Assembly (NCBI RefSeq): GCF_001953885.1
Contig: NZ_MQUS01000033.1
Location: forward strand, 1-64,000
DNA length: 64,000 nucleotides
Direction of reading: 5' to 3'
From: Streptomyces sp. IMTB 2501
Lineage (GTDB): Bacteria; Actinomycetota; Actinomycetes; Streptomycetales; Streptomycetaceae
Shown here: positions 1 through 64,000 of the stretch, one piece after another
Layout of the letters: every line of letters starts with the position of its first letter
Position numbering within the stretch: the first letter of the stretch is position 1
Program-made: the position numbers and the translations under genes
The notes under the pieces: generated by a model
Told to the model about the DNA's origin: nothing
The model's database searches: none
What the model saw: only the letters and a program-made list of their open reading frames with translations

Positions 1-88
1 CATGCGCGAGGTAGACCTCCGCCATGCCACCACGACCGAGCACCTGGCCCAGTTCGTACCGGCCGCCGAGGCGACGCGGCTCTTCCAT
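1..88 (-). CDS. Ser/Thr protein kinase, N-terminus only (partial)
   Basis: Only the first 29 codons are in the window; the gene runs off the left edge. They read MEEPRRLGGRYELGQVLGRG followed by GMAEVYLAH, which is the glycine-rich ATP-binding loop of a Hanks-type kinase. The ATG at 88-86 is chosen because the glycine loop starts about 10 residues later, as in the family. It lies 172 bp downstream of pbpA on the same strand, the place occupied by PknA/PknB-type kinases in actinobacterial pbpA-rodA-pstP-fha operons, so it probably phosphorylates wall-growth proteins opposed by the phosphatase at 3203-4756. PASTA domains cannot be checked here. Confidence 0.85.
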   Translation of the reverse strand, partial: MEEPRRLGGRYELGQVLGRGGMAEVYLAH

Positions 89-260
89 AGCTACCTACCA
101 GCCCTCTCCGTCGGTCCCGGCTGCGCACCGTCGTGCGCTGCCGGAGGCTGCCATCCGGGCCTACCGTACCCGGCTCGCTTTGTATGACCTGGCCAAGCCC
201 GCAACCCGATACAGGACCGGTATCGCAACGTGCAACGATGTGAAGTAGACGTGACGGGTG

Positions 261-1730
261 TCACTTCTTCGAATTGATGACCGCCTGCATGACGTCCTTG
301 GCGATCGGTGCCGCCAGGCCGCCGCCGGAGATGTCGTCGCGGTTGGCGCTCCCGTCCTCGATGACCACGGCCACGGCGACCGGCGAGCTGCCGTCGGACA
401 GCTTGGCGTAGGAGAGGAACCATGCGTACGGGTTGGCGCTGTTCGCCACACCGTGCTGCGCGGTACCCGTCTTGCCGCCGACGGTGACGCCGTCGATCTT
501 GGCGTTCGTACCGGTGCCCTGCTCGACCACCGTCTGCATCATCGACTGCAGGATCTGCGCGTTCTGCGACGACAGCGGCCGGCTCATCTCCTGCGGCTGG
601 GTCTGCTCGACGGTGTCCAGGTTGGACGACTGGAGCTTGTCCACCATGTACGGCTTCATCAGCTTGCCGTCGTTGGCGACCGCCGAGGCGACCATGGCCA
701 TCTGCAGCGGGGTCGCGGCGGTGTTGTACTGGCCGATGGAGGACAGCGCGGTCTGCGACTGGTTCATGTTGTCCGAGAACACCGACGCGTTGGAGCGGAC
801 CGGGGTCAACTGCTCGGAGTCGAAGCCGAACTTCTTCGCCTCGGCCAGCATCTTGTCGTTGCCCAGGTCGGAACCGATCTTGCCGAAGACCGAGTTGCAC
901 GAGTACTGCAGCGCGGTCCGCAGGGTGGCGTTCTCGCAGGGGATGTTGCCCTCGTTCTTCAGCTGCGTCGTGGTGCCCGGCATGGTCCAGGGCAGCGGCG
1001 AGTTCGTCTTCTCGTCGGCCGACTTGTACAGCCCGTTCTCCAGGGCGGCCGCCGCGGTGACCACCTTGAAGGTGGAGCCCGGCGGGTAGATCTCGCGCAG
1101 CGCCCGGTTCTGCATCGGGTCGGCCTTGGCGTCCCTCAGGCTGTTCCAGGCCTTGGCGTCGCTGTCGGAGTAGCCCGAGAAGGACGAGGGGTCGTACGAC
1201 GGGTAGGAGGCCATCGCCAGGATCTTGCCGGTGGAGGGCTCCAGGGCGACGACCGCGCCCTTGCCGCCCTGCTTGGCCAGCCCGTCGTACGCCGCCTTCT
1301 GCGCGGCCGCGTTCAGCGTGGTGACGACATTGCCGCCCTGCTTCGGCTTGCCCGTGACCATGTCGAGGGTGTTGCGGAAGAAGAGCCGGTCGTCGTTGCC
1401 GGTCAGGATGCCGTCGTCGAGCTTCTCCAGCTGGCTGGAGTCGAAGGCCTGCGAGGAGTAGCCGGTCACCGGGGCCCACATGGGGCCGTTCTTGTAGGTG
1501 CGCTTGTACTTGAAGTCGCCGCTCTTGGCCACGGCGGAACCGGTTATGGGGTTGCCGTCGACGATGATGTCGCCGCGCGGGTGGGCGTAGCGCTCGATGG
1601 CGACCCGGCGGTTGTCCTTGTCGCTGGCGAGCTGGCCGGCCTGGACGTACTGGAGGTAGTTGTCGCGGATCAGCAGGGCCAGCACGAGCAGGCCGCAGAA
1701 GATCGCGATCCGGCGCAGGGGCTTGTTCAT
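261..1730 (-). CDS. pbpA: Class B penicillin-binding protein (transpeptidase)
   Basis: 489 aa. One N-terminal membrane helix (about residues 7-25, IAIFCGLLVLALLI) is followed by the periplasmic part. All three transpeptidase motifs are visible: SxxK as STFK (in PPGSTFKVV), SxN as SCN (in YSCNSVFG) and KTG as KTGTA near the C-terminus. Such proteins cross-link peptidoglycan and pair with a SEDS glycosyltransferase, here the adjacent rodA. The ATG at 1730 overlaps the rodA stop by 4 bp (ATGA), implying translational coupling. The long same-frame extension upstream lies wholly inside rodA and was rejected. Length and context match PbpA of the actinobacterial pknA/B-pbpA-rodA-pstP cluster. Confidence 0.93.
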   Translation of the reverse strand: MNKPLRRIAIFCGLLVLALLIRDNYLQYVQAGQLASDKDNRRVAIERYAHPRGDIIVDGNPITGSAVAKSGDFKYKRTYKNGPMWAPVTGYSSQAFDSSQLEKLDDGILTGNDDRLFFRNTLDMVTGKPKQGGNVVTTLNAAAQKAAYDGLAKQGGKGAVVALEPSTGKILAMASYPSYDPSSFSGYSDSDAKAWNSLRDAKADPMQNRALREIYPPGSTFKVVTAAAALENGLYKSADEKTNSPLPWTMPGTTTQLKNEGNIPCENATLRTALQYSCNSVFGKIGSDLGNDKMLAEAKKFGFDSEQLTPVRSNASVFSDNMNQSQTALSSIGQYNTAATPLQMAMVASAVANDGKLMKPYMVDKLQSSNLDTVEQTQPQEMSRPLSSQNAQILQSMMQTVVEQGTGTNAKIDGVTVGGKTGTAQHGVANSANPYAWFLSYAKLSDGSSPVAVAVVIEDGSANRDDISGGGLAAPIAKDVMQAVINSKK

Positions 1731-3175
1731 GACGGGCGGACCACCTGGGTCATCTCGGCGTCGGGGTTCGTGGCGGGGGCGGGCGCCGGGCGGCGGGCGG
1801 TGTCGCTGATGCGGATCAGGAGGCCGATGAGCGCCCAGTTGGCGATGACGGAGGTACCGCCGGACGCGAGGAACGGCATCGTCATACCGGTCAGCGGGAT
1901 CAGGCCCATGACGCCGCCGGCGACGACGAATACCTGCAGGGCCATGCCGCTGGCGAGGCCGGCGGCGAGCAGCTTGCCGAACGGGTCGCGGGCGGCCAGC
2001 GCGGTGCGCAGGCCGCGCTCCGCGATCAGGCCGTAGATCAGCAGCATCGCCATGATGCCCGCGAGGCCCAGCTCCTCGCCGAAGGTGGCGAAGACGAAGT
2101 CGGAGTTGGCGGCGAACTTGATCAGGTCCGAGTGGCCCTGGCCCCAGCCGGTGCCCAGGGTGCCACCGGAGCCGAAGGCCCACAGGGACTGCTGCAGCTG
2201 GTCGGAGTGGAGGATGCCGTCGTGGGTGATCTGCCGGCTCAGCTGGTACTCGCGCATCGGGTCGAGCCAGGCCTGGACACGGCTCTGGATGTGCGACTCG
2301 AAGCTCGCCACGCCGACCGCGCCGACCGCGGCCATCAGCAGACCGAAGACGATCCAGCTGGTCCGCTCGGTGGCGACGTACAGCATGATGACGAACATTC
2401 CGAAGAACAGCATCGACGTGCCGAGGTCGGTCTCGAAGATCATGATGAGGATCGACACGGCCCAGACGACGAGGATCGGGCCGAGGTCGCGGCCGCGCGG
2501 CAGGTACAGGCCCATGAAGCGGCGGCTGGCGAGCGCAAGGGCGTCCCTCTTCACCATCAGGTAGCCGGCGAAGAAGACGGCGAGGACGAGCTTCGCGAAC
2601 TCGGCGGGCTCGATGGAGAATCCGGCGACCCTGATCCAGACCTTGGCACCGTAGACGTTGGCGCCCAGGCCGGGGACCAGCGGGAGGATCAGCAGGACCA
2701 GCGCGCCGACCATGGAGATGTAGGTGTAGCGCTGCAGAACACGGTGGTCCTTGAGGAAGACCAGCACCACGCTGAACAGCCCGATGGCCACCGCCGTGTA
2801 GAGCAGCTGGCGGGGCGCGGCGCTGCCGGCCTGGTGGATGGACCGCAGCAGCTTGGACTGGTCCAGCCGCCAGATGACGACGAGCCCGAGCCCGTTCAGC
2901 AGGGTGGCGAGCGGCAGCAGCAGCGGGTCCGCGTACGGGGCGAACTTCCGTACGACGAGATGCGCGATGCCGGCCAGCAGGCCGAGGCCCAGGCCGTAGC
3001 CCAGCAGCCCGGCGGGCACCGTGTCGTTGATGGCCAGGCCCACGTTGGCGTAGGCGAACACCGGGATGACCACGGCGAAGACCAGCAGGGCCAGCTCGGT
3101 GTTGCGGCGGCTCGGTGCGCCGATCGCGCCGATCGTGGAGGTGTGGTGCGTCGGCGAGTTAGTCGTACTGCTCAT
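1727..3175 (-). CDS. rodA: SEDS-family peptidoglycan glycosyltransferase (RodA/FtsW type)
   Basis: 482 aa polytopic membrane protein with many hydrophobic helices from residue 28 to about 460 and the SEDS signature regions, including a GGTLGTGWGQGHSDLIKF-type loop and a FVFATFGEELG motif. SEDS proteins polymerise lipid II and act with a class B PBP. It sits between the phosphatase gene and pbpA and overlaps pbpA by 4 bp, so it is very likely co-transcribed. ATG at 3175 is preceded by a purine-rich GAGAGG. RodA and FtsW cannot be cleanly separated by sequence reading alone; the pairing with pbpA in this cluster favours RodA. Confidence 0.92.
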   Translation of the reverse strand: MSSTTNSPTHHTSTIGAIGAPSRRNTELALLVFAVVIPVFAYANVGLAINDTVPAGLLGYGLGLGLLAGIAHLVVRKFAPYADPLLLPLATLLNGLGLVVIWRLDQSKLLRSIHQAGSAAPRQLLYTAVAIGLFSVVLVFLKDHRVLQRYTYISMVGALVLLILPLVPGLGANVYGAKVWIRVAGFSIEPAEFAKLVLAVFFAGYLMVKRDALALASRRFMGLYLPRGRDLGPILVVWAVSILIMIFETDLGTSMLFFGMFVIMLYVATERTSWIVFGLLMAAVGAVGVASFESHIQSRVQAWLDPMREYQLSRQITHDGILHSDQLQQSLWAFGSGGTLGTGWGQGHSDLIKFAANSDFVFATFGEELGLAGIMAMLLIYGLIAERGLRTALAARDPFGKLLAAGLASGMALQVFVVAGGVMGLIPLTGMTMPFLASGGTSVIANWALIGLLIRISDTARRPAPAPATNPDAEMTQVVRPS

Positions 3176-3202
3176 CGTGTGACAGGGCCTCTCGCGGCTT
3201 CG

Positions 3203-4756
3203 CTACTGCTTGCCGCACTGATCGACGACCTTCTGCTCATCCTCGGAGAGGCTCGGGCCGGGGTTCGGAGTGGCGGTCGGGGTCGGGGGCTTCGAGGACG
3301 TTGTCGGGGGCTTCTTCGACGACGTACCCGTTGACGGGTTCGGCGTCGGTGATGCCTTGGACGTGAAGGCGGTACGGCTGGTTCCCGTGGTGCCTCCGGC
3401 CTCGCCCTGCCCCGTCTTCGCGTTCCGCTCGGACTCGGCGGACTGGCGCTCCGCCTGCTTCCGGCACGCGGAGGCCTGCACGGACAGCGCGTCGATCTTC
3501 GACTGGGCCTGCTGCAGACCGCCCGCGGCGATCGTGGCCTTCACCTGCTTCTGCTGGTACGGCGGCAGGTACTTGAGTTCGATCTCGGGGTGGTCCTTCT
3601 CCACCTTCGACAGCGACACCCAGGCCAGGTCCTGGCTGATCCCGCGGTACAGCGCCACGTGCTCGTCCTTGGCGCCGACGTAGTACTGCGTCTGCGTCCA
3701 CTGGTAGCCGCCGTAGAGGCCGCCGCCGATGACGGCGAGCGCGAGGACTGTGTAGAGAGATCTCTTCAGCCACTTGCCGCGGCCGCGCGGCTTGGTGAAG
3801 TCGCCGTCGGCGTAGTCGCCGAAGCTGCCCGCCGGGACGTAGCCGGTGGTGTCGCCGGAGCCGGGCGGGCCGAACTCGCCGCCGCCGTGCCCGTGGGCCT
3901 GGCGGCCCAGGTGGGAGGCGCGGCCGGCCGGGGTCTGCATGATGCCGTTGTCGTGCAGGTGGTGCTGGTTCTCGGCGACGGCGCCGACCACCACCGGCTG
4001 GTCGGAGAGCCGGCCGGCCATGGTGTCGCCGGTGTCCAGGTCGAGTACGTCCGCGACGATGACGGTGATGTTGTCGGGGCCGCCGCCGCGCAGCGCGAGC
4101 TGGATCAGCTCCTGCACGGTCTCCTGCGGGCCCTGGTAGCTGGCGAGGGTCTCCTCGATGGTCTGGTGGGAGACGACCGCGGACAGTCCGTCGGAGCAGA
4201 TGAGATACCGGTCACCGGCCCGCACCTCGCGGATGGACAGGTCGGGCTCGACGTGGTCCCCGCTGCCGAGGGCGCGCATGAGCAGCGACCGCTGCGGATG
4301 CGTGGTCGCTTCCTCTTCGGTGATCCGGCCCTCGTCGACGAGCCGCTGCACCCAGGTGTGGTCCTGGGTGATCTGGGTGAGAACTCCGTCACGCAGCAGA
4401 TAGGCGCGGGAGTCGCCGACGTGTACGAGGCCGAGGCGCTGCCCGGTCCACAGCAGGGCGGTGAGGGTCGTCCCCATGCCCTCCAGCTGCGGGTCCTCCT
4501 CGACCATGGCCCGCAGCTGGTCGTTGGCCCGCTGCACGGCCTGGCCGAGGGAGGTGAGGATGTCGGAGCCGGGCACGTCGTCGTCGAGCGTGACCAGGGT
4601 GGAGATCACCTCGGAGGAGGCGACCTCGCCGGCCGCCTGGCCGCCCATGCCGTCGGCGATCGCGAGCAGCCGGGGACCGGCGTAACCGGAGTCCTCGTTG
4701 CCCTCCCGGATCATGCCTTTGTGCGATCCGGCGGCGAAGCGCAGTGACAGACTCAT
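3203..4756 (-). CDS. pstP: PP2C-family Ser/Thr protein phosphatase with membrane anchor
   Basis: 517 aa. Residues 1-240 form a PP2C domain with metal-binding motifs GNEDSGY, IADGMGGQ, SDGLS and GGPDNITVIVAD. A basic juxtamembrane stretch and one membrane helix (about residues 335-355, SLYTVLALAVIGGGLYGG) lead to an extracellular region ending in a Ser/Thr/Pro-rich tail. This is the architecture of mycobacterial PstP, which dephosphorylates PknA/PknB and their substrates. The start is ATG 4756, preceded by GAGGTG; a 19-residue longer frame lacks this support. It lies just upstream of rodA in the same operon and so should reverse the kinase encoded at the window's left edge. Confidence 0.92.
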   Translation of the reverse strand: MSLSLRFAAGSHKGMIREGNEDSGYAGPRLLAIADGMGGQAAGEVASSEVISTLVTLDDDVPGSDILTSLGQAVQRANDQLRAMVEEDPQLEGMGTTLTALLWTGQRLGLVHVGDSRAYLLRDGVLTQITQDHTWVQRLVDEGRITEEEATTHPQRSLLMRALGSGDHVEPDLSIREVRAGDRYLICSDGLSAVVSHQTIEETLASYQGPQETVQELIQLALRGGGPDNITVIVADVLDLDTGDTMAGRLSDQPVVVGAVAENQHHLHDNGIMQTPAGRASHLGRQAHGHGGGEFGPPGSGDTTGYVPAGSFGDYADGDFTKPRGRGKWLKRSLYTVLALAVIGGGLYGGYQWTQTQYYVGAKDEHVALYRGISQDLAWVSLSKVEKDHPEIELKYLPPYQQKQVKATIAAGGLQQAQSKIDALSVQASACRKQAERQSAESERNAKTGQGEAGGTTGTSRTAFTSKASPTPNPSTGTSSKKPPTTSSKPPTPTATPNPGPSLSEDEQKVVDQCGKQ

Positions 4757-4896
4757 GCCCACCTCGCCAGTCGGCTCCGGGTACAGCCGGTCGTGTCGAG
4801 CCACACTGCCCACCCTCCGGTCGGGAGCGCGCCGGCGGCCGGTCGGCGGCCTGCCGCTGCGTGCTCGCTCCGCTCGCGCTCACTCATGATGTAGCA

Positions 4897-5427
4897 CTAC
4901 TTCCGCAGCTCGATGACGGTCTTGCCGATGCGGATCGGCGCGCCCAGCGGGATCGGTGTGGGGGTCGTCAGCCGGGACCGGTCCAGGTAGGTGCCGTTGG
5001 TGGAGCCGAGGTCCTCGACGATCCACTGACCGTCGCGGTCCGGGTAGATCCTGGCATGACGGCTGGAGGCGTAGTCGTCGTCCAGCACGATCGTCGAGTC
5101 GTGTGCCCGGCCGAGAGTGATCGTCTGGCCCTGCAGCGCGACCGTGGTGCCGGTCAGTGTGCCTTCGGTCACGACCAGCTTCGTGGGGGCGTTGCGCCCG
5201 CGCCGGCCGCCGCTCTGCTGGCCCCGCTGCTGGCTGCGCGACTGCGGGGGCGCGGCGGCCTGCTGCCGGGGCGCCTGCTGCTGGCGACCGGCCTCCCTAC
5301 GGGAGGCGCGCTGGGTGACGCGCGTACCGAACAGGTCGCTCCGGATGACCTGCACGGCCACGATCACGAACAGCCACAGTACGGCCAGGAAACCCAGCCG
5401 CATGACCGTGAGGGTCAGCTCTGACAT
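4897..5427 (-). CDS. fhaB: FHA-domain protein with N-terminal membrane helix
   Basis: 176 aa. One membrane helix occupies residues 8-28 (MRLGFLAVLWLFVIVAVQVI), followed by an Arg/Gln-rich linker and a C-terminal FHA domain of about 90 residues (TLGRAHDSTIVLDDDYASSRHA, then EDLGSTNGTYLD). FHA domains bind phosphothreonine. In mycobacteria the equivalent FhaB (FipA) is a PknA/B target that links to division and wall proteins. It lies 9 bp downstream of fhaA and upstream of pstP, all on one strand, consistent with one transcript. The 140-bp gap to pstP contains no gene. Confidence 0.92.
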   Translation of the reverse strand: MSELTLTVMRLGFLAVLWLFVIVAVQVIRSDLFGTRVTQRASRREAGRQQQAPRQQAAAPPQSRSQQRGQQSGGRRGRNAPTKLVVTEGTLTGTTVALQGQTITLGRAHDSTIVLDDDYASSRHARIYPDRDGQWIVEDLGSTNGTYLDRSRLTTPTPIPLGAPIRIGKTVIELRK

Positions 5428-5436
5428 GCCCCCGCT

Positions 5437-6297
5437 TCACCCTTCGGCTTGCCTATAGATAACGGTGGTGCTGCCCACGACGATCCGCGAGCCGTCGCGG
5501 AGCGTAGCGCGGGTGGTGTGCTGCCCGTCCACCACGATGCCGTTGGTGGAGCCGAGATCCTGGATCGTCGAGGGCGTTCCGGTCCGGATCTCGCAGTGCC
5601 GGCGGGAGACGCCGGGGTCGTCGATCCGCACGTCGGCGTCGGTGCTGCGGCCCAGCACCAGCGTCGGGCGGGAGATCTGGTGGCGGGCGCCGTTGATCTC
5701 GATCCAGTAGCGGGTCTGCCCGCCGCTCGTGGGCGCGGCCGGGGGCCGCTGGCCGGCGGGCTGAGGGTAGCCGTAGCCGCCGGCGCGGGCGCCGGACGGT
5801 GGTGCGGAGGGCATCGGGGGCGCTCCGGCGGGCGCCGCGGCGGGCGGGTAGCCGTAGCCGCCGCCCTGGGCGCCCTGCGCGGGGCGGCCGGTGGCCGGGG
5901 CCTCGGGGGCCTGCTGGCTGCTGGAGGAGGCCAGGGTGCGCGAGCGCACCCGGTACAGACCGGTGTCCAGGTCGTCGGCCTTCTCCAGATTGACCTTGAT
6001 CGGTCCCATGAACGTGTAGCGCTGCTGCTTGGCGTAGTCGCGCACCATGCCGGCCAGCTCGTCGCCGAGCTGCCCGGAGTAGGGGCTGAGCCGCTCGTAG
6101 TCCGGCGTGCTCAGCTCCACGATGAAGTCGTTGGGTACGACGGTCCGGTCGCGGTTCCAGATCGTCGCGTTGTTGTCGCACTCACGCTGGAGTGCGCCGG
6201 CGATCTCCACGGGCTGGACCTCGGACTTGAAGACCTTGGCGAAGGTGCCGTTCACCAGACCTTCGAGACGCTGCTCGAACTTCTTCAGGACTCCCAT
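5437..6297 (-). CDS. fhaA: FHA-domain protein with DUF3662 N-terminal domain
   Basis: 286 aa. Residues 1-120 match the DUF3662 domain found in FhaA (GVLKKFEQRLEGLVNGTFAK... EIAGALQRECD). A Pro/Gly/Ala/Tyr-rich disordered linker (about 125-190, with GGYGYP repeats) precedes a C-terminal FHA domain (LVLGRSTDADVRIDDPGVSRRH, QDLGSTNGIVVDG). Mycobacterial FhaA binds the phosphorylated pseudokinase MviN/MurJ and limits wall synthesis. It is first in the operon; its promoter must lie in the 500-bp gap to its right. ATG 6297 is preceded by a strong GGAGGTG. Confidence 0.93.
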   Translation of the reverse strand: MGVLKKFEQRLEGLVNGTFAKVFKSEVQPVEIAGALQRECDNNATIWNRDRTVVPNDFIVELSTPDYERLSPYSGQLGDELAGMVRDYAKQQRYTFMGPIKVNLEKADDLDTGLYRVRSRTLASSSSQQAPEAPATGRPAQGAQGGGYGYPPAAAPAGAPPMPSAPPSGARAGGYGYPQPAGQRPPAAPTSGGQTRYWIEINGARHQISRPTLVLGRSTDADVRIDDPGVSRRHCEIRTGTPSTIQDLGSTNGIVVDGQHTTRATLRDGSRIVVGSTTVIYRQAEG

Positions 6298-6810
6298 GGG
6301 GCACCTCCTCCGTCCCTGTCGTTGCGTTGCCCTGCTGTGTGGCCGCTGCCTTGCCTGTACTGCCTGTTCCGCTGGTGCTGCTTACTGATCGTATCTACGC
6401 GTCGGGCAATCACCCGGTTCCCCCAGCGGCTCCCCTTCGAACTCCCGGTACGTACTCACGCTGCCATGGATCGTAGAGGCGGGCGAAGACCAGTGTCCCG
6501 CACCCGGCTGTGGACCCGGTCCGCCTCCTGGGGAGATGCCCGGGACCGGTACGAGGTTGATACGTGAACCGGGTCTCCTTGATACGTGCGCCGGGAAGGC
6601 GGCGCCACCCGCGCCGGGAAGCGGGCGAACGTGCAGGCGGCGGGCGCCGGGGCGCAGGTGGCGGGCAGGGTCCGCGCCGGTGACGGGCGCATGCGGTGGG
6701 TGCGGCTGCCGGGCGGGAAGGGATGTGAATCCACCCCGTACGGCGTGCTAATGTTCTGGATGTCGGAAGGGGCCAGCCCGAAAGGGACGGAGCCGGAAGA
6801 CACACCCAAT
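6298..6810. other. Gene-free stretch between fhaA and tRNA-Leu
   Basis: About 510 bp with no credible gene. Open frames here run antisense through the tRNA and have no ribosome binding site or family resemblance. The left part should hold the promoter of the minus-strand fhaA operon. The right part holds the tRNA promoter: TAATGT at 6749-6754 is a plausible -10 box about 57 bp before the mature tRNA. No convincing -35 was seen. Confidence 0.6.
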
Positions 6811-6894
6811 GCGCGGGTGGCGGAATAGGCAGACGCGCTGGATTCAGGTTCCAGTGCCCGCAAGGGCGTGGGGGTTCAACTCCCCCCTCGCGCA
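6811..6894 (+). tRNA. tRNA-Leu (anticodon CAG)
   Basis: 84-nt class II tRNA without encoded CCA. The acceptor arm pairs GCGCGGG (6811-6817) with CTCGCGC (6887-6893, one G-U); discriminator A at 6894. The anticodon stem is CTGGA/TCCAG with loop TTCAGGT, giving CAG at 6845-6847. A long variable arm (TGCCCGCAAGGGCG) and T-arm GGGGG-TTCAACT-CCCCC follow, as expected for tRNA-Leu. It reads CUG, the dominant leucine codon in this GC-rich genome. Confidence 0.97.
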
Positions 6895-6900
6895 CCGACG

Positions 6901-6940
6901 AACGGTCGGCATCGTGATCACGATGCCGACCGTTTCGCTT
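6901..6940 (+). terminator. Rho-independent-type terminator of tRNA-Leu
   Basis: 6901-6934 is a perfect 34-bp inverted repeat (17 bp per arm, centre GATC) starting 6 bp after the tRNA, followed by TCGCTTT. The arms begin AACGGTCGGCATCG. The position directly after the tRNA makes termination the simplest reading. Confidence 0.85.
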
Positions 6941-7029
6941 TGTGCCTCCGTTGTGCGCCGTCGTGAAACGTGGCGTTCTTCACTTCTCGTGACTTCTCCC
7001 TACTTGTCGCGCCGGGTGTGAGTTGTCTC

Positions 7030-7638
7030 TCACGCAGGGGCGTTCGGGGCCGAGGGCGCCTCGGGGCCGAGGACTCTGGCCGTGAACGCCGCCAGCTGCG
7101 CGCGCATCTCGTCGCGGGGCAGGGCCTCTTCGCCGGCGAGATGTTCGACGAGGTCGGCCCGGGTCGCGGCCAGCAGGGCGTGGGCGGTGAAGTCGCCGTC
7201 GGGCAGACCCGGAATCCGCTCCAGCAGCTCGCGCAGCAGGGTGTGCCATCGCGCGTAGTGCTCCGCGCTGTACGGGCTGGTGCCGCCGGTCTGCTCCAGG
7301 GCGAGCGCGAGGTGGCGGTTGTCGAGCTTGAAGCACAGGACGGCGTCGAGCAGGGCCGGCACGCGCACCTGGGGCGGGGTGGCGGGCCCCAGTGGGGGCG
7401 GGCCCTGCTCGACCGCGCTCCGGATCGGTTCGAGGCGCGCCTCGTACAGCGCGCGGATCAGCCCGGTGCGATCGCCGAAGGCGCGGAAGAGGGTCGCCTT
7501 GCCGACACCGGCCGCGGCCGCGATGTCGGCCATGGTGACGCTGTCGGGGCTCTGGCGCTCGGCGAAGAGCGCGTCGGCGGCCGCGAAGACGGCTGCCCGG
7601 TTCCGCAGGGCGTCCTTGCGGGGTCTGCGCTCGGTCAC
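7030..7638 (-). CDS. TetR-family transcriptional repressor
   Basis: 202 aa. The N-terminal helix-turn-helix is clear (MADIAAAAGVGKATLFRAFGDRTGLIRALY, about residues 35-65); the rest is an all-helical ligand-binding domain of unknown ligand. The start is GTG 7638, preceded by GGGAGGA at 8 nt spacing; the longer same-frame extension crosses the divergent promoter and is rejected. It is transcribed away from the SnoaL-like/NmrA-like pair, with two matching palindromes in between, so it most likely represses both itself and those genes. Confidence 0.88.
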   Translation of the reverse strand: MTERRPRKDALRNRAAVFAAADALFAERQSPDSVTMADIAAAAGVGKATLFRAFGDRTGLIRALYEARLEPIRSAVEQGPPPLGPATPPQVRVPALLDAVLCFKLDNRHLALALEQTGGTSPYSAEHYARWHTLLRELLERIPGLPDGDFTAHALLAATRADLVEHLAGEEALPRDEMRAQLAAFTARVLGPEAPSAPNAPA

Positions 7639-7720
7639 GTGTTTCCTCCCTTGCGTTCCTCGCCTTGCGTGCCGCCTTGGCCTGGCCGACCTGGCTCCGC
7701 CGGCTCGGCCGGCCGGCTTG

Positions 7721-7749
7721 TTGCAAAGCGGACCCGGGGTCCGTATCGT
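7721..7749 (+). promoter_or_regulatory. Predicted promoter of the SnoaL-like/NmrA-like operon
   Basis: TTGCAA (7721-7726) and TATCGT (7744-7749) are separated by exactly 17 bp. The spacer contains the first TetR-type palindrome (7729-7743), so repressor binding would cover the promoter core. Confidence 0.55.
7729..7743. promoter_or_regulatory. TetR-type operator, copy 1
   Basis: 15-bp palindrome CGGACC-CGG-GGTCCG between the divergent tetR and SnoaL-like genes. It shares the half-sites CGGACC/GGTCCG with the second copy, whose centre is 30 bp (about three helical turns) away. Confidence 0.7.
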
Positions 7750-7758
7750 GAATTTAAA

Positions 7759-7773
7759 CGGACCGCGGGTCCG
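7759..7773. promoter_or_regulatory. TetR-type operator, copy 2
   Basis: 15-bp palindrome CGGACC-GCG-GGTCCG, same half-sites as copy 1 and followed by the same TATCGT. It ends 23 bp before the SnoaL-like start codon. The two sites on one DNA face suggest cooperative binding by the adjacent repressor. Confidence 0.7.
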
Positions 7774-7796
7774 TATCGTACGGTACGGAGGAATCC

Positions 7797-8231
7797 ATGC
7801 CCACACCCACGTACACCGCACCGGAAGACCTCTACCGCCACAGCCTGCGGCTGCTCCTCGACAAGGACATCGCCGGCTGGGTCGGCCTGTGGGCCGAGGA
7901 CGGTGTCATGGAGTTCCCCTTCGCGCCGCCGGGACGGCCCGGGCGGCTGGAGGGCCGGGAGGCGATCGCCGCCTACATGCGCGGCCATCCCGACCACATC
8001 GACCTGCACGACTTCCCCGACCTGCGCATCCACCGCACCACCGAACCCGAGACCATCGTGGTCGAGATGCGCGGTGTGGGGCGTCTGGCCCAGACCGGGG
8101 CGCCGTTCGACATGACGTACATCGCCGTCGCGTCGGCCCGGGACGGACGCTTCACCTCCTACCGCGACTACTGGAACCCCCTCGCCGTCCAGCAGCCCGG
8201 CCTGGACTTCGCCGGGAACGGTGCCCGATGA
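7797..8231 (+). CDS. SnoaL-like (NTF2-fold) protein
   Basis: 144 aa, the usual size for a single SnoaL-like alpha/beta-barrel domain. Family features include an N-terminal YRHSLRLLLDKDIAGWVGLWAEDGVMEFPFAPPG segment and a C-terminal SYRDYWNPLAV. Such proteins are small isomerases, cyclases or hydrolases, or binding proteins; no specific substrate can be read. ATG 7797 has GGAGG at 7 nt. Its stop overlaps the next start (ATGA), so it is coupled to the NAD(P)-binding protein. Regulated by the divergent TetR protein through two operators. Confidence 0.82.
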   Translation: MPTPTYTAPEDLYRHSLRLLLDKDIAGWVGLWAEDGVMEFPFAPPGRPGRLEGREAIAAYMRGHPDHIDLHDFPDLRIHRTTEPETIVVEMRGVGRLAQTGAPFDMTYIAVASARDGRFTSYRDYWNPLAVQQPGLDFAGNGAR

Positions 8232-9073
8232 CCGGCACCGGCACCACCCTGGTCACCGGAGCCACCGGCACCACCGGCAGCCGCACCGTGACACGGCTGG
8301 TCGCCGCCGGCCACCGCGTCCGGGCCGCGAGCCGCGGGGCCACCCGGCTCCCCGGCGCGGAAGCGGTCCGCTTCGACTGGTACGACCCCGCCACCCACGG
8401 CGCCGCCCTCGCCGGAGCCGCACGCGTCTACCTCGTCCCGCCGGTCGGTGACCCGGACCCGGCCGCCGTGATGCTGCCCTTCCTCCAGCGGGCCCGCGCG
8501 GCGGGCGTGCGGCGCGCCGTACTGCTCAGCTCCTCGGCCATCCCCGAAGGGGGCCCGGGGGCAGGGGCGGTGCACCAGGCCCTGCCCGGCCTGTTCGGCC
8601 AGTGGGCGGTCCTGCGGCCCTCGTGGTTCATGCAGAACTTCACCGGCGCGCACGCCCACGCCCGGAGCATCCGCGAAAACGGCGTCATCCTGACCGCGGC
8701 CGGGGCGGGCCGGGTCGGATTCGTCGACGCCGACGACATCGCCGCCGTAGCCGTCCGTGCCCTGGCCGACGACCGGGCACCCAACACCGATCCGGTCCTG
8801 ACCGGACCGGAGACGCTCGCCCACGACGACATCGCCGCCCTCGTCACGGAGGTCACCGGCCGGCCCGTGGTCCACCGCCGGCTGACGTACGAGCAGCTGC
8901 GAGACCGGCTGGCCGCATACCTGCCACCGGAGTTCGCCGCCCTGCTGGCCGGGATGGACCGCGCCATCGCCCAGGGCGCCGAGGACCGTACCACCGACGC
9001 CGTCCACCGCCTCACCGGCCGCCCGCCGCACAGCTTCCGGGCAGTCGCCGAACGGGAATTGAAGCGCCGCTAG
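8228..9073 (+). CDS. NmrA-like / atypical SDR NAD(P)-binding protein
   Basis: 281 aa. The N-terminus has the Rossmann signature TLVTGATGTTGSRTV and the body resembles NmrA/ergot-type SDRs (AVLLSSSAIPEGG, LRPSWFMQNF, DADDIAAVAVRAL). These lack the classical catalytic YxxxK and act as redox sensors or reductases. ATG 8228 overlaps the preceding stop; the much longer same-frame extension runs backward through two genes and is a shadow. It probably acts with the SnoaL-like protein on one small molecule sensed by the TetR repressor. Confidence 0.85.
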   Translation: MTGTGTTLVTGATGTTGSRTVTRLVAAGHRVRAASRGATRLPGAEAVRFDWYDPATHGAALAGAARVYLVPPVGDPDPAAVMLPFLQRARAAGVRRAVLLSSSAIPEGGPGAGAVHQALPGLFGQWAVLRPSWFMQNFTGAHAHARSIRENGVILTAAGAGRVGFVDADDIAAVAVRALADDRAPNTDPVLTGPETLAHDDIAALVTEVTGRPVVHRRLTYEQLRDRLAAYLPPEFAALLAGMDRAIAQGAEDRTTDAVHRLTGRPPHSFRAVAERELKRR

Positions 9074-9230
9074 CGGGAGTTGAGGAACCGTCGGCCGGCT
9101 GCGGCCGTCGTTGCCGAGCGGACTCGATGCCTGCCGTGCCCCACCGGGTCTGACGCACAGCGGCCGTCGGCTGTACGGTCTGGGCGAGTTGATGTTCGCG
9201 CGGACGGTTGTACGTGTCGTCCGCGTCTTG

Positions 9231-9260
9231 GACGTCGTAGATGTCGTAGATGTCGTACGC
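9231..9260 (+). repeat. Short tandem repeat upstream of the DUF2252 gene
   Basis: Three near-identical 9-bp units of GTCGTAGAT (third unit GTCGTACGC) lie about 25 bp before the start codon of the next gene. Slippage here could alter promoter-to-start spacing; no other role is visible. Confidence 0.5.
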
Positions 9261-9283
9261 GTTGTACGGGGGAGGCGGTCGCG

Positions 9284-10723
9284 GTGACCGGTGCCGGTCG
9301 GGAAGTGGCGGACGCGGTGGGCGCGGTGGCGCGGGGCACGCCCAGGCTGCCCCGGGTCGGCGGCTTCGCCCAGTGGCCGCGGCAGGGCTCGCCCAAGGAA
9401 GAGGGCAAGGCACTGCGCACGAGCGTGCCGCGCGGCGCACACCGCACCCTCGGCCTGGACACCGCCCGCCCCGACGCGGTGCGCGCCGTCACCGAGTCCA
9501 ACGCCGGCCGTATCCCCGAGCTGACGCCCATCCGCGTCGGCCGGATGGCGGCCACCCCGTTCGCCTTCCTGCGCGGCTCGGCCGGACTCATGGCGTACGA
9601 CCTGGCCGGCACCCCCATGACCAGGATCGGCACCCAGATATGCGGAGACGCGCACGCGGCCAACTTCGGCCTGTACGGCGACCCCCGCGGCGGCCTCGTC
9701 ATCGACCTCAACGACTTCGACGAGACCGTGCACGGCCCCTGGGAGTGGGACCTGAAGCGGCTCGCCGCCTCACTGGTGCTCGCCGGGCGGGAGGCCGGCG
9801 CCGACGAGGACACCTGCCGCGCGGCCGCCCGGGACGCGGCCGGCGCCTACCGCCGCACCATGCGGCTGCTGGCCAAGCTGCCGGTCCTCGACGCGTGGAA
9901 CGCCATCGCCGACGAGGAACTGGTCTCCCACACCGACGCCCACGATCTGCTCGGCACCCTGCAGCGGGTCTCGGAGAAGGCCCGCGCCAACACCAGCGGC
10001 CGGTTCGCGGCGAAGTCGACCGAGGCGGTCGAGGACGGCGGACGCCGGTTCATGGACGCCGCACCCGTGCTGCGCCGGATCCCCGACGAGGAGGCCCACG
10101 CGGTCGCCGCGTCCCTGGAGTCGTACATCCACACGCTCAGCGAGGACCGGCACCCCCTGCTCGCCCGGCACGCCGTGCACGACGTGGCCTTCCGGGTGGT
10201 CGGCACGGGCAGCGTCGGCACCCGGTCCTACGTCGTGCTGCTCCTCGACCACCGTGAGCAGCCGCTGGTGCTCCAGGTGAAGGAGGCCCGGCCCTCGGTG
10301 CTGGTCCCGCACCTGGCCGCGGTCGGCTTCCAGACACCGCCGGTGGACCACGAGGGCCGCCGGGTGGTGCTGGGCCAGAAGCGGATGCAGGTCGTCAGCG
10401 ACATCCTGCTCGGCTGGACGACCGTCGACGGGCGCCCCTTCCAGGTCCGCCAGTTCCGCAACCGCAAGGGCAGCGTCGACCCCGCCGCCCTCGCCGCCGA
10501 CCAGGTCGACGACTACGGCCGGATGACCGGCGCCCTGCTGGCCCGCGCCCACTCCCACAGCGCCGACCCGCGGCTGATCGCCGGGTACTGCGGCAAGAAC
10601 GAGGAACTGGACGAGGCGATCGCCGCCTTCGCCGTCACCTACGCCGACCGCACGGAGGCGGACCACGCGGAGCTGGTGGCGGCGGTGCGGGCGGGACGCA
10701 TCGCGGCCGAGCTGGGGGTATGA
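9284..10723 (+). CDS. DUF2252 family protein
   Basis: 479 aa. Kinase-like motifs typical of DUF2252 are present: FLRGSAGLMAYDLAG, a catalytic-loop-like GDAHAANFGLYG, and a metal-site-like DLNDFDETVHGPWEWDLKRL. The family looks distantly related to aminoglycoside/choline kinases but its reaction is unknown. GTG 9284 is chosen because GGGGGAGG lies 8 nt upstream; longer starts run through the repeat region. It appears to be monocistronic, cytoplasmic (no signal or membrane helix), and uses codons like its neighbours. Confidence 0.85.
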   Translation: MTGAGREVADAVGAVARGTPRLPRVGGFAQWPRQGSPKEEGKALRTSVPRGAHRTLGLDTARPDAVRAVTESNAGRIPELTPIRVGRMAATPFAFLRGSAGLMAYDLAGTPMTRIGTQICGDAHAANFGLYGDPRGGLVIDLNDFDETVHGPWEWDLKRLAASLVLAGREAGADEDTCRAAARDAAGAYRRTMRLLAKLPVLDAWNAIADEELVSHTDAHDLLGTLQRVSEKARANTSGRFAAKSTEAVEDGGRRFMDAAPVLRRIPDEEAHAVAASLESYIHTLSEDRHPLLARHAVHDVAFRVVGTGSVGTRSYVVLLLDHREQPLVLQVKEARPSVLVPHLAAVGFQTPPVDHEGRRVVLGQKRMQVVSDILLGWTTVDGRPFQVRQFRNRKGSVDPAALAADQVDDYGRMTGALLARAHSHSADPRLIAGYCGKNEELDEAIAAFAVTYADRTEADHAELVAAVRAGRIAAELGV

Positions 10724-10916
10724 GACGAGCTGGGCGTGTGGCCGGGGTGGGCGTGTGGCCGCGGTGGGGACGCGAGGGAGCCGACGCCGGCCGCAGCAAC
10801 CCAGGGCGCGGGGAACCGCGCGACCGGCCACGAGGGACCCGCACCGGCAGACGACAGTCAGCACCACGGCGAGACGCCCCCGGCCCGAGCCAGGCGCAGC
10901 GGCTACGCTGTTCGAC

Positions 10917-11729
10917 GTGACGACCCCGGAAGCCGACCAGTCCCAGGCGCCGCGCCCCGAGGAACGGCTGGAGCGGGCCGTACGGGCCGCCGAGCAGGCG
11001 CTGATCGAGTACGAGATCGCCGTGGAGACGTTCCGGGTCGAGGTCGAGAACTTCTCCCGGCTGCACGAGCAGCGGCTCGGCCCGCTCTACGCCCGGATCG
11101 AGGAGCTCGACGCCGAGATCGCCGAGGCGAAGGCCGCCCGCACCGGCGACCCGGAGGACATCCGCCGCGCCGAGGAAGCCCGCGCCCGCGTCCTGCCCAT
11201 CCCCGGCGTGGAGGAACTGCTGCACGGCTGGATGGACGGCCACGGCCTGTTCCCGGAGGCCGCCGCCATGCTCACCGACCAGGCCGTACGGCCCCCGGAG
11301 CGGGTACGGCCCAGCGAGGAGGCCCGCAAGCTCTACCGCGAGCTGGCCCGCAAGGCCCACCCCGACCTCGCGCAGGAGGAAGCGGAACGGCAGCGGCGTG
11401 AGGAGTTCATCACCCGCGTCAACGCCGCCTATGCCCGTGGCGACGAGACGCTGCTGAAGGAGCTGGCCGAGGAGTGGGCGGCCGGCCCGGTACCGCCCGA
11501 GCGGCTCCCGAGCCCCGCCGAGGAGCTGTACGCCCGCCTCGAATGGCTCGCCCAGCGCAAGGAACTGCTCACCCTCGTCGCCCGCGAACTGGAGGAGGGT
11601 GCGATCGCCGGCATGCTCCGGCTCGCCCCGGACGACCCCGACGGGCTCCTGGAGGAGATCGCCGGCCGACTGCGCTCCGACATCGCCCAGCGGGAGGCCG
11701 AACTGGCGGCCCTGCTGGCACAGGACTGA
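10917..11729 (+). CDS. J-domain-like coiled-coil protein
   Basis: 270 aa. N-terminal two-thirds are highly charged and helical (ERLERAVRAAEQALIEYEIAVETF..., ARIEELDAEIAEAKAA), then a short J-domain-like segment with HPD (KLYRELARKAHPDLAQEEAERQ) and another helical region. Proteins with HPD loops stimulate Hsp70 ATPase, so it may be a co-chaperone; the J-domain match is partial. GTG 10917 is preceded by TACGCT and exactly 7 nt with no Shine-Dalgarno, the pattern of leaderless mRNAs. Longer in-frame starts have no support. Confidence 0.75.
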   Translation: MTTPEADQSQAPRPEERLERAVRAAEQALIEYEIAVETFRVEVENFSRLHEQRLGPLYARIEELDAEIAEAKAARTGDPEDIRRAEEARARVLPIPGVEELLHGWMDGHGLFPEAAAMLTDQAVRPPERVRPSEEARKLYRELARKAHPDLAQEEAERQRREEFITRVNAAYARGDETLLKELAEEWAAGPVPPERLPSPAEELYARLEWLAQRKELLTLVARELEEGAIAGMLRLAPDDPDGLLEEIAGRLRSDIAQREAELAALLAQD

Positions 11730-11780
11730 ACCGCGGCTCGCATCCGCCGGCGCCCAGCACCTTCGGGTAGCGTCGGGGAC

Positions 11781-12128
11781 ATGAATTTCGCAGCTCGGGT
11801 ACCCACGGTCGAGATCACGGACCTCAAGGACGGCGACTTCCTGCTGGACGTCCGCGAGGACGACGAATGGCAGGCGGGCCACGCCGAGGGAGCGCTGCAC
11901 ATCCCCATCAGCGAGTTCGTGGCCCGCTACGGCGAGCTGACCGAGGCCGCCCCGCAGGACGGCCGTGTCCACGTCATCTGCCGCTCCGGCGGCCGCTCGG
12001 CCCAGGTCACCATGTACCTGGTCCAGCAGGGCATCGACGCGGTGAACGTCGACGGCGGTATGCAGGTCTGGCAGGCAGCGGGCCGCCCGGTGATCACGGA
12101 CGAGGGCGAGCCCGGGTCCGTTCTGTAG
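11781..12128 (+). CDS. Single-domain rhodanese-like protein
   Basis: 115 aa, one rhodanese domain. The active-site loop is CRSGGRS (from VICRSGGRSAQV), with the N-terminal LLDVREDDEWQAGHAEGALHIP and C-terminal NVDGGMQVWQAAGRPV family motifs. It carries sulfur as a cysteine persulfide; the acceptor is not evident from neighbours. ATG 11781 follows TAGCGT by exactly 7 nt and has no ribosome binding site, suggesting a leaderless transcript. Confidence 0.9.
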   Translation: MNFAARVPTVEITDLKDGDFLLDVREDDEWQAGHAEGALHIPISEFVARYGELTEAAPQDGRVHVICRSGGRSAQVTMYLVQQGIDAVNVDGGMQVWQAAGRPVITDEGEPGSVL

Positions 12129-12207
12129 CCGTCCTCACTGCCTCGCGGGATCGCCGCGCGGGGCCCTCGGGGGCACGTTTTGCCCCTCGCCACGGACCGA
12201 GCGCCGG

Positions 12208-13353
12208 TCAGCCCAGTGGATGGGCGGCCAGCAGATCCCCGAGCCGCTCCTCGTGCGCCGACGCCGGGCCGAGCGCCAGCTCCAGGTGCTTGGCCCAGGC
12301 GTGATACCGGTGCAGCGGGTAGTCGGTGTCGGCGCCGAACCCGCCGTGCAGATGCTGTGCCGTCTGCACCACCCGGCGCACCCCCTCCGCCGCCCAGATC
12401 TTCGCCACCGCGACATCCCCGGCGGCGGGCAGCGCCCCCGACGCCCCCGAGGCGATCCGCCAGGCGGCCTGCCAGAGGGTGGCCTCCATGGCGCGCAGAT
12501 CGATGTACCGGTCCGCGGCCTGTACAGCCACCGCCTGGAACGTCGCGATCGGATACCCGAACTGCTCCCGCTTCCCGGTGTACTCGGCGGTCATGTTCAG
12601 CACCCGCTCGCCCAGCCCGAGCGCCAGCGCGCACGTACCGGTGGCGAGCAGCGTATGCAGCCACTCCCAGGCACCGTCGGCCTCGATGACGTCACCCGCG
12701 TCGATCCGCACGGACGCGAGCCGCAGTTCGGCCAGCCGCTCCCCGCTGGTGGACACCTGCTCGGCGAGGACCACCCCGTCCCGCTCACGCGGCACCAGCG
12801 CGAGCACGGTCCGCTCCGCAGCCGTCCCCGCCAGATGCTGCGCCGGTACGACGACGAGGTCCGCGTCGTACGCCCACGGCACCGCCGTCTGCACCCCGTC
12901 CAGCACCCACTCCGTACCGTCCCGCCGTGCGCCGACGGCCAGTTCGGCCGGGTCGTGGCCGCTGCGGCCGTTCGCCGCGACCGTCAGCACCAGCTCGCCC
13001 CGGCCGGCCCGCGCCAGCAGCCGCCTCGCCAACTCCGGCCCGCCGTAGGCCTGTACGGCCGCTGCCGCCGCGCTGTGCTCCAGCAGCGGCACCCGGGCGA
13101 GGACCCCGGCCGACTCGCGCAGCACCAGGCACAACGCGATCGCGTCCAGACCGGAACCGCCGTACGCCTCGTCGAGCAGCAGGCTCAGCAGATCCGCCTC
13201 GGCCAGCCGGGACCACAGCTCCCGGTCGAATCCCTCGGCCACGGCACCGGTGGTGAGCGCCGGGCTGGGCACGGCGTCCGGCACCACGCCGGCGAACACC
13301 CCGCGCGCCGCCTCGGCCGCCGCCCGCTGCTCCTCGGTGAAGGTGAAGTCCAC
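12208..13353 (-). CDS. Acyl-CoA dehydrogenase (FadE-type, ~380 aa class)
   Basis: 381 aa with the three-part acyl-CoA dehydrogenase fold: N-terminal helical FTFTEEQRAAAEAAR, mid-domain, and C-terminal flavin/tetramer segment HLHGGFGADTDYPLHRYHAWAKHLELA. The typical YEGT-type catalytic Glu is not seen and the alternative Glu position appears as Asp, as in members of the heterotetrameric sterol-type class; this is inference from reading. GTG 13353 has GGAGGGA upstream. Two palindromes sit 30-60 bp upstream, one matching the KstR consensus, pointing to regulation with steroid or branched acyl-CoA catabolism. Confidence 0.85.
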   Translation of the reverse strand: MDFTFTEEQRAAAEAARGVFAGVVPDAVPSPALTTGAVAEGFDRELWSRLAEADLLSLLLDEAYGGSGLDAIALCLVLRESAGVLARVPLLEHSAAAAAVQAYGGPELARRLLARAGRGELVLTVAANGRSGHDPAELAVGARRDGTEWVLDGVQTAVPWAYDADLVVVPAQHLAGTAAERTVLALVPRERDGVVLAEQVSTSGERLAELRLASVRIDAGDVIEADGAWEWLHTLLATGTCALALGLGERVLNMTAEYTGKREQFGYPIATFQAVAVQAADRYIDLRAMEATLWQAAWRIASGASGALPAAGDVAVAKIWAAEGVRRVVQTAQHLHGGFGADTDYPLHRYHAWAKHLELALGPASAHEERLGDLLAAHPLG

Positions 13354-13382
13354 GGCCTGTCCCTCCGGCGAGTCCGGTGATC

Positions 13383-13395
13383 TGACGGTCCGTCA
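13383..13395. promoter_or_regulatory. 13-bp palindrome upstream of the acyl-CoA dehydrogenase
   Basis: TGACGG-T-CCGTCA, perfect, 30 bp before the GTG start and 3 bp from the KstR-like site. Probably a TetR-type operator; the regulator is unknown. Confidence 0.55.
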
Positions 13396-13398
13396 AGA

Positions 13399-13412
13399 TA
13401 GAACAGGTTCTA
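13399..13412. promoter_or_regulatory. KstR-like operator
   Basis: TAGAACAGGTTCTA is a perfect palindrome and fits TNNAACNNGTTNNA, the known mycobacterial KstR binding consensus, at every fixed position. It lies 46 bp upstream of the minus-strand acyl-CoA dehydrogenase start. Confidence 0.6.
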
Positions 13413-13523
13413 GGAGAAGGGAATGGCCCGACACGAAGCCTCCGGCGTTCCTTGGGCCCTCCCCCTCCCTCCCCTCCCCCTCCCCACCACCCTTCCCCGC
13501 GCCGCGTTACCGCCCTGCAGCCC

Positions 13524-14588
13524 TCAGCGGTCGAAGTCCAGCTCCACCCGTTCCGTCAACGGGTGCGACTGGCAGGCCAGTACATAACCGGCTTCCGTTT
13601 CCTCCGTCTCCAGGGCGAAGTTGCGGTCCATGCGGACCTCGCCGGAGACCAGGAAGGCGCGGCAGGTCCCGCAGACTCCGCCCTTGCAGGCGTAGGGCGC
13701 GTCGGAACGGTTGCGCAGGACCGTCTCCAGCAGGGACTCGCCCTCCTGTACCGGCCAGGTGCCACCGCGTCCGTCGAGCCGGGCGGTGACCGTGCTGTGC
13801 GCGGGGGTCCGGGCGGTGGTGGCCGGTGGCGAGCCCGCGTCCACATGGAAGATCTCCTGGTGGATGCGGGAGCGGTCCACCGACAGCTCGCGCAGCGCCT
13901 GCTCCGCGCCCAGCACCAGCCCGTACGGCCCGCACAGGAACCAGCCCGCGACCTGGTCGACCGGCAGCAGTGCGGGCAGCAGCCCGCTGAGCCGCTCGCG
14001 GTCGAGGCGGCCGGACGGCAGGCCCGCCTGCTGCTCCTCGCGGGAGAGCACGGTCACCAGCTGAAACCGCTCGGGGTAGCGGTCCTTCAGATCGGCGACC
14101 TCCTCCAGGAACATCGTCGAGGCCGCCGTGCGGTCACTGCGTATCAGACAGAACCGGGCCGCCGGCTCGCGCGCCAGCAGCGTGGAGGCGATGGACAGCA
14201 CCGGGGTGATGCCGCTGCCGCCGACGACCGCCGCGTACAGCCCAGGCGCAGGTTCCAGGGTGAAGCGGCCGGCCGGAGTCATCACCTCCAGCACGTCACC
14301 GACATTGATCTCCTTCAGCGCGTAGGCGGAGAAGGCTCCGCCCTCCACCAGCCGCACACCCACCCGCAGGGTGTCCGGACCCGCGCCGGCCGGGTCGGGC
14401 GCGGGGGAGCAGATCGAGTAGGTGCGCCGTATCTCGGTGCCGTCGACCTGTCGGCGCAGCGCCAGGTGCTGACCGGGTGCGTGCCGGTACTCCTCGCGCA
14501 GCTCGGGCGGGACGGTGAGGGTGAGGGCGACGGAGTCGTCGGTGATCCGGTCGACCGCGGCCACCGGGAGCGGGTGGAAGCGCGCCAT
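13524..14588 (-). CDS. paaE: Phenylacetyl-CoA epoxidase reductase subunit
   Basis: 354 aa. An N-terminal FAD/NAD(P)H reductase (RRTYSICS flavin motif, VVGGSGITPVLSIASTLLAREP nucleotide site) is fused to a C-terminal 2Fe-2S ferredoxin with CKGGVCGTCRA and a later Cys (VLACQSHP). It feeds electrons from NADPH to the di-iron PaaA. ATG 14588 is preferred over GTG 14591 because AGGAG lies 5 nt upstream of it; the GTG is too close. Last gene of the paaABCDE operon, touching the paaD stop. Confidence 0.95.
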   Translation of the reverse strand: MARFHPLPVAAVDRITDDSVALTLTVPPELREEYRHAPGQHLALRRQVDGTEIRRTYSICSPAPDPAGAGPDTLRVGVRLVEGGAFSAYALKEINVGDVLEVMTPAGRFTLEPAPGLYAAVVGGSGITPVLSIASTLLAREPAARFCLIRSDRTAASTMFLEEVADLKDRYPERFQLVTVLSREEQQAGLPSGRLDRERLSGLLPALLPVDQVAGWFLCGPYGLVLGAEQALRELSVDRSRIHQEIFHVDAGSPPATTARTPAHSTVTARLDGRGGTWPVQEGESLLETVLRNRSDAPYACKGGVCGTCRAFLVSGEVRMDRNFALETEETEAGYVLACQSHPLTERVELDFDR

Positions 14589-15160
14589 CACAACTCCTTG
14601 AAGTGGTCGAACGGTTCACGGCAGGCGAGGCAGCGGCGCAGCGCCTTGCACGCGGTGGAGGAGAACCTGCTCAGCAACTCGGTGTCGGCGGAGCCGCAGT
14701 GCGGGCATCTGACGGGATCGGCGGGCGCGGTGGATGCGATCGGTGCGGTGGCTTTGGCGTGTGCGGTGGGTTCGTGTGCGGTTCGGGTCGGGCCGAGCGT
14801 CAGCGCGACCGGGCCGGAGGCGTCGCGCATGCGTGGGGGAGCGATGCCGAACTCCTGGAGTTTGCGCCGTCCTTCGGTGCTGATGTCGTCGGTCGTCCAG
14901 GCGGGGGCGAGCACCGTGCGGACCGTGACCTCACGCATGCCGTGGGCGCGCAGCACCCGTTCGATGTCCACGCTCATCGCCTCGATGGCGGGGCAGCCGG
15001 TGTAGGTGGGGGTCAGGTCGACCTCGACCGCGTCGCCGCCGTGGACGTGCACCGCGCGCACCACGCCCAGCTCCTGGAGTGTGAGCACCGGCAGTTCGGG
15101 GTCGGGCACGGAGCCGGCCAGCTCCAGCAGCTCCGCCTCCAGGGCGGTGGCGGTCACCAT
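14588..15160 (-). CDS. paaD: Phenylacetyl-CoA epoxidase subunit PaaD
   Basis: 190 aa. The N-terminal half is a MIP18/DUF59 fold (VPDPELPVLTLQELGVVRAV, TYTGCPA) and the C-terminus holds a zinc-type four-cysteine cluster (CPHCG...CLACRE). PaaD helps assemble or mature the Fe-S/di-iron centres of the epoxidase complex. ATG 15160 overlaps the paaC end by 7 bp; the next codon, GTG 15157, would give a GTGA overlap and is an equally possible start. Confidence 0.93.
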   Translation of the reverse strand: MVTATALEAELLELAGSVPDPELPVLTLQELGVVRAVHVHGGDAVEVDLTPTYTGCPAIEAMSVDIERVLRAHGMREVTVRTVLAPAWTTDDISTEGRRKLQEFGIAPPRMRDASGPVALTLGPTRTAHEPTAHAKATAPIASTAPADPVRCPHCGSADTELLSRFSSTACKALRRCLACREPFDHFKEL

Positions 15161-15885
15161 GACGCCCCCGGGTGGCTGCGGTGCAGATGCTGCATCTCGG
15201 CGAGCATCCGCCCGAACGACTCGGTGTGCAGGCCCTGTCGGCCGGTGCCGGCCGACCAGGCGCCGGTGCGCGGGCCCTCGGGGAGGGGCAGCGTGGCACG
15301 GCCGAGGACGTCTTCGACGGACTCCTGCCAGCGCTGGTCCAGGCCGGTCCAGTCGGCGTCCAGGCCCTCGACCGGCTGGAACATCTCACCGGTGAACTTC
15401 CACAAGGCCGCACAGGCGTCGCGCATCCGCTCGTGGCTGGTCTCCGTGCCGTCGCCGAGGCGGAGGGTCCACTGCTCGGCGTGGTCGCGGTGGTAGGTGA
15501 CCTCCTTGACCGCCTTCGCGGCGAGGGGCGCGAACGGGCCGCCGCCGGCTGCCAGTTCGGCGTAGAGCAGCTGCTGGTAGGTGGAGAAGTACAGCTGGCG
15601 GGCGATCGTGTGCGCGAAGTCGCCGTTCGGCTGCTCGACCAGCTGGAGGTTGCGGAAGGCCCGCTCCTCGCGCAGGTAGGCCAGTTCGTCCTCGTCGCCG
15701 GCCATCGACAGCAGGACCCGGGCCTGGCCGAGCAGGTCGAGGGCGATGTTGGCGAGGGCGACCTCCTCCTCCAGGACGGGTGCGTGCCCGGCCCACTCCC
15801 CCAGCCGGTGGGAGAGCACCAGGGCGTCGTCGCCGAGGGCGAGCGCGGCGGTCACCGGGACGGTGGCGGGGCCGGTGGCGGTCAC
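15154..15885 (-). CDS. paaC: Phenylacetyl-CoA epoxidase structural subunit PaaC
   Basis: 243 aa ferritin-like protein (LGDDALVLSHRLGEW, EEVALANIALDLLGQARVLL, EVTYHRDHAEQW). PaaC is the inactive structural partner of PaaA in the di-iron monooxygenase that epoxidises phenylacetyl-CoA. The start is GTG 15885, overlapping the paaB stop (GTGA); a longer same-frame extension runs through paaB and is a shadow. Confidence 0.94.
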   Translation of the reverse strand: MTATGPATVPVTAALALGDDALVLSHRLGEWAGHAPVLEEEVALANIALDLLGQARVLLSMAGDEDELAYLREERAFRNLQLVEQPNGDFAHTIARQLYFSTYQQLLYAELAAGGGPFAPLAAKAVKEVTYHRDHAEQWTLRLGDGTETSHERMRDACAALWKFTGEMFQPVEGLDADWTGLDQRWQESVEDVLGRATLPLPEGPRTGAWSAGTGRQGLHTESFGRMLAEMQHLHRSHPGASW

Positions 15886-16165
15886 AGGTGCTTCACCCCT
15901 TCCGGGATCTCGTAGAAGGTCGGGTGCCGGTAGGGCTTGTCGGCGGCCGGTTCGAAGAACGGGTCCTTCTCGTCCGGCGAGGACGCGGTGATCGCGGCGG
16001 CGGGGACGACCCAGATCGACACGCCTTCGCCGCGGCGGGTGTACAGGTCGCGGGCGTTGCGCAGGGCCAGCTCCGCGTCGGGGGCGTGCAGGCTGCCGGC
16101 GTGGGTGTGGGAGAGGCCGCGCCGGGAGCGCACAAAGACCTCCCACAGGGGCCAGTCGGTGGTGC

Positions 16166-16169
<4 letters not shown>
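15882..16169 (-). CDS. paaB: Phenylacetyl-CoA epoxidase subunit PaaB
   Basis: 95 aa, the usual PaaB size, with [31 protein letters not shown] and a C-terminal [20 protein letters not shown]. PaaB bridges the epoxidase heterodimers. ATG 16169 overlaps the paaA stop by 4 bp and its own stop overlaps paaC, so the order A-B-C-D-E is tightly coupled. Confidence 0.95.
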
Positions 16170-17203
<1,034 letters not shown>

Positions 17204-17558
17204 GCGGTCCCCCTGACCTCGGGCTCTTGGGTGAATCTGTCCCGACCGATCGTTCGGTCCGTGCGCATCAATGGTGTGCCGGGGCGCCGTGGGGTGTCAA
17301 CCACTGTGGAAAACTCCGGCGCGCAGCCTGTGGACAACGTGCGGGAGGGCGGGCGCGGCCGGTGCCGGTGCCGTACCGCGTGGGGAGGACCACGGCCCTC
17401 GCCCGCACCCGGGGCTGCGCCCGGTGGCCGGGGCTGAGTACCGTTCCGTGGAACGCCGAGAAGTGGCGTGCGTGAATCATGGGGCGCTCGTGGTGGCGCC
17501 GCAGCACCGAGCTGGACATCCAGCCGAACGACCGAGCCGAAACGGGGGACGGGGCGGA
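17204..17558. other. Intergenic region between paaA and the DUF5819 gene
   Basis: 355 bp between divergent genes. It contains the PaaR-like operator at 17244-17259 next to paaA. The rest shows no gene; a short frame crossing it on the plus strand has no ribosome binding site. The plus-strand gene to the right probably has its promoter within 17400-17540. Confidence 0.6.
17244..17259. promoter_or_regulatory. PaaR-like operator before paaA
   Basis: GACCGA-TCGT-TCGGTC, an interrupted palindrome. A 21-nt block covering it (17238-17258) recurs identically, in inverted orientation, at 22240-22260 between paaN and paaH. A TetR gene (23821-24408) in the same catabolic cluster is the likely binder. 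Confidence 0.75.
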
Positions 17559-18491
17559 ATGGACGCGTACGACGAGGACTCGGGGGCCCGACCCGGCCCC
17601 GACGGGTCGGCCGGGACGCGTCTCCCGGAGACTCCCCCGGCCCGCGTGGACTCCCCGACGGGTGTGGAGGCGGCGGGCGGTGCGGATGCGGGCAGCGCGG
17701 GTTCCGGCAGCACGGATGACGGCGGCGGGGACTCCGGCTGCGCGGACCGCGCACCCCGGTCGAACACGACGGCCGGGCCCGCCACCCAGGCCACCCCGGT
17801 GCCGTCGCCCGAGCCAGGCGCCCCGCTGCCGCCCGGCATGCCCCGTACCGGCGTGGCCGCTCTCTCGCCCCGCTACCAGGTCGTCGCGGCGCTGGCGCTC
17901 GCGGTGGTCGGTGTCGCCGCCTGTGTGCATGTGCTGATGGTGTTCCTCAGCCTCGCCCCCGCGAACACGGTGACCAAGCAGCACGGCAAGGCCGTCGAGG
18001 AGTGGGTGTACCCGGAGTTCGAGCAGAACTGGAAGCTGTTCGCGCCGAACCCGCTGCAGCAGAACATCGCCGTCCAGGTGCGTGCCGTGGTGCGGGCGAA
18101 GGACGGTGGACTGCGCACCACCGGGTGGACCGACCTCTCCGCCCAGGACGGGGCCGCGATCGACGGCAACCTGCTGCCGAGTCACGTCCAGCAGAACGAG
18201 CTGCGCCGCGCCTGGGACTTCTTCACCGCCACGCACAGCACTGACAACCGCTCCCTGGGCATGCGCGGCTCCCTGTCCGAGCAGTATCTGCGCCGGATCG
18301 TGGTGATGCGGCTGTACCGGACCTATCCGGCCGACCGGGAGGGCGTCATCCAGCGCGTGCAGATCCGTTCCAGCACCACCAATGTGCAGCCGCCCGAGTG
18401 GAGCCGTGAGCGCGTGCCCGACAAGCCCGTCTACCGCGTGTTGCCCTGGTGGACCGTGACGGCCGGCGAGGCAGCGGGAGGTGTTCGGTGA
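17559..18491 (+). CDS. DUF5819 family membrane protein
   Basis: 310 aa. A long acidic, Gly/Ser-rich disordered N-terminus (1-105) precedes one membrane helix (about 108-130, VVAALALAVVGVAACVHVLMVFL) and an extracellular domain with the DUF5819 hallmark YPEFEQNWKLFAPNPLQQNI. Function is unknown. ATG 17559 follows a GGGGCGGA. Its stop overlaps the HTTM gene start (GTGA); DUF5819 and HTTM proteins are commonly paired, so the two probably form a membrane complex. Confidence 0.85.
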   Translation: MDAYDEDSGARPGPDGSAGTRLPETPPARVDSPTGVEAAGGADAGSAGSGSTDDGGGDSGCADRAPRSNTTAGPATQATPVPSPEPGAPLPPGMPRTGVAALSPRYQVVAALALAVVGVAACVHVLMVFLSLAPANTVTKQHGKAVEEWVYPEFEQNWKLFAPNPLQQNIAVQVRAVVRAKDGGLRTTGWTDLSAQDGAAIDGNLLPSHVQQNELRRAWDFFTATHSTDNRSLGMRGSLSEQYLRRIVVMRLYRTYPADREGVIQRVQIRSSTTNVQPPEWSRERVPDKPVYRVLPWWTVTAGEAAGGVR

Positions 18492-19687
18492 ACAGGCTCT
18501 CCCTGATCCTCTCGCGCGGTATCGCCCGGGCCACCGGCGCGGCTCTCGGGCCGTATCAGAGCGCTGTGATCCGCATCGGGTTCGCCGGGACCTGGCTGCT
18601 GTTCCTGTTGCGCGAGTTCCCCCACCGCCAGGAGCTGTACGGCCCGGCCGGACCGTGGGGCTGGAACCTCGCCAAGGAGCTGACCGCCGACAACCATGCG
18701 TTCACGGCTCTGCTGTGGTCCGACGGGCAGGCGTGGTTCGAGTGCTTCTACCTGCTGGCGATCGCCGCCAGCGCGGCGCTGCTGCTCGGCTGGCGCACCC
18801 GGACCGCGTCCGTGCTGTTCATGCTGGGGGTGCTGTCGCTGCAGAACCGCAGCGTCTTCGTGGGCGACGGCGGCGACAACGTGCTGCACCTGATGTCCTT
18901 CTACCTCGTGTTCACGCGGTGCGGACAGGTGTGGTCCCTGGACGCGCGGCGGGCAGCGCGCGCCGAGGCGGCACACGCGCGTGGGGAGTGGGTTTCCGCC
19001 GACCGGCTGGGACCGGCCCTGTGGGCGGTGTTCGGACTGGCACTGGCCATAGCCACCTTCACCGGCCGGTTCGACAACGGCTGGCTGATCCCCGCGCTGC
19101 TGTGGACCACCTTGGTGGCGCTCGGCCTGTGGTGGGCCGTCGGCCGCTGGGCGAAGTCGCCGGAGCCGCGGATCCTGCTGGACGTCATCACCAACGTCCT
19201 GCACAACGGCGCCCTGCTGGTGATCATGGCGGAGGCCTGCCTGATCTATGCGACGGCCGGCTGGTACAAGATCCAGGGTTCGCGCTGGCAGGACGGGACC
19301 GCCGTCTACTACCCGCTCCACCTGGACTACTTCTCGCCCTGGCCCGGACTCGCGGATCTGATGTCCTCCAGCGGCACGATCATGATGATCGTGGCTTACG
19401 GAACGGTCGCGGTGCAGGTCGCCTTCCCGTTCACCCTGTTCAACCGGCGCGTCAAGAACGTCCTGCTGGTGCTGCTGATGATCGAGCACTCGGTGATCGC
19501 GGTCGTGCTCGGGCTGCCGTTCTTCTCGCTGGCGATGATCACCGCGGACGCGGTCTTCCTGCCGACGTCGTTCCTGCGCCGGCTGGGCGCGCTGGTGGCA
19601 CGCGCGTGTGAGCGGACGGTCCGGCGCGGCGACCCTGCGGTGCCCGCGCCGCGCTCGCCGGAGGAGAGCCCGCAGGGGGCCGCGTAG
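18488..19687 (+). CDS. HTTM-domain (vitamin K carboxylase-like) membrane protein
   Basis: 399 aa polytopic protein with a HTTM-type domain: IRIGFAGTWLLFLL, LLGWRTRTASVLFML, a conserved GDGGDNVLHLMSFYLVF loop and IYATAGWYKIQGSRWQDGTAVYY near residue 260. HTTM proteins are distant relatives of gamma-glutamyl carboxylase; bacterial members are uncharacterised. GTG 18488 overlaps the DUF5819 stop; the longer frame runs into that gene. The basic cytoplasmic C-terminus ends in a Pro/Ala-rich tail. Confidence 0.85.
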   Translation: MNRLSLILSRGIARATGAALGPYQSAVIRIGFAGTWLLFLLREFPHRQELYGPAGPWGWNLAKELTADNHAFTALLWSDGQAWFECFYLLAIAASAALLLGWRTRTASVLFMLGVLSLQNRSVFVGDGGDNVLHLMSFYLVFTRCGQVWSLDARRAARAEAAHARGEWVSADRLGPALWAVFGLALAIATFTGRFDNGWLIPALLWTTLVALGLWWAVGRWAKSPEPRILLDVITNVLHNGALLVIMAEACLIYATAGWYKIQGSRWQDGTAVYYPLHLDYFSPWPGLADLMSSSGTIMMIVAYGTVAVQVAFPFTLFNRRVKNVLLVLLMIEHSVIAVVLGLPFFSLAMITADAVFLPTSFLRRLGALVARACERTVRRGDPAVPAPRSPEESPQGAA

Positions 19688-19697
19688 GGTGCACGGC

Positions 19698-20447
19698 ATG
19701 ACCGACCCGCTGCCCCGCTGGCGCGCGCACGCCGATGACGCCGTACTGCTCGACGGCTTCCACGCCCTCAAGCACGCGCTGCGCTTCGGGGCCGAGGTCC
19801 CGGTGGCGGTCACCACCGACCGGGCCGCCGCGCTCGCCCTCGCCGAGGAACTCGCCGGTGACGTACGGGAGGCGCTGGACGCGCTGCTCACGCAGGTGTC
19901 CGCGGAGACGTACGCCTCGCTCGTGCCGCGGCCGCACCCGACCGGCGTGGCCGCGCTCGCCGTACGGCCCTCGCGCGAGGCCAACCTGCGCACGCTCGCC
20001 CGCACCCCGCGCAGCGCGCCCGTCGTGGTCCTGGACAACCCCCGCAACCTGGGCAACGCCGGTGCCGTGATCCGGCTGGCAGCCGGTTTCGGGGCGACCG
20101 GCGTGGTCACCACGGGCACGCTCGACCCCTGGCATCCCACGGTGGTGCGCGGCGGCGCCGGCCTGCACTTCGCGACCGCCGTGGAACGCCTCGGCGTCGA
20201 CGAGCTGCCCGCCGGGCCCCTGTTCGCCCTCGACCCGGACGGCGATGACATCCGCGGCACCGAGCTCCCCGACGACGCCGTCCTGGCGTTCGGCTCGGAG
20301 CGCAGCGGCCTGTCGGCCGAGCTGCGCGCGCGTGCCGACCACCTGCTGGCGCTGCCGATGCGCCCCCAGGTCTCCAGCTACAACCTCGCCACCAGCGTGG
20401 CGATGACGCTGTACCACTGGAGTGCCACGGGGGGCGCACCCTCCTGA
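19698..20447 (+). CDS. SpoU/TrmH-family RNA 2'-O-methyltransferase
   Basis: 249 aa. SPOUT motifs are clear: NPRNLGNAGAVIR (motif 1), AFGSERSGLS (motif 2) and LPMRPQVSSYNLATSVAMTLYHW (motif 3, the knot). It methylates ribose in tRNA or rRNA; the target cannot be read. ATG 19698 follows TAGGGT by exactly 7 nt with no ribosome binding site, a leaderless pattern. It ends 7 bp from the convergent paaN stop. Confidence 0.92.
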   Translation: MTDPLPRWRAHADDAVLLDGFHALKHALRFGAEVPVAVTTDRAAALALAEELAGDVREALDALLTQVSAETYASLVPRPHPTGVAALAVRPSREANLRTLARTPRSAPVVVLDNPRNLGNAGAVIRLAAGFGATGVVTTGTLDPWHPTVVRGGAGLHFATAVERLGVDELPAGPLFALDPDGDDIRGTELPDDAVLAFGSERSGLSAELRARADHLLALPMRPQVSSYNLATSVAMTLYHWSATGGAPS

Positions 20448-20454
20448 GCTGCCG

Positions 20455-22149
20455 CTACGCCTGCCGGCGGACCTCCACCACCCTGAAGCGGTTGGCCACG
20501 AACGCGCCGTCGGTGAGGGCCGCGTTCGCCGCCGGGTTGCCGCCCGAGCCGTGGAAGTCGGAGAAGGCGGCGGTCTGGTTCACGTACACCCCGCCGGTCA
20601 GGTTGAGCGACAGCTGGGCCGCCTCCTCCAGACACACCTCCTCGATCGCCTGCTCGACCTCGGGGTCGGTGGTGTAGGCGCCGACCGTCATCGCGCCCTT
20701 CTCACGGACCGTGCGGCGCAGCAGCTCCACCGCGTCGGCGGCCGAGTCGACCGCGACGGCGAAGGACACGGGGCCGAAGCACTCGCTCATGTAGGCGGCC
20801 TGGTCGTCCGGCTTGGCGCCGTCCAGCTTCACGACGACCGGGGTGCGCACGACCGCGCCCGGGAACTCGGGGTTGCTGATCTCCCGTGAGGCGAGGGCGA
20901 CTTCACCGAGACCGGCGGCGGCCTCCAGACGGGCCTTGACGTCCGGATTGACGATCGCGCCCAGCAGGGCGTTCGCGCGCGCGTCGTCGCCGAGGAGCCC
21001 GTCGACCGCGCGGGCGAGGTCGGCGGCGACCTCGTCGAAGGTCTTGGGGCCTTCGTCGGTACGGATGCCGTCGCGCGGGATGAGAAGGTTCTGCGGGGTG
21101 GTGCACATCTGGCCGCTGTACAGGGACAGCGAGAACGCCAGGTTCGACAGCATGCCCTTGTAGTTGTCCGTGGAGTGCACGATCACCGTGTTGACGCCGG
21201 CCTTCTCGGTGTAGACCTGCGCCTGGCGGGCGTTGGCCTCCAGCCAGTCGCCGAAGGCCGTCGACCCGGTGTAGTCGATGATCCGGATCTCGGGGCGGGT
21301 CGCGAGGGCCTTCGCGATGCCCTCGCCGGGGCGCTCGGCGGCCAGCGCCACGAGGTTCGGGTCGAAGCCCGTCTCGGCGAGCACCTGGCGCGCGATCTGC
21401 ACGGTGAGGGCAAGCGGCAGCACCGCGCGCGGATGGGGCTTGACCAGGACCGCATTGCCGGTCGCCAGCGAGGCGAACAGGCCCGGATAGCCGTTCCACG
21501 TCGGGAAGGTGTTGCAGCCGATGACCAGGGCGAGACCGCGCGGGACCGGCGTGAACCGCTTGGTGAGGGCCAGCGGGTCGCGCTTGCCCTGCGGCTTGGA
21601 CCACTCGGCCGTCTCGGGCGTGCGGACCTGCTCCGCGTACGCGTACGCCACCGCCTCCAGGCCGCGGTCCTGGGCGTGCGGGCCGCCCGCCTGGAACGCC
21701 ATCATGAACGCCTGTCCACTGGTGTGCATGACCGCGTGCGCGAGCTGGTGGGTGCGGTCGCTGATCCGCTTCAGGATCTCCAGGCAGACCATGGCCCGCA
21801 GCTCCGCGCCGGCCTCCCGCCAGGCGCGCTGGCCGGCCTTCATCGCGGGCAGCAGCACGTCGATGTCCGCGTGCGGGTAGGTCACGCCCAGCTCGATGCC
21901 GTACGGGGAGACCTCGTCGCCCACCCAGTCGTCGATGCCGGGCTGGTCGGCGAGGTCGAGGCGGTTGCCCAGCAGGGCGTCGAAGGCGGCCTTGCCCGTC
22001 GCCGCGTCCAGGCTGCCGTTCTCGCCGTAGGCCTTCGGATGCTCGGGATGCGGTGACCAGTACGCGCGCGTGCGGATCGCTTCCAGTGCCTGGTCCAGGG
22101 TGGGCCGGTGCTTCGCGATCAGAGCGTGGGCGGTCAGTTCGGCGGCCAT
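20455..22149 (-). CDS. paaN: Phenylacetate degradation aldehyde dehydrogenase-like protein PaaN
   Basis: 564 aa, aldehyde dehydrogenase superfamily. NAD-site segment VIGCNTFPTWNGYPGLFASLATGNAVLVKPHP, IIDYTGSTAFGDWLE and the catalytic Cys in YSGQMCTTPQN are visible. Unlike E. coli PaaZ it has no hydratase (MaoC) domain, so it is the PaaN type and would oxidise the ring-opened semialdehyde. ATG 22149 has a GAGGAG upstream. Divergent from paaH with the shared PaaR-like operator in between. Confidence 0.92.
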   Translation of the reverse strand: MAAELTAHALIAKHRPTLDQALEAIRTRAYWSPHPEHPKAYGENGSLDAATGKAAFDALLGNRLDLADQPGIDDWVGDEVSPYGIELGVTYPHADIDVLLPAMKAGQRAWREAGAELRAMVCLEILKRISDRTHQLAHAVMHTSGQAFMMAFQAGGPHAQDRGLEAVAYAYAEQVRTPETAEWSKPQGKRDPLALTKRFTPVPRGLALVIGCNTFPTWNGYPGLFASLATGNAVLVKPHPRAVLPLALTVQIARQVLAETGFDPNLVALAAERPGEGIAKALATRPEIRIIDYTGSTAFGDWLEANARQAQVYTEKAGVNTVIVHSTDNYKGMLSNLAFSLSLYSGQMCTTPQNLLIPRDGIRTDEGPKTFDEVAADLARAVDGLLGDDARANALLGAIVNPDVKARLEAAAGLGEVALASREISNPEFPGAVVRTPVVVKLDGAKPDDQAAYMSECFGPVSFAVAVDSAADAVELLRRTVREKGAMTVGAYTTDPEVEQAIEEVCLEEAAQLSLNLTGGVYVNQTAAFSDFHGSGGNPAANAALTDGAFVANRFRVVEVRRQA

Positions 22150-22239
22150 GCGGGACCAACTCCTCGTCTGGAGAACTCGCCGTCGAGTTCACAACCTGGG
22201 AAGAAAGTGGCGCGGTTTCGGGCAGTCAGAGCTAGAGTA

Positions 22240-22254
22240 ACCGAACGATCGGTC
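22240..22254. promoter_or_regulatory. PaaR-like operator between paaN and paaH
   Basis: ACCGA-ACGA-TCGGT core plus C, 91 bp upstream of paaN and 56 bp upstream of paaH. The 21 nt at 22240-22260 are the exact reverse complement of 17238-17258 upstream of paaA. A single bound repressor could control both divergent genes. Confidence 0.75.
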
Positions 22255-22309
22255 GGGACAAGGGGGTCCGCCGCATCTGTGGAAAACGTCGTGCGGGAGG
22301 ATCGCGCAC

Positions 22310-23824
22310 ATGACAGCACTCGACCTCAGCAGCCCCGTGGCCGTCGTCGGCACCGGCACCATGGGCCAGGGCATCGCCCAGGTCGCGTTGGTCGCGGGCC
22401 ATCCCGTGCGGCTGTACGACGCCGTCGCCGGGCGGGCCCGGGACGCGGCCGCGGCGATCGGCGCCCGCCTCGACCGGCTTGCGGAGAAGGGCAGGATCAC
22501 CGGCGCCGACCGGGACGCGGCCCGCTCTCGCCTCGCGCCCGTGGAGAGCCTTGCCGACCTCGCGGACTGCGGACTGGTCGTCGAGGCCGTCCTGGAGCGG
22601 CTGGACGTCAAACAGCAGCTCTTCGGCGAGCTGGAGGACATCGTCGCCGAGGACTGCCTGCTCGCCACCAACACCTCCTCGCTGTCGGTGACGGCCATCG
22701 GCGGTGCCCTGCGCCATCCCGGCCGCTTCGTGGGCCTGCACTTCTTCAATCCGGCCCCGCTGCTGCCGCTGGTCGAGGTCGTCTCCGGGTTCGCCACCGA
22801 CGTCACGTCGGCCACGCGCGCGTACGAGACCGCCCGCGCCTGGGGCAAGACCCCGGTGGCCTGCGCGGACACCCCGGGTTTCATCGTCAACCGGATCGCC
22901 CGGCCGTTCTACGCCGAGGCCTTCGCGGTCTACGAGGCCCAGGCCGCCGACCCGGCCACCATCGACGCGATCCTGCGCGAGTGCGGCGGCTTCCGGATGG
23001 GCGCCTTCGAGCTGACCGACCTGATCGGGCAGGACGTCAACGAGTCGGTGACCCACTCCGTGTGGCAGTCCTTCTTCCAGGACGTGCGCTTCACCCCGTC
23101 CCTGGCCCAGCGCCGGCTCGTGGAGTCCGGCCGCCTCGGCCGTAAGGCCGGGCACGGCTGGTACGACCACACCGAAGGCGCCGAGGGACCCGAACCACAC
23201 ACCGCCGACAAGGAGCAGCCGCCCGCCTACGTCGTGGCCGAGGGCGGCCTCGGCCCCGCGGCCGAGCTGCTCACGCTGGTCCGCGAGGCGGGCATCCCGG
23301 TCCGCGAGGAGGACGAGGACAACGGCACCCGCCTGGTCCTGCCGAGCGGCGGCCAGCTGGTCCTCGCCGACGGGCAGACCTGCGTGGAGTTCAGGGACGT
23401 CGTCTACTTCGACCTCGCCCTGGACTACCGCGCGGCCACCCGCATCGCCCTGTCCGCCTGCCACGACACCTCGCCGAAGACCCTCGCCGAGGCCACCGGC
23501 CTGTTCCAGGCCCTCGGCAAGGACGTCAGCGTGATCGGCGACGCCCCCGGCATGATCGTCGCGCGTACGGTCGCCCGGATCATCGACCTCGCCCATGACG
23601 CCGTCGCCAAGGGCGTCGCCACCGAGGAGGACATCGACACGGCCATGCGCCTCGGGGTGAACTACCCGCTCGGCCCGTTCGAGTGGGACCGCAGGCTCGG
23701 CCGCGCGTTCGCCTTCGACGTCCTGGACGAGATGCACGAGCGCGACCCCTCCGGACGCTACGCGCCCTCCCTCGCGCTCTACCGCCACGCGTACGCCATC
23801 GACAAGCGGGAGAGCACCTCATGA
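22310..23824 (+). CDS. paaH: 3-hydroxyacyl-CoA dehydrogenase (PaaH type)
   Basis: 504 aa. N-terminal NAD-binding VAVVGTGTMGQGIAQVALVAGH, then catalytic-region LHFFNPAPLLPLVEVV and two C-terminal 3HCDH domains (PGFIVNRIARPFYAEAF and NYPLGPFEWDRRLGRAFAFDVLDEM). The duplicated C-terminal domain and ~500-aa length match PaaH/PaaC of phenylacetate degradation, which oxidises 3-hydroxyadipyl-CoA. ATG 22310 has GGGAGG upstream. Its stop overlaps the paaR start. Confidence 0.93.
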   Translation: MTALDLSSPVAVVGTGTMGQGIAQVALVAGHPVRLYDAVAGRARDAAAAIGARLDRLAEKGRITGADRDAARSRLAPVESLADLADCGLVVEAVLERLDVKQQLFGELEDIVAEDCLLATNTSSLSVTAIGGALRHPGRFVGLHFFNPAPLLPLVEVVSGFATDVTSATRAYETARAWGKTPVACADTPGFIVNRIARPFYAEAFAVYEAQAADPATIDAILRECGGFRMGAFELTDLIGQDVNESVTHSVWQSFFQDVRFTPSLAQRRLVESGRLGRKAGHGWYDHTEGAEGPEPHTADKEQPPAYVVAEGGLGPAAELLTLVREAGIPVREEDEDNGTRLVLPSGGQLVLADGQTCVEFRDVVYFDLALDYRAATRIALSACHDTSPKTLAEATGLFQALGKDVSVIGDAPGMIVARTVARIIDLAHDAVAKGVATEEDIDTAMRLGVNYPLGPFEWDRRLGRAFAFDVLDEMHERDPSGRYAPSLALYRHAYAIDKRESTS

Positions 23825-24408
23825 CCACGGTCAAGCGCGACACGTACACACCCGAGACACTGCTCTCCGTGGCCGTCCAGGTCTTCAACGAGCGCGGCTA
23901 CGACGGCACCTCCATGGAACACCTGTCCAAGGCCGCCGGGATCTCCAAGTCGTCGATCTACCACCACGTCAGCGGCAAGGAGGAGCTCCTGCGCCGGGCC
24001 GTCAGCCGCGCCCTGGACGGCCTGTTCGCCATCCTGGACGAGGAGCACGCGTGCGTGGGGCGTGCCGTGGACCGGCTGGAGCACGTGGTGCGGCGCATGG
24101 TCGAGGTGCTCATACGCGAGCTGCCGTACGTGACGCTGCTGCTGCGGGTGCGCGGCAACACCGCGACCGAGCGGTGGGCGCTGGAGCGGCGGCGCGACTT
24201 CGACCACCGGGTCGCGGAACTGCTGAAGGCCGCGGCGGCCGACGGGGACGTCCGCGGCGACGTCGAGGTCCGCCTGGCCACCCGGCTGGTCTTCGGCATG
24301 ATCAACTCGATCGTGGAGTGGTACCGGCCGGACCCGCGGGGCGTCGGCGAACGCGAGGTGGCCGACGCGGTGGTCCAGCTGGTCTTCGCAGGCCTCAAGC
24401 AAGGCTGA
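23821..24408 (+). CDS. paaR: TetR-family regulator, probably PaaR
   Basis: 195 aa. The helix-turn-helix is MEHLSKAAGISKSSIYHHVSGKEELL (about residues 25-52), followed by a helical ligand domain. It is translationally coupled to paaH (ATGA). Known PaaR proteins repress paa genes and are released by phenylacetyl-CoA; the position in the cluster and the identical palindromes before paaA and paaN/paaH support the same role here. The assignment is by context, not by visible ligand residues. Confidence 0.82.
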   Translation: MTTVKRDTYTPETLLSVAVQVFNERGYDGTSMEHLSKAAGISKSSIYHHVSGKEELLRRAVSRALDGLFAILDEEHACVGRAVDRLEHVVRRMVEVLIRELPYVTLLLRVRGNTATERWALERRRDFDHRVAELLKAAAADGDVRGDVEVRLATRLVFGMINSIVEWYRPDPRGVGEREVADAVVQLVFAGLKQG

Positions 24409-24422
24409 GATCAGGCCGCCGG

Positions 24423-24453
24423 CACGCCTTTCGTCACGCCTTTCGTCACGCCT
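24423..24453 (+). repeat. 12-bp tandem repeat at the paaR/bkdR convergence
   Basis: Two and a half copies of CACGCCTTTCGT. The bkdR stop codon (24448-24446) lies across a unit boundary, so copy-number change would be silent for bkdR. No hairpin-type terminator is visible between these convergent genes. Confidence 0.6.
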
Positions 24454-24946
24454 CCGGCTCCAGGTCCTCCTCCTCGAACACCAGCAGTGTGCGGGTGCTG
24501 AGCACCTCGGGGATCGCCTGGAGCCGGGTGAGCACCAGCTCGCGCAGCGCCCTGTTGTCGGGCGTGTGCACCAGCAGCAGCACATCGAAGTCGCCGCCCA
24601 CGAGAGCGATGTGAGAGGCGCCGGGCAGCTGCCTGAGCTGCTCGCGGACCGTGCGCCAGGTGTTCTGGACGATCTTCAGCGTGACGTACGCCGATGTGCC
24701 GTGCCCCGCCCGCTCGTGGTCCACGCGCGCGCGAAAGCCGCGGATGACACCGTCCTCGACGAGCCGGTTGATGCGCGCGTAGGCGTTGGCGCGCGAGACA
24801 TGGACGCGTTCGGCGACGGACCGTATCGAGGCGCGGCCGTCCGACTGGAGGATCTTCAGGATGTCCTGATCGATGGCGTCCAGCGGACGCGGCGGCGGCA
24901 GCGGGACACCGTCCTGCGGTCCGTCGGCCATTTGTTCAGCTGCCAT
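24446..24946 (-). CDS. bkdR: Lrp/AsnC-family regulator (BkdR-like)
   Basis: 166 aa. N-terminal helix-turn-helix (LDAIDQDILKILQSDGRASIRSVAERVHVSRANAYARINRLVEDGVI) and C-terminal RAM effector domain (YVTLKIVQNTWRTVREQL, GGDFDVLLLVHTPDNRALRELVL). ATG 24946 is preceded by GGAGCGGGGG. It diverges from the bkdA1B1C1 operon; Lrp-type BkdR proteins sense branched-chain amino acids and control these genes. Confidence 0.9.
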   Translation of the reverse strand: MAAEQMADGPQDGVPLPPPRPLDAIDQDILKILQSDGRASIRSVAERVHVSRANAYARINRLVEDGVIRGFRARVDHERAGHGTSAYVTLKIVQNTWRTVREQLRQLPGASHIALVGGDFDVLLLVHTPDNRALRELVLTRLQAIPEVLSTRTLLVFEEEDLEPEA

Positions 24947-25047
24947 TGCCCCCCGCTCCCTCGCCGTGGACGTCCTGCATTCATTCCAGGCTGTGGAGAA
25001 CCGTTTGTCCACAGCCCGGAGGGGCCTGTAGCCAAAATGTGCCGACG

Positions 25048-25061
25048 ACCGAACAATCGGT
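25048..25061. promoter_or_regulatory. TetR-like operator upstream of bkdA1
   Basis: ACCGA-ACAA-TCGGT half-sites equal those of the two PaaR-like operators, with small changes outside (GG in place of the CGGG flank). It lies 61 bp before bkdA1 and 102 bp before bkdR, so it may place the bkd operon under the same or a related TetR repressor. Confidence 0.5.
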
Positions 25062-25121
25062 TGGTGAGGCGCCTCACAGCCGTCGCGCCTCCCGTAGCCG
25101 CTCCCACGAGGAGGTGCCGTC

Positions 25122-26276
25122 ATGACGGTCATGGAGCAGCGGGGCGCGTACCGGCCATCCCCGCCGCCCGCCTGGCAGCCCCGTATGGACCCCGCGCCGC
25201 TGCTGCCCGACGCCGAGCCCTATCGCGTCCTCGGCACCGAGGCGGCCGCCAAGGCCGACCCGGACCTGCTGCGCCGGCTCTACGCCCAGCTGGTGCGCGG
25301 CCGCCGCTACAACACGCAAGCCACCGCGCTCACCAAACAGGGCCGCCTCGCCGTCTACCCCTCCAGCACCGGCCAGGAGGCCTGCGAGGTCGCCGCCGCC
25401 CTGGCCCTGGAGGAACACGACTGGCTCTTCCCCAGCTACCGCGACACCCTCGCCGTCGTCGCCCGGGGCGTCGACCCCGTCGAGGCCCTCACCCTGCTGC
25501 GCGGCGACTGGCACAACGGCTACGACCCCGGCACCCACCGTGTGGCCCCCCTCTCCACCCCGCTGGCCACCCAGCTGCCGCATGCCGTCGGTCTCGCGCA
25601 CGCCGCCCGCCTCAAGGGCGACGACGTGGTCGCGCTCGCCCTGGTCGGCGACGGCGGCACCAGCGAGGGCGACTTTCACGAGGCGCTGAACTTCGCGGCC
25701 GTCTGGCAGGCGCCCGTCGTCTTCCTCGTCCAGAACAACGGCTTCGCGATCTCCGTCCCGCTCGCCAAGCAGACCGCCGCGCCCTCCCTGGCCCACAAGG
25801 CCGTCGGGTACGGCATGCCGGGCCGGCTGGTCGACGGCAACGACGCGGCGGCTGTGCACGAGGTCCTCGCCGACGCGGTTCGGCACGCGCGTGCTGGCGG
25901 CGGCCCGACCCTGGTGGAGGCGGTGACGTACCGGATGGACGCCCACACCAACGCCGACGACGCCACCCGCTACCGCGGAGACGCCGAGGTCGAGGCCTGG
26001 CGCGCCCACGACCCGATCGAGCTGCTGGAAGCGGACCTGACCGCGCGAGGGCTGCTCGACCAGGCCGCCATCGAGGCCGCCCGGCAGGACGCCGAGGAGA
26101 TGGCCGCCGATCTGCGCGACCGCATGAACCGCGACCCCGAACTGGACCCCATGGCCCTCTTCGACCACGTCTACGCCGAGACCACCGCCCAACTGCGCGA
26201 ACAGCGCGCCCTGCTCAGGGCCGAGCTGGAAGCCGAGCAGGAGCAGCACGGCGAGCCGGAAGGCGGCGCCCGATGA
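25122..26276 (+). CDS. bkdA1: Branched-chain 2-oxoacid dehydrogenase E1 alpha (copy 1)
   Basis: 384 aa. Thiamine-diphosphate motif GDGGTSEGDFHEALNFAAVWQAPVVFLVQNN (GDG...NN) and the phosphorylation-loop-like TYRMDAHTNADDATRYR are intact. With E1 beta it decarboxylates 2-oxoisovalerate-type acids and passes the acyl group to E2, giving branched starter units for fatty acids and polyketides. ATG 25122 has a perfect GGAGGTG. First of three coupled genes, divergent from bkdR. Confidence 0.94.
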   Translation: MTVMEQRGAYRPSPPPAWQPRMDPAPLLPDAEPYRVLGTEAAAKADPDLLRRLYAQLVRGRRYNTQATALTKQGRLAVYPSSTGQEACEVAAALALEEHDWLFPSYRDTLAVVARGVDPVEALTLLRGDWHNGYDPGTHRVAPLSTPLATQLPHAVGLAHAARLKGDDVVALALVGDGGTSEGDFHEALNFAAVWQAPVVFLVQNNGFAISVPLAKQTAAPSLAHKAVGYGMPGRLVDGNDAAAVHEVLADAVRHARAGGGPTLVEAVTYRMDAHTNADDATRYRGDAEVEAWRAHDPIELLEADLTARGLLDQAAIEAARQDAEEMAADLRDRMNRDPELDPMALFDHVYAETTAQLREQRALLRAELEAEQEQHGEPEGGAR

Positions 26277-27277
26277 CCACCGTCGCCGTCAAGCCCGCCA
26301 CCATGGCGCAGGCCCTGACACGCGCGCTCCGTGACGCGATGGCCGCCGACCCCGCCGTGCACGTCATGGGCGAGGACGTCGGCACCCTCGGCGGTGTCTT
26401 CCGGGTCACCGACGGCCTCACCAAGGAGTTCGGCGAGGACCGCTGCACCGACACCCCGCTCGCCGAGGCCGGCATCCTCGGCACCGCCGTCGGCATGGCC
26501 ATGTACGGCCTGCGCCCGGTGGTGGAGATGCAGTTCGACGCTTTCGCCTACCCGGCGTTCGAGCAGCTGATCAGCCATGTCTCCCGGATGCGCAACCGCA
26601 CCCGCGGCAGGATGCCCCTGCCGATCACCGTCCGCGTCCCCTACGGCGGCGGCATCGGCGGCGTCGAGCACCACAGCGACTCCTCCGAGGCCTACTACCT
26701 GGCCACGCCGGGACTGCACGTCGTCACGCCCGCCACCGTCGCCGACGCCTACGGCCTGCTGCGCCAGGCCATCGCCTCCGACGACCCGGTCGTCTTCCTG
26801 GAGCCCAAGCGGCTGTACTGGTCGAAGGACACCTGGAACCCCGAGCATCCGACGGATGTCGAGCCCATCGGACGGGCGGTCGTCCGGCGCCCGGGCCGCA
26901 GTGCCACGCTCATCACCTACGGCCCCTCCCTGCCGGTCTGCCTGGAGGCCGCCGAGGCCGCGCAGGCCGAGGGCTGGGACCTGGAAGTGGTCGACCTGCG
27001 CTCACTGGTGCCGTTCGACGACGAGACGGTCTGTGCCGCCGTGCGGCGCACCGGACGCGCGGTCGTCGTCCACGAGTCCACCGGGTTCGGCGGGCCGGGC
27101 GGCGAGATCGCGGCCCGGATCACCGAGCGCTGCTTCCACCACCTGGAGGCGCCGGTGTTGCGCGTGGCCGGCTTCGACATCCCCTACCCGCCGCCCATGC
27201 TGGAGCGGCACCATCTGCCCGGCGTCGACCGCATCCTGGACGCCGTGGCCCGCCTGCAGTGGGAGGCCGAGGGCTGA
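26273..27277 (+). CDS. bkdB1: Branched-chain 2-oxoacid dehydrogenase E1 beta (copy 1)
   Basis: 334 aa transketolase-type subunit: MGEDVGTLGGVFRVTDGL, IPYGGGIGGVEHHSDSSEA-like PYGGGIGGVEHHSDS, FEPKRLYW-like EPKRLYWSKDTW and the C-terminal domain ending DRILDAVARL. Forms the alpha2beta2 E1 with the preceding gene. ATG 26273 overlaps the E1 alpha stop by 4 bp; the very long same-frame extension is antisense noise through E1 alpha and bkdR. Confidence 0.94.
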   Translation: MTTVAVKPATMAQALTRALRDAMAADPAVHVMGEDVGTLGGVFRVTDGLTKEFGEDRCTDTPLAEAGILGTAVGMAMYGLRPVVEMQFDAFAYPAFEQLISHVSRMRNRTRGRMPLPITVRVPYGGGIGGVEHHSDSSEAYYLATPGLHVVTPATVADAYGLLRQAIASDDPVVFLEPKRLYWSKDTWNPEHPTDVEPIGRAVVRRPGRSATLITYGPSLPVCLEAAEAAQAEGWDLEVVDLRSLVPFDDETVCAAVRRTGRAVVVHESTGFGGPGGEIAARITERCFHHLEAPVLRVAGFDIPYPPPMLERHHLPGVDRILDAVARLQWEAEG

Positions 27278-28758
27278 TGGCACAGGTGCTGGAGTTCAGG
27301 CTCCCCGACCTCGGCGAGGGACTCACCGAGGCGGAGATCGTCCGCTGGCTGGTCCAGGTCGGTGACGTCGTCGCCGTCGACCAGCCGGTCGTCGAGGTCG
27401 AGACGGCCAAGGCGATGGTCGAGGTGCCCTGCCCCTACGGCGGGGTGGTCACCGCCCGCTTCGGCGAGGAGGGCAACGAACTGCCGGTCGGCGCACCGCT
27501 GCTGACCGTCGCGGTGGGACCGGCGGCTCCCCCCGGCGAGGCCGGGGGATCGGGCAACGTCCTGGTCGGATACGGCACCTCGGAAGCGCCCTCGCGCCGC
27601 CGACGGGTACGGCCGGCCCCGGTGGCGGCTCGCGGCGCGAACGCCGGGACCGGGGGCGACTGCACGCCCCACGCGAACGGGACCGGCGGTGACGGCACCC
27701 CCGCCGCGAGCGGGTCGTCCGGGGCGAGCCCGGCCGGGCAGGGGAGCGCGGCCGTGGCATCCGCCGGAACGGCGCGGCAGAACGGGACCCTGGCCGCCTC
27801 TGGTGCGGCCCACGCGCCCGTGGCCGCACTCCATGCCGAAGGCCCCGTGCCCGTGATCTCCCCGCTGGTGCGCAGGCTCGCCCGTGAGGGCGGCGTGGAC
27901 CTGCGGCAGCTGGCGGGCTCGGGCCCGGACGGGCTGATCCTGCGCGCGGACGTCGAGCACGTCCTGCGGGACAAGGCCGCCCAGAGCAGCCGTACGGCCG
28001 AGGCACCCGGTGCGGCGGCCTCCGCCGTCACGCCCTCGCCCGCCCCCACCTCTTCGGCCGCGCGCGCCGCGGGCATCCGCGTCCCCCTCAAGGGCGTGCG
28101 CGGTGCCGTCGCCGACAAGCTCTCCCGCAGCCGCCGGGAGATCCCGGACGCCACCTGCTGGGTCGACGCCGACGCGACCGAACTCATGCGCGCGCGTGCC
28201 GCGATGAACGCCGCCGGAGGAGCGAAGATCTCGCTCCTCGCGCTGCTCGCCCGCATCTGCACGGCCGCGCTCGCCCGGTTCCCCGAGCTGAACTCGTACG
28301 TCGACGCCGAGGCACGCGAGGTCGTCCAGCTCGACCACGTCCACCTCGGGTTCGCCGCGCAGACCGAGCGCGGGCTCGTCGTGCCGGTCGTCCGGGACGC
28401 CCACGCGCGGGACGCCGAGTCGCTGACCGCCGAGTTCGCCCGGCTCACCGAGGCCGCCCGAACCGGGACGCTCACGCCCGGGGAACTCACCGGCGGTACC
28501 TTCACGTTGAACAACTACGGGGTCTTCGGTGTCGACGGCTCCACACCGATCATCAACCACCCCGAGGCGGCCATGCTCGGCGTCGGCCGGATCGTCCCGA
28601 AGCCCTGGGTGCACGAAGGGGAGCTGGCGGTGCGTCAGGTCGTCCAGCTCTCGCTCACCTTCGACCACCGGGTGTGCGACGGCGGCACGGCCGGCGGCTT
28701 CCTGCGGTACGTGGCGGACTGCGTGGAGCAGCCGACGGTGCTCCTGCGCACGCTGTGA
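27277..28758 (+). CDS. bkdC1: Branched-chain 2-oxoacid dehydrogenase E2 (copy 1)
   Basis: 493 aa dihydrolipoamide acyltransferase. Lipoyl domain with the lipoylated Lys in VETAKAMVEV (about residue 44), a long Ala/Gly/Thr-rich linker, a peripheral-subunit-binding domain (SPLVRRLAREGGVDLRQLAGSG) and a catalytic domain with FDHRVCDGG (His and Asp of HxxxDG). ATG 27277 shares one base with the E1 beta stop. No E3 gene is adjacent, as usual for actinomycetes, which use a remote shared E3. Confidence 0.94.
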   Translation: MAQVLEFRLPDLGEGLTEAEIVRWLVQVGDVVAVDQPVVEVETAKAMVEVPCPYGGVVTARFGEEGNELPVGAPLLTVAVGPAAPPGEAGGSGNVLVGYGTSEAPSRRRRVRPAPVAARGANAGTGGDCTPHANGTGGDGTPAASGSSGASPAGQGSAAVASAGTARQNGTLAASGAAHAPVAALHAEGPVPVISPLVRRLAREGGVDLRQLAGSGPDGLILRADVEHVLRDKAAQSSRTAEAPGAAASAVTPSPAPTSSAARAAGIRVPLKGVRGAVADKLSRSRREIPDATCWVDADATELMRARAAMNAAGGAKISLLALLARICTAALARFPELNSYVDAEAREVVQLDHVHLGFAAQTERGLVVPVVRDAHARDAESLTAEFARLTEAARTGTLTPGELTGGTFTLNNYGVFGVDGSTPIINHPEAAMLGVGRIVPKPWVHEGELAVRQVVQLSLTFDHRVCDGGTAGGFLRYVADCVEQPTVLLRTL

Positions 28759-28761
28759 CCC

Positions 28762-28790
28762 CCGCGGGGCCCGGAAGGAGGGCCCCGCGG
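28762..28790 (+). terminator. GC-rich hairpin after the bkd1 operon
   Basis: An 11-bp perfect stem CCGCGGGGCCC/GGGCCCCGCGG with a 7-nt loop starts 3 bp after the bkdC1 stop. There is no T-run, as is common for Streptomyces terminators. Confidence 0.65.
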
Positions 28791-28827
28791 ACGCCGCAGG
28801 CGCGGCCCCTGGGGACATACTCGGGGA

Positions 28828-29739
28828 ATGAGCGACAACGCCCCCGTGGCCACCGGGACGCCTGTGCCGTACGACGCCGTCGTGCTGGCCGGCGGCGCCG
28901 CCCGGCGGCTCGGCGGGGCCGACAAGCCCGGTCTGCGGGTCGGGGGCCGGGCGCTCATCGACCGGGTGCTCGCGGCCTGCGCGGGCGCCGGCACCACCGT
29001 CGTGGTGGCCGATCGGCGGTCCACCGCACGACCGGTGCGCTGGACGCGCGAGGAGCCGCCCGGTGCCGGACCGGTTGCCGCGCTGGCCGCCGGCCTGCGG
29101 CTCACCACCGCCGAGCACACCGTCGTCCTCTCCGCCGACCTGCCCTTTCTCCAACCGGCCACACTGCGGCGCCTGTTGACGGTCCTGCGTGAGACCGGAG
29201 CCGACGGCGCGCTGCTCACCGACGCCGACGGCCGTGACCAGCCGCTCGTGGCCGCCTACCGCACCGCCGCGCTCCGCCGCGAACTGGCCGCCCTCGCCGC
29301 CGGGCCCGACGGCCTGACCGGACTGCCCCTGCGCCGGCTGACCGGCGCCCTCAGCCTCACCCGCGTCCCGGACCCGCTCGCGTCCTTCGACTGCGACACC
29401 TGGGACGACCTCGTCAACGCCAGGGCACGCATCAGGGAGCATGGGCACGTGTTGGATGAATGGATCTCCGCAGTCAAGAACGAGCTGGGCATCGAACTGG
29501 ACGTCGACACCGGCGCCCTGCTCGACCTGGCCCGTGACGCCGCGCACGGCGTGGCCCGGCCCGCCGCCCCGCTGACCACCTTCCTCGTCGGCTATGCCGC
29601 GGCGCAGGGCAGCGGAGGCCCCGAGGCGGTCGCCGAGGCCGCCCGCAAGGCGGCCGCGCTCGCGCTGCGCTGGGAGGAAGAGAACAACGGGGGCGGGAAA
29701 GAGAACAGCGGGGGCCCGAGCGCCCCGGACGCCGGATGA
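28828..29739 (+). CDS. mobA: Molybdenum cofactor guanylyltransferase fused to DUF6457
   Basis: 303 aa. Residues 1-200 are a MobA nucleotidyltransferase: AVVLAGGAARRLGGADKPGLRVGG (LAGG...DK), GPVAALAAGLR and LSADLPFLQP. Residues 205-285 (LDEWISAVKNELGIELDVDTGALLDLARDAAHGV... TTFLVGYAAAQGSGG) match the DUF6457 domain often found beside or fused to molybdenum-cofactor proteins. MobA attaches GMP to molybdopterin. ATG 28828 follows a CATACT box by 6 nt. Its stop overlaps moeA. Confidence 0.88.
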   Translation: MSDNAPVATGTPVPYDAVVLAGGAARRLGGADKPGLRVGGRALIDRVLAACAGAGTTVVVADRRSTARPVRWTREEPPGAGPVAALAAGLRLTTAEHTVVLSADLPFLQPATLRRLLTVLRETGADGALLTDADGRDQPLVAAYRTAALRRELAALAAGPDGLTGLPLRRLTGALSLTRVPDPLASFDCDTWDDLVNARARIREHGHVLDEWISAVKNELGIELDVDTGALLDLARDAAHGVARPAAPLTTFLVGYAAAQGSGGPEAVAEAARKAAALALRWEEENNGGGKENSGGPSAPDAG

Positions 29740-31085
29740 CCGCCCCCGGAACCCGGGCCGCAGCGCCCGCCGAGGACAGCGACGACCTCGATGTCGAGGA
29801 GGCCCTGGCCCTCGTGAGGGAAGCCAAGGACGACCAACCGGGACAGGTGCCCGTACCGCAGCCCGAAGCACACGGTGAGGAGCACCGGGCCATCCCATGG
29901 CGCCAGGCCCGTGAGATCGCCGCCCGCGCCGCCCGTGCCCGCGCTCGCCGTGCCCCCGTCACCGTGCCGCTCGGCAACGCCCTCGGTCTCGTCCTGGCCG
30001 CCTCACTCGACGCGCTGACCGATCTGCCCTCCTTCGACACCTCCGCGATGGACGGCTGGGCGGTCGCTGGGCCCGGCCCCTGGGACGTACGGGACGAGGG
30101 CGTGCTCGCCGGGCACGCACAGCCGGAGCCGCTCACCGACGGCGAGGCGGTCCGCATCGCCACCGGCGCCCGCATCCCCGCCGACACCACCGCCGTGCTG
30201 CGCAGCGAGCACGGCCGCACCGACGCACAGGGCCGGCTCCACGCCACCCGGGAGCTGGCGCACGGCCAGGACATCCGCCCGCGCGCCCAGGAGTGCCGCG
30301 GCGGCGACCAGTTGCTGCCCATCGGCACCGTGGTCACGCCCGCCGTCCTGGGCCTCGCCGCGGCGGCCGGATACGACACCGTCACCGCCGTACCGCGTCC
30401 GCGTGCCGAAGTCCTCGTCCTCGGCGACGAATTGCTGACCGAGGGCCTGCCGCACGACGGGCTGATCCGGGACGCGCTCGGCCCCATGCTGCCGCCCTGG
30501 CTGCGCGCGCTCGGCGCCGAGGTCGTCGCCGTGCGCCGGATCGGCGACGACGCCGAAGCCCTGCACCAGGCCGTCACCGGCTCCGAAGCCGACCTCGTCG
30601 TCACCACCGGCGGCACCGCGGGCGGACCCGTCGACCACGTCCATCCCGTCCTGGAACGCATCGGCGCCGAACTCCTCGTGGACGGCGTCAAGGTGCGCCC
30701 CGGCCACCCCATGCTGCTGGCCCGTACCAAGGACACCCAGCACCTCGTCGGCCTGCCCGGCAACCCCCTCGCCGCCGTCTCCGGCCTGCTCACGCTCGCC
30801 GAGCCGCTGCTGCGGACCCTGGCCGCCCACCCGGCCCCCGAGCGGTACACACTGCCGCTCAAGGAGGCGATCCAGGGACACCCTCACGACACCCGGCTCG
30901 TCCCCGTGGTGCTGCGCGGTGACCGGGCCGTGCCGCTGCACTACAACGGTCCGGCCATGCTCCGCGGGATCGCAGCCGCCGACGCGCTCGCCGTCGTACC
31001 GCCCGGCGGTGCCGGACAGGGTGAGGAGACCGAGCTGCTGGACCTGCCGTGGGCAGCCGCGGGGATCGAGGTGTGTTTCACGTGA
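29736..31085 (+). CDS. moeA: Molybdopterin molybdenumtransferase (MoeA)
   Basis: 449 aa. An N-terminal acidic extension precedes MoeA domains: SFDTSAMDGWAV, VRIATGARIPADTTAVLRSEH, the MoCF-binding core VVTTGGTAGGPVDHVHPVLE and LVGLPGNPLAAVSGLLT. It inserts molybdate into adenylylated molybdopterin. ATG 29736 overlaps mobA (ATGA). Its stop (31083-31085) lies inside the parS palindrome and overlaps the GTG start of the potassium channel gene. Confidence 0.93.
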   Translation: MTAPGTRAAAPAEDSDDLDVEEALALVREAKDDQPGQVPVPQPEAHGEEHRAIPWRQAREIAARAARARARRAPVTVPLGNALGLVLAASLDALTDLPSFDTSAMDGWAVAGPGPWDVRDEGVLAGHAQPEPLTDGEAVRIATGARIPADTTAVLRSEHGRTDAQGRLHATRELAHGQDIRPRAQECRGGDQLLPIGTVVTPAVLGLAAAAGYDTVTAVPRPRAEVLVLGDELLTEGLPHDGLIRDALGPMLPPWLRALGAEVVAVRRIGDDAEALHQAVTGSEADLVVTTGGTAGGPVDHVHPVLERIGAELLVDGVKVRPGHPMLLARTKDTQHLVGLPGNPLAAVSGLLTLAEPLLRTLAAHPAPERYTLPLKEAIQGHPHDTRLVPVVLRGDRAVPLHYNGPAMLRGIAAADALAVVPPGGAGQGEETELLDLPWAAAGIEVCFT

Positions 31086-31088
31086 AAC
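31075..31088. promoter_or_regulatory. parS centromere site (ParB-binding)
   Basis: GTTTCACGTGAAAC, a perfect 14-bp palindrome identical to the parS core known from Streptomyces, where ParB nucleates on many such sites near oriC. It spans the moeA stop and the GTG start of the channel gene. With flanks it matches 15 of 16 bases of TGTTTCACGTGAAACA. Confidence 0.88.
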
Positions 31089-31639
31089 TTCCGGGCCATG
31101 ACGCCATCGCCCGCCAGGCGGGCGATCTGGTGACCCATCGGGTGAAACTCCCGAAGAAAGTGGTGGAGCGCCCGATCCGCCAGGTCGTCAAGCGGCTGCT
31201 CATGGCCCTGCTCGTGCTGGTCGCCACCGCGCTGGTCGTCTACGCCGGCCACGACGGCTACCACGACAACGCCGACGACTCGGTGGACCTGCTCGACGCC
31301 TTCTACTACGCCACCGTGACGCTCTCCACCACCGGATACGGCGACATCACCCCGGTCGGCGACGGCGCCCGGCTCACCAACATCTTCGTCATCACGCCCC
31401 TGCGCGTGCTGTTCCTGATCATCCTGGTCGGCACCACGCTGGAAGTCCTCACCGAACGCACCCGGGAGGAATGGCGCCTGAACCGCTGGAGTCAACGGTT
31501 TGCTGGATGCGCCACAGCCCGGCTCGGCTGTACGTCCAGCACTGAGGGGCAAGCTACGCGGGTCTCGGGGCAGTGGCACACAGCCGGGCTGCGGCCTCTA
31601 TCCCTCTGCGGACTCCACCCCGCCAAATTGCCCCAGTAG
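31082..31639 (+). pseudogene. Potassium channel, N-terminal pore half (gene split by insertion)
   Basis: The first 136 codons are native: a basic N-terminus, membrane helix 1 (LLMALLVLVATALVVYAG), the selectivity filter in VTLSTTGYGDITP and helix 2 (LRVLFLIILVGTTLEVLTE). After NRW at about 31491 the frame enters foreign DNA and adds 49 unrelated residues. The matching TrkA-N half resumes at 34078. GTG 31082 overlaps the moeA stop (GTGA) and has GAGGTG at 8 nt. The truncated product still has a complete two-helix pore and could act as a simple KcsA-like channel without its regulatory domain. Confidence 0.85.
31484..31491 (+). repeat. Direct repeat at left junction of the insert (att-like)
   Basis: CGCTGGAG, repeated exactly at 34070-34077. 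In the restored gene it encodes part of RWR in the loop between the pore helix and the TrkA-N domain. Confidence 0.75.
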
Positions 31640-32204
31640 TTGTGACCTTGGCGGCGAGGCGGTCGTACACATCGAGCGCGGGCTCCAGGCTTGCAGGGGC
31701 CCACTGCCGCTTCGACAGCATGAGCCGATACCGGTCCTGCCAGTCCTGTAGTTCGTAGATCGCCCTCGCTGACGTGTGCCAACATGCTGCCCGTACCTGG
31801 CTTTCCAGGCCTGCCGGAATTCGGAAGGTGAGCTTCTCTGGATAGCCGCCTTCTTTCGATCCCGGCCAGCGTCCTGCATTCCGGGCTCGGGACGGGTAAG
31901 CCGGCCACGGGTGGTCCCAGCCTCGTTCCCTCAGCTCCTGCCGGACACCGAAGGTGACCAAAGCATCAAGCGTGTCCAGCAGTTCGCCTTCTCGCCGTAT
32001 GGCCGTGAGTCTCTGGCGCCAAGCCCATCGCACCTCGGTGGCGAGACGGCGGCTGAGCCGTTCTGTGCTCCACCTGGACTCAGCCGCTAAGGCGATCCGC
32101 CGCTTCCGTTCCTGATTCAACAGATCGCGCAGATTAACCAGCGTCCCGTAAGTGAGTCGAGCCGTTACAGGAACGGTCCCTTCTTCTTTCACGGCATTCA
32201 TCAT
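31554..32204 (-). CDS. Unknown protein of the insert (possible DNA-binding)
   Basis: 216 aa; family not recognised. The N-terminal half is Arg-rich and helical (NLRDLLNQERKRRIALAAESRW, RLATEVRWAWRQRL). The region EKLTFRIPAGLESQVRAACWHTSARAIYELQDWQDRY has a strand-then-two-helices pattern that could be ribbon-helix-helix-like, only a guess. No membrane helix or signal. Start: two adjacent ATGs at 32204 and 32201 with no ribosome binding site; TTGGCA-17 bp-TATGTA just upstream suggests a leaderless transcript. It is divergent from the Cys-rich gene and may regulate it. Confidence 0.6.
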   Translation of the reverse strand: MMNAVKEEGTVPVTARLTYGTLVNLRDLLNQERKRRIALAAESRWSTERLSRRLATEVRWAWRQRLTAIRREGELLDTLDALVTFGVRQELRERGWDHPWPAYPSRARNAGRWPGSKEGGYPEKLTFRIPAGLESQVRAACWHTSARAIYELQDWQDRYRLMLSKRQWAPASLEPALDVYDRLAAKVTTTGAIWRGGVRRGIEAAARLCATAPRPA

Positions 32205-32208
32205 GCAC

Positions 32209-32237
32209 TACATAACTTGCAAGCTTTTTGGTGCCAA
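32209..32237 (-). promoter_or_regulatory. Predicted promoter of the insert's minus-strand gene
   Basis: On the minus strand TTGGCA (32237-32232) and TATGTA (32214-32209) are spaced by 17 bp; the -10 box ends only 4 nt before the first ATG, so the mRNA would have almost no leader. Confidence 0.45.
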
Positions 32238-32295
32238 GCAAGCGGATTGACGGACGAGTTCTTGAGTTGCGGACACGACCATCCCTGCGCAACCT

Positions 32296-32314
32296 GGATT
32301 TCATCGGGAAATCC
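32296..32314. promoter_or_regulatory. Inverted repeat upstream of the Cys-rich gene
   Basis: GGATTTC-ATCGG-GAAATCC, 7-bp arms, 42 bp before the ATG of the Cys-rich protein. Could be an operator or a leader hairpin; the binder is unknown. Confidence 0.45.
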
Positions 32315-32355
32315 GACTCGGCTTTCCCGGGACGCCAACGCGAAGGGACGAAGAA

Positions 32356-33015
32356 ATGACGTCAACCCCGACGGTTAAGTCATCAACGTTTGAGGTGCAC
32401 AATTCTCAGGCGGCCGCAGCGGAGTGGCACCGCCACGCGAGAACCGAGCCCAGCATGAATGCCCTGATCGACGCCATACCGAGCCGGCTTCGACTGCCTC
32501 AGGATGCGGCGATGCCTGAGGGGCCGACCGTCGGCTTCGATTCCACAACCAACCTGTCCGCCCCGCTTCCCGCGCCTGCTGATGTAGCCGCACGGGAACA
32601 GGTCACGAGTGTGAAGAGCAGCTTCTTCGCCAGGACCTTTTCAGGTGCGAGTGGCGAACAACTGGCGGCCTGCGCGACCGTCCTCGAGGCACCCGGAACC
32701 AGCCTGAAGATGGTGGACGCGTTCGTCCTAGAAGCGCATCAGGGCGACCTCCTCGACGCGAAGGAACTGGTGCACGCCAGTGGCTACCAGCTCCAGGAGC
32801 GAGATGGCTGGTGGGACGCGCTGACCGGATGCCTCGGTCGCGACTGCGGCGGCGTATGCCTCAGCGCCGCACTCGCCTGCCCGAAAGTGGACTGGGCTTC
32901 CTTCCTCGTCTGTCTCGCTGGCCGGTGCGGCGTGTGCGTGGTCAAATGCGCCGCCTGCGCCACCTGCAACTGCACCTGGTGGTGCAAGTGGGCCGCCGGC
33001 TGCTGTGATAACTGA
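32356..33015 (+). CDS. Cys-rich secreted-peptide precursor candidate (bacteriocin/RiPP-like)
   Basis: 219 aa. Residues 1-157 are cysteine-poor (one Cys) and hydrophilic, with no classical signal peptide. The last ~62 residues, starting after RDGWWDALT, contain 14 cysteines in clusters (GCLGRDCGGVC, CLAGRCGVCVVKCAACATCNC, WWCKWAAGCC) and end GCCDN. A long leader followed by a compact Cys-rich C-terminus resembles halocin C8-like and other processed bacteriocins or RiPP precursors; this is inference. ATG 32356 follows GAAGGGACGA. The next gene starts 17 bp after its stop. No modification enzyme or transporter is in the insert. Confidence 0.7.
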   Translation: MTSTPTVKSSTFEVHNSQAAAAEWHRHARTEPSMNALIDAIPSRLRLPQDAAMPEGPTVGFDSTTNLSAPLPAPADVAAREQVTSVKSSFFARTFSGASGEQLAACATVLEAPGTSLKMVDAFVLEAHQGDLLDAKELVHASGYQLQERDGWWDALTGCLGRDCGGVCLSAALACPKVDWASFLVCLAGRCGVCVVKCAACATCNCTWWCKWAAGCCDN

Positions 33016-33031
33016 CGGAGAGGAACCGCGT

Positions 33032-33463
33032 GTGAACGCAGTGCGGTGGCTAGAAGTCCCCGTTCAACCACCTTCGGGAAAAAACGAATCCCCTACGGTG
33101 AAATACGGGGTCGGAAACTCTGTAGTCGTCTGCGGAATCGATTCGGCGTATGTGGGTAGTGCCGACGAAGACGTGGTCGCAGAACTTATCGGTCACCCGG
33201 ATGTGCGTCTGCTGAATGCTGACGATCTGCGCAGAATCGCCCCTTTTCCGGGACTTCCGCTGACGTGGGAAGTCCTCGAAGGTCAGATTCCAGGCCGTCA
33301 CGGTCAGCATCACGCCCGAGGGGTAATCGGCTTGGGTGACGTGATTTCAGCAATCACCCGCAGGGCTCGAATCCCGGAGTGCGGGAGCTGCGCGCGGAGG
33401 CGCGTCGGCTTGAACCGGATCACCGTGTGGGGCTGGTGGCGAGACCGTCCCGCAGAGGCCTGA
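33032..33463 (+). CDS. Unknown protein with C-terminal CxxCxxR motif
   Basis: 143 aa, not recognised. The N-terminal ~95 residues look globular (YGVGNSVVVCGIDSAYVGSA, DVRLLNADDLRRIAPFPGLPLTWEVLEG). Near the end, IPECGSCARRRVGLNRI has the C-x2-C-x2-R-x4-N pattern seen at the C-termini of some small phage and peptide-cluster proteins of unknown role. GTG 33032 is chosen because GGAGAGG lies 7 nt upstream; a start at 33005 would lie inside the preceding gene. It is co-oriented and 17 bp from the Cys-rich gene, so it may be an immunity or processing partner. Confidence 0.6.
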   Translation: MNAVRWLEVPVQPPSGKNESPTVKYGVGNSVVVCGIDSAYVGSADEDVVAELIGHPDVRLLNADDLRRIAPFPGLPLTWEVLEGQIPGRHGQHHARGVIGLGDVISAITRRARIPECGSCARRRVGLNRITVWGWWRDRPAEA

Positions 33464-33669
33464 ACGACTAGTCGGCACGATGACGGTTCCGGGTCGCGGG
33501 CGCCGCTTCTCGGAACCGTCGCGCTGCTGTGGCGGCTACTGGTGTACCAGTGGTCAAGGGCCAGAGCGCGATACTATGCCGCTCTCTGAGATCGGTGCTG
33601 GTTGAGGAAAGTTGGGTTCAGAACGGAAGTTCGAGCCTGGCGGCGCCTCGTCTGATGGTTATGACCTGT
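33464..33669. other. Non-coding stretch in the insert
   Basis: About 200 bp after the CxxC protein gene with no supported gene. It includes the inverted repeat CTACTGGTGTACCAGTGG-type element near 33536-33553 (ACTGG-TGTA-CCAGT), possibly a terminator or operator remnant. Confidence 0.4.
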
Positions 33670-34045
33670 TCCTTCGTGGAAGTCACGCGAAGCCGCTTCT
33701 CGCGGGTACCGGGACCAGAGTTCCTTGTCCAGCTCGTCAGCGAACTAAAAGCAGGGATGGGAGGGACTTGCGGTCGGCTTCCAGGGCCCTGGTGCCCATG
33801 CCGATGGCTTCTTCGATCTCGCCCATGCGGGCGGCGGCAACTCCCAGAGTGAGGCGGGCTTCTGCGGCGCGCATGGGTGAGATCTCGGTGCCGTCAAGGC
33901 CCGTGCTGATGCGGATCATCGATCGGGCGTGGGTGTCACCGGTACCGGGGCCCTCGTCCACTTCGAAGGACAGCCGGACCAGACCGGCCCAGTTCTGCCC
34001 TGCTAAGTCTCCCCAACGTGCGCGCTGCACAAGGTCGTTGTCCAT
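33670..34045 (-). pseudogene. Fragment of an XRE/TPR-type transcriptional regulator
   Basis: From 34045 the frame reads 102 codons with the C-terminal TPR pattern of Streptomyces XRE regulators (SPMRAAEARLTLGVAAARMGEIEEAIGMGTRALEADRKSLPSLLLV) and then stops. Directly after the stop, the +1 frame continues the expected end of the family (ELDKELWSRYPREAASRDFHE), then loses resemblance. So it is truncated at both ends (no helix-turn-helix) and frameshifted. Its ATG at 34045 is probably not a real start. Confidence 0.7.
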
Positions 34046-34069
34046 AGCCGTAGGGTACTTTCGTGAAAG

Positions 34070-34077
34070 CGCTGGAG
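34070..34077 (+). repeat. Direct repeat at right junction of the insert (att-like)
   Basis: CGCTGGAG, second copy. Downstream of it the channel gene resumes in its original frame. Confidence 0.75.
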
Positions 34078-34084
34078 GACCACC

Positions 34085-34762
34085 TTGCGCGACAACACCG
34101 TCGTCATCGGCTTCGGCACCAAGGGGCGGTCGGCGATCCAGACCGTCTGTTCGACGGGGCTGAAGCAGGAGCAGGTGGTCGTGGTCGACCCGAGCGCCAA
34201 GGCCGTCGACGCGGCCACCGCCGAGGGCTACGCGGGAGTCATGGGCGACGCCACCCGCAGTGACGTGCTCAAACAGGCCGAACTGCACAGGGCCCGCCAG
34301 ATCATCGTCGCTCCCCAGCGCGACGACACCGCCGTCCTCGTCACGCTGACGGCCCGGCAGCTCAACCGGAGCGCGAAGATCGTGGCCGCCGTGCGCGAGG
34401 AGGAGAACGCGCCGCTGCTCAAGCAGTCCGGGGCCGACGCCGTCATCACCAGCGCCAGCGCGGCCGGCCGGCTGCTCGGCCTGTCCGTGCTCAGTCCCGC
34501 CGCCGGCATGGTCATGGAAGACCTGATCCAGCAGGGCAGCGGGCTGGACCTCGTCGAACGCCCGGTGGCCCGCGCCGAGGTGGGCAAGCGGACGCGCGAG
34601 ACCGACGACCTCGTGGTGAGCGTCGTACGCGGGCATCGGGTGCTCGGTTACGACGACCCGGCCGTCGGTACCCTTCAGCTGACCGACCGGCTCATCACGA
34701 TCGTCCGCGCGTCCCCCGGTGCCCAGATCACCTCGGACAACCGGCCGTTGCAGCGCGACTGA
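34085..34762 (+). CDS. TrkA-N/RCK regulatory half of the split potassium channel
   Basis: 225 aa. Rossmann TrkA-N domain with TVVIGFGTKGRSAIQTV (GxGxxG-like), acidic ribose-binding VVVDPSAKAVD, and MGDATRSDVLKQAEL; then a short C-terminal domain. In the restored gene it follows the pore half. Here it has TTG 34085 with GGAGGA at 34074-34079, which partly derives from the insertion junction sequence, and TAGGGT at 34051-34056 in the insert could act as a promoter. It may therefore be made as a free RCK protein, or be silent. Confidence 0.75.
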   Translation: MRDNTVVIGFGTKGRSAIQTVCSTGLKQEQVVVVDPSAKAVDAATAEGYAGVMGDATRSDVLKQAELHRARQIIVAPQRDDTAVLVTLTARQLNRSAKIVAAVREEENAPLLKQSGADAVITSASAAGRLLGLSVLSPAAGMVMEDLIQQGSGLDLVERPVARAEVGKRTRETDDLVVSVVRGHRVLGYDDPAVGTLQLTDRLITIVRASPGAQITSDNRPLQRD

Positions 34763-34834
34763 CGCGGCCTGCGGACCCCGGGGGCGAGCGGGTCTGCTCC
34801 GGACCCGCCATCTGCGGGGAGTAGCGTCACGGGC

Positions 34835-35824
34835 ATGCATGCGATCACGATTCCCGAACCTGGTGGTCCCGAGGCGCTGGTGTGGGCGGAGGTCCCCGAT
34901 CCCGTGCCCGGTGAGGGCGAGGTGCTGGTCGAGGTGGTGGCCAGCGCCGTCAACCGTGCCGACATCCTGCAGCGGCAGGGCTTCTACACCCCGCCGCCCG
35001 GTGCCTCCCCCTATCCCGGCCTGGAATGTTCCGGCAGGATCGCCGCGCTCGGATCCGGGGTCACCGGCTGGGCCGTCGGCGACGAGGTGTGCGCGCTGCT
35101 CGCGGGCGGCGGGTACGCCGAGAAGGTCGTCGTACCGGCCGGGCAGCTGCTCCCCGTGCCCGAGGGCGTCGACCTGACGCGGGCGGCCGCGCTGCCCGAG
35201 GTGGTCTGCACGGTCTGGTCCAACGTGTTCATGATCGCCCACCTGCGGCCCGGCGAGACGCTGCTCGTGCACGGGGGGTCCAGCGGCATCGGCACCATGG
35301 CGATCCAGCTCGCCAAGGCCGTCGGGGCCAAGGTCGCGGTGACGGCCGGCACGAAGGAGAAGCTGGAGCGCTGCGCCGAGCTGGGCGCGGACATCCTCAT
35401 CAACTACCGCGAGCAGGACTTCGTCGCCGAGATCAAGCAGGGCACCGCGGGTGCGGGGGCCGATGTGATTCTCGACAACATGGGGGCGAAGTACCTGGAC
35501 CGCAACGTCCAGGCGCTCGCCGTCAGCGGGCGTCTCGCGATCATCGGGATGCAGGGCGGGGTCAAGGGCGAGCTGAACATCGGCACGCTGCTCGGCAAGC
35601 GGGCCGCCATCAGTGCGACCTCGCTGCGGGCGCGGCCGCTCAGTGAGAAGGCGGCGATCGTGGCGGCGGTGCGGGAGCACGTGTGGCCGTTGCTGGCCGG
35701 GGGGCATGTGCGGCCGGTTGTGGACCGGGAGCTGCCGATGGCCGAGGCGGCCGAGGGGCACCGGGTGGTGGAGGCGAGCGGGCATGTGGGCAAGGTGCTG
35801 CTGGTGACGCCGTCGGCGGCCTGA
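34835..35824 (+). CDS. Zinc-independent quinone oxidoreductase (QOR/PIG3-like MDR)
   Basis: 329 aa medium-chain dehydrogenase/reductase. N-terminal catalytic fold (AVNRADILQRQGFYTPPPGASPYPGLECSG), NADPH-binding VHGGSSGIGTMAIQLAKAVGAKV, and no zinc-ligand cysteine pattern. The PIG3-type members reduce quinones using NADPH. ATG 34835 follows TAGCGT by exactly 7 nt without a ribosome binding site, indicating a leaderless mRNA. Confidence 0.9.
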   Translation: MHAITIPEPGGPEALVWAEVPDPVPGEGEVLVEVVASAVNRADILQRQGFYTPPPGASPYPGLECSGRIAALGSGVTGWAVGDEVCALLAGGGYAEKVVVPAGQLLPVPEGVDLTRAAALPEVVCTVWSNVFMIAHLRPGETLLVHGGSSGIGTMAIQLAKAVGAKVAVTAGTKEKLERCAELGADILINYREQDFVAEIKQGTAGAGADVILDNMGAKYLDRNVQALAVSGRLAIIGMQGGVKGELNIGTLLGKRAAISATSLRARPLSEKAAIVAAVREHVWPLLAGGHVRPVVDRELPMAEAAEGHRVVEASGHVGKVLLVTPSAA

Positions 35825-35944
35825 GCTCGTGGGTACGGCGGTGTCACGTGCCGGCGCTCCGTGAGGGCCCTGGGCTGTGGCTGGGCGGGGCGCTTGCCGG
35901 CCGCCGTTGCCGGGTGAGTGTCGGTCCGTTGGCGCTTGTTGCTG

Positions 35945-36685
35945 TCAGCCCTTGCGGAGTTTCAGACCCAGGAAGGCCAGGGCCAGACCGAGGCCGATGA
36001 GGACCAGGCCGCTGCCCAGCGGGAGGATCTGGAGGACCGGCTCGGTGGCGGTCTCGTCCTGCCGGCCGGTGTTCCGGGTGGGGGGCTGGAGACCGGCCTG
36101 GTCGGGGGCGCCCGAGGGGGTCGGGGTGGCGGACGGGAGGTTCGCCGTCTCCGGCTCCTCCGGCCGGCCGGTGCCCCGAGCCTGGGTGGGTACGGGGTCG
36201 TGGTCGCCCTCCACCTCGGCCGCGGGCCCGTCCGGCCGGCCCGGCCGCATCCGTCCTTCGCCTGCCCGGCTGCCCGCACGGGTCGGCTCGACGGTCGACG
36301 CCGGGCGGTACGAGGCGGAGGCCGAATCGGTGGGCATGGGGGTCAGCGAGGGGTCGGTGGCGGGGGAGTCCCGGGAACCGCGGTGGTGGTTGTGGTGGGG
36401 GGCTTGGACGTGGCTGTGATCGGCGAGGTCTGCGGGATCGGGGGCGAGGCCGTCCGGGGGGTCGTGAGGCGTGGCCTTCGTGTGGTCCGGAGGATCCGGG
36501 CGGTGCAGGTGTTCCGGCTCGGCTCGGCTGCCGGAGGCGGGGCTGTGCCGGTGGGGCGGCGCCGCGGGGGTCAACGGGCCGGGGGTGGTGGCGTACGCGG
36601 TGGCGGTGTCGTACGCGGGCAGGGTCGTCGTGAGGACGAGGAGCAGCCGTACACAGCGGAGTGTGATGCGCAGCCATGGAGTCAC
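35945..36685 (-). CDS. Secreted, C-terminally membrane-anchored low-complexity protein
   Basis: 246 aa. N-terminal basic-hydrophobic signal (WLRITLRCVRLLLVLTTTLPAYDTATAYA, about residues 4-32), then a long Pro/His/Asp/Thr-rich region with HNHH and SHVQAPHH stretches, a C-terminal membrane helix (LGSGLVLIGLGLALAFLGLKL) and a short basic end LRKG. This is a typical wall-spanning anchored protein; function unknown, metal binding by the His-rich part is only a guess. GTG 36685 has GGGAGGTC upstream; longer frames lack support. Confidence 0.75.
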   Translation of the reverse strand: MTPWLRITLRCVRLLLVLTTTLPAYDTATAYATTPGPLTPAAPPHRHSPASGSRAEPEHLHRPDPPDHTKATPHDPPDGLAPDPADLADHSHVQAPHHNHHRGSRDSPATDPSLTPMPTDSASASYRPASTVEPTRAGSRAGEGRMRPGRPDGPAAEVEGDHDPVPTQARGTGRPEEPETANLPSATPTPSGAPDQAGLQPPTRNTGRQDETATEPVLQILPLGSGLVLIGLGLALAFLGLKLRKG

Positions 36686-36796
36686 GTCGGTGACCTCCCG
36701 GAGCCCGGATGTCGTGATCGATGGATGGCCGACGGAAATAAGCCTCACATTCCATGGTGAACAGGGCATTTCAGATTGAGCCGTAGGGTCTAAACG

Positions 36797-36832
36797 GTGG
36801 ATCACCCCCATGAGGGGGCACCACGGTGGTGA
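36797..36832 (+). CDS. Possible 11-aa leader peptide upstream of bpa
   Basis: GTG 36797 lies exactly 7 nt after TAGGGT (36784-36789) and reads MDHPHEGAPRW then TGA at 36830-36832. The stop overlaps the GAGGTG that serves bpa, so translation of the leader could gate bpa initiation. A CCCCCATGAGGGGG hairpin lies within it. Prediction from pattern only. Confidence 0.4.
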   Translation: MDHPHEGAPRW

Positions 36833-36841
36833 GGTGTACGC

Positions 36842-37405
36842 GTGCGAGAGAATGGCGGCATGGAGATGCCGAGGAACGAACGGTCGCCGGAGAATCCCCA
36901 GATCCTCGTCGTGGGCCAGGACGGAATGGCCCTCGGCGGAGGCAACGGGGACGAGGACTCCCGCGAGATCCCGGTGACGGAGCAGGTGGAACAGCCGGCC
37001 AAGGTCATGCGGATCGGCAGCATGATCAAGCAGCTCCTGGAGGAGGTGCGCGTGGCTCCTCTGGACGAGGCGAGCCGGGTGCGGCTGAAGGAGATCCACG
37101 CCAGCTCGGTGAAGGAGCTGGAGGACGGCCTCGCCCCGGAGCTGGTCGAGGAACTGGAGCGGCTCTCCCTGCCCTTCACCGACGACGCCACCCCGAGCGA
37201 CGCGGAACTGCGGATCGCGCAGGCGCAGTTGGTGGGGTGGCTGGAAGGCCTCTTCCACGGGATCCAGACCACGCTGTTCGCCCAGCAGATGGCCGCGCGG
37301 GCCCAGCTGGAGCAGATGCGCCGCGCGCTCCCGCCGGGCATGACCGGTCACGAGGGCGGCGACGACCACCGTGCCGCCGGCCGCTCGGGCGGGCCGTACC
37401 TGTAA
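36842..37405 (+). CDS. bpa: Bacterial proteasome activator Bpa (DUF2587)
   Basis: 187 aa. The conserved four-helix core is visible (VMRIGSMIKQLLEEVRVAPLDEASRVRLKEIH, LVEELERLSLPF, ELRIAQAQLVGWLEGLFHGIQTTLFAQQMAARAQLEQMR) and the C-terminus ends GGPYL. Bpa forms a dodecameric ring that opens the 20S proteasome gate through a C-terminal GQYL-type tail; here the Gln is replaced by Pro. GTG 36842 with GAGGTG at 7 nt is preferred; ATG 36860 is a weaker alternative. The proteasome itself is not in the window. Confidence 0.9.
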   Translation: MRENGGMEMPRNERSPENPQILVVGQDGMALGGGNGDEDSREIPVTEQVEQPAKVMRIGSMIKQLLEEVRVAPLDEASRVRLKEIHASSVKELEDGLAPELVEELERLSLPFTDDATPSDAELRIAQAQLVGWLEGLFHGIQTTLFAQQMAARAQLEQMRRALPPGMTGHEGGDDHRAAGRSGGPYL

Positions 37406-37422
37406 CCGGCGGAACAACCAAC

Positions 37423-37452
37423 GGAGCCCGGCACGCAATCGTGCCGGGCTCC
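37423..37452. terminator. Bidirectional terminator between bpa and the PASTA-like kinase
   Basis: A 13-bp perfect stem GGAGCCCGGCACG/CGTGCCGGGCTCC with a CAAT loop, 18 bp after bpa and 36 bp beyond the convergent kinase stop. Confidence 0.85.
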
Positions 37453-37487
37453 CTGTTGCCTGCGGATGCTGCCTGAGACGGCCGCTG

Positions 37488-39116
37488 TCAGGCGGGGTCG
37501 CCCGTCGAGACCGTGAGCTCGATCGTTCCCGGGTTCTTCTTGTCGACGGCCGTGCCCTCGGACGGGAACTGGTCCAGGACGGTGTCCTTGCCCCAGGTGT
37601 TGTCGTTCTGCTTCGTGATCTTGTACTGCCAGCCCGCGGCCTGGAAGCACGCCTTCACGGAGTTGAGGTCCTTGTACCGGAAGTCGGGCAGGTTGATCTT
37701 GGACTCGTCGTCCCAGGACTTCTCGGGCTCCGAGCACTTGGTCTTGTCGATCACCCGGGTCCGGTCCGGCCCGCGGAAGCCCGCGGGGTCGGAGGACGCC
37801 GAGGCGCTCGCGCCACCGCCGCCGCCCTTGGTGTCGCTGCCGCCGTCGCTCATCGTCAACGCGACGACCAGGGCGACGACCGCGACGAGCGACACCACGA
37901 CCGAGCCGATGATCACCGGCTTGTTGCTCTTGCCGCCGGTACCCGGCCCGGGCGGCGGCGTGGCCGGCTGTGGCGCGGCCGCGTACGGCGGCGGGGTCTG
38001 CACGCCCTGCGGGCCGTAGCCCGCCGGAGGCGTCTGGTAGCCGCCCTGCTGCGGGTAACCGTAGGCCGCCGGGGCGGGCGTCTGCGGCGCGCCGTACGGG
38101 CCCGGCTGGTACGGCGTCTGGACCGGACCCGGGGCGGCCTGGGCGGTCCGGTCGACCGGCGGGAACACCGCGGAGCCGACGCCCGAGCCGCTCTGCGTCG
38201 GCGCGGCGCCCGGCACGATGCTCGGCGCGGCCGCCTGGAAGGAGGCGGCGACGCGCAGGCACTCGTCGCGCATGGCCTCCGCGGTCGGAAAACGCTCGTT
38301 CGGGTTCTTCTTCAGTGCGCGGGCGACCAGCGCGTCCACCGCGGGCGGCAGGGACCGGTTGATCGACGAAGGAGCCACCGGCTCCTCCTGTACATGCGCG
38401 TACGCGATCGCGAGCGGCGAGTCCGCGTCGAACGGCAGCCGCCCGGTGACCAGCTGGAACAGCATGATGCCGACCGAGTACAGATCGGAGCGGGCGTCCA
38501 CGCCACGGCCGAGGGCCTGCTCCGGCGAGAGGTACTGCGGGGTGCCGACGACCATGCCGGTCTGGGTCATCGACGTCACGCCGGACTGCATGGCGCGGGC
38601 GATGCCGAAGTCCATGACCTTGACCACGGAGCGCTTGGTCACCATCACGTTGCCCGGCTTGATGTCGCGGTGGACCAGCCCCATCTCGTGGCTGATCTCC
38701 AGCGCCGCCAGCACGTCCGCGGTGACCTTCAGCGCCTTGTCGGCGGGCATCGCGCCGTACTGGCGGATGTCCTCGTCGAGGACCGAGCCCAGCGGGCGGC
38801 CCTCGACGTATTCCATGACGATGTACGGCGTCGTCAGACCGCCCAGATCGTCCTCGCCGGTGTCGAAGACGGAGACGATGTTGGTGTGCGTGAGCTTGGC
38901 CACGGCCTGGGCCTCGCGGCGAAAGCGCTCGCGGAAGGCCTGTTCCCGGCCGAGTTCCGTGTGGAGTGTCTTGATCGCGACCTGGCGGTCGAGCACGGCG
39001 TCGTACGCCAGGTGCACCGAGGCCATGCCGCCCTCGCCGAGCAGGTCCCGCAGCTGGTAGCGACCGCCGGCCAGCGACTGCCCCGTATACCGGCCGTGTG
39101 CGCCGTCCTGGCTCAT
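37488..39116 (-). CDS. Membrane Ser/Thr protein kinase with PASTA-like sensor
   Basis: 542 aa. Complete Hanks kinase in residues 20-280: LLGEGGMASVHLAYD, VAIKTL, HRDIKPGNVMV, DFGIA, GTPQYLSPEQ. A Pro/Gln/Tyr-rich linker is followed by one membrane helix (VIIGSVVVSLVAVVALVVALTM) and a single extracellular domain of about 95 residues (NSVKACFQAAGWQYKIT... VDKKNPGTIELTVSTGD) resembling one PASTA repeat. ATG 39116 has GGAG upstream. Divergent from a second kinase at 39460; the gap likely holds both promoters. Confidence 0.93.
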   Translation of the reverse strand: MSQDGAHGRYTGQSLAGGRYQLRDLLGEGGMASVHLAYDAVLDRQVAIKTLHTELGREQAFRERFRREAQAVAKLTHTNIVSVFDTGEDDLGGLTTPYIVMEYVEGRPLGSVLDEDIRQYGAMPADKALKVTADVLAALEISHEMGLVHRDIKPGNVMVTKRSVVKVMDFGIARAMQSGVTSMTQTGMVVGTPQYLSPEQALGRGVDARSDLYSVGIMLFQLVTGRLPFDADSPLAIAYAHVQEEPVAPSSINRSLPPAVDALVARALKKNPNERFPTAEAMRDECLRVAASFQAAAPSIVPGAAPTQSGSGVGSAVFPPVDRTAQAAPGPVQTPYQPGPYGAPQTPAPAAYGYPQQGGYQTPPAGYGPQGVQTPPPYAAAPQPATPPPGPGTGGKSNKPVIIGSVVVSLVAVVALVVALTMSDGGSDTKGGGGGASASASSDPAGFRGPDRTRVIDKTKCSEPEKSWDDESKINLPDFRYKDLNSVKACFQAAGWQYKITKQNDNTWGKDTVLDQFPSEGTAVDKKNPGTIELTVSTGDPA

Positions 39117-39459
39117 CTCTCCGTGTCCCCCACTGGCCGTCCGGCGCCTTCATTCATCGCACGGGCCTTGATCGAATGTGTCATTCCCGGCCAAGTCTGC
39201 CCCAGGGCACTGACACGTCAAGCTCGGTGCCCGTTCCGTGACCGTACGCGCAAGAAGCGTCGCGCAAGCGTTACAGGGGGCGTACCAGCGGTCCACAGAA
39301 TTTGCACGACAGCGCGTGCTAGAGGTTTCATGGCCGGTCTGGCTTCGGCCGGTCCCGGTTCCGGTTCCGGACCGGTGGCTCGCGCGGAGGCTGTAGCGTG
39401 GCCGACGGAGACCGTAACAACACCGCGCGCACCGCGGGCAGAAACGACGGCGAGGACTG
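39117..39459. other. Divergent promoter region between two kinase genes
   Basis: 343 bp with no gene. TAGCGT at about 39395-39400 is a good -10 box for the plus-strand kinase. A run of GGCCGG/TTCCGG repeats (39332-39375) may form structure. No recognised operator. Confidence 0.55.
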
Positions 39460-41106
39460 ATGGCACAGACGCAGCGCGCCCAGGGCCCGTCCGACCCCGA
39501 GGCGACTGGCGGCGGCATGTCGGACGCGCCGGAGATGTGGGGCAACGGAGGGCTCGTCGGCGACGGCCGGTACCGGCTGACCCACCGGCTCGGCCGGGGC
39601 GGCATGGCCGAGGTCTTCGCGGCCGAGGACGTCCGGCTGGGCCGTACCGTCGCGGTCAAGCTGCTCCGTGCGGACCTCGCCGAGGACCCGGTCTCCAAGG
39701 CCCGCTTCACGCGTGAGGCACAGTCGGTCGCCGGCCTCAACCACCACGCGATCGTAGCTGTGTACGACTCCGGCGAGGACTTCGTCGGCGGCCAGTCCGT
39801 GCCGTACATCGTGATGGAGCTGGTCGAGGGCCGCACCATCCGCGATCTGCTGCTCAACGCCGAGGCGCCCGGCCCCGAGCAGGCCCTGATCATCGTCTCC
39901 GGGGTGCTGGAGGCGCTGGCCTACTCGCACCAGCACGGCATCGTGCACCGCGACATCAAGCCCGCCAACGTGATCATCACCAACAGCGGTGCCGTCAAGG
40001 TGATGGACTTCGGTATCGCGCGTGCCCTGCACGGCGCGTCCACGACGATGACGCAGACCGGCATGGTCATGGGCACGCCGCAGTACCTCTCCCCGGAGCA
40101 GGCGCTCGGCAAGGCCGTGGACCACCGCTCCGACCTGTACGCGACCGGATGCCTGCTGTACGAACTCCTCGCGCTGCGGCCCCCGTTCACCGGTGAGACC
40201 CCGCTGTCGGTGGTCTACCAGCACGTCCAGGACATCCCGACCCCGCCCTCCGAGTTCTCCGACGGCTGTCCGCCGGAGCTGAACGGCCTGGTCATGCGCT
40301 CGCTCGCCAAGGAGCCGGACGACCGGTTCCAGACGGCCGAGGAGATGCGCGGCATGGTCCAGTACGGCCTGCAGATGCTGTACGAGCAGGGCGGCCACAC
40401 CGGCACCTGGAACACCGGCCCGGTGGACACGCACGACGGCCGGCACACCCCGGCGGGCGGTTTCACGGGGACGACCGCGATGCAGCACCCGGGCGAGTAC
40501 GGCGCCGGGACCGCGCAGATCCCGCAGTCGATCCTGCCGTCCGGTTACGGCAACGGCGACGACGGCGGTTTCGAGGGGCACGGCAACAGGGGCAGCGGCC
40601 GCGGCAAGCTGTGGATCCTCGCCGTTCTCGCGGTCATCGCGATCGCGGCGGGTGTCGCGCTGGCCCTCAAGGGCACGGGCGGCGGCAGCGGCACCGGCTC
40701 CGACACCAAGCCGCCGACGACCCACTCGCAGTCCACGAAGGACGACTCGAACTCCCCGAGCCCGTCGGACGGCACCACCGACCAGCCTTCGGACACCGCG
40801 ACCGACAACGGCTCGGGCTCGAATTCGGGCGGGTCCGGGTACACGCCGTCGGACCCGCAGACCTCACAGTCGCAGTCCACGGGGCCGACCAGCCAGCCGT
40901 CGACTCCGCAGACCTCGCCGTCGCAGTCCACGGACCCCACGAGCGGGGGTACGGACGCGGGCACCACGGACGGCGGCACGGACGCGGGTACCACGGACGG
41001 CGGCACGGACGCCGGCACGACGACCGGCGGCACGAACACGGGCTCCACGAACGCCGGTACCAACGCGGGCACGGCGGTCGGCGCCACGGGCGCCCCGACC
41101 GGTTGA
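39460..41106 (+). CDS. Membrane Ser/Thr protein kinase with repetitive extracellular tail
   Basis: 548 aa. Kinase domain at about 38-300 with GRGGMAEVFAAED, VAVKLL, HRDIKPANVII, DFGIARAL and GTPQYLSPEQ. A Gly/Thr/Gln linker leads to one membrane helix (LWILAVLAVIAIAAGVALAL, about 385-405). Outside the cell there is no PASTA domain, only about 145 residues of Ser/Thr/Gly/Asp low complexity ending in five 9-residue repeats. Such tails may sense or attach to the wall. ATG 39460 follows GGCGAGGA. Confidence 0.92.
   Translation: MAQTQRAQGPSDPEATGGGMSDAPEMWGNGGLVGDGRYRLTHRLGRGGMAEVFAAEDVRLGRTVAVKLLRADLAEDPVSKARFTREAQSVAGLNHHAIVAVYDSGEDFVGGQSVPYIVMELVEGRTIRDLLLNAEAPGPEQALIIVSGVLEALAYSHQHGIVHRDIKPANVIITNSGAVKVMDFGIARALHGASTTMTQTGMVMGTPQYLSPEQALGKAVDHRSDLYATGCLLYELLALRPPFTGETPLSVVYQHVQDIPTPPSEFSDGCPPELNGLVMRSLAKEPDDRFQTAEEMRGMVQYGLQMLYEQGGHTGTWNTGPVDTHDGRHTPAGGFTGTTAMQHPGEYGAGTAQIPQSILPSGYGNGDDGGFEGHGNRGSGRGKLWILAVLAVIAIAAGVALALKGTGGGSGTGSDTKPPTTHSQSTKDDSNSPSPSDGTTDQPSDTATDNGSGSNSGGSGYTPSDPQTSQSQSTGPTSQPSTPQTSPSQSTDPTSGGTDAGTTDGGTDAGTTDGGTDAGTTTGGTNTGSTNAGTNAGTAVGATGAPTG
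40945..41079 (+). repeat. Five 27-bp coding tandem repeats
   Basis: Encodes GGTDAGTTD, GGTDAGTTD, GGTDAGTTT, GGTNTGSTN, AGTNAGTAV in the kinase extracellular tail. The first units are nearly identical at DNA level, so copy number may vary between strains. Confidence 0.8.
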
Positions 41107-41157
41107 AGGACACCCACGCGCCGGTGACGGCCTCTCCTTGAGCTGCTCCGCCGGCGC

Positions 41158-42201
41158 TCACTGCGCGAACGCGTCGCACACCGCCTCGTACTCCCGTGTC
41201 CACCACACCACGAGCGCCGATGCGGCCGGGAACTGGCAGTCCGCGCGCGTGTCGCCGCGTTCGTAGTGCCAGCGCAGCATCCAGAAGTCGTTCAGGCGCT
41301 CCCACCACACCCGGTGCACGGCCGCCGCCAGCTCGGAGGGCGTGGCACCGGCCGCGCGCCGGTACGCGCGCGCGTAGGCGCGCACTTTCGGCAGGTCCAG
41401 GGTGCCCGCGGGCCGTACGAAGAAGATGGCGGCGGCGCGTACGGCCTCCTCGGCGCGGGGCTGCACCCCCAGCCGGTCCCAGTCCACGATGGCCGCGGGT
41501 GTGTCGTCCTTGTAGAGCACGTTGAACGGGTGGAAGTCGCCGTGCACCCAGCCCACCGAGCCGCCGGGCGGCGGGCGCCGGTCCGCGTGCTGCTCCACGA
41601 GCGCGCGGCGTTCCAGCAACCGGTGCCGGGCCAGCTCGTCGAAGGCGTCGGCCGGGCGGTGCCGGCGGACATGGGCGAGCAGGTCGTCGATGAGGGTGAA
41701 GGTGTCGGTGGGGTCGGCGCTCTCCACCGGGTGGGGGCTTGTGGCCGGACGTGTGCGCCCCTTGGGTGGCATCACGCGCTCCAGACAGGCGTGCACGGCG
41801 CCCAGGAGCGCCCCCAGGCGTGCGCTCTCCCCGCGGGTGAGCTGGCCGCCGTGGCGGTGCCTGCCGTCGATCCAGGGGTGCAGGGCGTAGGCATGGCCAC
41901 CGACGACGGCGACCGTACGGCCCTCGCGGTGCGCGAGCGGCACGGAGACCGGGACGCCGAGGTCGGCCAGGCGCTGGGTGGCGCGGTGCCGGCGTTCGAT
42001 GGCGGCGGGGTCGGCGGTGTCGGGGTCGAAGTGATGCTTGAGGAAATAGCGGCCGCGGGTGGTGCACAGCCGGTAACCGCGGTTCAGCAGACCCTGTTCG
42101 ACCGGCTCACAGGTGAGGGCGGTGCCGGCGGCGTACAGGCGGAGCAGAGCGCCCAGAGGGGGCGCATGGGATACGAGCAGTGGTACACATGAGCGCGGCA
42201 C
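41158..42201 (-). CDS. APH-fold phosphotransferase (aminoglycoside/homoserine kinase-like)
   Basis: 347 aa. N-terminal lobe EQGLLNRGYRLCTTRGRYFLKHH, catalytic loop HGDFHPFNVLY and metal-binding DWDRLG. This superfamily phosphorylates aminoglycosides, choline, homoserine and other small molecules; nothing fixes the substrate here. GTG 42201 gives the usual family length. Convergent with the kinase at 39460. It should not be read as a resistance gene without substrate evidence. Confidence 0.82.
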   Translation of the reverse strand: MPRSCVPLLVSHAPPLGALLRLYAAGTALTCEPVEQGLLNRGYRLCTTRGRYFLKHHFDPDTADPAAIERRHRATQRLADLGVPVSVPLAHREGRTVAVVGGHAYALHPWIDGRHRHGGQLTRGESARLGALLGAVHACLERVMPPKGRTRPATSPHPVESADPTDTFTLIDDLLAHVRRHRPADAFDELARHRLLERRALVEQHADRRPPPGGSVGWVHGDFHPFNVLYKDDTPAAIVDWDRLGVQPRAEEAVRAAAIFFVRPAGTLDLPKVRAYARAYRRAAGATPSELAAAVHRVWWERLNDFWMLRWHYERGDTRADCQFPAASALVVWWTREYEAVCDAFAQ

Positions 42202-42307
42202 GCCGCAGATGTTAGGGCACGAAAAGTAGCTGTGAGCTGGGGCTAGTCACAGGCAGTCGCGGTTGATCGCTTTCGGTCACAGGACAGGCCGCACACGGCA
42301 GGCTTTA

Positions 42308-43003
42308 TCAAAGATTTCCGTTTCCGCCGCTCTTTTCCGCCTGCACACGGGCCACATAAGCGGCGGCCTGCGAGCGGCGCTGCATACCGAGTTTGGAAAG
42401 CAGACTCGAAACGTAATTCTTGATCGTCTTCTCGGCGAGGTGCAAACGCTCGCCGATCTGCCGGTTGGTGAGCCCTTCGCCGATCAGTCCGAGGATTTTC
42501 CGCTCCTGCTCGGTGAGCTGCGCGAGCTTGCCGTCCGTCCGTGCGCCGCCGCCGTCGCGCAGCCGCTCCAGCACGCGCGCGGTGGCGACCGGGTCCAGCA
42601 GGGGCTTGCCGACGGCCACGTCCCGCACCGCCCGCAGCAGTTCATCGCCGCGGATCGCCTTCAGGACGTACCCCGAGGCACCCGCCATGATCGCGTCGAA
42701 CAGCGCCTCGTCGTCCGCGAACGAGGTCAGCATCAGGCACCGCACCGTCTCGTCCTTGGAGCGGACCTCCCGGCACACCTCGACCCCGCTGCCGTCCGGC
42801 AGCCGCACGTCCAGCACCGCCACATCGGGGCGGGTGGCCGGAATGCGCACCAGTGCGTCGGCCGCCGTGCCGGCCTCGCCGACCACCTCGATATCCGGCT
42901 CGACGGAGAGCATCTCGTGGACGCCTCGGCGGACCACCTCATGATCGTCGAGGAGGAATACCCTGATTTTTACCGGTTCGTGCACGGAATCAGTCTCACA
43001 CAC
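42308..43003 (-). CDS. NarL/FixJ-family response regulator
   Basis: 231 aa. Receiver domain with acidic pair D19-D20, phosphorylatable D65 (VAVLDVRLPDG), T/S (LMLTSFAD) and K114 (YVLKAI); C-terminal LuxR helix-turn-helix (LTEQERKILGLIGEGLTNRQIGERLHLAEKTIKNYVSSLLSKLGM). No sensor kinase is adjacent, so it is an orphan in this window. GTG 43003 with GGGAAGAG upstream; a second GTG six codons in is possible. Divergent from the second bkd operon. Confidence 0.9.
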   Translation of the reverse strand: MCETDSVHEPVKIRVFLLDDHEVVRRGVHEMLSVEPDIEVVGEAGTAADALVRIPATRPDVAVLDVRLPDGSGVEVCREVRSKDETVRCLMLTSFADDEALFDAIMAGASGYVLKAIRGDELLRAVRDVAVGKPLLDPVATARVLERLRDGGGARTDGKLAQLTEQERKILGLIGEGLTNRQIGERLHLAEKTIKNYVSSLLSKLGMQRRSQAAAYVARVQAEKSGGNGNL

Positions 43004-43306
43004 AAACTCTTCCCGTGAGCTGGGTCAGCGGGATAACGTGCGGTTGCTCCGGCCTTTCGCAAGGCTGTGACCAGCACGCTTCGAGGCCTTCTCGATTTAC
43101 TTGGAAATCCAAGCAAAATCGCAGGTCAGATGAGGTTTCACAGAAATGTGGAGCACTGGGTAACGTGATGGTTGCAGGGCGCTCGCCGGGGCACCTGTCA
43201 CGCCTGTTCCCGGCCGAGTGGCACCCACCCCGTGCCCGGTGGTCAAACAGGTGAGCCGCACTGGCCTACCGGCAACCCCGGGGGCCGGAACGACGGAGGA
43301 GCACAC
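43004..43306. other. Divergent regulatory region before bkdA2
   Basis: 303 bp without a gene. It contains the 14-bp palindrome at 43100-43113 in a locally AT-richer stretch (43090-43160), which is where promoters for the response regulator and the bkd2 operon would be expected. Confidence 0.55.
43100..43113. promoter_or_regulatory. Perfect palindrome upstream of bkdA2
   Basis: CTTGGAAATCCAAG, about 194 bp before the bkdA2 GTG and 97 bp before the response-regulator start. Likely an operator for an unknown dimeric regulator. It differs from the PaaR-like sites, so the two bkd operons seem to be controlled differently. Confidence 0.55.
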
Positions 43307-44593
43307 GTGACCGTGGACAGCAGTGCCGCGCGTAAGCCGCGACGCAGCGCCGCAGGCAAGGCCGGCACCACCGGCAGCAAGACCGGCACCACCGGAGCGA
43401 AGACCGGCACGTCCGGAAACACATCCGGAGCCACCGGCACCAAGCGCACCACCCGCACCACCCGCGCCGCCGCGAAGAAGAGCACCGAACCGGAGCTCGT
43501 CCAGCTGCTGACGCCCGAGGGCAAGCGGGTCAAGAACGCCGAGTACGACGCCTACGTCGACGGCGTCACCCCCGAAGACCTGCGCGGGCTGTACCGCGAC
43601 ATGGTGCTCACCCGCCGCTTCGACGCCGAGGCCACCGCCCTGCAGCGCCAGGGCGAGCTGGGCCTGTGGGCCTCCCTGCTCGGCCAGGAGGCCGCCCAGA
43701 TCGGCTCCGGCCGGGCCCTGCGCGACGATGACTACGTCTTCCCGACCTACCGCGAGCACGGCGTCGCCTGGTGCCGCGGGGTCGACCCGACCAATCTGCT
43801 CGGCATGTTCCGCGGCGTGAACAACGGCGGCTGGGACCCGAACAGCAACAACTTCCACCTGTACACGATCGTCATCGGCTCCCAGACGCTGCACGCCACC
43901 GGCTACGCGATGGGCATCGCCAAGGACGGCGCCGACAGCGCGGTGATCGCCTACTTCGGCGACGGCGCGAGCAGCCAGGGCGACGTCGCCGAGTCGTTCA
44001 CCTTCTCCGCGGTCTACAACGCCCCCGTGGTGTTCTTCTGCCAGAACAACCAGTGGGCGATCTCCGAGCCGACCGAGAAGCAGAGCCGGGTACCGCTGTA
44101 CCAGCGTGCCCAGGGCTTCGGCTTCCCGGGCGTCCGCGTGGACGGCAACGACGTGCTGGCCTGCCTGGCGGTCACCCGCTGGGCACTGGAGCGCGCCCGC
44201 ACCGGCGAGGGCCCGACCCTGGTCGAGGCGTACACGTACCGCATGGGCGCCCACACCACCTCCGACGACCCCACCCGCTACCGGGGCGACGACGAGCGCG
44301 CCGCCTGGGAGGCCAAGGACCCGATCCTGCGCCTTCGCCGGTACCTGGAGGCCTCAAACCACGCGGACGAGGGATTCTTCGCGGAACTCGAAGCCGAGTC
44401 CGAGGCGTTGGGCAAACGAGTGCGCGAAGTGGTCCGTGCGATGCCCGACCCGGATCATTTCGCGATCTTCGAGAACGCGTATGCGGACGGGCACGCGCTC
44501 GTCGACGAGGAGCGCGCCCAGTTCGCCGCCTACCAGGCGACGTTCGCGACCGGGTCCGACAGCGGCTTCGCCGCGGGTGAAGGGGGTCACTGA
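43307..44593 (+). CDS. bkdA2: Branched-chain 2-oxoacid dehydrogenase E1 alpha (copy 2)
   Basis: 428 aa. The ThDP motif GDGASSQGDVAESFTFSAVYNAPVVFFCQNN and TYRMGAHTTSDDPTRYR are intact. It differs from copy 1 by a ~55-residue basic, Thr/Gly/Lys-rich N-terminal extension with GTTGSKTGTTGAKTG repeats. GTG 43307 has GGAGGA at 6 nt, so the extension is translated. Followed 1 bp later by the E1 beta gene. Confidence 0.93.
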   Translation: MTVDSSAARKPRRSAAGKAGTTGSKTGTTGAKTGTSGNTSGATGTKRTTRTTRAAAKKSTEPELVQLLTPEGKRVKNAEYDAYVDGVTPEDLRGLYRDMVLTRRFDAEATALQRQGELGLWASLLGQEAAQIGSGRALRDDDYVFPTYREHGVAWCRGVDPTNLLGMFRGVNNGGWDPNSNNFHLYTIVIGSQTLHATGYAMGIAKDGADSAVIAYFGDGASSQGDVAESFTFSAVYNAPVVFFCQNNQWAISEPTEKQSRVPLYQRAQGFGFPGVRVDGNDVLACLAVTRWALERARTGEGPTLVEAYTYRMGAHTTSDDPTRYRGDDERAAWEAKDPILRLRRYLEASNHADEGFFAELEAESEALGKRVREVVRAMPDPDHFAIFENAYADGHALVDEERAQFAAYQATFATGSDSGFAAGEGGH

Positions 44594-44594
44594 C

Positions 44595-45572
44595 ATGGCC
44601 GAGAAGATGGCGATGGCCAAGGCCATCAACGAGTCGCTGCGCCGTGCCCTGGAGACCGACCCCAAGGTCCTGGTCATGGGTGAGGACGTCGGCAAGCTCG
44701 GTGGCGTCTTCCGTGTGACGGACGGCCTGCAGAAGGACTTCGGCGAGAGCCGGGTGATCGACACCCCGCTGGCCGAGTCAGGCATCGTCGGCACCGCGAT
44801 CGGCCTCGCGCTGCGCGGCTACCGCCCGGTGGTGGAGATCCAGTTCGACGGCTTCGTCTTCCCGGCGTACGACCAGATCGTCACCCAGCTTGCGAAGATG
44901 CACGCGCGGTCGCTGGGCAAGGTGAAGATGCCGGTCGTGATCCGCATCCCGTACGGCGGCGGGATCGGAGCGGTGGAGCACCACTCGGAGTCCCCGGAGG
45001 CGCTGTTCGCGCATGTGGCGGGCCTGAAGGTCGTGTCTCCGTCGAATGCGTCGGATGCGTACTGGATGATGCAGCAGGCGATCCAGAGCGACGACCCGGT
45101 GATCTATTTCGAGCCGAAGCGCCGTTACTGGGACAAGGCCGAGGTCGATGCCGAAGCGATCCCGGCCCCGCTCCACAAGGCGCAGGTGGTCCGCGAGGGC
45201 ACGGACCTGACGCTGGCCGCCTACGGCCCGATGGTGAAGCTGTGCCGGGAGGTGGCGGACGCGGCGGCCGAGGAGGGCAAGTCCCTTGAGATCGTGGACC
45301 TGCGTTCGGTGTCCCCCCTGGACTTCGACACCGTTCAGGCGTCGGTGGAGAAGACCCGCCGCCTGGTCGTCGTCCACGAGGCACCGGTGTTCTTCGGCTC
45401 CGGCGCGGAGATCGCCGCCAGGATCACGGAGCGCTGCTTCTACCACCTGGAGGCGCCCGTCCTGCGGGTCGGCGGCTATCACGCCCCGTATCCGCCGGCC
45501 CGGCTGGAGGAGGAGTACCTGCCGGACCTGGACCGCGTGCTCGACGCCGTCGACCGCTCGCTGGCGTACTGA
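44595..45572 (+). CDS. bkdB2: Branched-chain 2-oxoacid dehydrogenase E1 beta (copy 2)
   Basis: 325 aa with MGEDVGKLGGVFRVTDGL, IPYGGGIGAVEHHSESPEA and FEPKRRYWDKAEVD. Close paralogue of the gene at 26273-27277. Forms E1 with the preceding subunit. ATG 44595 lies one base after the E1 alpha stop, preceded by GGGGGT; the long same-frame extension through E1 alpha is a shadow. Confidence 0.94.
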   Translation: MAEKMAMAKAINESLRRALETDPKVLVMGEDVGKLGGVFRVTDGLQKDFGESRVIDTPLAESGIVGTAIGLALRGYRPVVEIQFDGFVFPAYDQIVTQLAKMHARSLGKVKMPVVIRIPYGGGIGAVEHHSESPEALFAHVAGLKVVSPSNASDAYWMMQQAIQSDDPVIYFEPKRRYWDKAEVDAEAIPAPLHKAQVVREGTDLTLAAYGPMVKLCREVADAAAEEGKSLEIVDLRSVSPLDFDTVQASVEKTRRLVVVHEAPVFFGSGAEIAARITERCFYHLEAPVLRVGGYHAPYPPARLEEEYLPDLDRVLDAVDRSLAY

Positions 45573-45583
45573 GGGAGAGGGTC

Positions 45584-46975
45584 GTGACGACGATGACGGA
45601 AGCGTCCGTACGCGAGTTCAAGATGCCGGACGTCGGCGAGGGACTCACCGAGGCCGAGATCCTCAAGTGGTACGTCCAGCCCGGTGACACGGTCACCGAC
45701 GGCCAGGTGGTGTGCGAGGTCGAGACGGCCAAGGCGGCCGTCGAACTGCCCATCCCCTACGACGGCGTGGTCCGGTCCCTGCACTTCCCGGAGGGCACCA
45801 CGGTCGACGTGGGCACCGCCATCATCGCCGTGGACGTGGCGGGCGGCGCGGCGGAGCCCGTGGAGGCGGAGCCTGTCGTGGCCGCCGAGGCCCCCGCGGA
45901 GGAGCCGAAGCCGGCGGGCCGCCAGCCGGTCCTGGTGGGCTACGGCGTGGCAACGTCCTCCACCAAACGCCGCCCCCGCAAGGGCCCCGAGGTCACCGTC
46001 CCAGCGGCGGCCCAGGCGATCCAGACCGAGCTGAACGGCCACGGCCGCGGCACGGTCGCCGAGAAGCCTCGTCCGCTGGCGAAGCCGCCGGTGCGGAAGC
46101 TGGCCAAGGACCTGGGTGTCGACCTGGCCACGGTCGTCCCGTCCGGCCCGGACGGCATCATCACCCGCGAGGACGTCCACGCGGCGGCCACGCCGAAGCC
46201 GGCGGAGCCGGCCGCCCCGGCCGTGACCCCCGCCGCGCCCGTGACGCCGGCTCCGGTGGCCTCGTACGACGGCACACGCGAGACCCGTGTCCCGGTCAAG
46301 GGTGTGCGCAAGGCGACGGCGTCGGCGATGGTGGGTTCGGCGTTCACGGCGCCGCATGTCACGGAGTTCGTGACGGTGGACGTGACCCGGACGATGAAGC
46401 TGGTCGAGGAGCTGAAGCAGGACAAGGAGATGCAGGGGCTGCGGGTGAACCCGCTGCTGCTGATCGCCAAGGCCCTGCTGGTCGCGATCAAGCGGAACCC
46501 GGACATCAACGCGTCCTGGGACGAGACGGCCCAGGAGATCGTGCTCAAGCACTACGTCAACCTGGGCATCGCGGCGGCCACCCCGCGCGGTCTGATCGTG
46601 CCGAACATCAAGGACGCGCACGCGAAGACGCTCCCGCAGCTGGCCGAGGCGCTGGGCGAGCTGGTGGCGACGGCCCGCGAGGGCAAGACGTCGCCAGCGG
46701 CGATGCAGGGTGGCACGGTGACGATCACCAACGTCGGCGTCTTCGGCGTCGACACGGGAACGCCGATCCTCAACCCCGGCGAGTCGGCGATCCTCGCGGT
46801 CGGCGCGATCAAGCTCCAGCCGTGGGTGCACAAGGGCAAGGTCAAGCCGCGTCAGGTCACCACCCTGGCGTTGAGCTTCGACCACCGGCTGGTCGACGGC
46901 GAGCTGGGTTCGAAGGTGCTGGCGGACGTGGCGGCGATCCTGGAACAGCCGAAGCGGTTGATCACCTGGGCGTGA
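45584..46975 (+). CDS. bkdC2: Branched-chain 2-oxoacid dehydrogenase E2 (copy 2)
   Basis: 463 aa. Lipoyl domain (VETAKAAVELP), Pro/Ala linkers, subunit-binding domain (KPPVRKLAKDLGVDLATVVPSG) and catalytic domain with FDHRLVDG. Compared with copy 1 the linker is shorter and richer in Pro/Glu. GTG 45584 follows GGGAGAGGGT. Last gene of the operon, followed by a strong hairpin. Confidence 0.94.
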   Translation: MTTMTEASVREFKMPDVGEGLTEAEILKWYVQPGDTVTDGQVVCEVETAKAAVELPIPYDGVVRSLHFPEGTTVDVGTAIIAVDVAGGAAEPVEAEPVVAAEAPAEEPKPAGRQPVLVGYGVATSSTKRRPRKGPEVTVPAAAQAIQTELNGHGRGTVAEKPRPLAKPPVRKLAKDLGVDLATVVPSGPDGIITREDVHAAATPKPAEPAAPAVTPAAPVTPAPVASYDGTRETRVPVKGVRKATASAMVGSAFTAPHVTEFVTVDVTRTMKLVEELKQDKEMQGLRVNPLLLIAKALLVAIKRNPDINASWDETAQEIVLKHYVNLGIAAATPRGLIVPNIKDAHAKTLPQLAEALGELVATAREGKTSPAAMQGGTVTITNVGVFGVDTGTPILNPGESAILAVGAIKLQPWVHKGKVKPRQVTTLALSFDHRLVDGELGSKVLADVAAILEQPKRLITWA

Positions 46976-47004
46976 CGGTCCCGGGTGGGTGACCTCGAAG
47001 CGTT

Positions 47005-47050
47005 GAGGTGGCGGCCGCGACTACGACTTGCGGCCGCCACCTCTTCCTTG
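47005..47050 (+). terminator. Terminator of the bkd2 operon
   Basis: 14-bp perfect stem GAGGTGGCGGCCGC/GCGGCCGCCACCTC with an 11-nt loop, 30 bp after the bkdC2 stop, followed by TTCCTT. Confidence 0.85.
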
Positions 47051-47136
47051 CACGGAAAGTCCCGTACGGGCAGCGACCGATTCGAGCACCACGGCTACTG
47101 CTCCTTGTCTCCTCACAACTGCCGTAGATTTACGGC

Positions 47137-47360
47137 ATGGTGACGGGGGAGAGAGGACTGCGGCTCGGCATGCGAAGCCTCCGGCTGCGGCGCGCGGTGG
47201 GGTCGGGCGGGCCTCTGTCCTCATGGCCGGCGGGACCGTCGTCTCCCGGGCCGGCGGGCTGATCCGGCAGGTCCTGCAGGCGGCCGCCCTCGGGACAGGG
47301 CTGCTGGCCAAGGTGCTGAAGGTCGGTGAACTCCGACGGATTCCGGGCCTCGGTCTCTGA
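47137..47360 (+). pseudogene. MurJ/MviN-like gene fragment
   Basis: ATG 47137 lies 6 nt after TAGATT, a leaderless-type start, and reads MVTGERGLRLGMRSLRLRRAVGSGG. In the next frame the sequence continues RASVLMAGGTVVSRAGGLIRQVLQAAALGTGLLA, the N-terminal first helix of MurJ-type lipid II flippases, then becomes unrelated and stops at 47360. A frameshift near 47205 plus loss of the remaining ~500 residues make it a relic. The inverted repeat TGCCGTA-GATT-TACGGCA (47120-47137) overlaps its start. Confidence 0.55.
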
Positions 47361-47460
47361 CCATCTCCACCGGTCCCTGACGCCGGATCAGGGGGTGCTC
47401 AGGGTGGCGTCGGGGATGTCACGGATGGTGGTGGAGTGGCTACGGCGGCACGCTGGTGAC

Positions 47461-48327
47461 ATGACGAAATCCGCTGCGTTTCGCCCCGGTTCAGCCGCCC
47501 CCGCCGGTCGTGTGCCCGCCCGCCGTGCCGCCGTCCTCGCGAGCGCCGCCGCCGTCCTCGCCGGTACGGCGGCGGTGGCCGCGCCAGGTGCGGCGTACGC
47601 CGTGTCCGGCAACACCACTCCCGCCGCGGCCGATCAGTCCGCAGCCGCTCCGTCCGCCACCGACTTCAGCGACTGCCCATCACTCCCCGACGGCGTCGAC
47701 CCGGCCCGATGGAGATGCGAAGTGCACACGGCCGCACCGCGGTTGACCATGGGAAACATTACGGTGAACCTCGCCCCGATCACCATGACGCACGCCGAAG
47801 GCCCGTTGCCGGACGGCAGCGATGGGCAGGTGTGGGGCGCGATGCACAGCTCCCCCACCGCCATACCGGGAGGCCTGACCGGCACTCCCGCGGGCGATCG
47901 CGCGGCCGTGCTGGGGCTGGCGATACAGCCGGAGTACGGGGGCCGGTTCGACGCCTACACCGGGCAGTTCAGCCTCCGCTTCCGGCTCGTCGGCCCGTTG
48001 GTGCCGCAGGGCTGCGCCATCGGGGCGGACGAACCGGTCGACTTCCAGCTGAAGCGCTCCGGACCCTCGAAGTGGGTCTCCCAGGATCCCCCGGTGATCG
48101 AGTTCTCGGCGTACGACGACACGTTCACGGCCCCGGCCGCCGAACACTGCGGGCCGATCACCGGACCCCTCAACAGACGGCTCGGCCTGCCGGCTGCCAC
48201 GGGGAACCTGCTGTCGTACGACGCTTCGTACACCTTCAAGACCTACGACCGACTCCGGACGAAGGGCGACGACGACAGTAGGGAGGGAATTCGGACGGCC
48301 ATGCCCGGCTCAGCCCCGCGGCCGTAG
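47461..48327 (+). CDS. Secreted protein of unknown function
   Basis: 288 aa. Arg-rich N-terminus then hydrophobic signal (AAVLASAAAVLAGTAAVAAPGAAYA, cleavage likely after AYA at about residue 46), followed by a Ser/Ala linker and a ~220-residue domain with four cysteines (FSDCPSLPDGVDPARWRCEVH, QGCAIGADEPVD, AEHCGPITGPL) that may form two disulfides. Not assigned to a family. ATG 47461 puts the signal at the right place but has no strong ribosome binding site. Its 3' end overlaps the convergent gene by 18 bp. Confidence 0.75.
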   Translation: MTKSAAFRPGSAAPAGRVPARRAAVLASAAAVLAGTAAVAAPGAAYAVSGNTTPAAADQSAAAPSATDFSDCPSLPDGVDPARWRCEVHTAAPRLTMGNITVNLAPITMTHAEGPLPDGSDGQVWGAMHSSPTAIPGGLTGTPAGDRAAVLGLAIQPEYGGRFDAYTGQFSLRFRLVGPLVPQGCAIGADEPVDFQLKRSGPSKWVSQDPPVIEFSAYDDTFTAPAAEHCGPITGPLNRRLGLPAATGNLLSYDASYTFKTYDRLRTKGDDDSREGIRTAMPGSAPRP

Positions 48328-49311
48328 CGCGTTCAGCAGGGCCGCGCCCCGCTCGGCGTCGTCCACGCTCACCGCGAAGTCCGTACGGCGGCCCCGCGGG
48401 CGTACGACCAGACAGTCGCCGGCGCGGAGCATGACCGTGGTGCCGAGGCCGCTGAGGCGGTAGCCCCAGCCGCCGACCTGGGACGGCAGCCGGTGCTCGG
48501 CGCGGGCGGACTCGATGGCGGCCGGGGACCAGCGGCGGGCGGGCCAGCCGAGCGGGCCGAACGACACCTCAAGGCCCGCTTCCGACACCTTCGCCTGGAC
48601 CGAGGAGAAGGCGGCACCGGCGAGCGTGGCGATGGCGCAGAGCGCGCACACGAACCACAGCCAGGTGGGGTCGGCCAGACCGACGGCCAGGGCCACCAGG
48701 GCGCCGACGGTGACCAGGCCGGTCAGCGTGGCCTGCAGCTGCAGCCAGGGGTTGGCCGCGCGGGAGAACCACACCAGCCGTTCGCCCTCGGGCAGGTTCA
48801 GCGCGGGGGTGGCGGTGGCCGGTGTGGCGGTGGGGCGGGTGCTCCAGCGCCAGGCCGCCACGCCGGCCACCGCTGCCGACGCCAGGATCAGCGCGATGTC
48901 CAGGCCCGGTTCGCGGGCCTCGTGCCAGTCGGCGCGGTCGAGGTTCGCGTGGACGATGGATGCCTGCGCGCAGACCAGTACGGCCGCTGTGGGTGCCAGT
49001 GCTATCGCTCGCCAGGGGAGTACGGCCGGCCAGGAGCGGCGCCAGCGGACGCTCACCGCGAGGGTGATGAGCAGCCAGATGCCGGCCGGGAACAGGGAGG
49101 CCGCCCATAGCGGCATGGAGCCGTCGGGGGTGTCACCGCCGCTCCAGTGGGTCGCGAGCCGGTCGGGCAGCCGGTCGTGCGCGGCCCAGGGCAGGCCCGC
49201 GAGCAGCGCGGCGACGGCCGCCGTGCATCCCGCGCGTCCCCAGAGCGCGGTGCGGCTCCGGCCGCCTGCCCCGTTGTCCCCGCTGGGCATGTCCCCGTCT
49301 GTGTCTGTCAT
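48310..49311 (-). CDS. DUF1648/PH-like membrane protein
   Basis: 333 aa. Several membrane helices (about 28-45, 72-92, 108-125, 140-158, 208-250) and the DUF1648 pattern LPDRLATHWSGGDTPDGSMP in the first loop; the C-terminal cytoplasmic domain (VSFGPLGWPARRWSPAAIESARAEHRL... VMLRAGDCLVVRPRG) resembles a bacterial PH-like domain. ATG 49311 overlaps the GntR stop (ATGA), so it is expressed with and probably controlled by that YtrA-like regulator. Function unknown. Confidence 0.78.
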   Translation of the reverse strand: MTDTDGDMPSGDNGAGGRSRTALWGRAGCTAAVAALLAGLPWAAHDRLPDRLATHWSGGDTPDGSMPLWAASLFPAGIWLLITLAVSVRWRRSWPAVLPWRAIALAPTAAVLVCAQASIVHANLDRADWHEAREPGLDIALILASAAVAGVAAWRWSTRPTATPATATPALNLPEGERLVWFSRAANPWLQLQATLTGLVTVGALVALAVGLADPTWLWFVCALCAIATLAGAAFSSVQAKVSEAGLEVSFGPLGWPARRWSPAAIESARAEHRLPSQVGGWGYRLSGLGTTVMLRAGDCLVVRPRGRRTDFAVSVDDAERGAALLNALRPRG

Positions 49312-49658
49312 GTCGTCGTCCCCCGGATCATGTCGATGAGGTCGGTGCGGCTGTAGCCGAGCCGGGAAGCCTCCGCGATCAGCTCTCGCACCCTGATCTG
49401 CAGTCCGGAACGCTGGGCCGCGCCCTCGGCGACGGTGATCCCGCGGCCCCGGCGGAACTCCAGCAGGCCATCGTCCCGCAGTTCGCGCAGGCCGCGCAGG
49501 ACGGTGTTGACGTTGATGTCCAGGGCCGTGGAGAGATCGCGGGCCGAGGGCAGCCGGTCGCCGGCGCGGCATTCGCCCTCGGCGACGGCCCGCCGGATCG
49601 CCGCCGCGACCTGCTCGTGCAGGGGGCGGGTGTCGGTCTTGTCCAGACGCAGCAGCAT
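49308..49658 (-). CDS. GntR-family regulator (YtrA subfamily)
   Basis: 116 aa, only a winged helix-turn-helix (PLHEQVAAAIRRAVAEGECRAGDRLPSARDLSTALDINVNTVLRGLRELRDDGLLEFRRGRGITV) and a short C-terminal dimerisation helix. This small architecture is YtrA-type, whose genes usually precede membrane transporter genes. ATG 49658 is inside a 25-bp palindrome that is likely its own operator. Longer same-frame starts run past that operator. Confidence 0.88.
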   Translation of the reverse strand: MLLRLDKTDTRPLHEQVAAAIRRAVAEGECRAGDRLPSARDLSTALDINVNTVLRGLRELRDDGLLEFRRGRGITVAEGAAQRSGLQIRVRELIAEASRLGYSRTDLIDMIRGTTT

Positions 49659-49681
49659 GGTGCTAATGAAACTAGCACCAT
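49657..49681. promoter_or_regulatory. GntR/YtrA-type operator overlapping its own start codon
   Basis: ATGGTGCTA-ATGAAAC-TAGCACCAT: 9-bp perfect arms with a 7-nt spacer. The left arm includes the first two bases of the GntR start codon. YtrA-type operators have this GGTGTA/TACACC-like arrangement, so autorepression is likely. Confidence 0.75.
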
Positions 49682-49710
49682 CAGCTTCATTGTGCAGCGG
49701 GTGGGCAGCA

Positions 49711-49750
49711 GAACGGGCCCGCCGCTGGTCGCGACGGGCCCGTTCTTTTG
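49711..49750. terminator. Terminator at the dacA 3' side
   Basis: 11-bp stem GAACGGGCCCG/CGGGCCCGTTC with a 13-nt loop, followed on the plus strand by TTTTG. On the minus strand it follows the dacA stop by 18 bp, so it probably ends dacA transcription before the GntR operon promoter. Confidence 0.75.
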
Positions 49751-49762
49751 TCCGCTGGTGCG

Positions 49763-50674
49763 TCAGCCGAGCTTGGCGAAGCCGTAGTCGAGGAGCTTCG
49801 TGGCGTCCGTCGCGCGCTGTGCGTACGAGGTGGAGGCCAGGACCGTGCCGATGACCGTCTTGCCGTTGCGGGTGGCGGCGAAGACGAGGCAGGCACCGGC
49901 CTCGGGGCCGGAACCGGTCTTCACGCCGATGGTGCCGCCGTAGCTGGAGAGCAGCGTGTTCGTGTTGGTCCACGTCTGCATGGTGCGGGTGCTGCCCGTC
50001 TTGGTGATCGTCTTCGCGGTGTACGACTTCGTCTTGACGATCGCGCGGAAGTTGGCGTTCTTCATCGCGCTGCTGGCGATCTTCGTCAGGTCGCGCGGCG
50101 TCGAGAAGTTGTTGCCGTTGCCGATGCCGTCGAACGAATCGAAGTGGGTGTTCTTCAGGCCCAGGCTGGTGGCGGCGGCGTTCATCTTGCCGATGAAGTT
50201 CTTCACGCGCGCGTCGCGGGTGGAGCCGGAGCCGTAGGTGTCGGCGAGCGCGTAGGCGGCGTCGCAGCCGGACGGCAGCATCAGGCCGTACAGCAGCTGG
50301 CGGACGGTGACCTTGTCGCCGACGATCAGGTGTGCCTGGGAGGCGTTGTTCTTGACGACGTAGTCGCTGTACGCCTTCTGGATCGTCACCTGCTTGTCGA
50401 GGTTGAGGTTCGACTGCGCGAGCACGACCTTGGCGGTCATGATCTTGGTGGTGGAGCCGGTGGAGCGCTGGGTGTCCGCCGCCTTGGTGTACAACGTCGA
50501 GCCGCTCGTGTTGTTCATCACGTAGCCGCCCTTGGCCACGATCGAGGGCGCGGTGACGGCCTGAGCGGGCGCCGCGGTGAGGGCACCGGTCGCGAGCACC
50601 GCGCCGGAGGTGACGGCGACAGCGGCGGCTCTGCGGATACGCGTGATGCGGGTGCCCTTAATGCCGGTAATCAA
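49763..50674 (-). CDS. dacA: D-alanyl-D-alanine carboxypeptidase (serine-type, S11)
   Basis: 303 aa. A signal peptide (IRRAAAVAVTSGAVLATGALTAAPAQA) is followed by the DD-peptidase motifs: SxxK as STTK, SxN as SGC (PSGCDAAYAL) and KTG in GVKTGSGPEAG. It trims the terminal D-Ala of wall pentapeptides. The start appears to be TTG 50674 with GGGG about 9 nt upstream; no in-frame ATG/GTG lies further up. No C-terminal membrane anchor is seen, so it is probably secreted into the wall. Confidence 0.88.
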   Translation of the reverse strand: MITGIKGTRITRIRRAAAVAVTSGAVLATGALTAAPAQAVTAPSIVAKGGYVMNNTSGSTLYTKAADTQRSTGSTTKIMTAKVVLAQSNLNLDKQVTIQKAYSDYVVKNNASQAHLIVGDKVTVRQLLYGLMLPSGCDAAYALADTYGSGSTRDARVKNFIGKMNAAATSLGLKNTHFDSFDGIGNGNNFSTPRDLTKIASSAMKNANFRAIVKTKSYTAKTITKTGSTRTMQTWTNTNTLLSSYGGTIGVKTGSGPEAGACLVFAATRNGKTVIGTVLASTSYAQRATDATKLLDYGFAKLG

Positions 50675-50863
50675 AGTGATGTACCCCGATTATGTTGAAT
50701 GCCCCTGAGGTGCGGCCGAGTTGAGGTGGCGAGTGCAGGGGGCCGCACGTGTGAGACACGTAAGTAGCACAGAAGGTTGTGCTGATGCTGCGGACGATTT
50801 CCGCCACGTCCGGATGCTGGACGCCGCTGCCTCATGCGTACGTGTTGTATCTATCCTGTGGGC

Positions 50864-51538
50864 ATGAAGACGGCCGTACCGCAGACCGCCCGCCCGCACG
50901 CGAAGCCGCCGCCCGCCGCCGACCGGGTGTACGCCCATGTCAAACAGGGCGTTCTGGACCGCCGCTACGAGGGCGGCACCCTGCTCACCGAGGGCGAGCT
51001 GGCCGAGGCCGTCGGGGTCTCGCGTACGCCCGTGCGGGAGGCGCTGCTGCGGCTGGAGGTCGAGGGCCTGATCCGGCTCTACCCGAAGAAGGGCGCCCTG
51101 GTGCTGCCCGTCTCCGCACAGGAGATCGCCGATGTGGTGGAGACGCGCCAGCTGGTCGAGGAGCACGCCGCCCGCAAGGCCGTCCCCGCCCCGCCCGGTC
51201 TGCTGAAGCGGCTGACCGAGCTGCTGGAGCTGCAGAAGGCGCAGGCCGCCGCGGGTGATCTGGCCGCGGCCGCGGTCACCGACCGCTCCTTCCACGCCGA
51301 GATCGTGCGCAGCGGCGGCAACGAGATCCTGTCCCGGCTCTACGACCAACTGCGCGACCGGCAGCTGCGGATGGGCGTCGCCGTCATGCACTCCCACCCC
51401 GACCGGATCGCCAAGACGCTCACCGAGCACGAGGAGATACTTGAGGCGCTGCGCGCCGGGGACGCGGAGGCGGCCGTCGAGGTCGTGCACCGGCATGTGA
51501 GCTGGTTCGAGCACCTCGCCCGGGGTGAGGTCCGATGA
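50864..51538 (+). CDS. GntR-family regulator (FadR/FCD type)
   Basis: 224 aa. N-terminal winged helix (RVYAHVKQGVLDRRYEGGTLLTEGELAEAVGVSRTPVREALLRLEVEGLIRLYPKKGALVLP) and a helical FCD domain (DVVETRQLVEEHAARKAV, FHAEIVRSGGNEIL, LTEHEEILEALRAGDAEAA with metal-type His residues). ATG 50864 follows TATCCT by 6 nt, a leaderless-type start; the 10-codon longer frame is unsupported. Coupled to the MFS gene (ATGA), whose substrate it probably senses. Confidence 0.88.
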   Translation: MKTAVPQTARPHAKPPPAADRVYAHVKQGVLDRRYEGGTLLTEGELAEAVGVSRTPVREALLRLEVEGLIRLYPKKGALVLPVSAQEIADVVETRQLVEEHAARKAVPAPPGLLKRLTELLELQKAQAAAGDLAAAAVTDRSFHAEIVRSGGNEILSRLYDQLRDRQLRMGVAVMHSHPDRIAKTLTEHEEILEALRAGDAEAAVEVVHRHVSWFEHLARGEVR

Positions 51539-52845
51539 GCGGTCCGACGCGGAACGTCACCCTTCCGGGTGATCCGCCGGGCGGCCGGCGTGCCATCACC
51601 GTGTGGTCCATAGGTGTCGCCGTCTACTTCGTCGCCGTCATCTTCCGTACGTCACTGGGTGTGGCGGGACTGGACGCGGCGGACCGCTTCCATGTGAACG
51701 CCTCCGCCCTGTCGACGTTCTCCATACTCCAGCTGCTGGTCTACGCCGGCATGCAGATACCCGTCGGCCTGCTGGTCGACCGGCTCGGCACGAAGAAGGT
51801 CCTCGGCATCGGAGCGGTCCTCTTCACCGCCGGGCAGCTGGGCTTCGCCTTCTCGCCGTCGTACGGCACAGCCCTCGCCTCCCGCGCCCTGCTGGGCTGC
51901 GGTGACGCGATGACCTTCATCAGCGTGCTGCGGCTCGGCACCCGCTGGTTCCCGGCCCGGCGCGGGCCGCTGGTCGCACAGCTCGCGGGGCTGGTGGGCA
52001 TGGCGGGCAACCTGGTCTCCACCCTGGTCCTCGCCCGGCTGCTGCACGGCGTCGGCTGGACCTGGGCGTTCGCCGGCAGCGCGCTCGCGGGTGTCGTCGT
52101 CCTCGTGCTGACGCTGCTGTTCCTGAAGGATCACCCCGAGGGGTTCGAGCCGGAGCCGTCCCCGCATCAGGGCGCGGCCTACGTCCGCCGGCAGATCGCG
52201 GCGGCCTGGCGGGAGCCGGGTACCCGGCTCGGGCTGTGGGTGCACTTCACCACCCAGTTCCCGGCGATGGTGTTCCTGCTGCTGTGGGGTCTGCCGTTCC
52301 TGGTGCAGGCGCAGGGGCTCAGCCGGGCCACGGCCGGTGAACTGCTCACGCTCGTCGTGCTGTCCAACATGGTGATCGGGCTGGTCTACGGCCAGATCGT
52401 CGCCCGGCACCATGCGGCGCGGCTGCCGCTGGCGTTGGGCACGGTGGGGGCGACCGCGCTGCTGTGGGCCTCGACGCTGGTGTACCCGGGGGTGCACGCG
52501 CCGATGTGGCTGCTGGTGGTGCTGTGCGCGGTGCTGGGGGCGTGTGGGCCGGCCTCGATGATCGGGTTCGACTTCGCGCGGCCGGCCAACCCGCCCGAGC
52601 GACAGGGGACCGCGTCCGGTATCACCAACATGGGTGGATTCATCGCCTCGATGACGACGTTGTTCGCGGTCGGGGTGTTGCTGGATGCGACGAGGGACGA
52701 CTACGACGTGGCGTTCAGCGCGGTGTTCGTGCTGCAGGCGCTCGGGGTGTCGCAGATACTGCGGCTTCGTGGGCGGGCTGCGCGGCGTGAGCGCGAGCGG
52801 TTGGTGGCCAGCCGGGTGGAGACGGTGCACGTGCCGGCGGCTTAG
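51535..52845 (+). CDS. MFS transporter
   Basis: 436 aa with 12 predicted helices and the MFS loop motif between helices 2 and 3 (GLLVDRLGTKKVLGIG). The N-terminal helix pairs resemble anion/nitrate or sugar-acid porters, but the substrate is not readable. ATG 51535 overlaps the GntR stop. The C-terminal tail is basic (LRLRGRAARRERERL). Confidence 0.88.
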   Translation: MSGPTRNVTLPGDPPGGRRAITVWSIGVAVYFVAVIFRTSLGVAGLDAADRFHVNASALSTFSILQLLVYAGMQIPVGLLVDRLGTKKVLGIGAVLFTAGQLGFAFSPSYGTALASRALLGCGDAMTFISVLRLGTRWFPARRGPLVAQLAGLVGMAGNLVSTLVLARLLHGVGWTWAFAGSALAGVVVLVLTLLFLKDHPEGFEPEPSPHQGAAYVRRQIAAAWREPGTRLGLWVHFTTQFPAMVFLLLWGLPFLVQAQGLSRATAGELLTLVVLSNMVIGLVYGQIVARHHAARLPLALGTVGATALLWASTLVYPGVHAPMWLLVVLCAVLGACGPASMIGFDFARPANPPERQGTASGITNMGGFIASMTTLFAVGVLLDATRDDYDVAFSAVFVLQALGVSQILRLRGRAARRERERLVASRVETVHVPAA

Positions 52846-52956
52846 CCGAGTTCTCCCCTCCGCGCGTCACCCGCGCACCACCCGTTTCCAGTCGGCCGAG
52901 AGGCCGGACAACCTGCCCGGGTCCTCGCCGTCGGCGACTTCCCGTCAGAGCTTCGC

Positions 52957-53781
52957 CTACGGCGTCACCGTGAAGTTGTTCAGGATGGCCGTTGTCAGGG
53001 TGGGGTCGCCCTCTGTTTTGATGCGGTCTGTCACTGCCTCCGGGGTGACGCGGCCGCAGGCCAGGCGGACGTAGGTCTCCCAGTCGAGGGTGAGGGTGGC
53101 GGCGGGGCCGAGGGCCGGGGCGGTTTCCAGGCTGCCGCGGCCCTGGATGTCGACGCGGATCGTGCGCAGGAACTCCACCGGGCCGTGCACGTCGAACACG
53201 ATCGCCGAACTGCGCGGCGCGTCCGCGTCCTTCGCGACGACCTTGGGCAGTGCCTCCAGCAGGACGTCCCGGACCACATGCGCGCCCGGCGAGTCCAGGT
53301 TGCCGGGGCGGCCGAGGGCCGTGCGCAGGTCCTGTTCGTGCACCCACACGGCGAACGCGCTGGCGCGGTAGGCCTGTTCCACCGTGATCTCGGTGCCCAG
53401 CGGGCCGCGCACCGTGGTGCCGGGGTCGCGGGACTCGTTGCGCAGCTGGCGGTTGCGGCGGATGACCGTGTACTCCAACTCGGCCGTCATCTCCGGCGCC
53501 GTGTGGTGGCGGCGGACGTCGACCTGCATCTCCATGTACCGCTGGTGCTCGGTGGTGACGTGGAAGAGGTCACGCGGGAGCGAGTGGATCGGGCGCGGGT
53601 CGCCGAGCATCTCGCAGTCCAGGCCGATCACATGGGACACGACGTCCCGCACGGACCAGCCTGGGCACGGGGTCCGCCGGTTCCACTCGCCCTCGGCGAG
53701 CGACTGGACCATCTCGGATATCGCTTCGATGGAGTGCGTCCAGGCGTCGGCGTAGGGCTGGAGGGTGGGATGCAGACTCAC
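52957..53781 (-). CDS. Maleylpyruvate isomerase/DinB-like (TIGR03083-type) protein
   Basis: 274 aa. The N-terminal four-helix metal-binding domain is visible (DAWTHSIEAISEMVQSLAEGEWNRRTPCPGWSVRDVVSHVIGLDCEM, with the conserved PCPGWSVRDVVSHV), plus AVWVHEQDLRTALGRPG and a C-terminal SCP2-like part (LTLDWETYVRLACGRVTPE). Such proteins are thiol-dependent (mycothiol) transferases or isomerases. GTG 53781 gives the standard start (VSLHPTLQPYADAW); a 45-residue longer frame is unlikely. Confidence 0.82.
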   Translation of the reverse strand: MSLHPTLQPYADAWTHSIEAISEMVQSLAEGEWNRRTPCPGWSVRDVVSHVIGLDCEMLGDPRPIHSLPRDLFHVTTEHQRYMEMQVDVRRHHTAPEMTAELEYTVIRRNRQLRNESRDPGTTVRGPLGTEITVEQAYRASAFAVWVHEQDLRTALGRPGNLDSPGAHVVRDVLLEALPKVVAKDADAPRSSAIVFDVHGPVEFLRTIRVDIQGRGSLETAPALGPAATLTLDWETYVRLACGRVTPEAVTDRIKTEGDPTLTTAILNNFTVTP

Positions 53782-54004
53782 GGAACGGGACCCCTCGGCG
53801 GTCGGTACACGGGCAGGTTGTGGCGGCGTTGTCAGCGGGCGGCGGCGACGGCACGGCGGCGTGTGTCTGAGGCTCCCCCTGGTTCTCGACTGCGCTCGAA
53901 CCGGGGGGACCCCCAAGTTACGCTGCCTGCAGGCACCCCGGCAGTGCTTTCGTGTGACGATCGTAGGCCTGTGTGGACGACTCGAATGTCAGGACGGTGG
54001 TAGT

Positions 54005-54799
54005 GTGCGCGCCTCGTTGATCCAGATCGCCGTGAACGAGGTTGAATCGGTTGATTCCCGGCGGCAGCGGGTGGCCGCGCTGGTGCGGCAGCAGTCCGGG
54101 GCCGACCTCGTCGTCCTGCCCGAGCTGTGGACGACCGGTGCGTTCGCCTACGAGGAGTTCGGCCGGGAGGCCGAGCCGCTCGAAGGACCGACGTACGAGG
54201 TCATGGCCAAGGCCGCGAGTGACGCGGGTGTGTGGCTGCACGCGGGATCCATCCCCGAACGGGACCCTGACGGCCCGCTCTACAACACCTCTCTCGTCTT
54301 CTCCCCCTCCGGTGAACTGGCTGCCGCCTACCGCAAGATCCATCGCTTCGGCTTCGACAAGGGCGAGGCCGTGCTGATGGGCGCCGGGCGTGACCTGGTG
54401 ACGGTCCGGCTGCCCGGGACCACGCTCGGCGTGGCCACTTGCTACGACCTCCGTTTCCCCGAACTCTTCCGCTCACTGGTCGACGCCGGCGCCGAGACGC
54501 TGGTGATCCCGGCGGGCTGGCCCGAGCGGCGACGCGCGCACTGGACGCTGCTGGCTCAGGCGCGGGCGGTGGAGAACCAGGCGTTCGTGCTTGCGTGTGG
54601 AACGGCCGGGACCCATGCGGGAGTTCCGCAGGCGGGTCACTCGATCGTGGTGGATCCATGGGGCGAGGTGCTCGCCGAGGCGGGCCCGGACGAGCAGATC
54701 CTCACCGTCGACTTCGACCCGGCGAAGGTGGCGACGACCCGGGAGCAGTTCCCGGCGCTGAAGGACCGCGTACTGGGCCTGGAGCCACCGCGCCGCTGA
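54005..54799 (+). CDS. Nitrilase-family carbon-nitrogen hydrolase
   Basis: 264 aa. The Glu-Lys-Cys triad is visible: E40 (LPELW), K111 (YRKIHRFG) and C146 (ATCYDLRFP). Overall it resembles the Nit/omega-amidase group acting on small amides. GTG 54005 gives the family N-terminus VRASLIQIAV; an upstream extension overlaps the divergent gene. Convergent with the LURP-one gene. Confidence 0.9.
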   Translation: MRASLIQIAVNEVESVDSRRQRVAALVRQQSGADLVVLPELWTTGAFAYEEFGREAEPLEGPTYEVMAKAASDAGVWLHAGSIPERDPDGPLYNTSLVFSPSGELAAAYRKIHRFGFDKGEAVLMGAGRDLVTVRLPGTTLGVATCYDLRFPELFRSLVDAGAETLVIPAGWPERRRAHWTLLAQARAVENQAFVLACGTAGTHAGVPQAGHSIVVDPWGEVLAEAGPDEQILTVDFDPAKVATTREQFPALKDRVLGLEPPRR

Positions 54800-54815
54800 A
54801 CACACCACCCGGGCC

Positions 54816-55310
54816 CTAGTCGTCCTCCCGCTCCTTCTGCGCCAGGTGGATCACGCACACCGCCACCGCGATGAGCAGGGCCGGGTCCGCGTCGTCGCGC
54901 ACGATGTCGACGCCGTAGGTGTCCCTCAGGTGCAGCCAGCGGCGGGAGATCACCGCGAGGAGTTCACCGTCGTACTCGATGGCGAACTCGTGGTCGAGGA
55001 TCTTGCCGCTGACGTCCAGCACGGTGCCGTCGGCCAGGGACACCCGGTAGTGGTTGCGCAGCAGGGACAGCCGTTTGCGCTTGATGGTGGCAAGGCCCTC
55101 GCCGTCCCGCTCGATCACCATGGTGTCGCGCAGGGCGAACATCTTCTGGTGGATGTCGATCAGGACGCGTCCGTGGGCGTCCTTGAGCTGGAAGGTGTCC
55201 CGCAGCCGCATGGCCTTGCCGTCGACGAGGAACACCTTCCGGCCGTGCTCGTCCTCGATCCAGTAGTCGTCACCGATACCGAGGAGCCGGTCGCGTACGA
55301 GGAGTCTCAT
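54816..55310 (-). CDS. LURP-one-related family protein
   Basis: 164 aa, all-beta with the tubby-like/LURP-one repeat pattern (YWIEDEHGRKVFLVDGKAMRLRDTFQLKDAHGRVLIDIHQKMFALRDTM). Bacterial members are uncharacterised. The C-terminus has a short hydrophobic stretch (LLIAVAVCVIHLAQ). ATG 55310 is the first plausible start; a 1,300-residue same-frame extension through two genes is a shadow. Followed upstream by the GlxA-type regulator on the same strand (32 bp gap). Confidence 0.82.
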   Translation of the reverse strand: MRLLVRDRLLGIGDDYWIEDEHGRKVFLVDGKAMRLRDTFQLKDAHGRVLIDIHQKMFALRDTMVIERDGEGLATIKRKRLSLLRNHYRVSLADGTVLDVSGKILDHEFAIEYDGELLAVISRRWLHLRDTYGVDIVRDDADPALLIAVAVCVIHLAQKEREDD

Positions 55311-55342
55311 GCGGTTAACCGTTCCCCGTCGCGGCGCGATCA

Positions 55343-56344
55343 TCACGGAACCGGAAGGAGGGGGGACCGCGGGCCGAAACGCCTGCGGTAGGCCGAGGGG
55401 CTCAGCCCTGTCTCCCGGCGCAGCCGGGCCCGCAGATTGGCCGCCGTGCCGAGGCCGCTGCGGGCCGCGACGACGTCCAGGCGCTCCTCGCCCCGTTCGA
55501 TCAGCCGGCACGCCAGCGCCACGCGCTCGCCGGTGAGCCAGGCCAGTGGCGTCGTCCCCAGCTGGGCGCGGAAGCGGCGGTGCAGGGTGGCGGGGCTGAC
55601 GGCCGCGCGGGCGGCGAGGTCCGCCACCGTCAGCGGCTCGCCCAGCCGTTCCTGCGCCCAGGCCAGCAGCGGGCCGATCGACTCGTCGGGCACGTCGGGC
55701 ACCGGACGCTCCACGAACTGCCGCTGGCCGCCGTCCCGGTGGGCGGCGAAGACGAGACGCCGCGAGACGGCGTTCGCGAGTTCCGCGCCGTGGTCGCGGC
55801 GCCAGAGGTGCAGGCCGAGGTCGAGGGCGGCCGCGCTGCCGGCGGCGGTGAGGATGTCGCCCTCGTCCACGAACAGCACATCCGGCTCCAGCAGCACCTT
55901 GGGATGCAGCTCCCGGAAGGTGTCCGCCCACATCCAGTGCGTGGCGGCCCGTCGCCCGTCGAGCAGCCCGGCCTCGGCGAGGGCGAAGCTGCCCGTGCAG
56001 AAGCTGACGATGCGAGCCCCGCGCGCGTGGGCGCGCCGAATGGCGTCCAGGACATCGGCACCGCGCGGTACGACGTTGTCGGGGCGGCCCGGTACGACCA
56101 GGGTGTCGGCCTCGTCCGCAGCCTCCAGGCCGGGCACACCGGTCAGGGTGAAGAAGCCGTGGTTCATCCGCACCCCGGGGGTGGGCGTGCACAGCGTCAC
56201 CTCGTACAGCCGTCCCTGGAGGCCCAGTTCGGGCCTGGGCAGCCCGAACAGCTCGGTGGCGACCCCGACCTCGAAGGGGTTGGTGCCCTCGTCGACGATC
56301 ACGGCGACCCGATGCGGACGCCGGTGAGAGGATTCTTGCGGCAT
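55343..56344 (-). CDS. GlxA-family AraC-type regulator (DJ-1/PfpI plus AraC)
   Basis: 333 aa. N-terminal class-I amidotransferase-like domain with the nucleophile-elbow Cys in [25 protein letters not shown]-type sequence and a C-terminal AraC domain of two helix-turn-helices ([68 protein letters not shown]). Divergent from the cupin gene at 56397, its probable target. Confidence 0.88.
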   Translation of the reverse strand: [333 protein letters not shown]

Positions 56345-56396
56345 ATGCGATTCCTAGCACTCGTACGACGGCCCCGGCCACCCGCACGATGAACCC

Positions 56397-56804
56397 ATGG
56401 AACCGATCTTCGAACCCGGACAGCCGCTCTCTCTCGACCAGGCCCTCGCGTCCTTCACCGAGCAGTGGAGCCCGCGCATCGTGACCACCGTCAACGACTA
56501 CGACGTGCGCGTGGCGAAGGTGGAGGGCGAACACCTCTGGCACGTCCATGACCACACCGACGAGTTCTTCCTGGTCCTCGACGGCGAACTGCGGATCGGT
56601 CTGCGCGAGCCGGCCGGAGAGCGCACGGTCGTACTGCCCAGGGGCTCGGTGTTCACCGTCCCGCGCGGGACCGAGCACAAGCCGTACGCGCGCGTGCCCA
56701 CCGAGATCCTCGTCATCGAGCCCAGCGGCACCCTGTCGGTCGGCGACCGGCACGAGGAGGTGCCGGACCACGTGGACGCCACCACCGGGCACGCCCTGAA
56801 CTGA
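56397..56804 (+). CDS. Small cupin-domain protein
   Basis: 135 aa, single cupin barrel. Motif 1 (LWHVHDHTDEFFLVLDGELRI) supplies two His and a Glu metal ligands; motif 2 is GSVFTVPRGTEHKPYA. Likely a metal-dependent isomerase, dioxygenase or binding protein; substrate unknown. ATG 56397 has no clear ribosome binding site. Divergent from the GlxA-type regulator by 52 bp, which suggests control by it. Confidence 0.87.
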   Translation: MEPIFEPGQPLSLDQALASFTEQWSPRIVTTVNDYDVRVAKVEGEHLWHVHDHTDEFFLVLDGELRIGLREPAGERTVVLPRGSVFTVPRGTEHKPYARVPTEILVIEPSGTLSVGDRHEEVPDHVDATTGHALN

Positions 56805-56888
56805 CGGTTCTCCGGGCCTGAACCGGTTGCCGGCGGTTGTCCACAGGCGCCGAAGCGGCTGTCGGGGGCGGGTGGCACCCTTGGGGCC

Positions 56889-58706
56889 ATGACCGAATCC
56901 GCGCCCCGACGCGTCCGTGTCCGCGCCCCCGAGCTGATCGGCAAGGGTGGCTGGCTGAACACGGGCGACACCCCGTACACCCTTGCCGACCTGCGCGGAC
57001 GCATCGTCGTCCTGGACTTCTGGACCTTCTGCTGCATCAACTGTCTGCATGTCCTGGACGAGCTGCGCGAGCTGGAGGAGAAGCACCGGGACACGGTGGT
57101 GGTCATCGGCGTGCACTCCCCGAAGTTCGTGCACGAGGCGGAGCACCGGGCGGTCGTCGACGCGGTGGAGCGCTACGGCGTGGCGCACCCGGTGCTGGAC
57201 GACCCGGAGCTGGCCACCTGGAAGCAGTACGCGGTGCGCGCCTGGCCGACGCTCGTCGTGATCGATCCGGAGGGGTACGTCGTCGCCCAGCACGCGGGCG
57301 AGGGCCACGCCCACGCCATCGAGCGGCTGGTCGAGGAGCTGGAGGCCGAGCACGGGGCGAAGGGCACCCTGCGCCGCGGCGACGGTCCGTACGTACCGCC
57401 GGAGCCCGAGCCGACCACCCTCCGCTTCCCGGGCAAGGCGCTGTCGCTGCCCGGCGGGACCTTCCTGGTCAGCGACACCACCCGGCACCAGCTGGTGGAG
57501 CTGGCCGAGGACGCCGAGACCGTCGTACGGCGCATCGGCTCCGGCACGCGCGGGTTCGCGGACGGCGGCCCCGCGGAGGCGTCCTTCAGCGAGCCGCAGG
57601 GCCTCGCCCTCCTCGACGACGGCTCGGTGGCCGTGGCCGACACCGTCAACCACGCCCTGCGCCGCCTGGACCTCGCCACCGGCGCGGTGACCACCCTGGC
57701 AGGCACCGGCAGACAGTGGTGGCAGGGGTCCCCGGCCTCCGGCCCGGCCCGCGAGGTCGATCTCTCCTCCCCCTGGGACGTGGCGGTCTTCGGCGGCAAG
57801 GTGTGGATCGCCATGGCGGGCGTCCACCAGTTGTGGACGTACGACCCCGCCACCGAGACCGTCGCCGTGGCCGCGGGCACCACCAACGAAGGCCTGGTCG
57901 ACGGCCCCGGCGACGAGGCCTGGTTCGCCCAGCCCTCCGGCCTCGCGGCCACCGCCGAGCGGCTCTGGCTCGCCGACTCCGAGACGTCCGCCCTGCGCTG
58001 GGTGGACCTCGACGGACACGTCCGTACGGCGGTCGGCACCGGTCTGTTCGACTTCGGCCACCGCGACGGCGCCGCCGGCCAGGCGCTGTTCCAGCACCCG
58101 CTGGGCGTCACCGCCCTGCCGGACGGCTCGGTGGCGGTCGCGGACACCTACAACCACGCCCTGCGCCGCTACGACCCGGCGACCGGGGAGGTCACGACGC
58201 TGGCCACCGATCTGCGCGAGCCAAGCGATGCCGTGCTCGCCGGCGAGGACATCGTGGTCGTGGAGTCGGCCCGGCACCGGCTGACCCGGCTGCGGCTGCC
58301 CGAGGAGGCGGTGCGCGTGGAGTCGGTCGCGCACCGCACCCAGCGCGCGGCGACCGAGGTCGTCCCCGGCCGCCTCCGCCTGGACGTGATCTTCCAGGCC
58401 CCCGCCGGCCAGAAGCTCGACACCCGCTACGGCCCCTCGACCCGCCTGCTGGTCTCCTCGACCCCGCCCGAACTGCTGCTCAAGGGTGAGGGCGCGGACA
58501 CGGACCTGAGCCGCGAGCTGGAGCTGGACCCGGCCGTCGCGGAGGGCGTCCTGCACGTCTCGGCCATGGCCGCGTCCTGTGACGACGACCCGGCCAACGA
58601 ATACCCCGCCTGCCATGTCCATCAGCAGGACTGGGGCGTTCCGGTCCGGCTGACAGCGGGCGGGGCGGACCGGTTGCCGCTGGTGCTGGCCGGGATGGAC
58701 GAGTAG
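56889..58706 (+). CDS. Thioredoxin-like domain fused to NHL repeats (NHLRC2-like)
   Basis: 605 aa. Residues 1-160 are a TlpA/thioredoxin-like domain with redox motif C49-I-N-C52 (FWTFCCINCLHV) and cis-Pro region AWPTLVVID. Residues 190-450 carry NHL beta-propeller repeats (SEPQGLALLDDGSVAVADTVNHALRRLD and similar). The C-terminal ~100 residues resemble an additional beta domain. No signal peptide is seen, so cytoplasmic. The same architecture is found in human NHLRC2; function in bacteria is unknown. Confidence 0.88.
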   Translation: MTESAPRRVRVRAPELIGKGGWLNTGDTPYTLADLRGRIVVLDFWTFCCINCLHVLDELRELEEKHRDTVVVIGVHSPKFVHEAEHRAVVDAVERYGVAHPVLDDPELATWKQYAVRAWPTLVVIDPEGYVVAQHAGEGHAHAIERLVEELEAEHGAKGTLRRGDGPYVPPEPEPTTLRFPGKALSLPGGTFLVSDTTRHQLVELAEDAETVVRRIGSGTRGFADGGPAEASFSEPQGLALLDDGSVAVADTVNHALRRLDLATGAVTTLAGTGRQWWQGSPASGPAREVDLSSPWDVAVFGGKVWIAMAGVHQLWTYDPATETVAVAAGTTNEGLVDGPGDEAWFAQPSGLAATAERLWLADSETSALRWVDLDGHVRTAVGTGLFDFGHRDGAAGQALFQHPLGVTALPDGSVAVADTYNHALRRYDPATGEVTTLATDLREPSDAVLAGEDIVVVESARHRLTRLRLPEEAVRVESVAHRTQRAATEVVPGRLRLDVIFQAPAGQKLDTRYGPSTRLLVSSTPPELLLKGEGADTDLSRELELDPAVAEGVLHVSAMAASCDDDPANEYPACHVHQQDWGVPVRLTAGGADRLPLVLAGMDE

Positions 58707-58829
58707 GGCCCCTCCCCGACCAGTGCCGGGGCCAGCCACGTCCGAATGCGCCGTCGACCCGGTCCACCTGCGGGAGGCCGCCCGGTGGCGCTCGACCACC
58801 ACCGGAGGAACTACCGAAAGACTTCCTAG

Positions 58830-60128
58830 CTAGCCCTCCAGGAACGCCACCAGCGCGTTCGCCAGGAGGAACGGGTCGTCGGCGCCGCACAGTTCGCGGA
58901 CGCTGTGCATGGAGAGGATCGCCACGCCGATGTCCACGGTCCGGATGCCGTGCCGGGCCGCGGTGATCGGGCCGATCGTGGTGCCGCACGGCATGGAGTT
59001 GTTGGAGACGAACGACTGGAAGGGCACGTCCGCCTTCTCGCAGGCCGCGGCGAAGACCGCGCGGCCCGAACCGTCCGTGGCGTAGCGGTTGTTGACGTTG
59101 ACCTTGAGGATCGGGCCGCCGTTGACGCGCGGGTGGTGCGTCGGGTCGTGCCGCTCCGCGTAGTTGGGGTGGACGGCGTGGCCCGTGTCGGAGGACAGAC
59201 ACACCGTGCCGGCGAAGGCGCGGGCCCGGTCCTCGTACGAGCCGCCGCGGGCGAACACCGAGCGCTCCAGGACGGATCCGAGCAACGGGCCGTCCGCACC
59301 GGTGTCCGACTGGGAGCCGTTCTCCTCGTGGTCGAAGGCGGCCAGCACGGGGATCCGGGTGAGCGGCGCGCCGGAGGTGGCGACGGCGGCCAGCGCGGCC
59401 ACGCCCGCGTGCACCGACAGCAGGTTGTCCATCCGCGGACCGGCGACCAGGTCCCGGTCCCGGCCGAGGTAGGCCGGGGCCTCCACCGGGTGCGTCATCA
59501 GGTCCCAGCCGGTGACCGAGCCGGCCGCGAGCCCGGCCTCCTGCTCCAGGAAGGCGATCAGATCGCCGTCCCGCACATCGTCGCCGAGGCCCCAGACCGG
59601 CTGCAGATGGCGCTGCTTGTCGAGCTTGAGCCCCTCGCTGCTGACCGAACGGTCCAGGTGGATGGCGAGCTGCGGCACGCGCAGCAGCGGCCGGTCCACG
59701 TTGACCAGCACCGTGGAGCCGTCGCGCAGGCTCAGCCGGCCGGCCAGGCCCAGGTCGCGGTCGAGCCATGAGTTCATCAGCGGGCCGCCGTAGATCTCCA
59801 CGGCGACCTGACGCCAGCCGTGCGCCCCGCTGTCCGGCCGCGGCTTGATCCGCAGGTTCGGGGAGTCGGTGTGCGCGCCGACGATGTGGAACGGTGTGTG
59901 CGCCTCGGTGCCCTCGGGGACGTACCACGCGATGATCGCGCCGCCGCGCAGCACGTACTTGCCGCCGCTCGACCCGTCCCAGGCGTCCGTCTCGGCGACC
60001 TGCCTGAAGCCTGCCTTCTCCAGCCGCTCGGCGGCGACTGCCACCGCGTGGTACGGCGACGGGCTGGCCGCCAGGAAGGACATCAGGTCGTCGGTGTGGC
60101 CGCGGTCGAAGCGGGCTGGTGCGCTCAT
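58830..60128 (-). CDS. M18-family metalloaminopeptidase (aspartyl aminopeptidase-like)
   Basis: 432 aa. Metal and catalytic motifs of M18 are visible: GAHTDSPNLRIKP, AFDHEENGSQSDTGADGPLL, SSDTGHAVHPNYAERHDP and C-terminal ILSMHSVRELCG. It removes acidic residues from peptide N-termini. ATG 60128 has AAGGTGA upstream; the 19-residue longer frame is unsupported. Followed upstream by a strong hairpin that separates it from the acyl-CoA dehydrogenase. Confidence 0.92.
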   Translation of the reverse strand: MSAPARFDRGHTDDLMSFLAASPSPYHAVAVAAERLEKAGFRQVAETDAWDGSSGGKYVLRGGAIIAWYVPEGTEAHTPFHIVGAHTDSPNLRIKPRPDSGAHGWRQVAVEIYGGPLMNSWLDRDLGLAGRLSLRDGSTVLVNVDRPLLRVPQLAIHLDRSVSSEGLKLDKQRHLQPVWGLGDDVRDGDLIAFLEQEAGLAAGSVTGWDLMTHPVEAPAYLGRDRDLVAGPRMDNLLSVHAGVAALAAVATSGAPLTRIPVLAAFDHEENGSQSDTGADGPLLGSVLERSVFARGGSYEDRARAFAGTVCLSSDTGHAVHPNYAERHDPTHHPRVNGGPILKVNVNNRYATDGSGRAVFAAACEKADVPFQSFVSNNSMPCGTTIGPITAARHGIRTVDIGVAILSMHSVRELCGADDPFLLANALVAFLEG

Positions 60129-60151
60129 GGGATTCACCTTAACGACGTGCA

Positions 60152-60182
60152 CGGGCCCGCTCCCGGAAAGGGAGCGGGCCCG
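60152..60182. terminator. Terminator between acyl-CoA dehydrogenase and M18 gene
   Basis: 13-bp perfect stem CGGGCCCGCTCCC/GGGAGCGGGCCCG with a 5-nt GGAAA loop, 23 bp after the stop of the minus-strand acyl-CoA dehydrogenase. Confidence 0.85.
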
Positions 60183-60205
60183 CACAGGGTATCTACAAGG
60201 GTGTT

Positions 60206-62032
60206 CTAGAACGCGGCCTCGTCCAGCTCCATCAGGTCCAGCTCGACGCCCTCGGAGACCTTGCGGGCGAGCGTGACGCCCGGCAGGACGTTCGCCGCGA
60301 AGAACTTCGCCGCGGCGATCTTGCCCGTGTAGAACGCCTGGTCCTTGGCGGAGGCCGAGGCCAGCTTCTCGGCGGCGATCGCGGCGCCCTTCAGCAGCAG
60401 GTAGCCGACGACGACGTCACCGGAGGCCAGCAGCAGGCGGGTGGTGTTCAGGCCCACCTTGTAGATGTTCTTGGTGTCCTGCTCGGTGGCGGCGAGGTCG
60501 GTCAGCATCAGGCCGACGATCGCCTCCAGCTCCACGGCCGCCTTGGCCAGGTGCTCACGGGCGCCGGCGAGCTCCTCGCCACCGGTGCCGAGCGCCAGGA
60601 ACTTCTTGATGTCCTCCGCGAGGGAGTTCAGCGCGGCGCCCTGGTTGCGGACGATCTTCCGGAAGAAGAAGTCCTGGCCCTGGATCGCGGTGGTGCCCTC
60701 GTACAGGGTGTCGATCTTGGAGTCCCGGATGTACTGCTCGATCGGGTACTCCTGAAGGAAGCCGGAGCCGCCGAAGGTCTGCAGCGACTGCGCGAGCTGC
60801 TCGTAGCCCTTCTCGGAGCCGTAGCCCTTGACGATCGGCAGCAGCAGGTCGTTCAGCGCGTGCTCGGCGGAGGCGTCCTCGCCGTTCGTCTCCTTGACCT
60901 GGATCGCGTCCTGGACGGAGGCCGTGTACAGCACCAGGGCGCGCATGCCCTCCGCGTACGCCTTCTGCGTCATCAGCGAGCGGCGCACGTCCGGGTGGTG
61001 GGTGACGGTGACCTTGGGCGCGCTCTTGTCCAGGAAGTTCGCCAGGTCCGGGCCCTGGACCCGCTCCTTGGCGTACTCCAGCGCGTTCAGGTAGCCGGTG
61101 GACAGCGTGGAGATCGCCTTCGTGCCGACCATCATGCGGGCGAACTCGATGATGCGGAACATCTGGCGGATGCCCTCGTGCTTGTCACCGATGAGCCAGC
61201 CCTTGGCGGGGTGCTGGTCGCCGAAGGTCATCTCGCAGGTGTTGGAGGCCTTCAGGCCCATCTTGTGCTCGACGTTGGTGGCGTAGACGCCGTTGCGCTC
61301 GCCCAGCTCGCCGGTCTCGAAGTCGAAGTTGTACTTCGGCACCAGGAACAGGGACAGGCCCTTGGTGCCGGGGCCGGCGCCCTCGGGACGCGCGAGCACG
61401 TAGTGGAGGATGTTCTCCGACATGTCGTGCTCACCGGAGGTGATGAAGCGCTTCACGCCCTCGATGTGCCAGGAGCCGTCCTCCTGCTGGATCGCCTTGG
61501 TACGGCCGGCGCCCACGTCGGAGCCCGCGTCGGGCTCGGTGAGCACCATCGTGGAGCCCCACTGCTTCTCCACGGCGATCTTGGCGATGTGCTTCTGGAC
61601 CTCGGTGCCCTCCTCGAAGAGGATGCCGGCGAACGCCGGGCCCGAGGAGTACATCCACACGGCCGGGTTGGCGCCCAGGATCAGCTCGGCGTAGGCCCAG
61701 ATCAGGGAGCGCGGCGAGGTGGTGCCGCCGATCTCCTCGGGCAGGCCGAGCCGCCAGTACTCGGAGTCCATGAAGGCCTGGTAGCTCTTCTTGAAGGACG
61801 CCGGGACCGGCGCGGTGTTGGTCTCCGGGTCGAAGACCGGCGGGTTGCGGTCGGCGTCGGCGAAGGACTCGGCCAGCTCGTTCTCCGAGAGGCGGGTCAT
61901 CTCCTCCAGGATGCTCTTGGCGGTGTCGACGTCCATCTCCTCGAACGGGCCGGTGCCGTACACCTTGTCGCGCCCCAGTACTTCGAAGAGGTTGAACTCG
62001 ATGTCGCGGAGATTCGACTTGTAGTGCCCCAT
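60206..62032 (-). CDS. Large acyl-CoA dehydrogenase (FadE5/DmdC-like)
   Basis: 608 aa, the long-form family. Mid-domain [23 protein letters not shown], catalytic Glu in [21 protein letters not shown], and a C-terminal ~120-residue extra helical domain typical of the ~600-aa class ([25 protein letters not shown]). The N-terminus [19 protein letters not shown] is diagnostic. ATG 62032 has GGAG at 8 nt; an 11-codon longer frame lacks support. It begins fatty acyl-CoA beta-oxidation. Confidence 0.92.
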
Positions 62033-62111
62033 GGCCACGGCTCCGTAGAGGGATCGGCGAGGCACTGACTCCTCGCACCTAGTTCACGTACCAACAAGTA
62101 GCTACGATGAT

Positions 62112-62125
62112 GCTACCCGTCGGTA
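62112..62125. promoter_or_regulatory. Small inverted repeat upstream of the large acyl-CoA dehydrogenase
   Basis: TACC-CGTC-GGTA about 85 bp before the ATG of the minus-strand gene, in a locally AT-rich stretch suited to a promoter. Weak evidence for a TetR-type operator. Confidence 0.3.
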
Positions 62126-62226
62126 ATAAGAAGCAACCCCTATCGGCCCGAGTGTGAGAAGGGTCTACTCCTCCCTTAATTTCTTGCGGGCGCCGGTGCG
62201 CCGCTCTCGCTCGGTACGCTACGCCT

Positions 62227-62706
62227 ATGTACGGATACGGCCAGCCCATGGATGGTGGCACTGCTCAGCAGTACGGCCCGTCCCAGCAGCAGATGCCGGG
62301 CGGTGTCGGCGGGTACGGCCAGCAGCCGCCGCTCTACCCGGAGCCGTCCCCGCCCTCGCTCGCGGACGCGGTGCGCGCCTTCACCACCGGGCAGATGTCC
62401 GCCGAGGACTTCCAGCAGATCTTCGCCACGTCGAAGGTCTACTGCCCGCGCGGCGACACCCCGGGCTTCCTCGCCCTGCACAACACGCAGCAGCCGGTGA
62501 TCCCGATGTTCACCTCGCTCAAGGAGCTGCGCCGGTACGCGGGCAAGGAGTCCAAGTACTTCGTGATCACCGGCGCGGAGGTGATCGACCTGCTGCCCAC
62601 CGGCTACGGCTGCGTCCTGGACATGGAGGGCGAGCACCGGATGGTCTTCGACGCGAAGGCGGTCGAGCAGATGGTCGACTTCGCGATGCGGCGCATGTAC
62701 GGCTGA
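62227..62706 (+). CDS. SseB N-terminal-domain protein
   Basis: 159 aa. A Gln/Gly/Pro/Tyr-rich disordered N-terminus (1-45) precedes an SseB-like domain (LADAVRAFTTGQMSAEDFQQIFATSKVYCPRG, VIPMFTSLKELRRYAGKESKYFVITGAEVIDLLPTGYGCVLD). In actinobacteria such proteins are of unknown role. ATG 62227 follows TACGCT by 6 nt with no ribosome binding site. Followed by a strong palindromic terminator. Confidence 0.85.
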   Translation: MYGYGQPMDGGTAQQYGPSQQQMPGGVGGYGQQPPLYPEPSPPSLADAVRAFTTGQMSAEDFQQIFATSKVYCPRGDTPGFLALHNTQQPVIPMFTSLKELRRYAGKESKYFVITGAEVIDLLPTGYGCVLDMEGEHRMVFDAKAVEQMVDFAMRRMYG

Positions 62707-62726
62707 CCGGTCCATCGCGCCTGTGC

Positions 62727-62760
62727 GAGCCCGGAGGGAATTCCCTCCGGGCTCTTTCTG
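62727..62760 (+). terminator. Terminator after the SseB-like gene
   Basis: 28-bp perfect palindrome (arms GAGCCCGGAGGGAA/TTCCCTCCGGGCTC) 20 bp after the stop, followed by TTTCTG. Confidence 0.9.
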
Positions 62761-62767
62761 TTGGGGG

Positions 62768-62797
62768 TTGGCAGAAAGTTCAATGCTCAACTAAAGT
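62768..62797 (+). promoter_or_regulatory. Predicted promoter of the pirin gene
   Basis: TTGGCA (62768-62773) and TAAAGT (62792-62797) with an 18-bp spacer, 24 bp before the start codon. The spacer holds TTCAATGCTCAA, an imperfect inverted repeat that a MarR-type regulator could use. Confidence 0.5.
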
Positions 62798-62820
62798 GGG
62801 CGCACAAGGAGGTACCAACC

Positions 62821-63801
62821 ATGCCTGCAGTGACCGTCGAGAACCCGTTGACGCTGCCCCGGGTGACCGCTCCCGCCGACGCCGTGGCGCGTCCCGTGCT
62901 GGCCGTCACGACCGCTCCGAGCGGTTTCGAGGGCGAGGGTTTCCCGGTCCGCCGGGCGTTCGCGGGGATCAACTACCGCCATCTCGACCCGTTCATCATG
63001 ATGGACCAGATGGGCGAGGTGGAGTACGCGCCGGGCGAGCCCAAGGGCACCCCGTGGCACCCGCACCGCGGCTTCGAGACCGTCACCTACATCATCGACG
63101 GGATCTTCGACCACCAGGACTCCAACGGCGGTGGCGGCACCATCACCAACGGCGACACCCAGTGGATGACCGCGGGCTCGGGCCTGCTGCACATCGAGGC
63201 CCCGCCGGAGTCCCTCGTCGTGTCCGGCGGTCTCTTCCACGGCCTGCAGCTGTGGGTGAACCTCCCGGCCAAGGACAAGATGATGTCCCCGCGCTACCAG
63301 GACATCCGCGGCGGCAGCGTCCGGCTGCTGACGACACCGGACGGCGGTGCGCTGCTGCGCGTCATCGCGGGCGAACTGGACGGCCATGAGGGCCCCGGCA
63401 TCACGCACACCCCGATCACGATGGTCCACGCGACCGTCGCCCCGGGCGCCGAGGTCACCCTGCCCTGGCGTGAGGACTTCAACGGCCTGGCCTACGTCCT
63501 CGCGGGCCGCGGCAGCGTCGGTGCGGAGCGCCGGCCGGTCCACCTCGGCCAGACCGCCGTCTTCGGCGCCGGGTCCGCGCTGACCGTCCGCGCGGACGAG
63601 CGGCAGGACTCCCACACGCCGGACCTGGAGGTCGTCCTCCTCGGCGGACAGCCCATCCGGGAGCCCATGGCGCACTACGGCCCGTTCGTCATGAACACCA
63701 GGGAAGAGCTGATGCAGGCCTTCGAGGACTTCCAGAAGGGCCGCCTGGGGACGGTCCCGGCGGTGCACGGGATGACCGAGAGCGGCCCGCGGGGGCAGTA
63801 A
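62821..63801 (+). CDS. Pirin family protein
   Basis: 326 aa, bicupin. The metal-binding cluster is in the N-terminal cupin (WHPHRGFETVTYIIDGIFDHQDS, with His residues) and SGLLHIEAPPE; the C-terminal cupin (LPWREDFNGLAYVLAGRGSVG) is degenerate, as in the family. Bacterial pirins can act as quercetin dioxygenases or stress-linked proteins. ATG 62821 has a perfect AAGGAGGT at 7 nt. The longer same-frame start is inside the terminator/promoter region and is rejected. Confidence 0.92.
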   Translation: MPAVTVENPLTLPRVTAPADAVARPVLAVTTAPSGFEGEGFPVRRAFAGINYRHLDPFIMMDQMGEVEYAPGEPKGTPWHPHRGFETVTYIIDGIFDHQDSNGGGGTITNGDTQWMTAGSGLLHIEAPPESLVVSGGLFHGLQLWVNLPAKDKMMSPRYQDIRGGSVRLLTTPDGGALLRVIAGELDGHEGPGITHTPITMVHATVAPGAEVTLPWREDFNGLAYVLAGRGSVGAERRPVHLGQTAVFGAGSALTVRADERQDSHTPDLEVVLLGGQPIREPMAHYGPFVMNTREELMQAFEDFQKGRLGTVPAVHGMTESGPRGQ

Positions 63802-63860
63802 GCCCCCGCCGATCGATCGAGGCAACTGGTTGAGCCGGTCGGTTGGGCCGACTGGTTGAC

Positions 63861-63895
63861 GCGAAGCCCCGTCCGGCCCCCGGACGGGGCTTCGC
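63861..63895 (+). terminator. Terminator after the pirin gene
   Basis: 15-bp perfect stem GCGAAGCCCCGTCCG/CGGACGGGGCTTCGC with a GCCCC loop, 59 bp after the pirin stop. Confidence 0.88.
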
Positions 63896-63978
63896 GTGTG
63901 CCCTGCGCAAGACGGCGCGCCGACACGAATGGCCCAACTCCGCAAGGCGTCACCCCGATCGGCCCCATAGCGTCACAA

Positions 63979-64000
63979 ATGCGCTGGTCGTTCCACGGCG
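63979..64000 (+). CDS. Possible start of the next gene (partial)
   Basis: ATG 63979 reads MRWSFHG to the window edge and is preceded by TAGCGT at 63968-63973 with a 5-nt gap, close to the leaderless pattern seen at several starts in this window. Too short to identify. Confidence 0.35.

Follow-up and report, generated by a model that had tools for sequence, protein, structure and literature searches.

Halocin C8 has a layout in which one gene encodes a long N-terminal part followed by a Cys-rich C-terminal part of peptide size, and its export signal is of the Tat type. In the title of Sun et al. 2005, as cited in PMC12893001, a single gene is credited with both halocin C8 production and immunity.

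The 64,000-nucleotide stretch of DNA analysed here (the window) comes from a Streptomyces-like bacterium, in which a gene, P1, sits on a small insert splitting a potassium-channel gene. P1 was originally predicted to be a counterpart in layout of halocin C8. The long N-terminal part and the Cys-rich C-terminal part are indeed common to P1 and the haloarchaeal family (TIGR04449), whereas P1 differs in the 14 Cys residues of the latter part, in lacking a recognisable signal peptide and in being accompanied by a second conserved gene, P2. Membership of the halocin C8 family was rejected, as TIGR04449 (cut-off 24 bits) matched neither P1 nor its N- or C-terminal part in a scan to E = 10, in which HMMER filters drop most matches above approximately 0.1. 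The separate searches of the two parts envisaged in the original prediction yielded no NCBIfam match at E up to 10, and TIGR04449 had no match in 121 genomes, including the source genome, while the control, Haloferax volcanii, was matched. Because of the missing model match and the lack of a recognisable signal peptide, the comparison with halocin C8 holds for the layout only. RiPP precursors generally have a dedicated modifying enzyme nearby, unlike the insert carrying P1 and P2, on which no modification enzyme, protease or exporter was found, as the original prediction had stated. The portions of the literature consulted on halocin C8 in Streptomyces, on PatG with small or Cys-rich peptides, on the PGFTAE start and on Cys-rich bacteriocins of actinobacteria held nothing on point.

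P1 and its downstream partner P2

The features of the insert and its junctions are as follows.

31484..31491, no strand: left 8-bp direct repeat CGCTGGAG, insertion site in the potassium-channel gene
31554..32204, minus strand: P3, divergent gene of 216 aa, common to the window and a plasmid cassette
32356..33015, plus strand: P1, ATG start, 219 aa, with a variable N-terminal part (1-149) and a C-terminal part (150-219) holding the 14 invariant cysteines
32803..33012, plus strand: conserved Cys/Trp module of P1 (residues 150-219), a possible mature peptide if released after R149
33032..33463, plus strand: P2, GTG start, 143 aa, N-terminal domain without known family and C-terminal GLGD..IT..ARIPECGSC..RR..LN module
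33482..33520, plus strand: inverted repeat after P2, a possible terminator (18-nt arms, 83% complementary, 3-nt loop)
34070..34077, no strand: right 8-bp direct repeat CGCTGGAG; the insert is 31492-34077 if one copy is counted

Two relatives of P1 were found, one on plasmid NZ_CP109048.1 of Streptomyces sp. NBC_00637, the sole match among 72,556 plasmid records, and the other in Acrocarpospora corrugata (NZ_BLAD01000085.1; 45% identity over residues 1-218), which was recovered in a second genome scan using an alignment of the window and plasmid forms. P1 contains 15 cysteines (residues 106, 159, 164, 168, 175, 186, 191, 194, 198, 201, 204, 206, 210, 216 and 217), of which 14 lie in its last 61 residues (159-217), bearing out the predicted 14 cysteines in the last ~62. 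None of 20000 codon shuffles of the P1 ORF reached 14 cysteines per 62-residue window. Among the 535 stop-to-stop frames of at least 62 residues in the whole window, one other frame (minus strand, 87 residues) also reaches 14 and a third (plus strand, 69 residues) has 13 in 62 residues, so Cys density alone is weak evidence. P1 is nevertheless a real gene under constraint, because it is conserved in both relatives found (219 and 218 aa), which keep its start, its length and all 14 module cysteines; these are invariant in the alignment of the three known proteins. In neither relative is the Cys-rich part a domain of a larger enzyme, and loss of its cysteines, the other finding that would have spoken against the original prediction, is seen in neither.

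From R149 on, P1 shares 65 of 71 residues (92%) with the plasmid form and 56 of 71 (79%) with the Acrocarpospora form, as against 86 of 148 (58%) and 42 of 145 (29%), respectively, before R149. Likewise, dN/dS between the window and plasmid genes (NG86) is approximately 0.36 over residues 1-150, falling to 0.11 over residues 151-219. The conservation border lies sharply at R149, in the sequence R-DGWW, and this border and the unequal identity argue for two units of P1 under different constraint, which in turn suggests that one part carries the other as its payload and that cleavage may follow R149. The two-part layout of the prediction thus stands. Its Cys-poor N-terminal part of ~157 residues is Cys-poor as described, with C106 only, but the border falls a few residues earlier, at R149. 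C106 is common to the window and plasmid forms, and the single N-part cysteine of the Acrocarpospora form is located elsewhere. The module is the most conserved part of P1 and residues 1-149 are variable, which inverts the usual leader/core pattern and sets the module apart from most RiPP cores and most toxins engaged in an arms race.

The module is hydrophobic, Trp-rich, without histidine and not cationic (K+R 5, D+E 5), and it has a C-x3-C-x2-C arrangement (C194, C198 and C201) and several CxxC spacings, both kept in all three proteins. No signal peptide was recognisable in P1 by hydropathy and inspection. The peak 19-residue Kyte-Doolittle mean over residues 1-78 is 0.29, compared to 1.01 and 1.06 in the relatives; by inspection, the first 60 residues of P1 have neither a hydrophobic stretch nor a twin arginine, and the relatives have RR near residues 21-26 that is followed by no hydrophobic stretch. 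A search of 32200-33600 gave no promoter-like site, and one of 31000-34200 gave no Rfam match at E up to 0.5.

Searches with P1 gave no match in Pfam, NCBIfam, PHROGs, PADLOC or the PDB sequences, and its family is without a name in these libraries. AlphaFold models built from two sequences were poor, with mean pLDDT of 51.5 for P1 and 51.1 for P2. The model gives the N-terminal part of P1 a strand, two helices and an antiparallel sheet, and block-mean pLDDT there is 52-81 as far as residue 130. The Cys module reaches only pLDDT 26-38 by blocks, so the structure prediction of the Cys core that had been proposed as a check gave no confident model. Foldseek returned nothing at E below 0.001 for either protein. 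VIA-align rows for the N-terminal part of the two-sequence model were led by a Tim21 fusion (Z 5.8, rmsd 3.8, 99 aligned), with a monellin variant (Z 5.0, rmsd 4.1, 90 aligned) and a stefin-based Affimer (Z 4.5, rmsd 4.5, 91 aligned) among the others; a cystatin-like pro-region occurs in cathelicidin precursors. Since these rows are middling and mixed, no fold is claimed. Six P2 rows in the PDB sequence search (best E 0.46) were taken as chance. Two classes were rejected for P1: a classic 4Fe-4S ferredoxin, whose spacing, CxxCxxCxxxCP, is absent, and a lanthipeptide, since the module offers just 5 Ser/Thr for its 14 Cys.

P2, which the original prediction had overlooked together with the pattern of conserved module and variable N-terminal part, starts 16 bases after the P1 stop codon and lies directly downstream of P1 in all three loci (window, plasmid and Acrocarpospora). 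It is 78% identical to the plasmid copy and 59% to the Acrocarpospora copy, and its most conserved block, GLGD..CGSC..LN, falls within the last 50 residues. Many thiol-disulphide proteins have an active site of the CGxC type, and on this motif reading P2 may be thiol-active. The inverted repeat that follows P2 is absent from the output of the terminator scan, for which a T run is required.

The mobile insert and the distribution of its genes

The potassium-channel gene (Ion_trans_2 and TrkA_N) is split into 31049-31491 and 34070-34762 by the 2.6 kb insert (31492-34077; ~2.59 kb), which, as far as the scans show, contains P3, P1, P2 and a gene fragment and has a GC content of 63%, compared to ~71% on either side. 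Five uninterrupted channel genes of other genomes align to the window as far as 31491, and the alignment resumes at 34064-34070; CGCTGGAG, present at both junctions of the window, occurs once in the matching 70 bp of one channel gene (genome G003). The repeats could stem from duplication of the target site or mark a recombination core. Neither a transposase nor an integrase gene was seen on the insert, and the genes flanking it look by eye like housekeeping genes. The TrkA_N half of the channel has a strong match in 12 of 15 genomes, the source genome included, with no second match in the latter at E 1e-30. The P1-P2 unit sits on a mobile insert, and the predicted mobile setting is matched by the insert between 8-bp repeats and the relative on a plasmid. 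At the right end of the insert, a minus-strand frame (33737-34063) matches TPR weakly, under the Pfam cut-off, and could be the terminal piece of a disrupted gene.

P3 is 68% identical to its plasmid-cassette copy. It is unlikely to be a member of the core unit, because no match was found at the Acrocarpospora locus and its family occurs mostly without P1: 45 plasmid records, many of them Streptomyces plasmids, hold a family member and only one of them has a P1 match. The family was found in 19 of 392 genomes of the genus, including the source genome. P3 probably either travels with the element as a passenger or regulates it. Just upstream of P3 (32205-32225), the 19 nt GCACTACATAACTTGCAAG, with the short palindrome CTTGCAAG, are identical in the window and the plasmid, and could be an operator of P3. 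Among the matches listed, 5 of 20 P3-family genes lie within ~1.7 kb of the end of a plasmid record (e.g. NZ_CP134205.1 450461-451048 and NZ_CP109315.1 330487-331074); should those ends be telomeres, P3 may function at them.

Single-sequence P1 scans of species genomes and of viral contigs, and tblastn with P1 in 50,697 phage records, gave no relative, nor did viral scans with the two-sequence P1 alignment, the Cys module alone or P2; the species-genome and viral scans work by short peptide patterns, which relatives can escape. In whole-genome searches, the source genome was the only convincing match for P1 in the genus (1 of 295) and the class (1 of 325), and for the Cys module alone in the phylum (1 of 227). 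One other family, searched without a positive control, gave matches in 0 of 14 genomes. Relatives may have been missed, because these searches scored only part of the first-look candidates (at most 10 per genome for the genus, 9 for the class and 26 for the phylum). As far as seen, the P1 family is rare and scattered.

Several weaker matches were set aside. Twelve genus-search rows for P1 (E 0.0025-0.0098), partial and in several cases running through stops, were taken as chance, three of them (L003, L005 and L010) having been inspected. One class-search match of P1 (G313, E 8.6e-4) and one phylum-search match of the Cys module (G782, E 0.0057) were taken as chance from the match line alone, and a P2 match (G310, E 1.7e-4) was judged so after its alignment was viewed. 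In genome G217, a decayed P2 end with an internal stop was observed (L051 5173-5418, minus strand); the 11 kb read there contained no match to P1. Transposase remnants (DUF772 and DDE_Tnp_1_6) and a DUF6444 frame lie upstream of the Acrocarpospora P1-P2 pair (L043 4001-5761), and the remnants are a further sign of mobility.

The C-terminal module of P2 and PatG-type loci

The end of P2 resembles a group of small peptides with a CGGC motif (phrog_32048-like) encoded next to PatG genes, with GLGD..T..I.pCGxC..R..LN shared over the last ~50 residues. phrog_32048 matches the P2 block in all three members (best E 0.0025), none of 1000 shuffles reached the score of any of the 15 pairs formed with five CGGC peptides, and hhalign gave a probability of 96.8, from very thin alignments. 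As judged by these comparisons, the C-terminus of P2 is homologous to the PatG-associated CGGC peptides. P2 differs from them in an additional N-terminal domain of ~90 residues and in lacking the [IL]PGF start, and neither a PatG nor an S8 gene was found alongside it.

Five CGGC loci were examined, two in genomes of the same genus (G013 and G008; 2 of 41 genomes) and three on plasmids of Sinorhizobium mexicanum, Streptomyces xanthophaeus and Streptomyces sp. NBC_01568. Plasmid matches came from six records, one of which is the plasmid relative of P2, the Mesorhizobium and second Sinorhizobium hits being left out. The CGGC peptide gene directly precedes a PatG_D/PatG_C gene in all five loci, and an S8 protease gene belongs to the cluster in four, directly before the CGGC peptide in three, where the peptide gene thus lies between the S8 and PatG genes, and after the PatG gene in G013; at the S. 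xanthophaeus locus no S8 protease is annotated in the 10 kb read. The G013 peptide is accompanied by relatives of the PatA/PatG cyanobactin proteases that score below the cut-off of TIGR03895. A second small peptide, rich in Cys and sharing the [IL]PGF start, was found at two of the five loci. In L052 (2066-4539) and L053 (3727-6132), both from the same genus, the set comprises an S8 protease, PatA-like in L052, the CGGC peptide, PatG_D/PatG_C and a small Cys-rich [IL]PGFTAE peptide; CGGC, PatG_D/C and S8 genes also occur together on a Sinorhizobium plasmid and a Streptomyces plasmid. None of the libraries searched has a name for this peptide system.

The module of P1 is not like the two Cys-rich PatG-locus peptides beyond composition, as 1627 and 469 of 2000 shuffles, respectively, scored as high. 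No PatA/PatG protease was found on the P1-P2 insert, nor PatG_C in the whole source genome, and the plasmid P1-P2 locus has no S8 or PatG gene annotated in 20.7 kb, for which the gene table is incomplete; the flanks of the Acrocarpospora locus were scanned in part. CGGC-related modules were also found in four Nonlabens phage records; in the one examined (L076 1965-2324) a single gene separates the CGGC gene from that of the terminase large subunit. As this occurrence is away from any PatG gene seen, the CGGC module is not confined to PatG loci.

Possible roles of P1 and P2

We tentatively read P1 as the precursor of a Cys-rich peptide of ~70 residues with a domain-sized pro-region, and P2 as its thiol partner, with a probability of about 0.4. 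The two form a two-gene mobile unit, in which the N-terminal part of P1 (~149 residues) would carry, and perhaps keep inactive, the Cys/Trp-rich module of ~70 residues. A host protease would release the module at the conserved R-DGWW border, up to seven disulphide bonds would stabilise it, and P2 may help through its CGSC motif to oxidise, sort or load the cysteines of P1; alternatively, P2 may provide immunity to the producer. Release, disulphides, the thiol role and the biological role are steps that we infer, the last being likely to be antagonism or signalling between actinomycetes. The invariant cysteines, the R149 border, the constant downstream position of P2, the homology of the P2 end and the mobile setting all point to the precursor reading. 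Counting against it are the lack of a recognisable signal peptide, of an exporter or protease on the insert and of PatG_C in the genome, the strongly conserved and non-cationic module, its dissimilarity to the PatG-locus Cys-rich peptides, the CGGC module of phages away from PatG, and the low-confidence model of the Cys module.

The main rival, which we consider somewhat unlikely, is that the P1 module may be an intracellular metal- or Fe-S-binding domain acting as a sensor, store or electron carrier, with nothing secreted and P2 loading the module or serving as its redox partner. Such a role would account for the main objections to the precursor reading, the absence of a recognisable export signal and the highly conserved module; the lack of an exporter on the insert and the C-x3-C-x2-C and CxxC spacings kept in all three proteins also fit it, whereas the missing Pfam, NCBIfam and PDB-sequence matches and the hydrophobic, Trp-rich composition without histidine do not, and we judge a scattered mobile distribution to be unusual for a metal protein. 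The homology of the P2 end to the CGGC peptides, and the Cys-rich companion in two of five PatG loci, would also suit a two-peptide RiPP-like system related to PatA/PatG, with both P1 and P2 as substrates of enzymes encoded elsewhere in the genome. With no PatG_C match in the source genome, no [IL]PGF start in P1 or P2 and, within its incomplete annotation, no S8 or PatG gene around the plasmid copy, this arrangement appears distinctly unlikely. Two small adjoining genes, found together in all three loci including a plasmid and a mobile insert, might finally be a toxin-antitoxin pair for plasmid maintenance, in which the hydrophobic Cys module would be toxic to its own cell and neutralised by P2; PADLOC and the other libraries gave no match pointing to toxins or antitoxins, we know of no familiar toxin-antitoxin family that the order and sizes of P1 and P2 fit, and we regard the proposal as very improbable.

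Returning to P1 as a peptide precursor, its fuller form, a new mobile two-gene peptide system with a released 14-Cys module and a captured CGxC module as partner, is doubtful and on balance unlikely. A narrow literature search, limited to partial texts, returned no thiol-partner role for the CGGC peptides of PatG loci; if the fuller form is true, these may also be thiol partners of Cys-rich peptides. Actinomycetes would then be exchanging a family of Cys-rich peptides not described before, with seven possible disulphides in ~60 residues, and the nameless CGGC peptides of PatG-type loci, here seen in actinomycetes and rhizobia, would gain a possible function.
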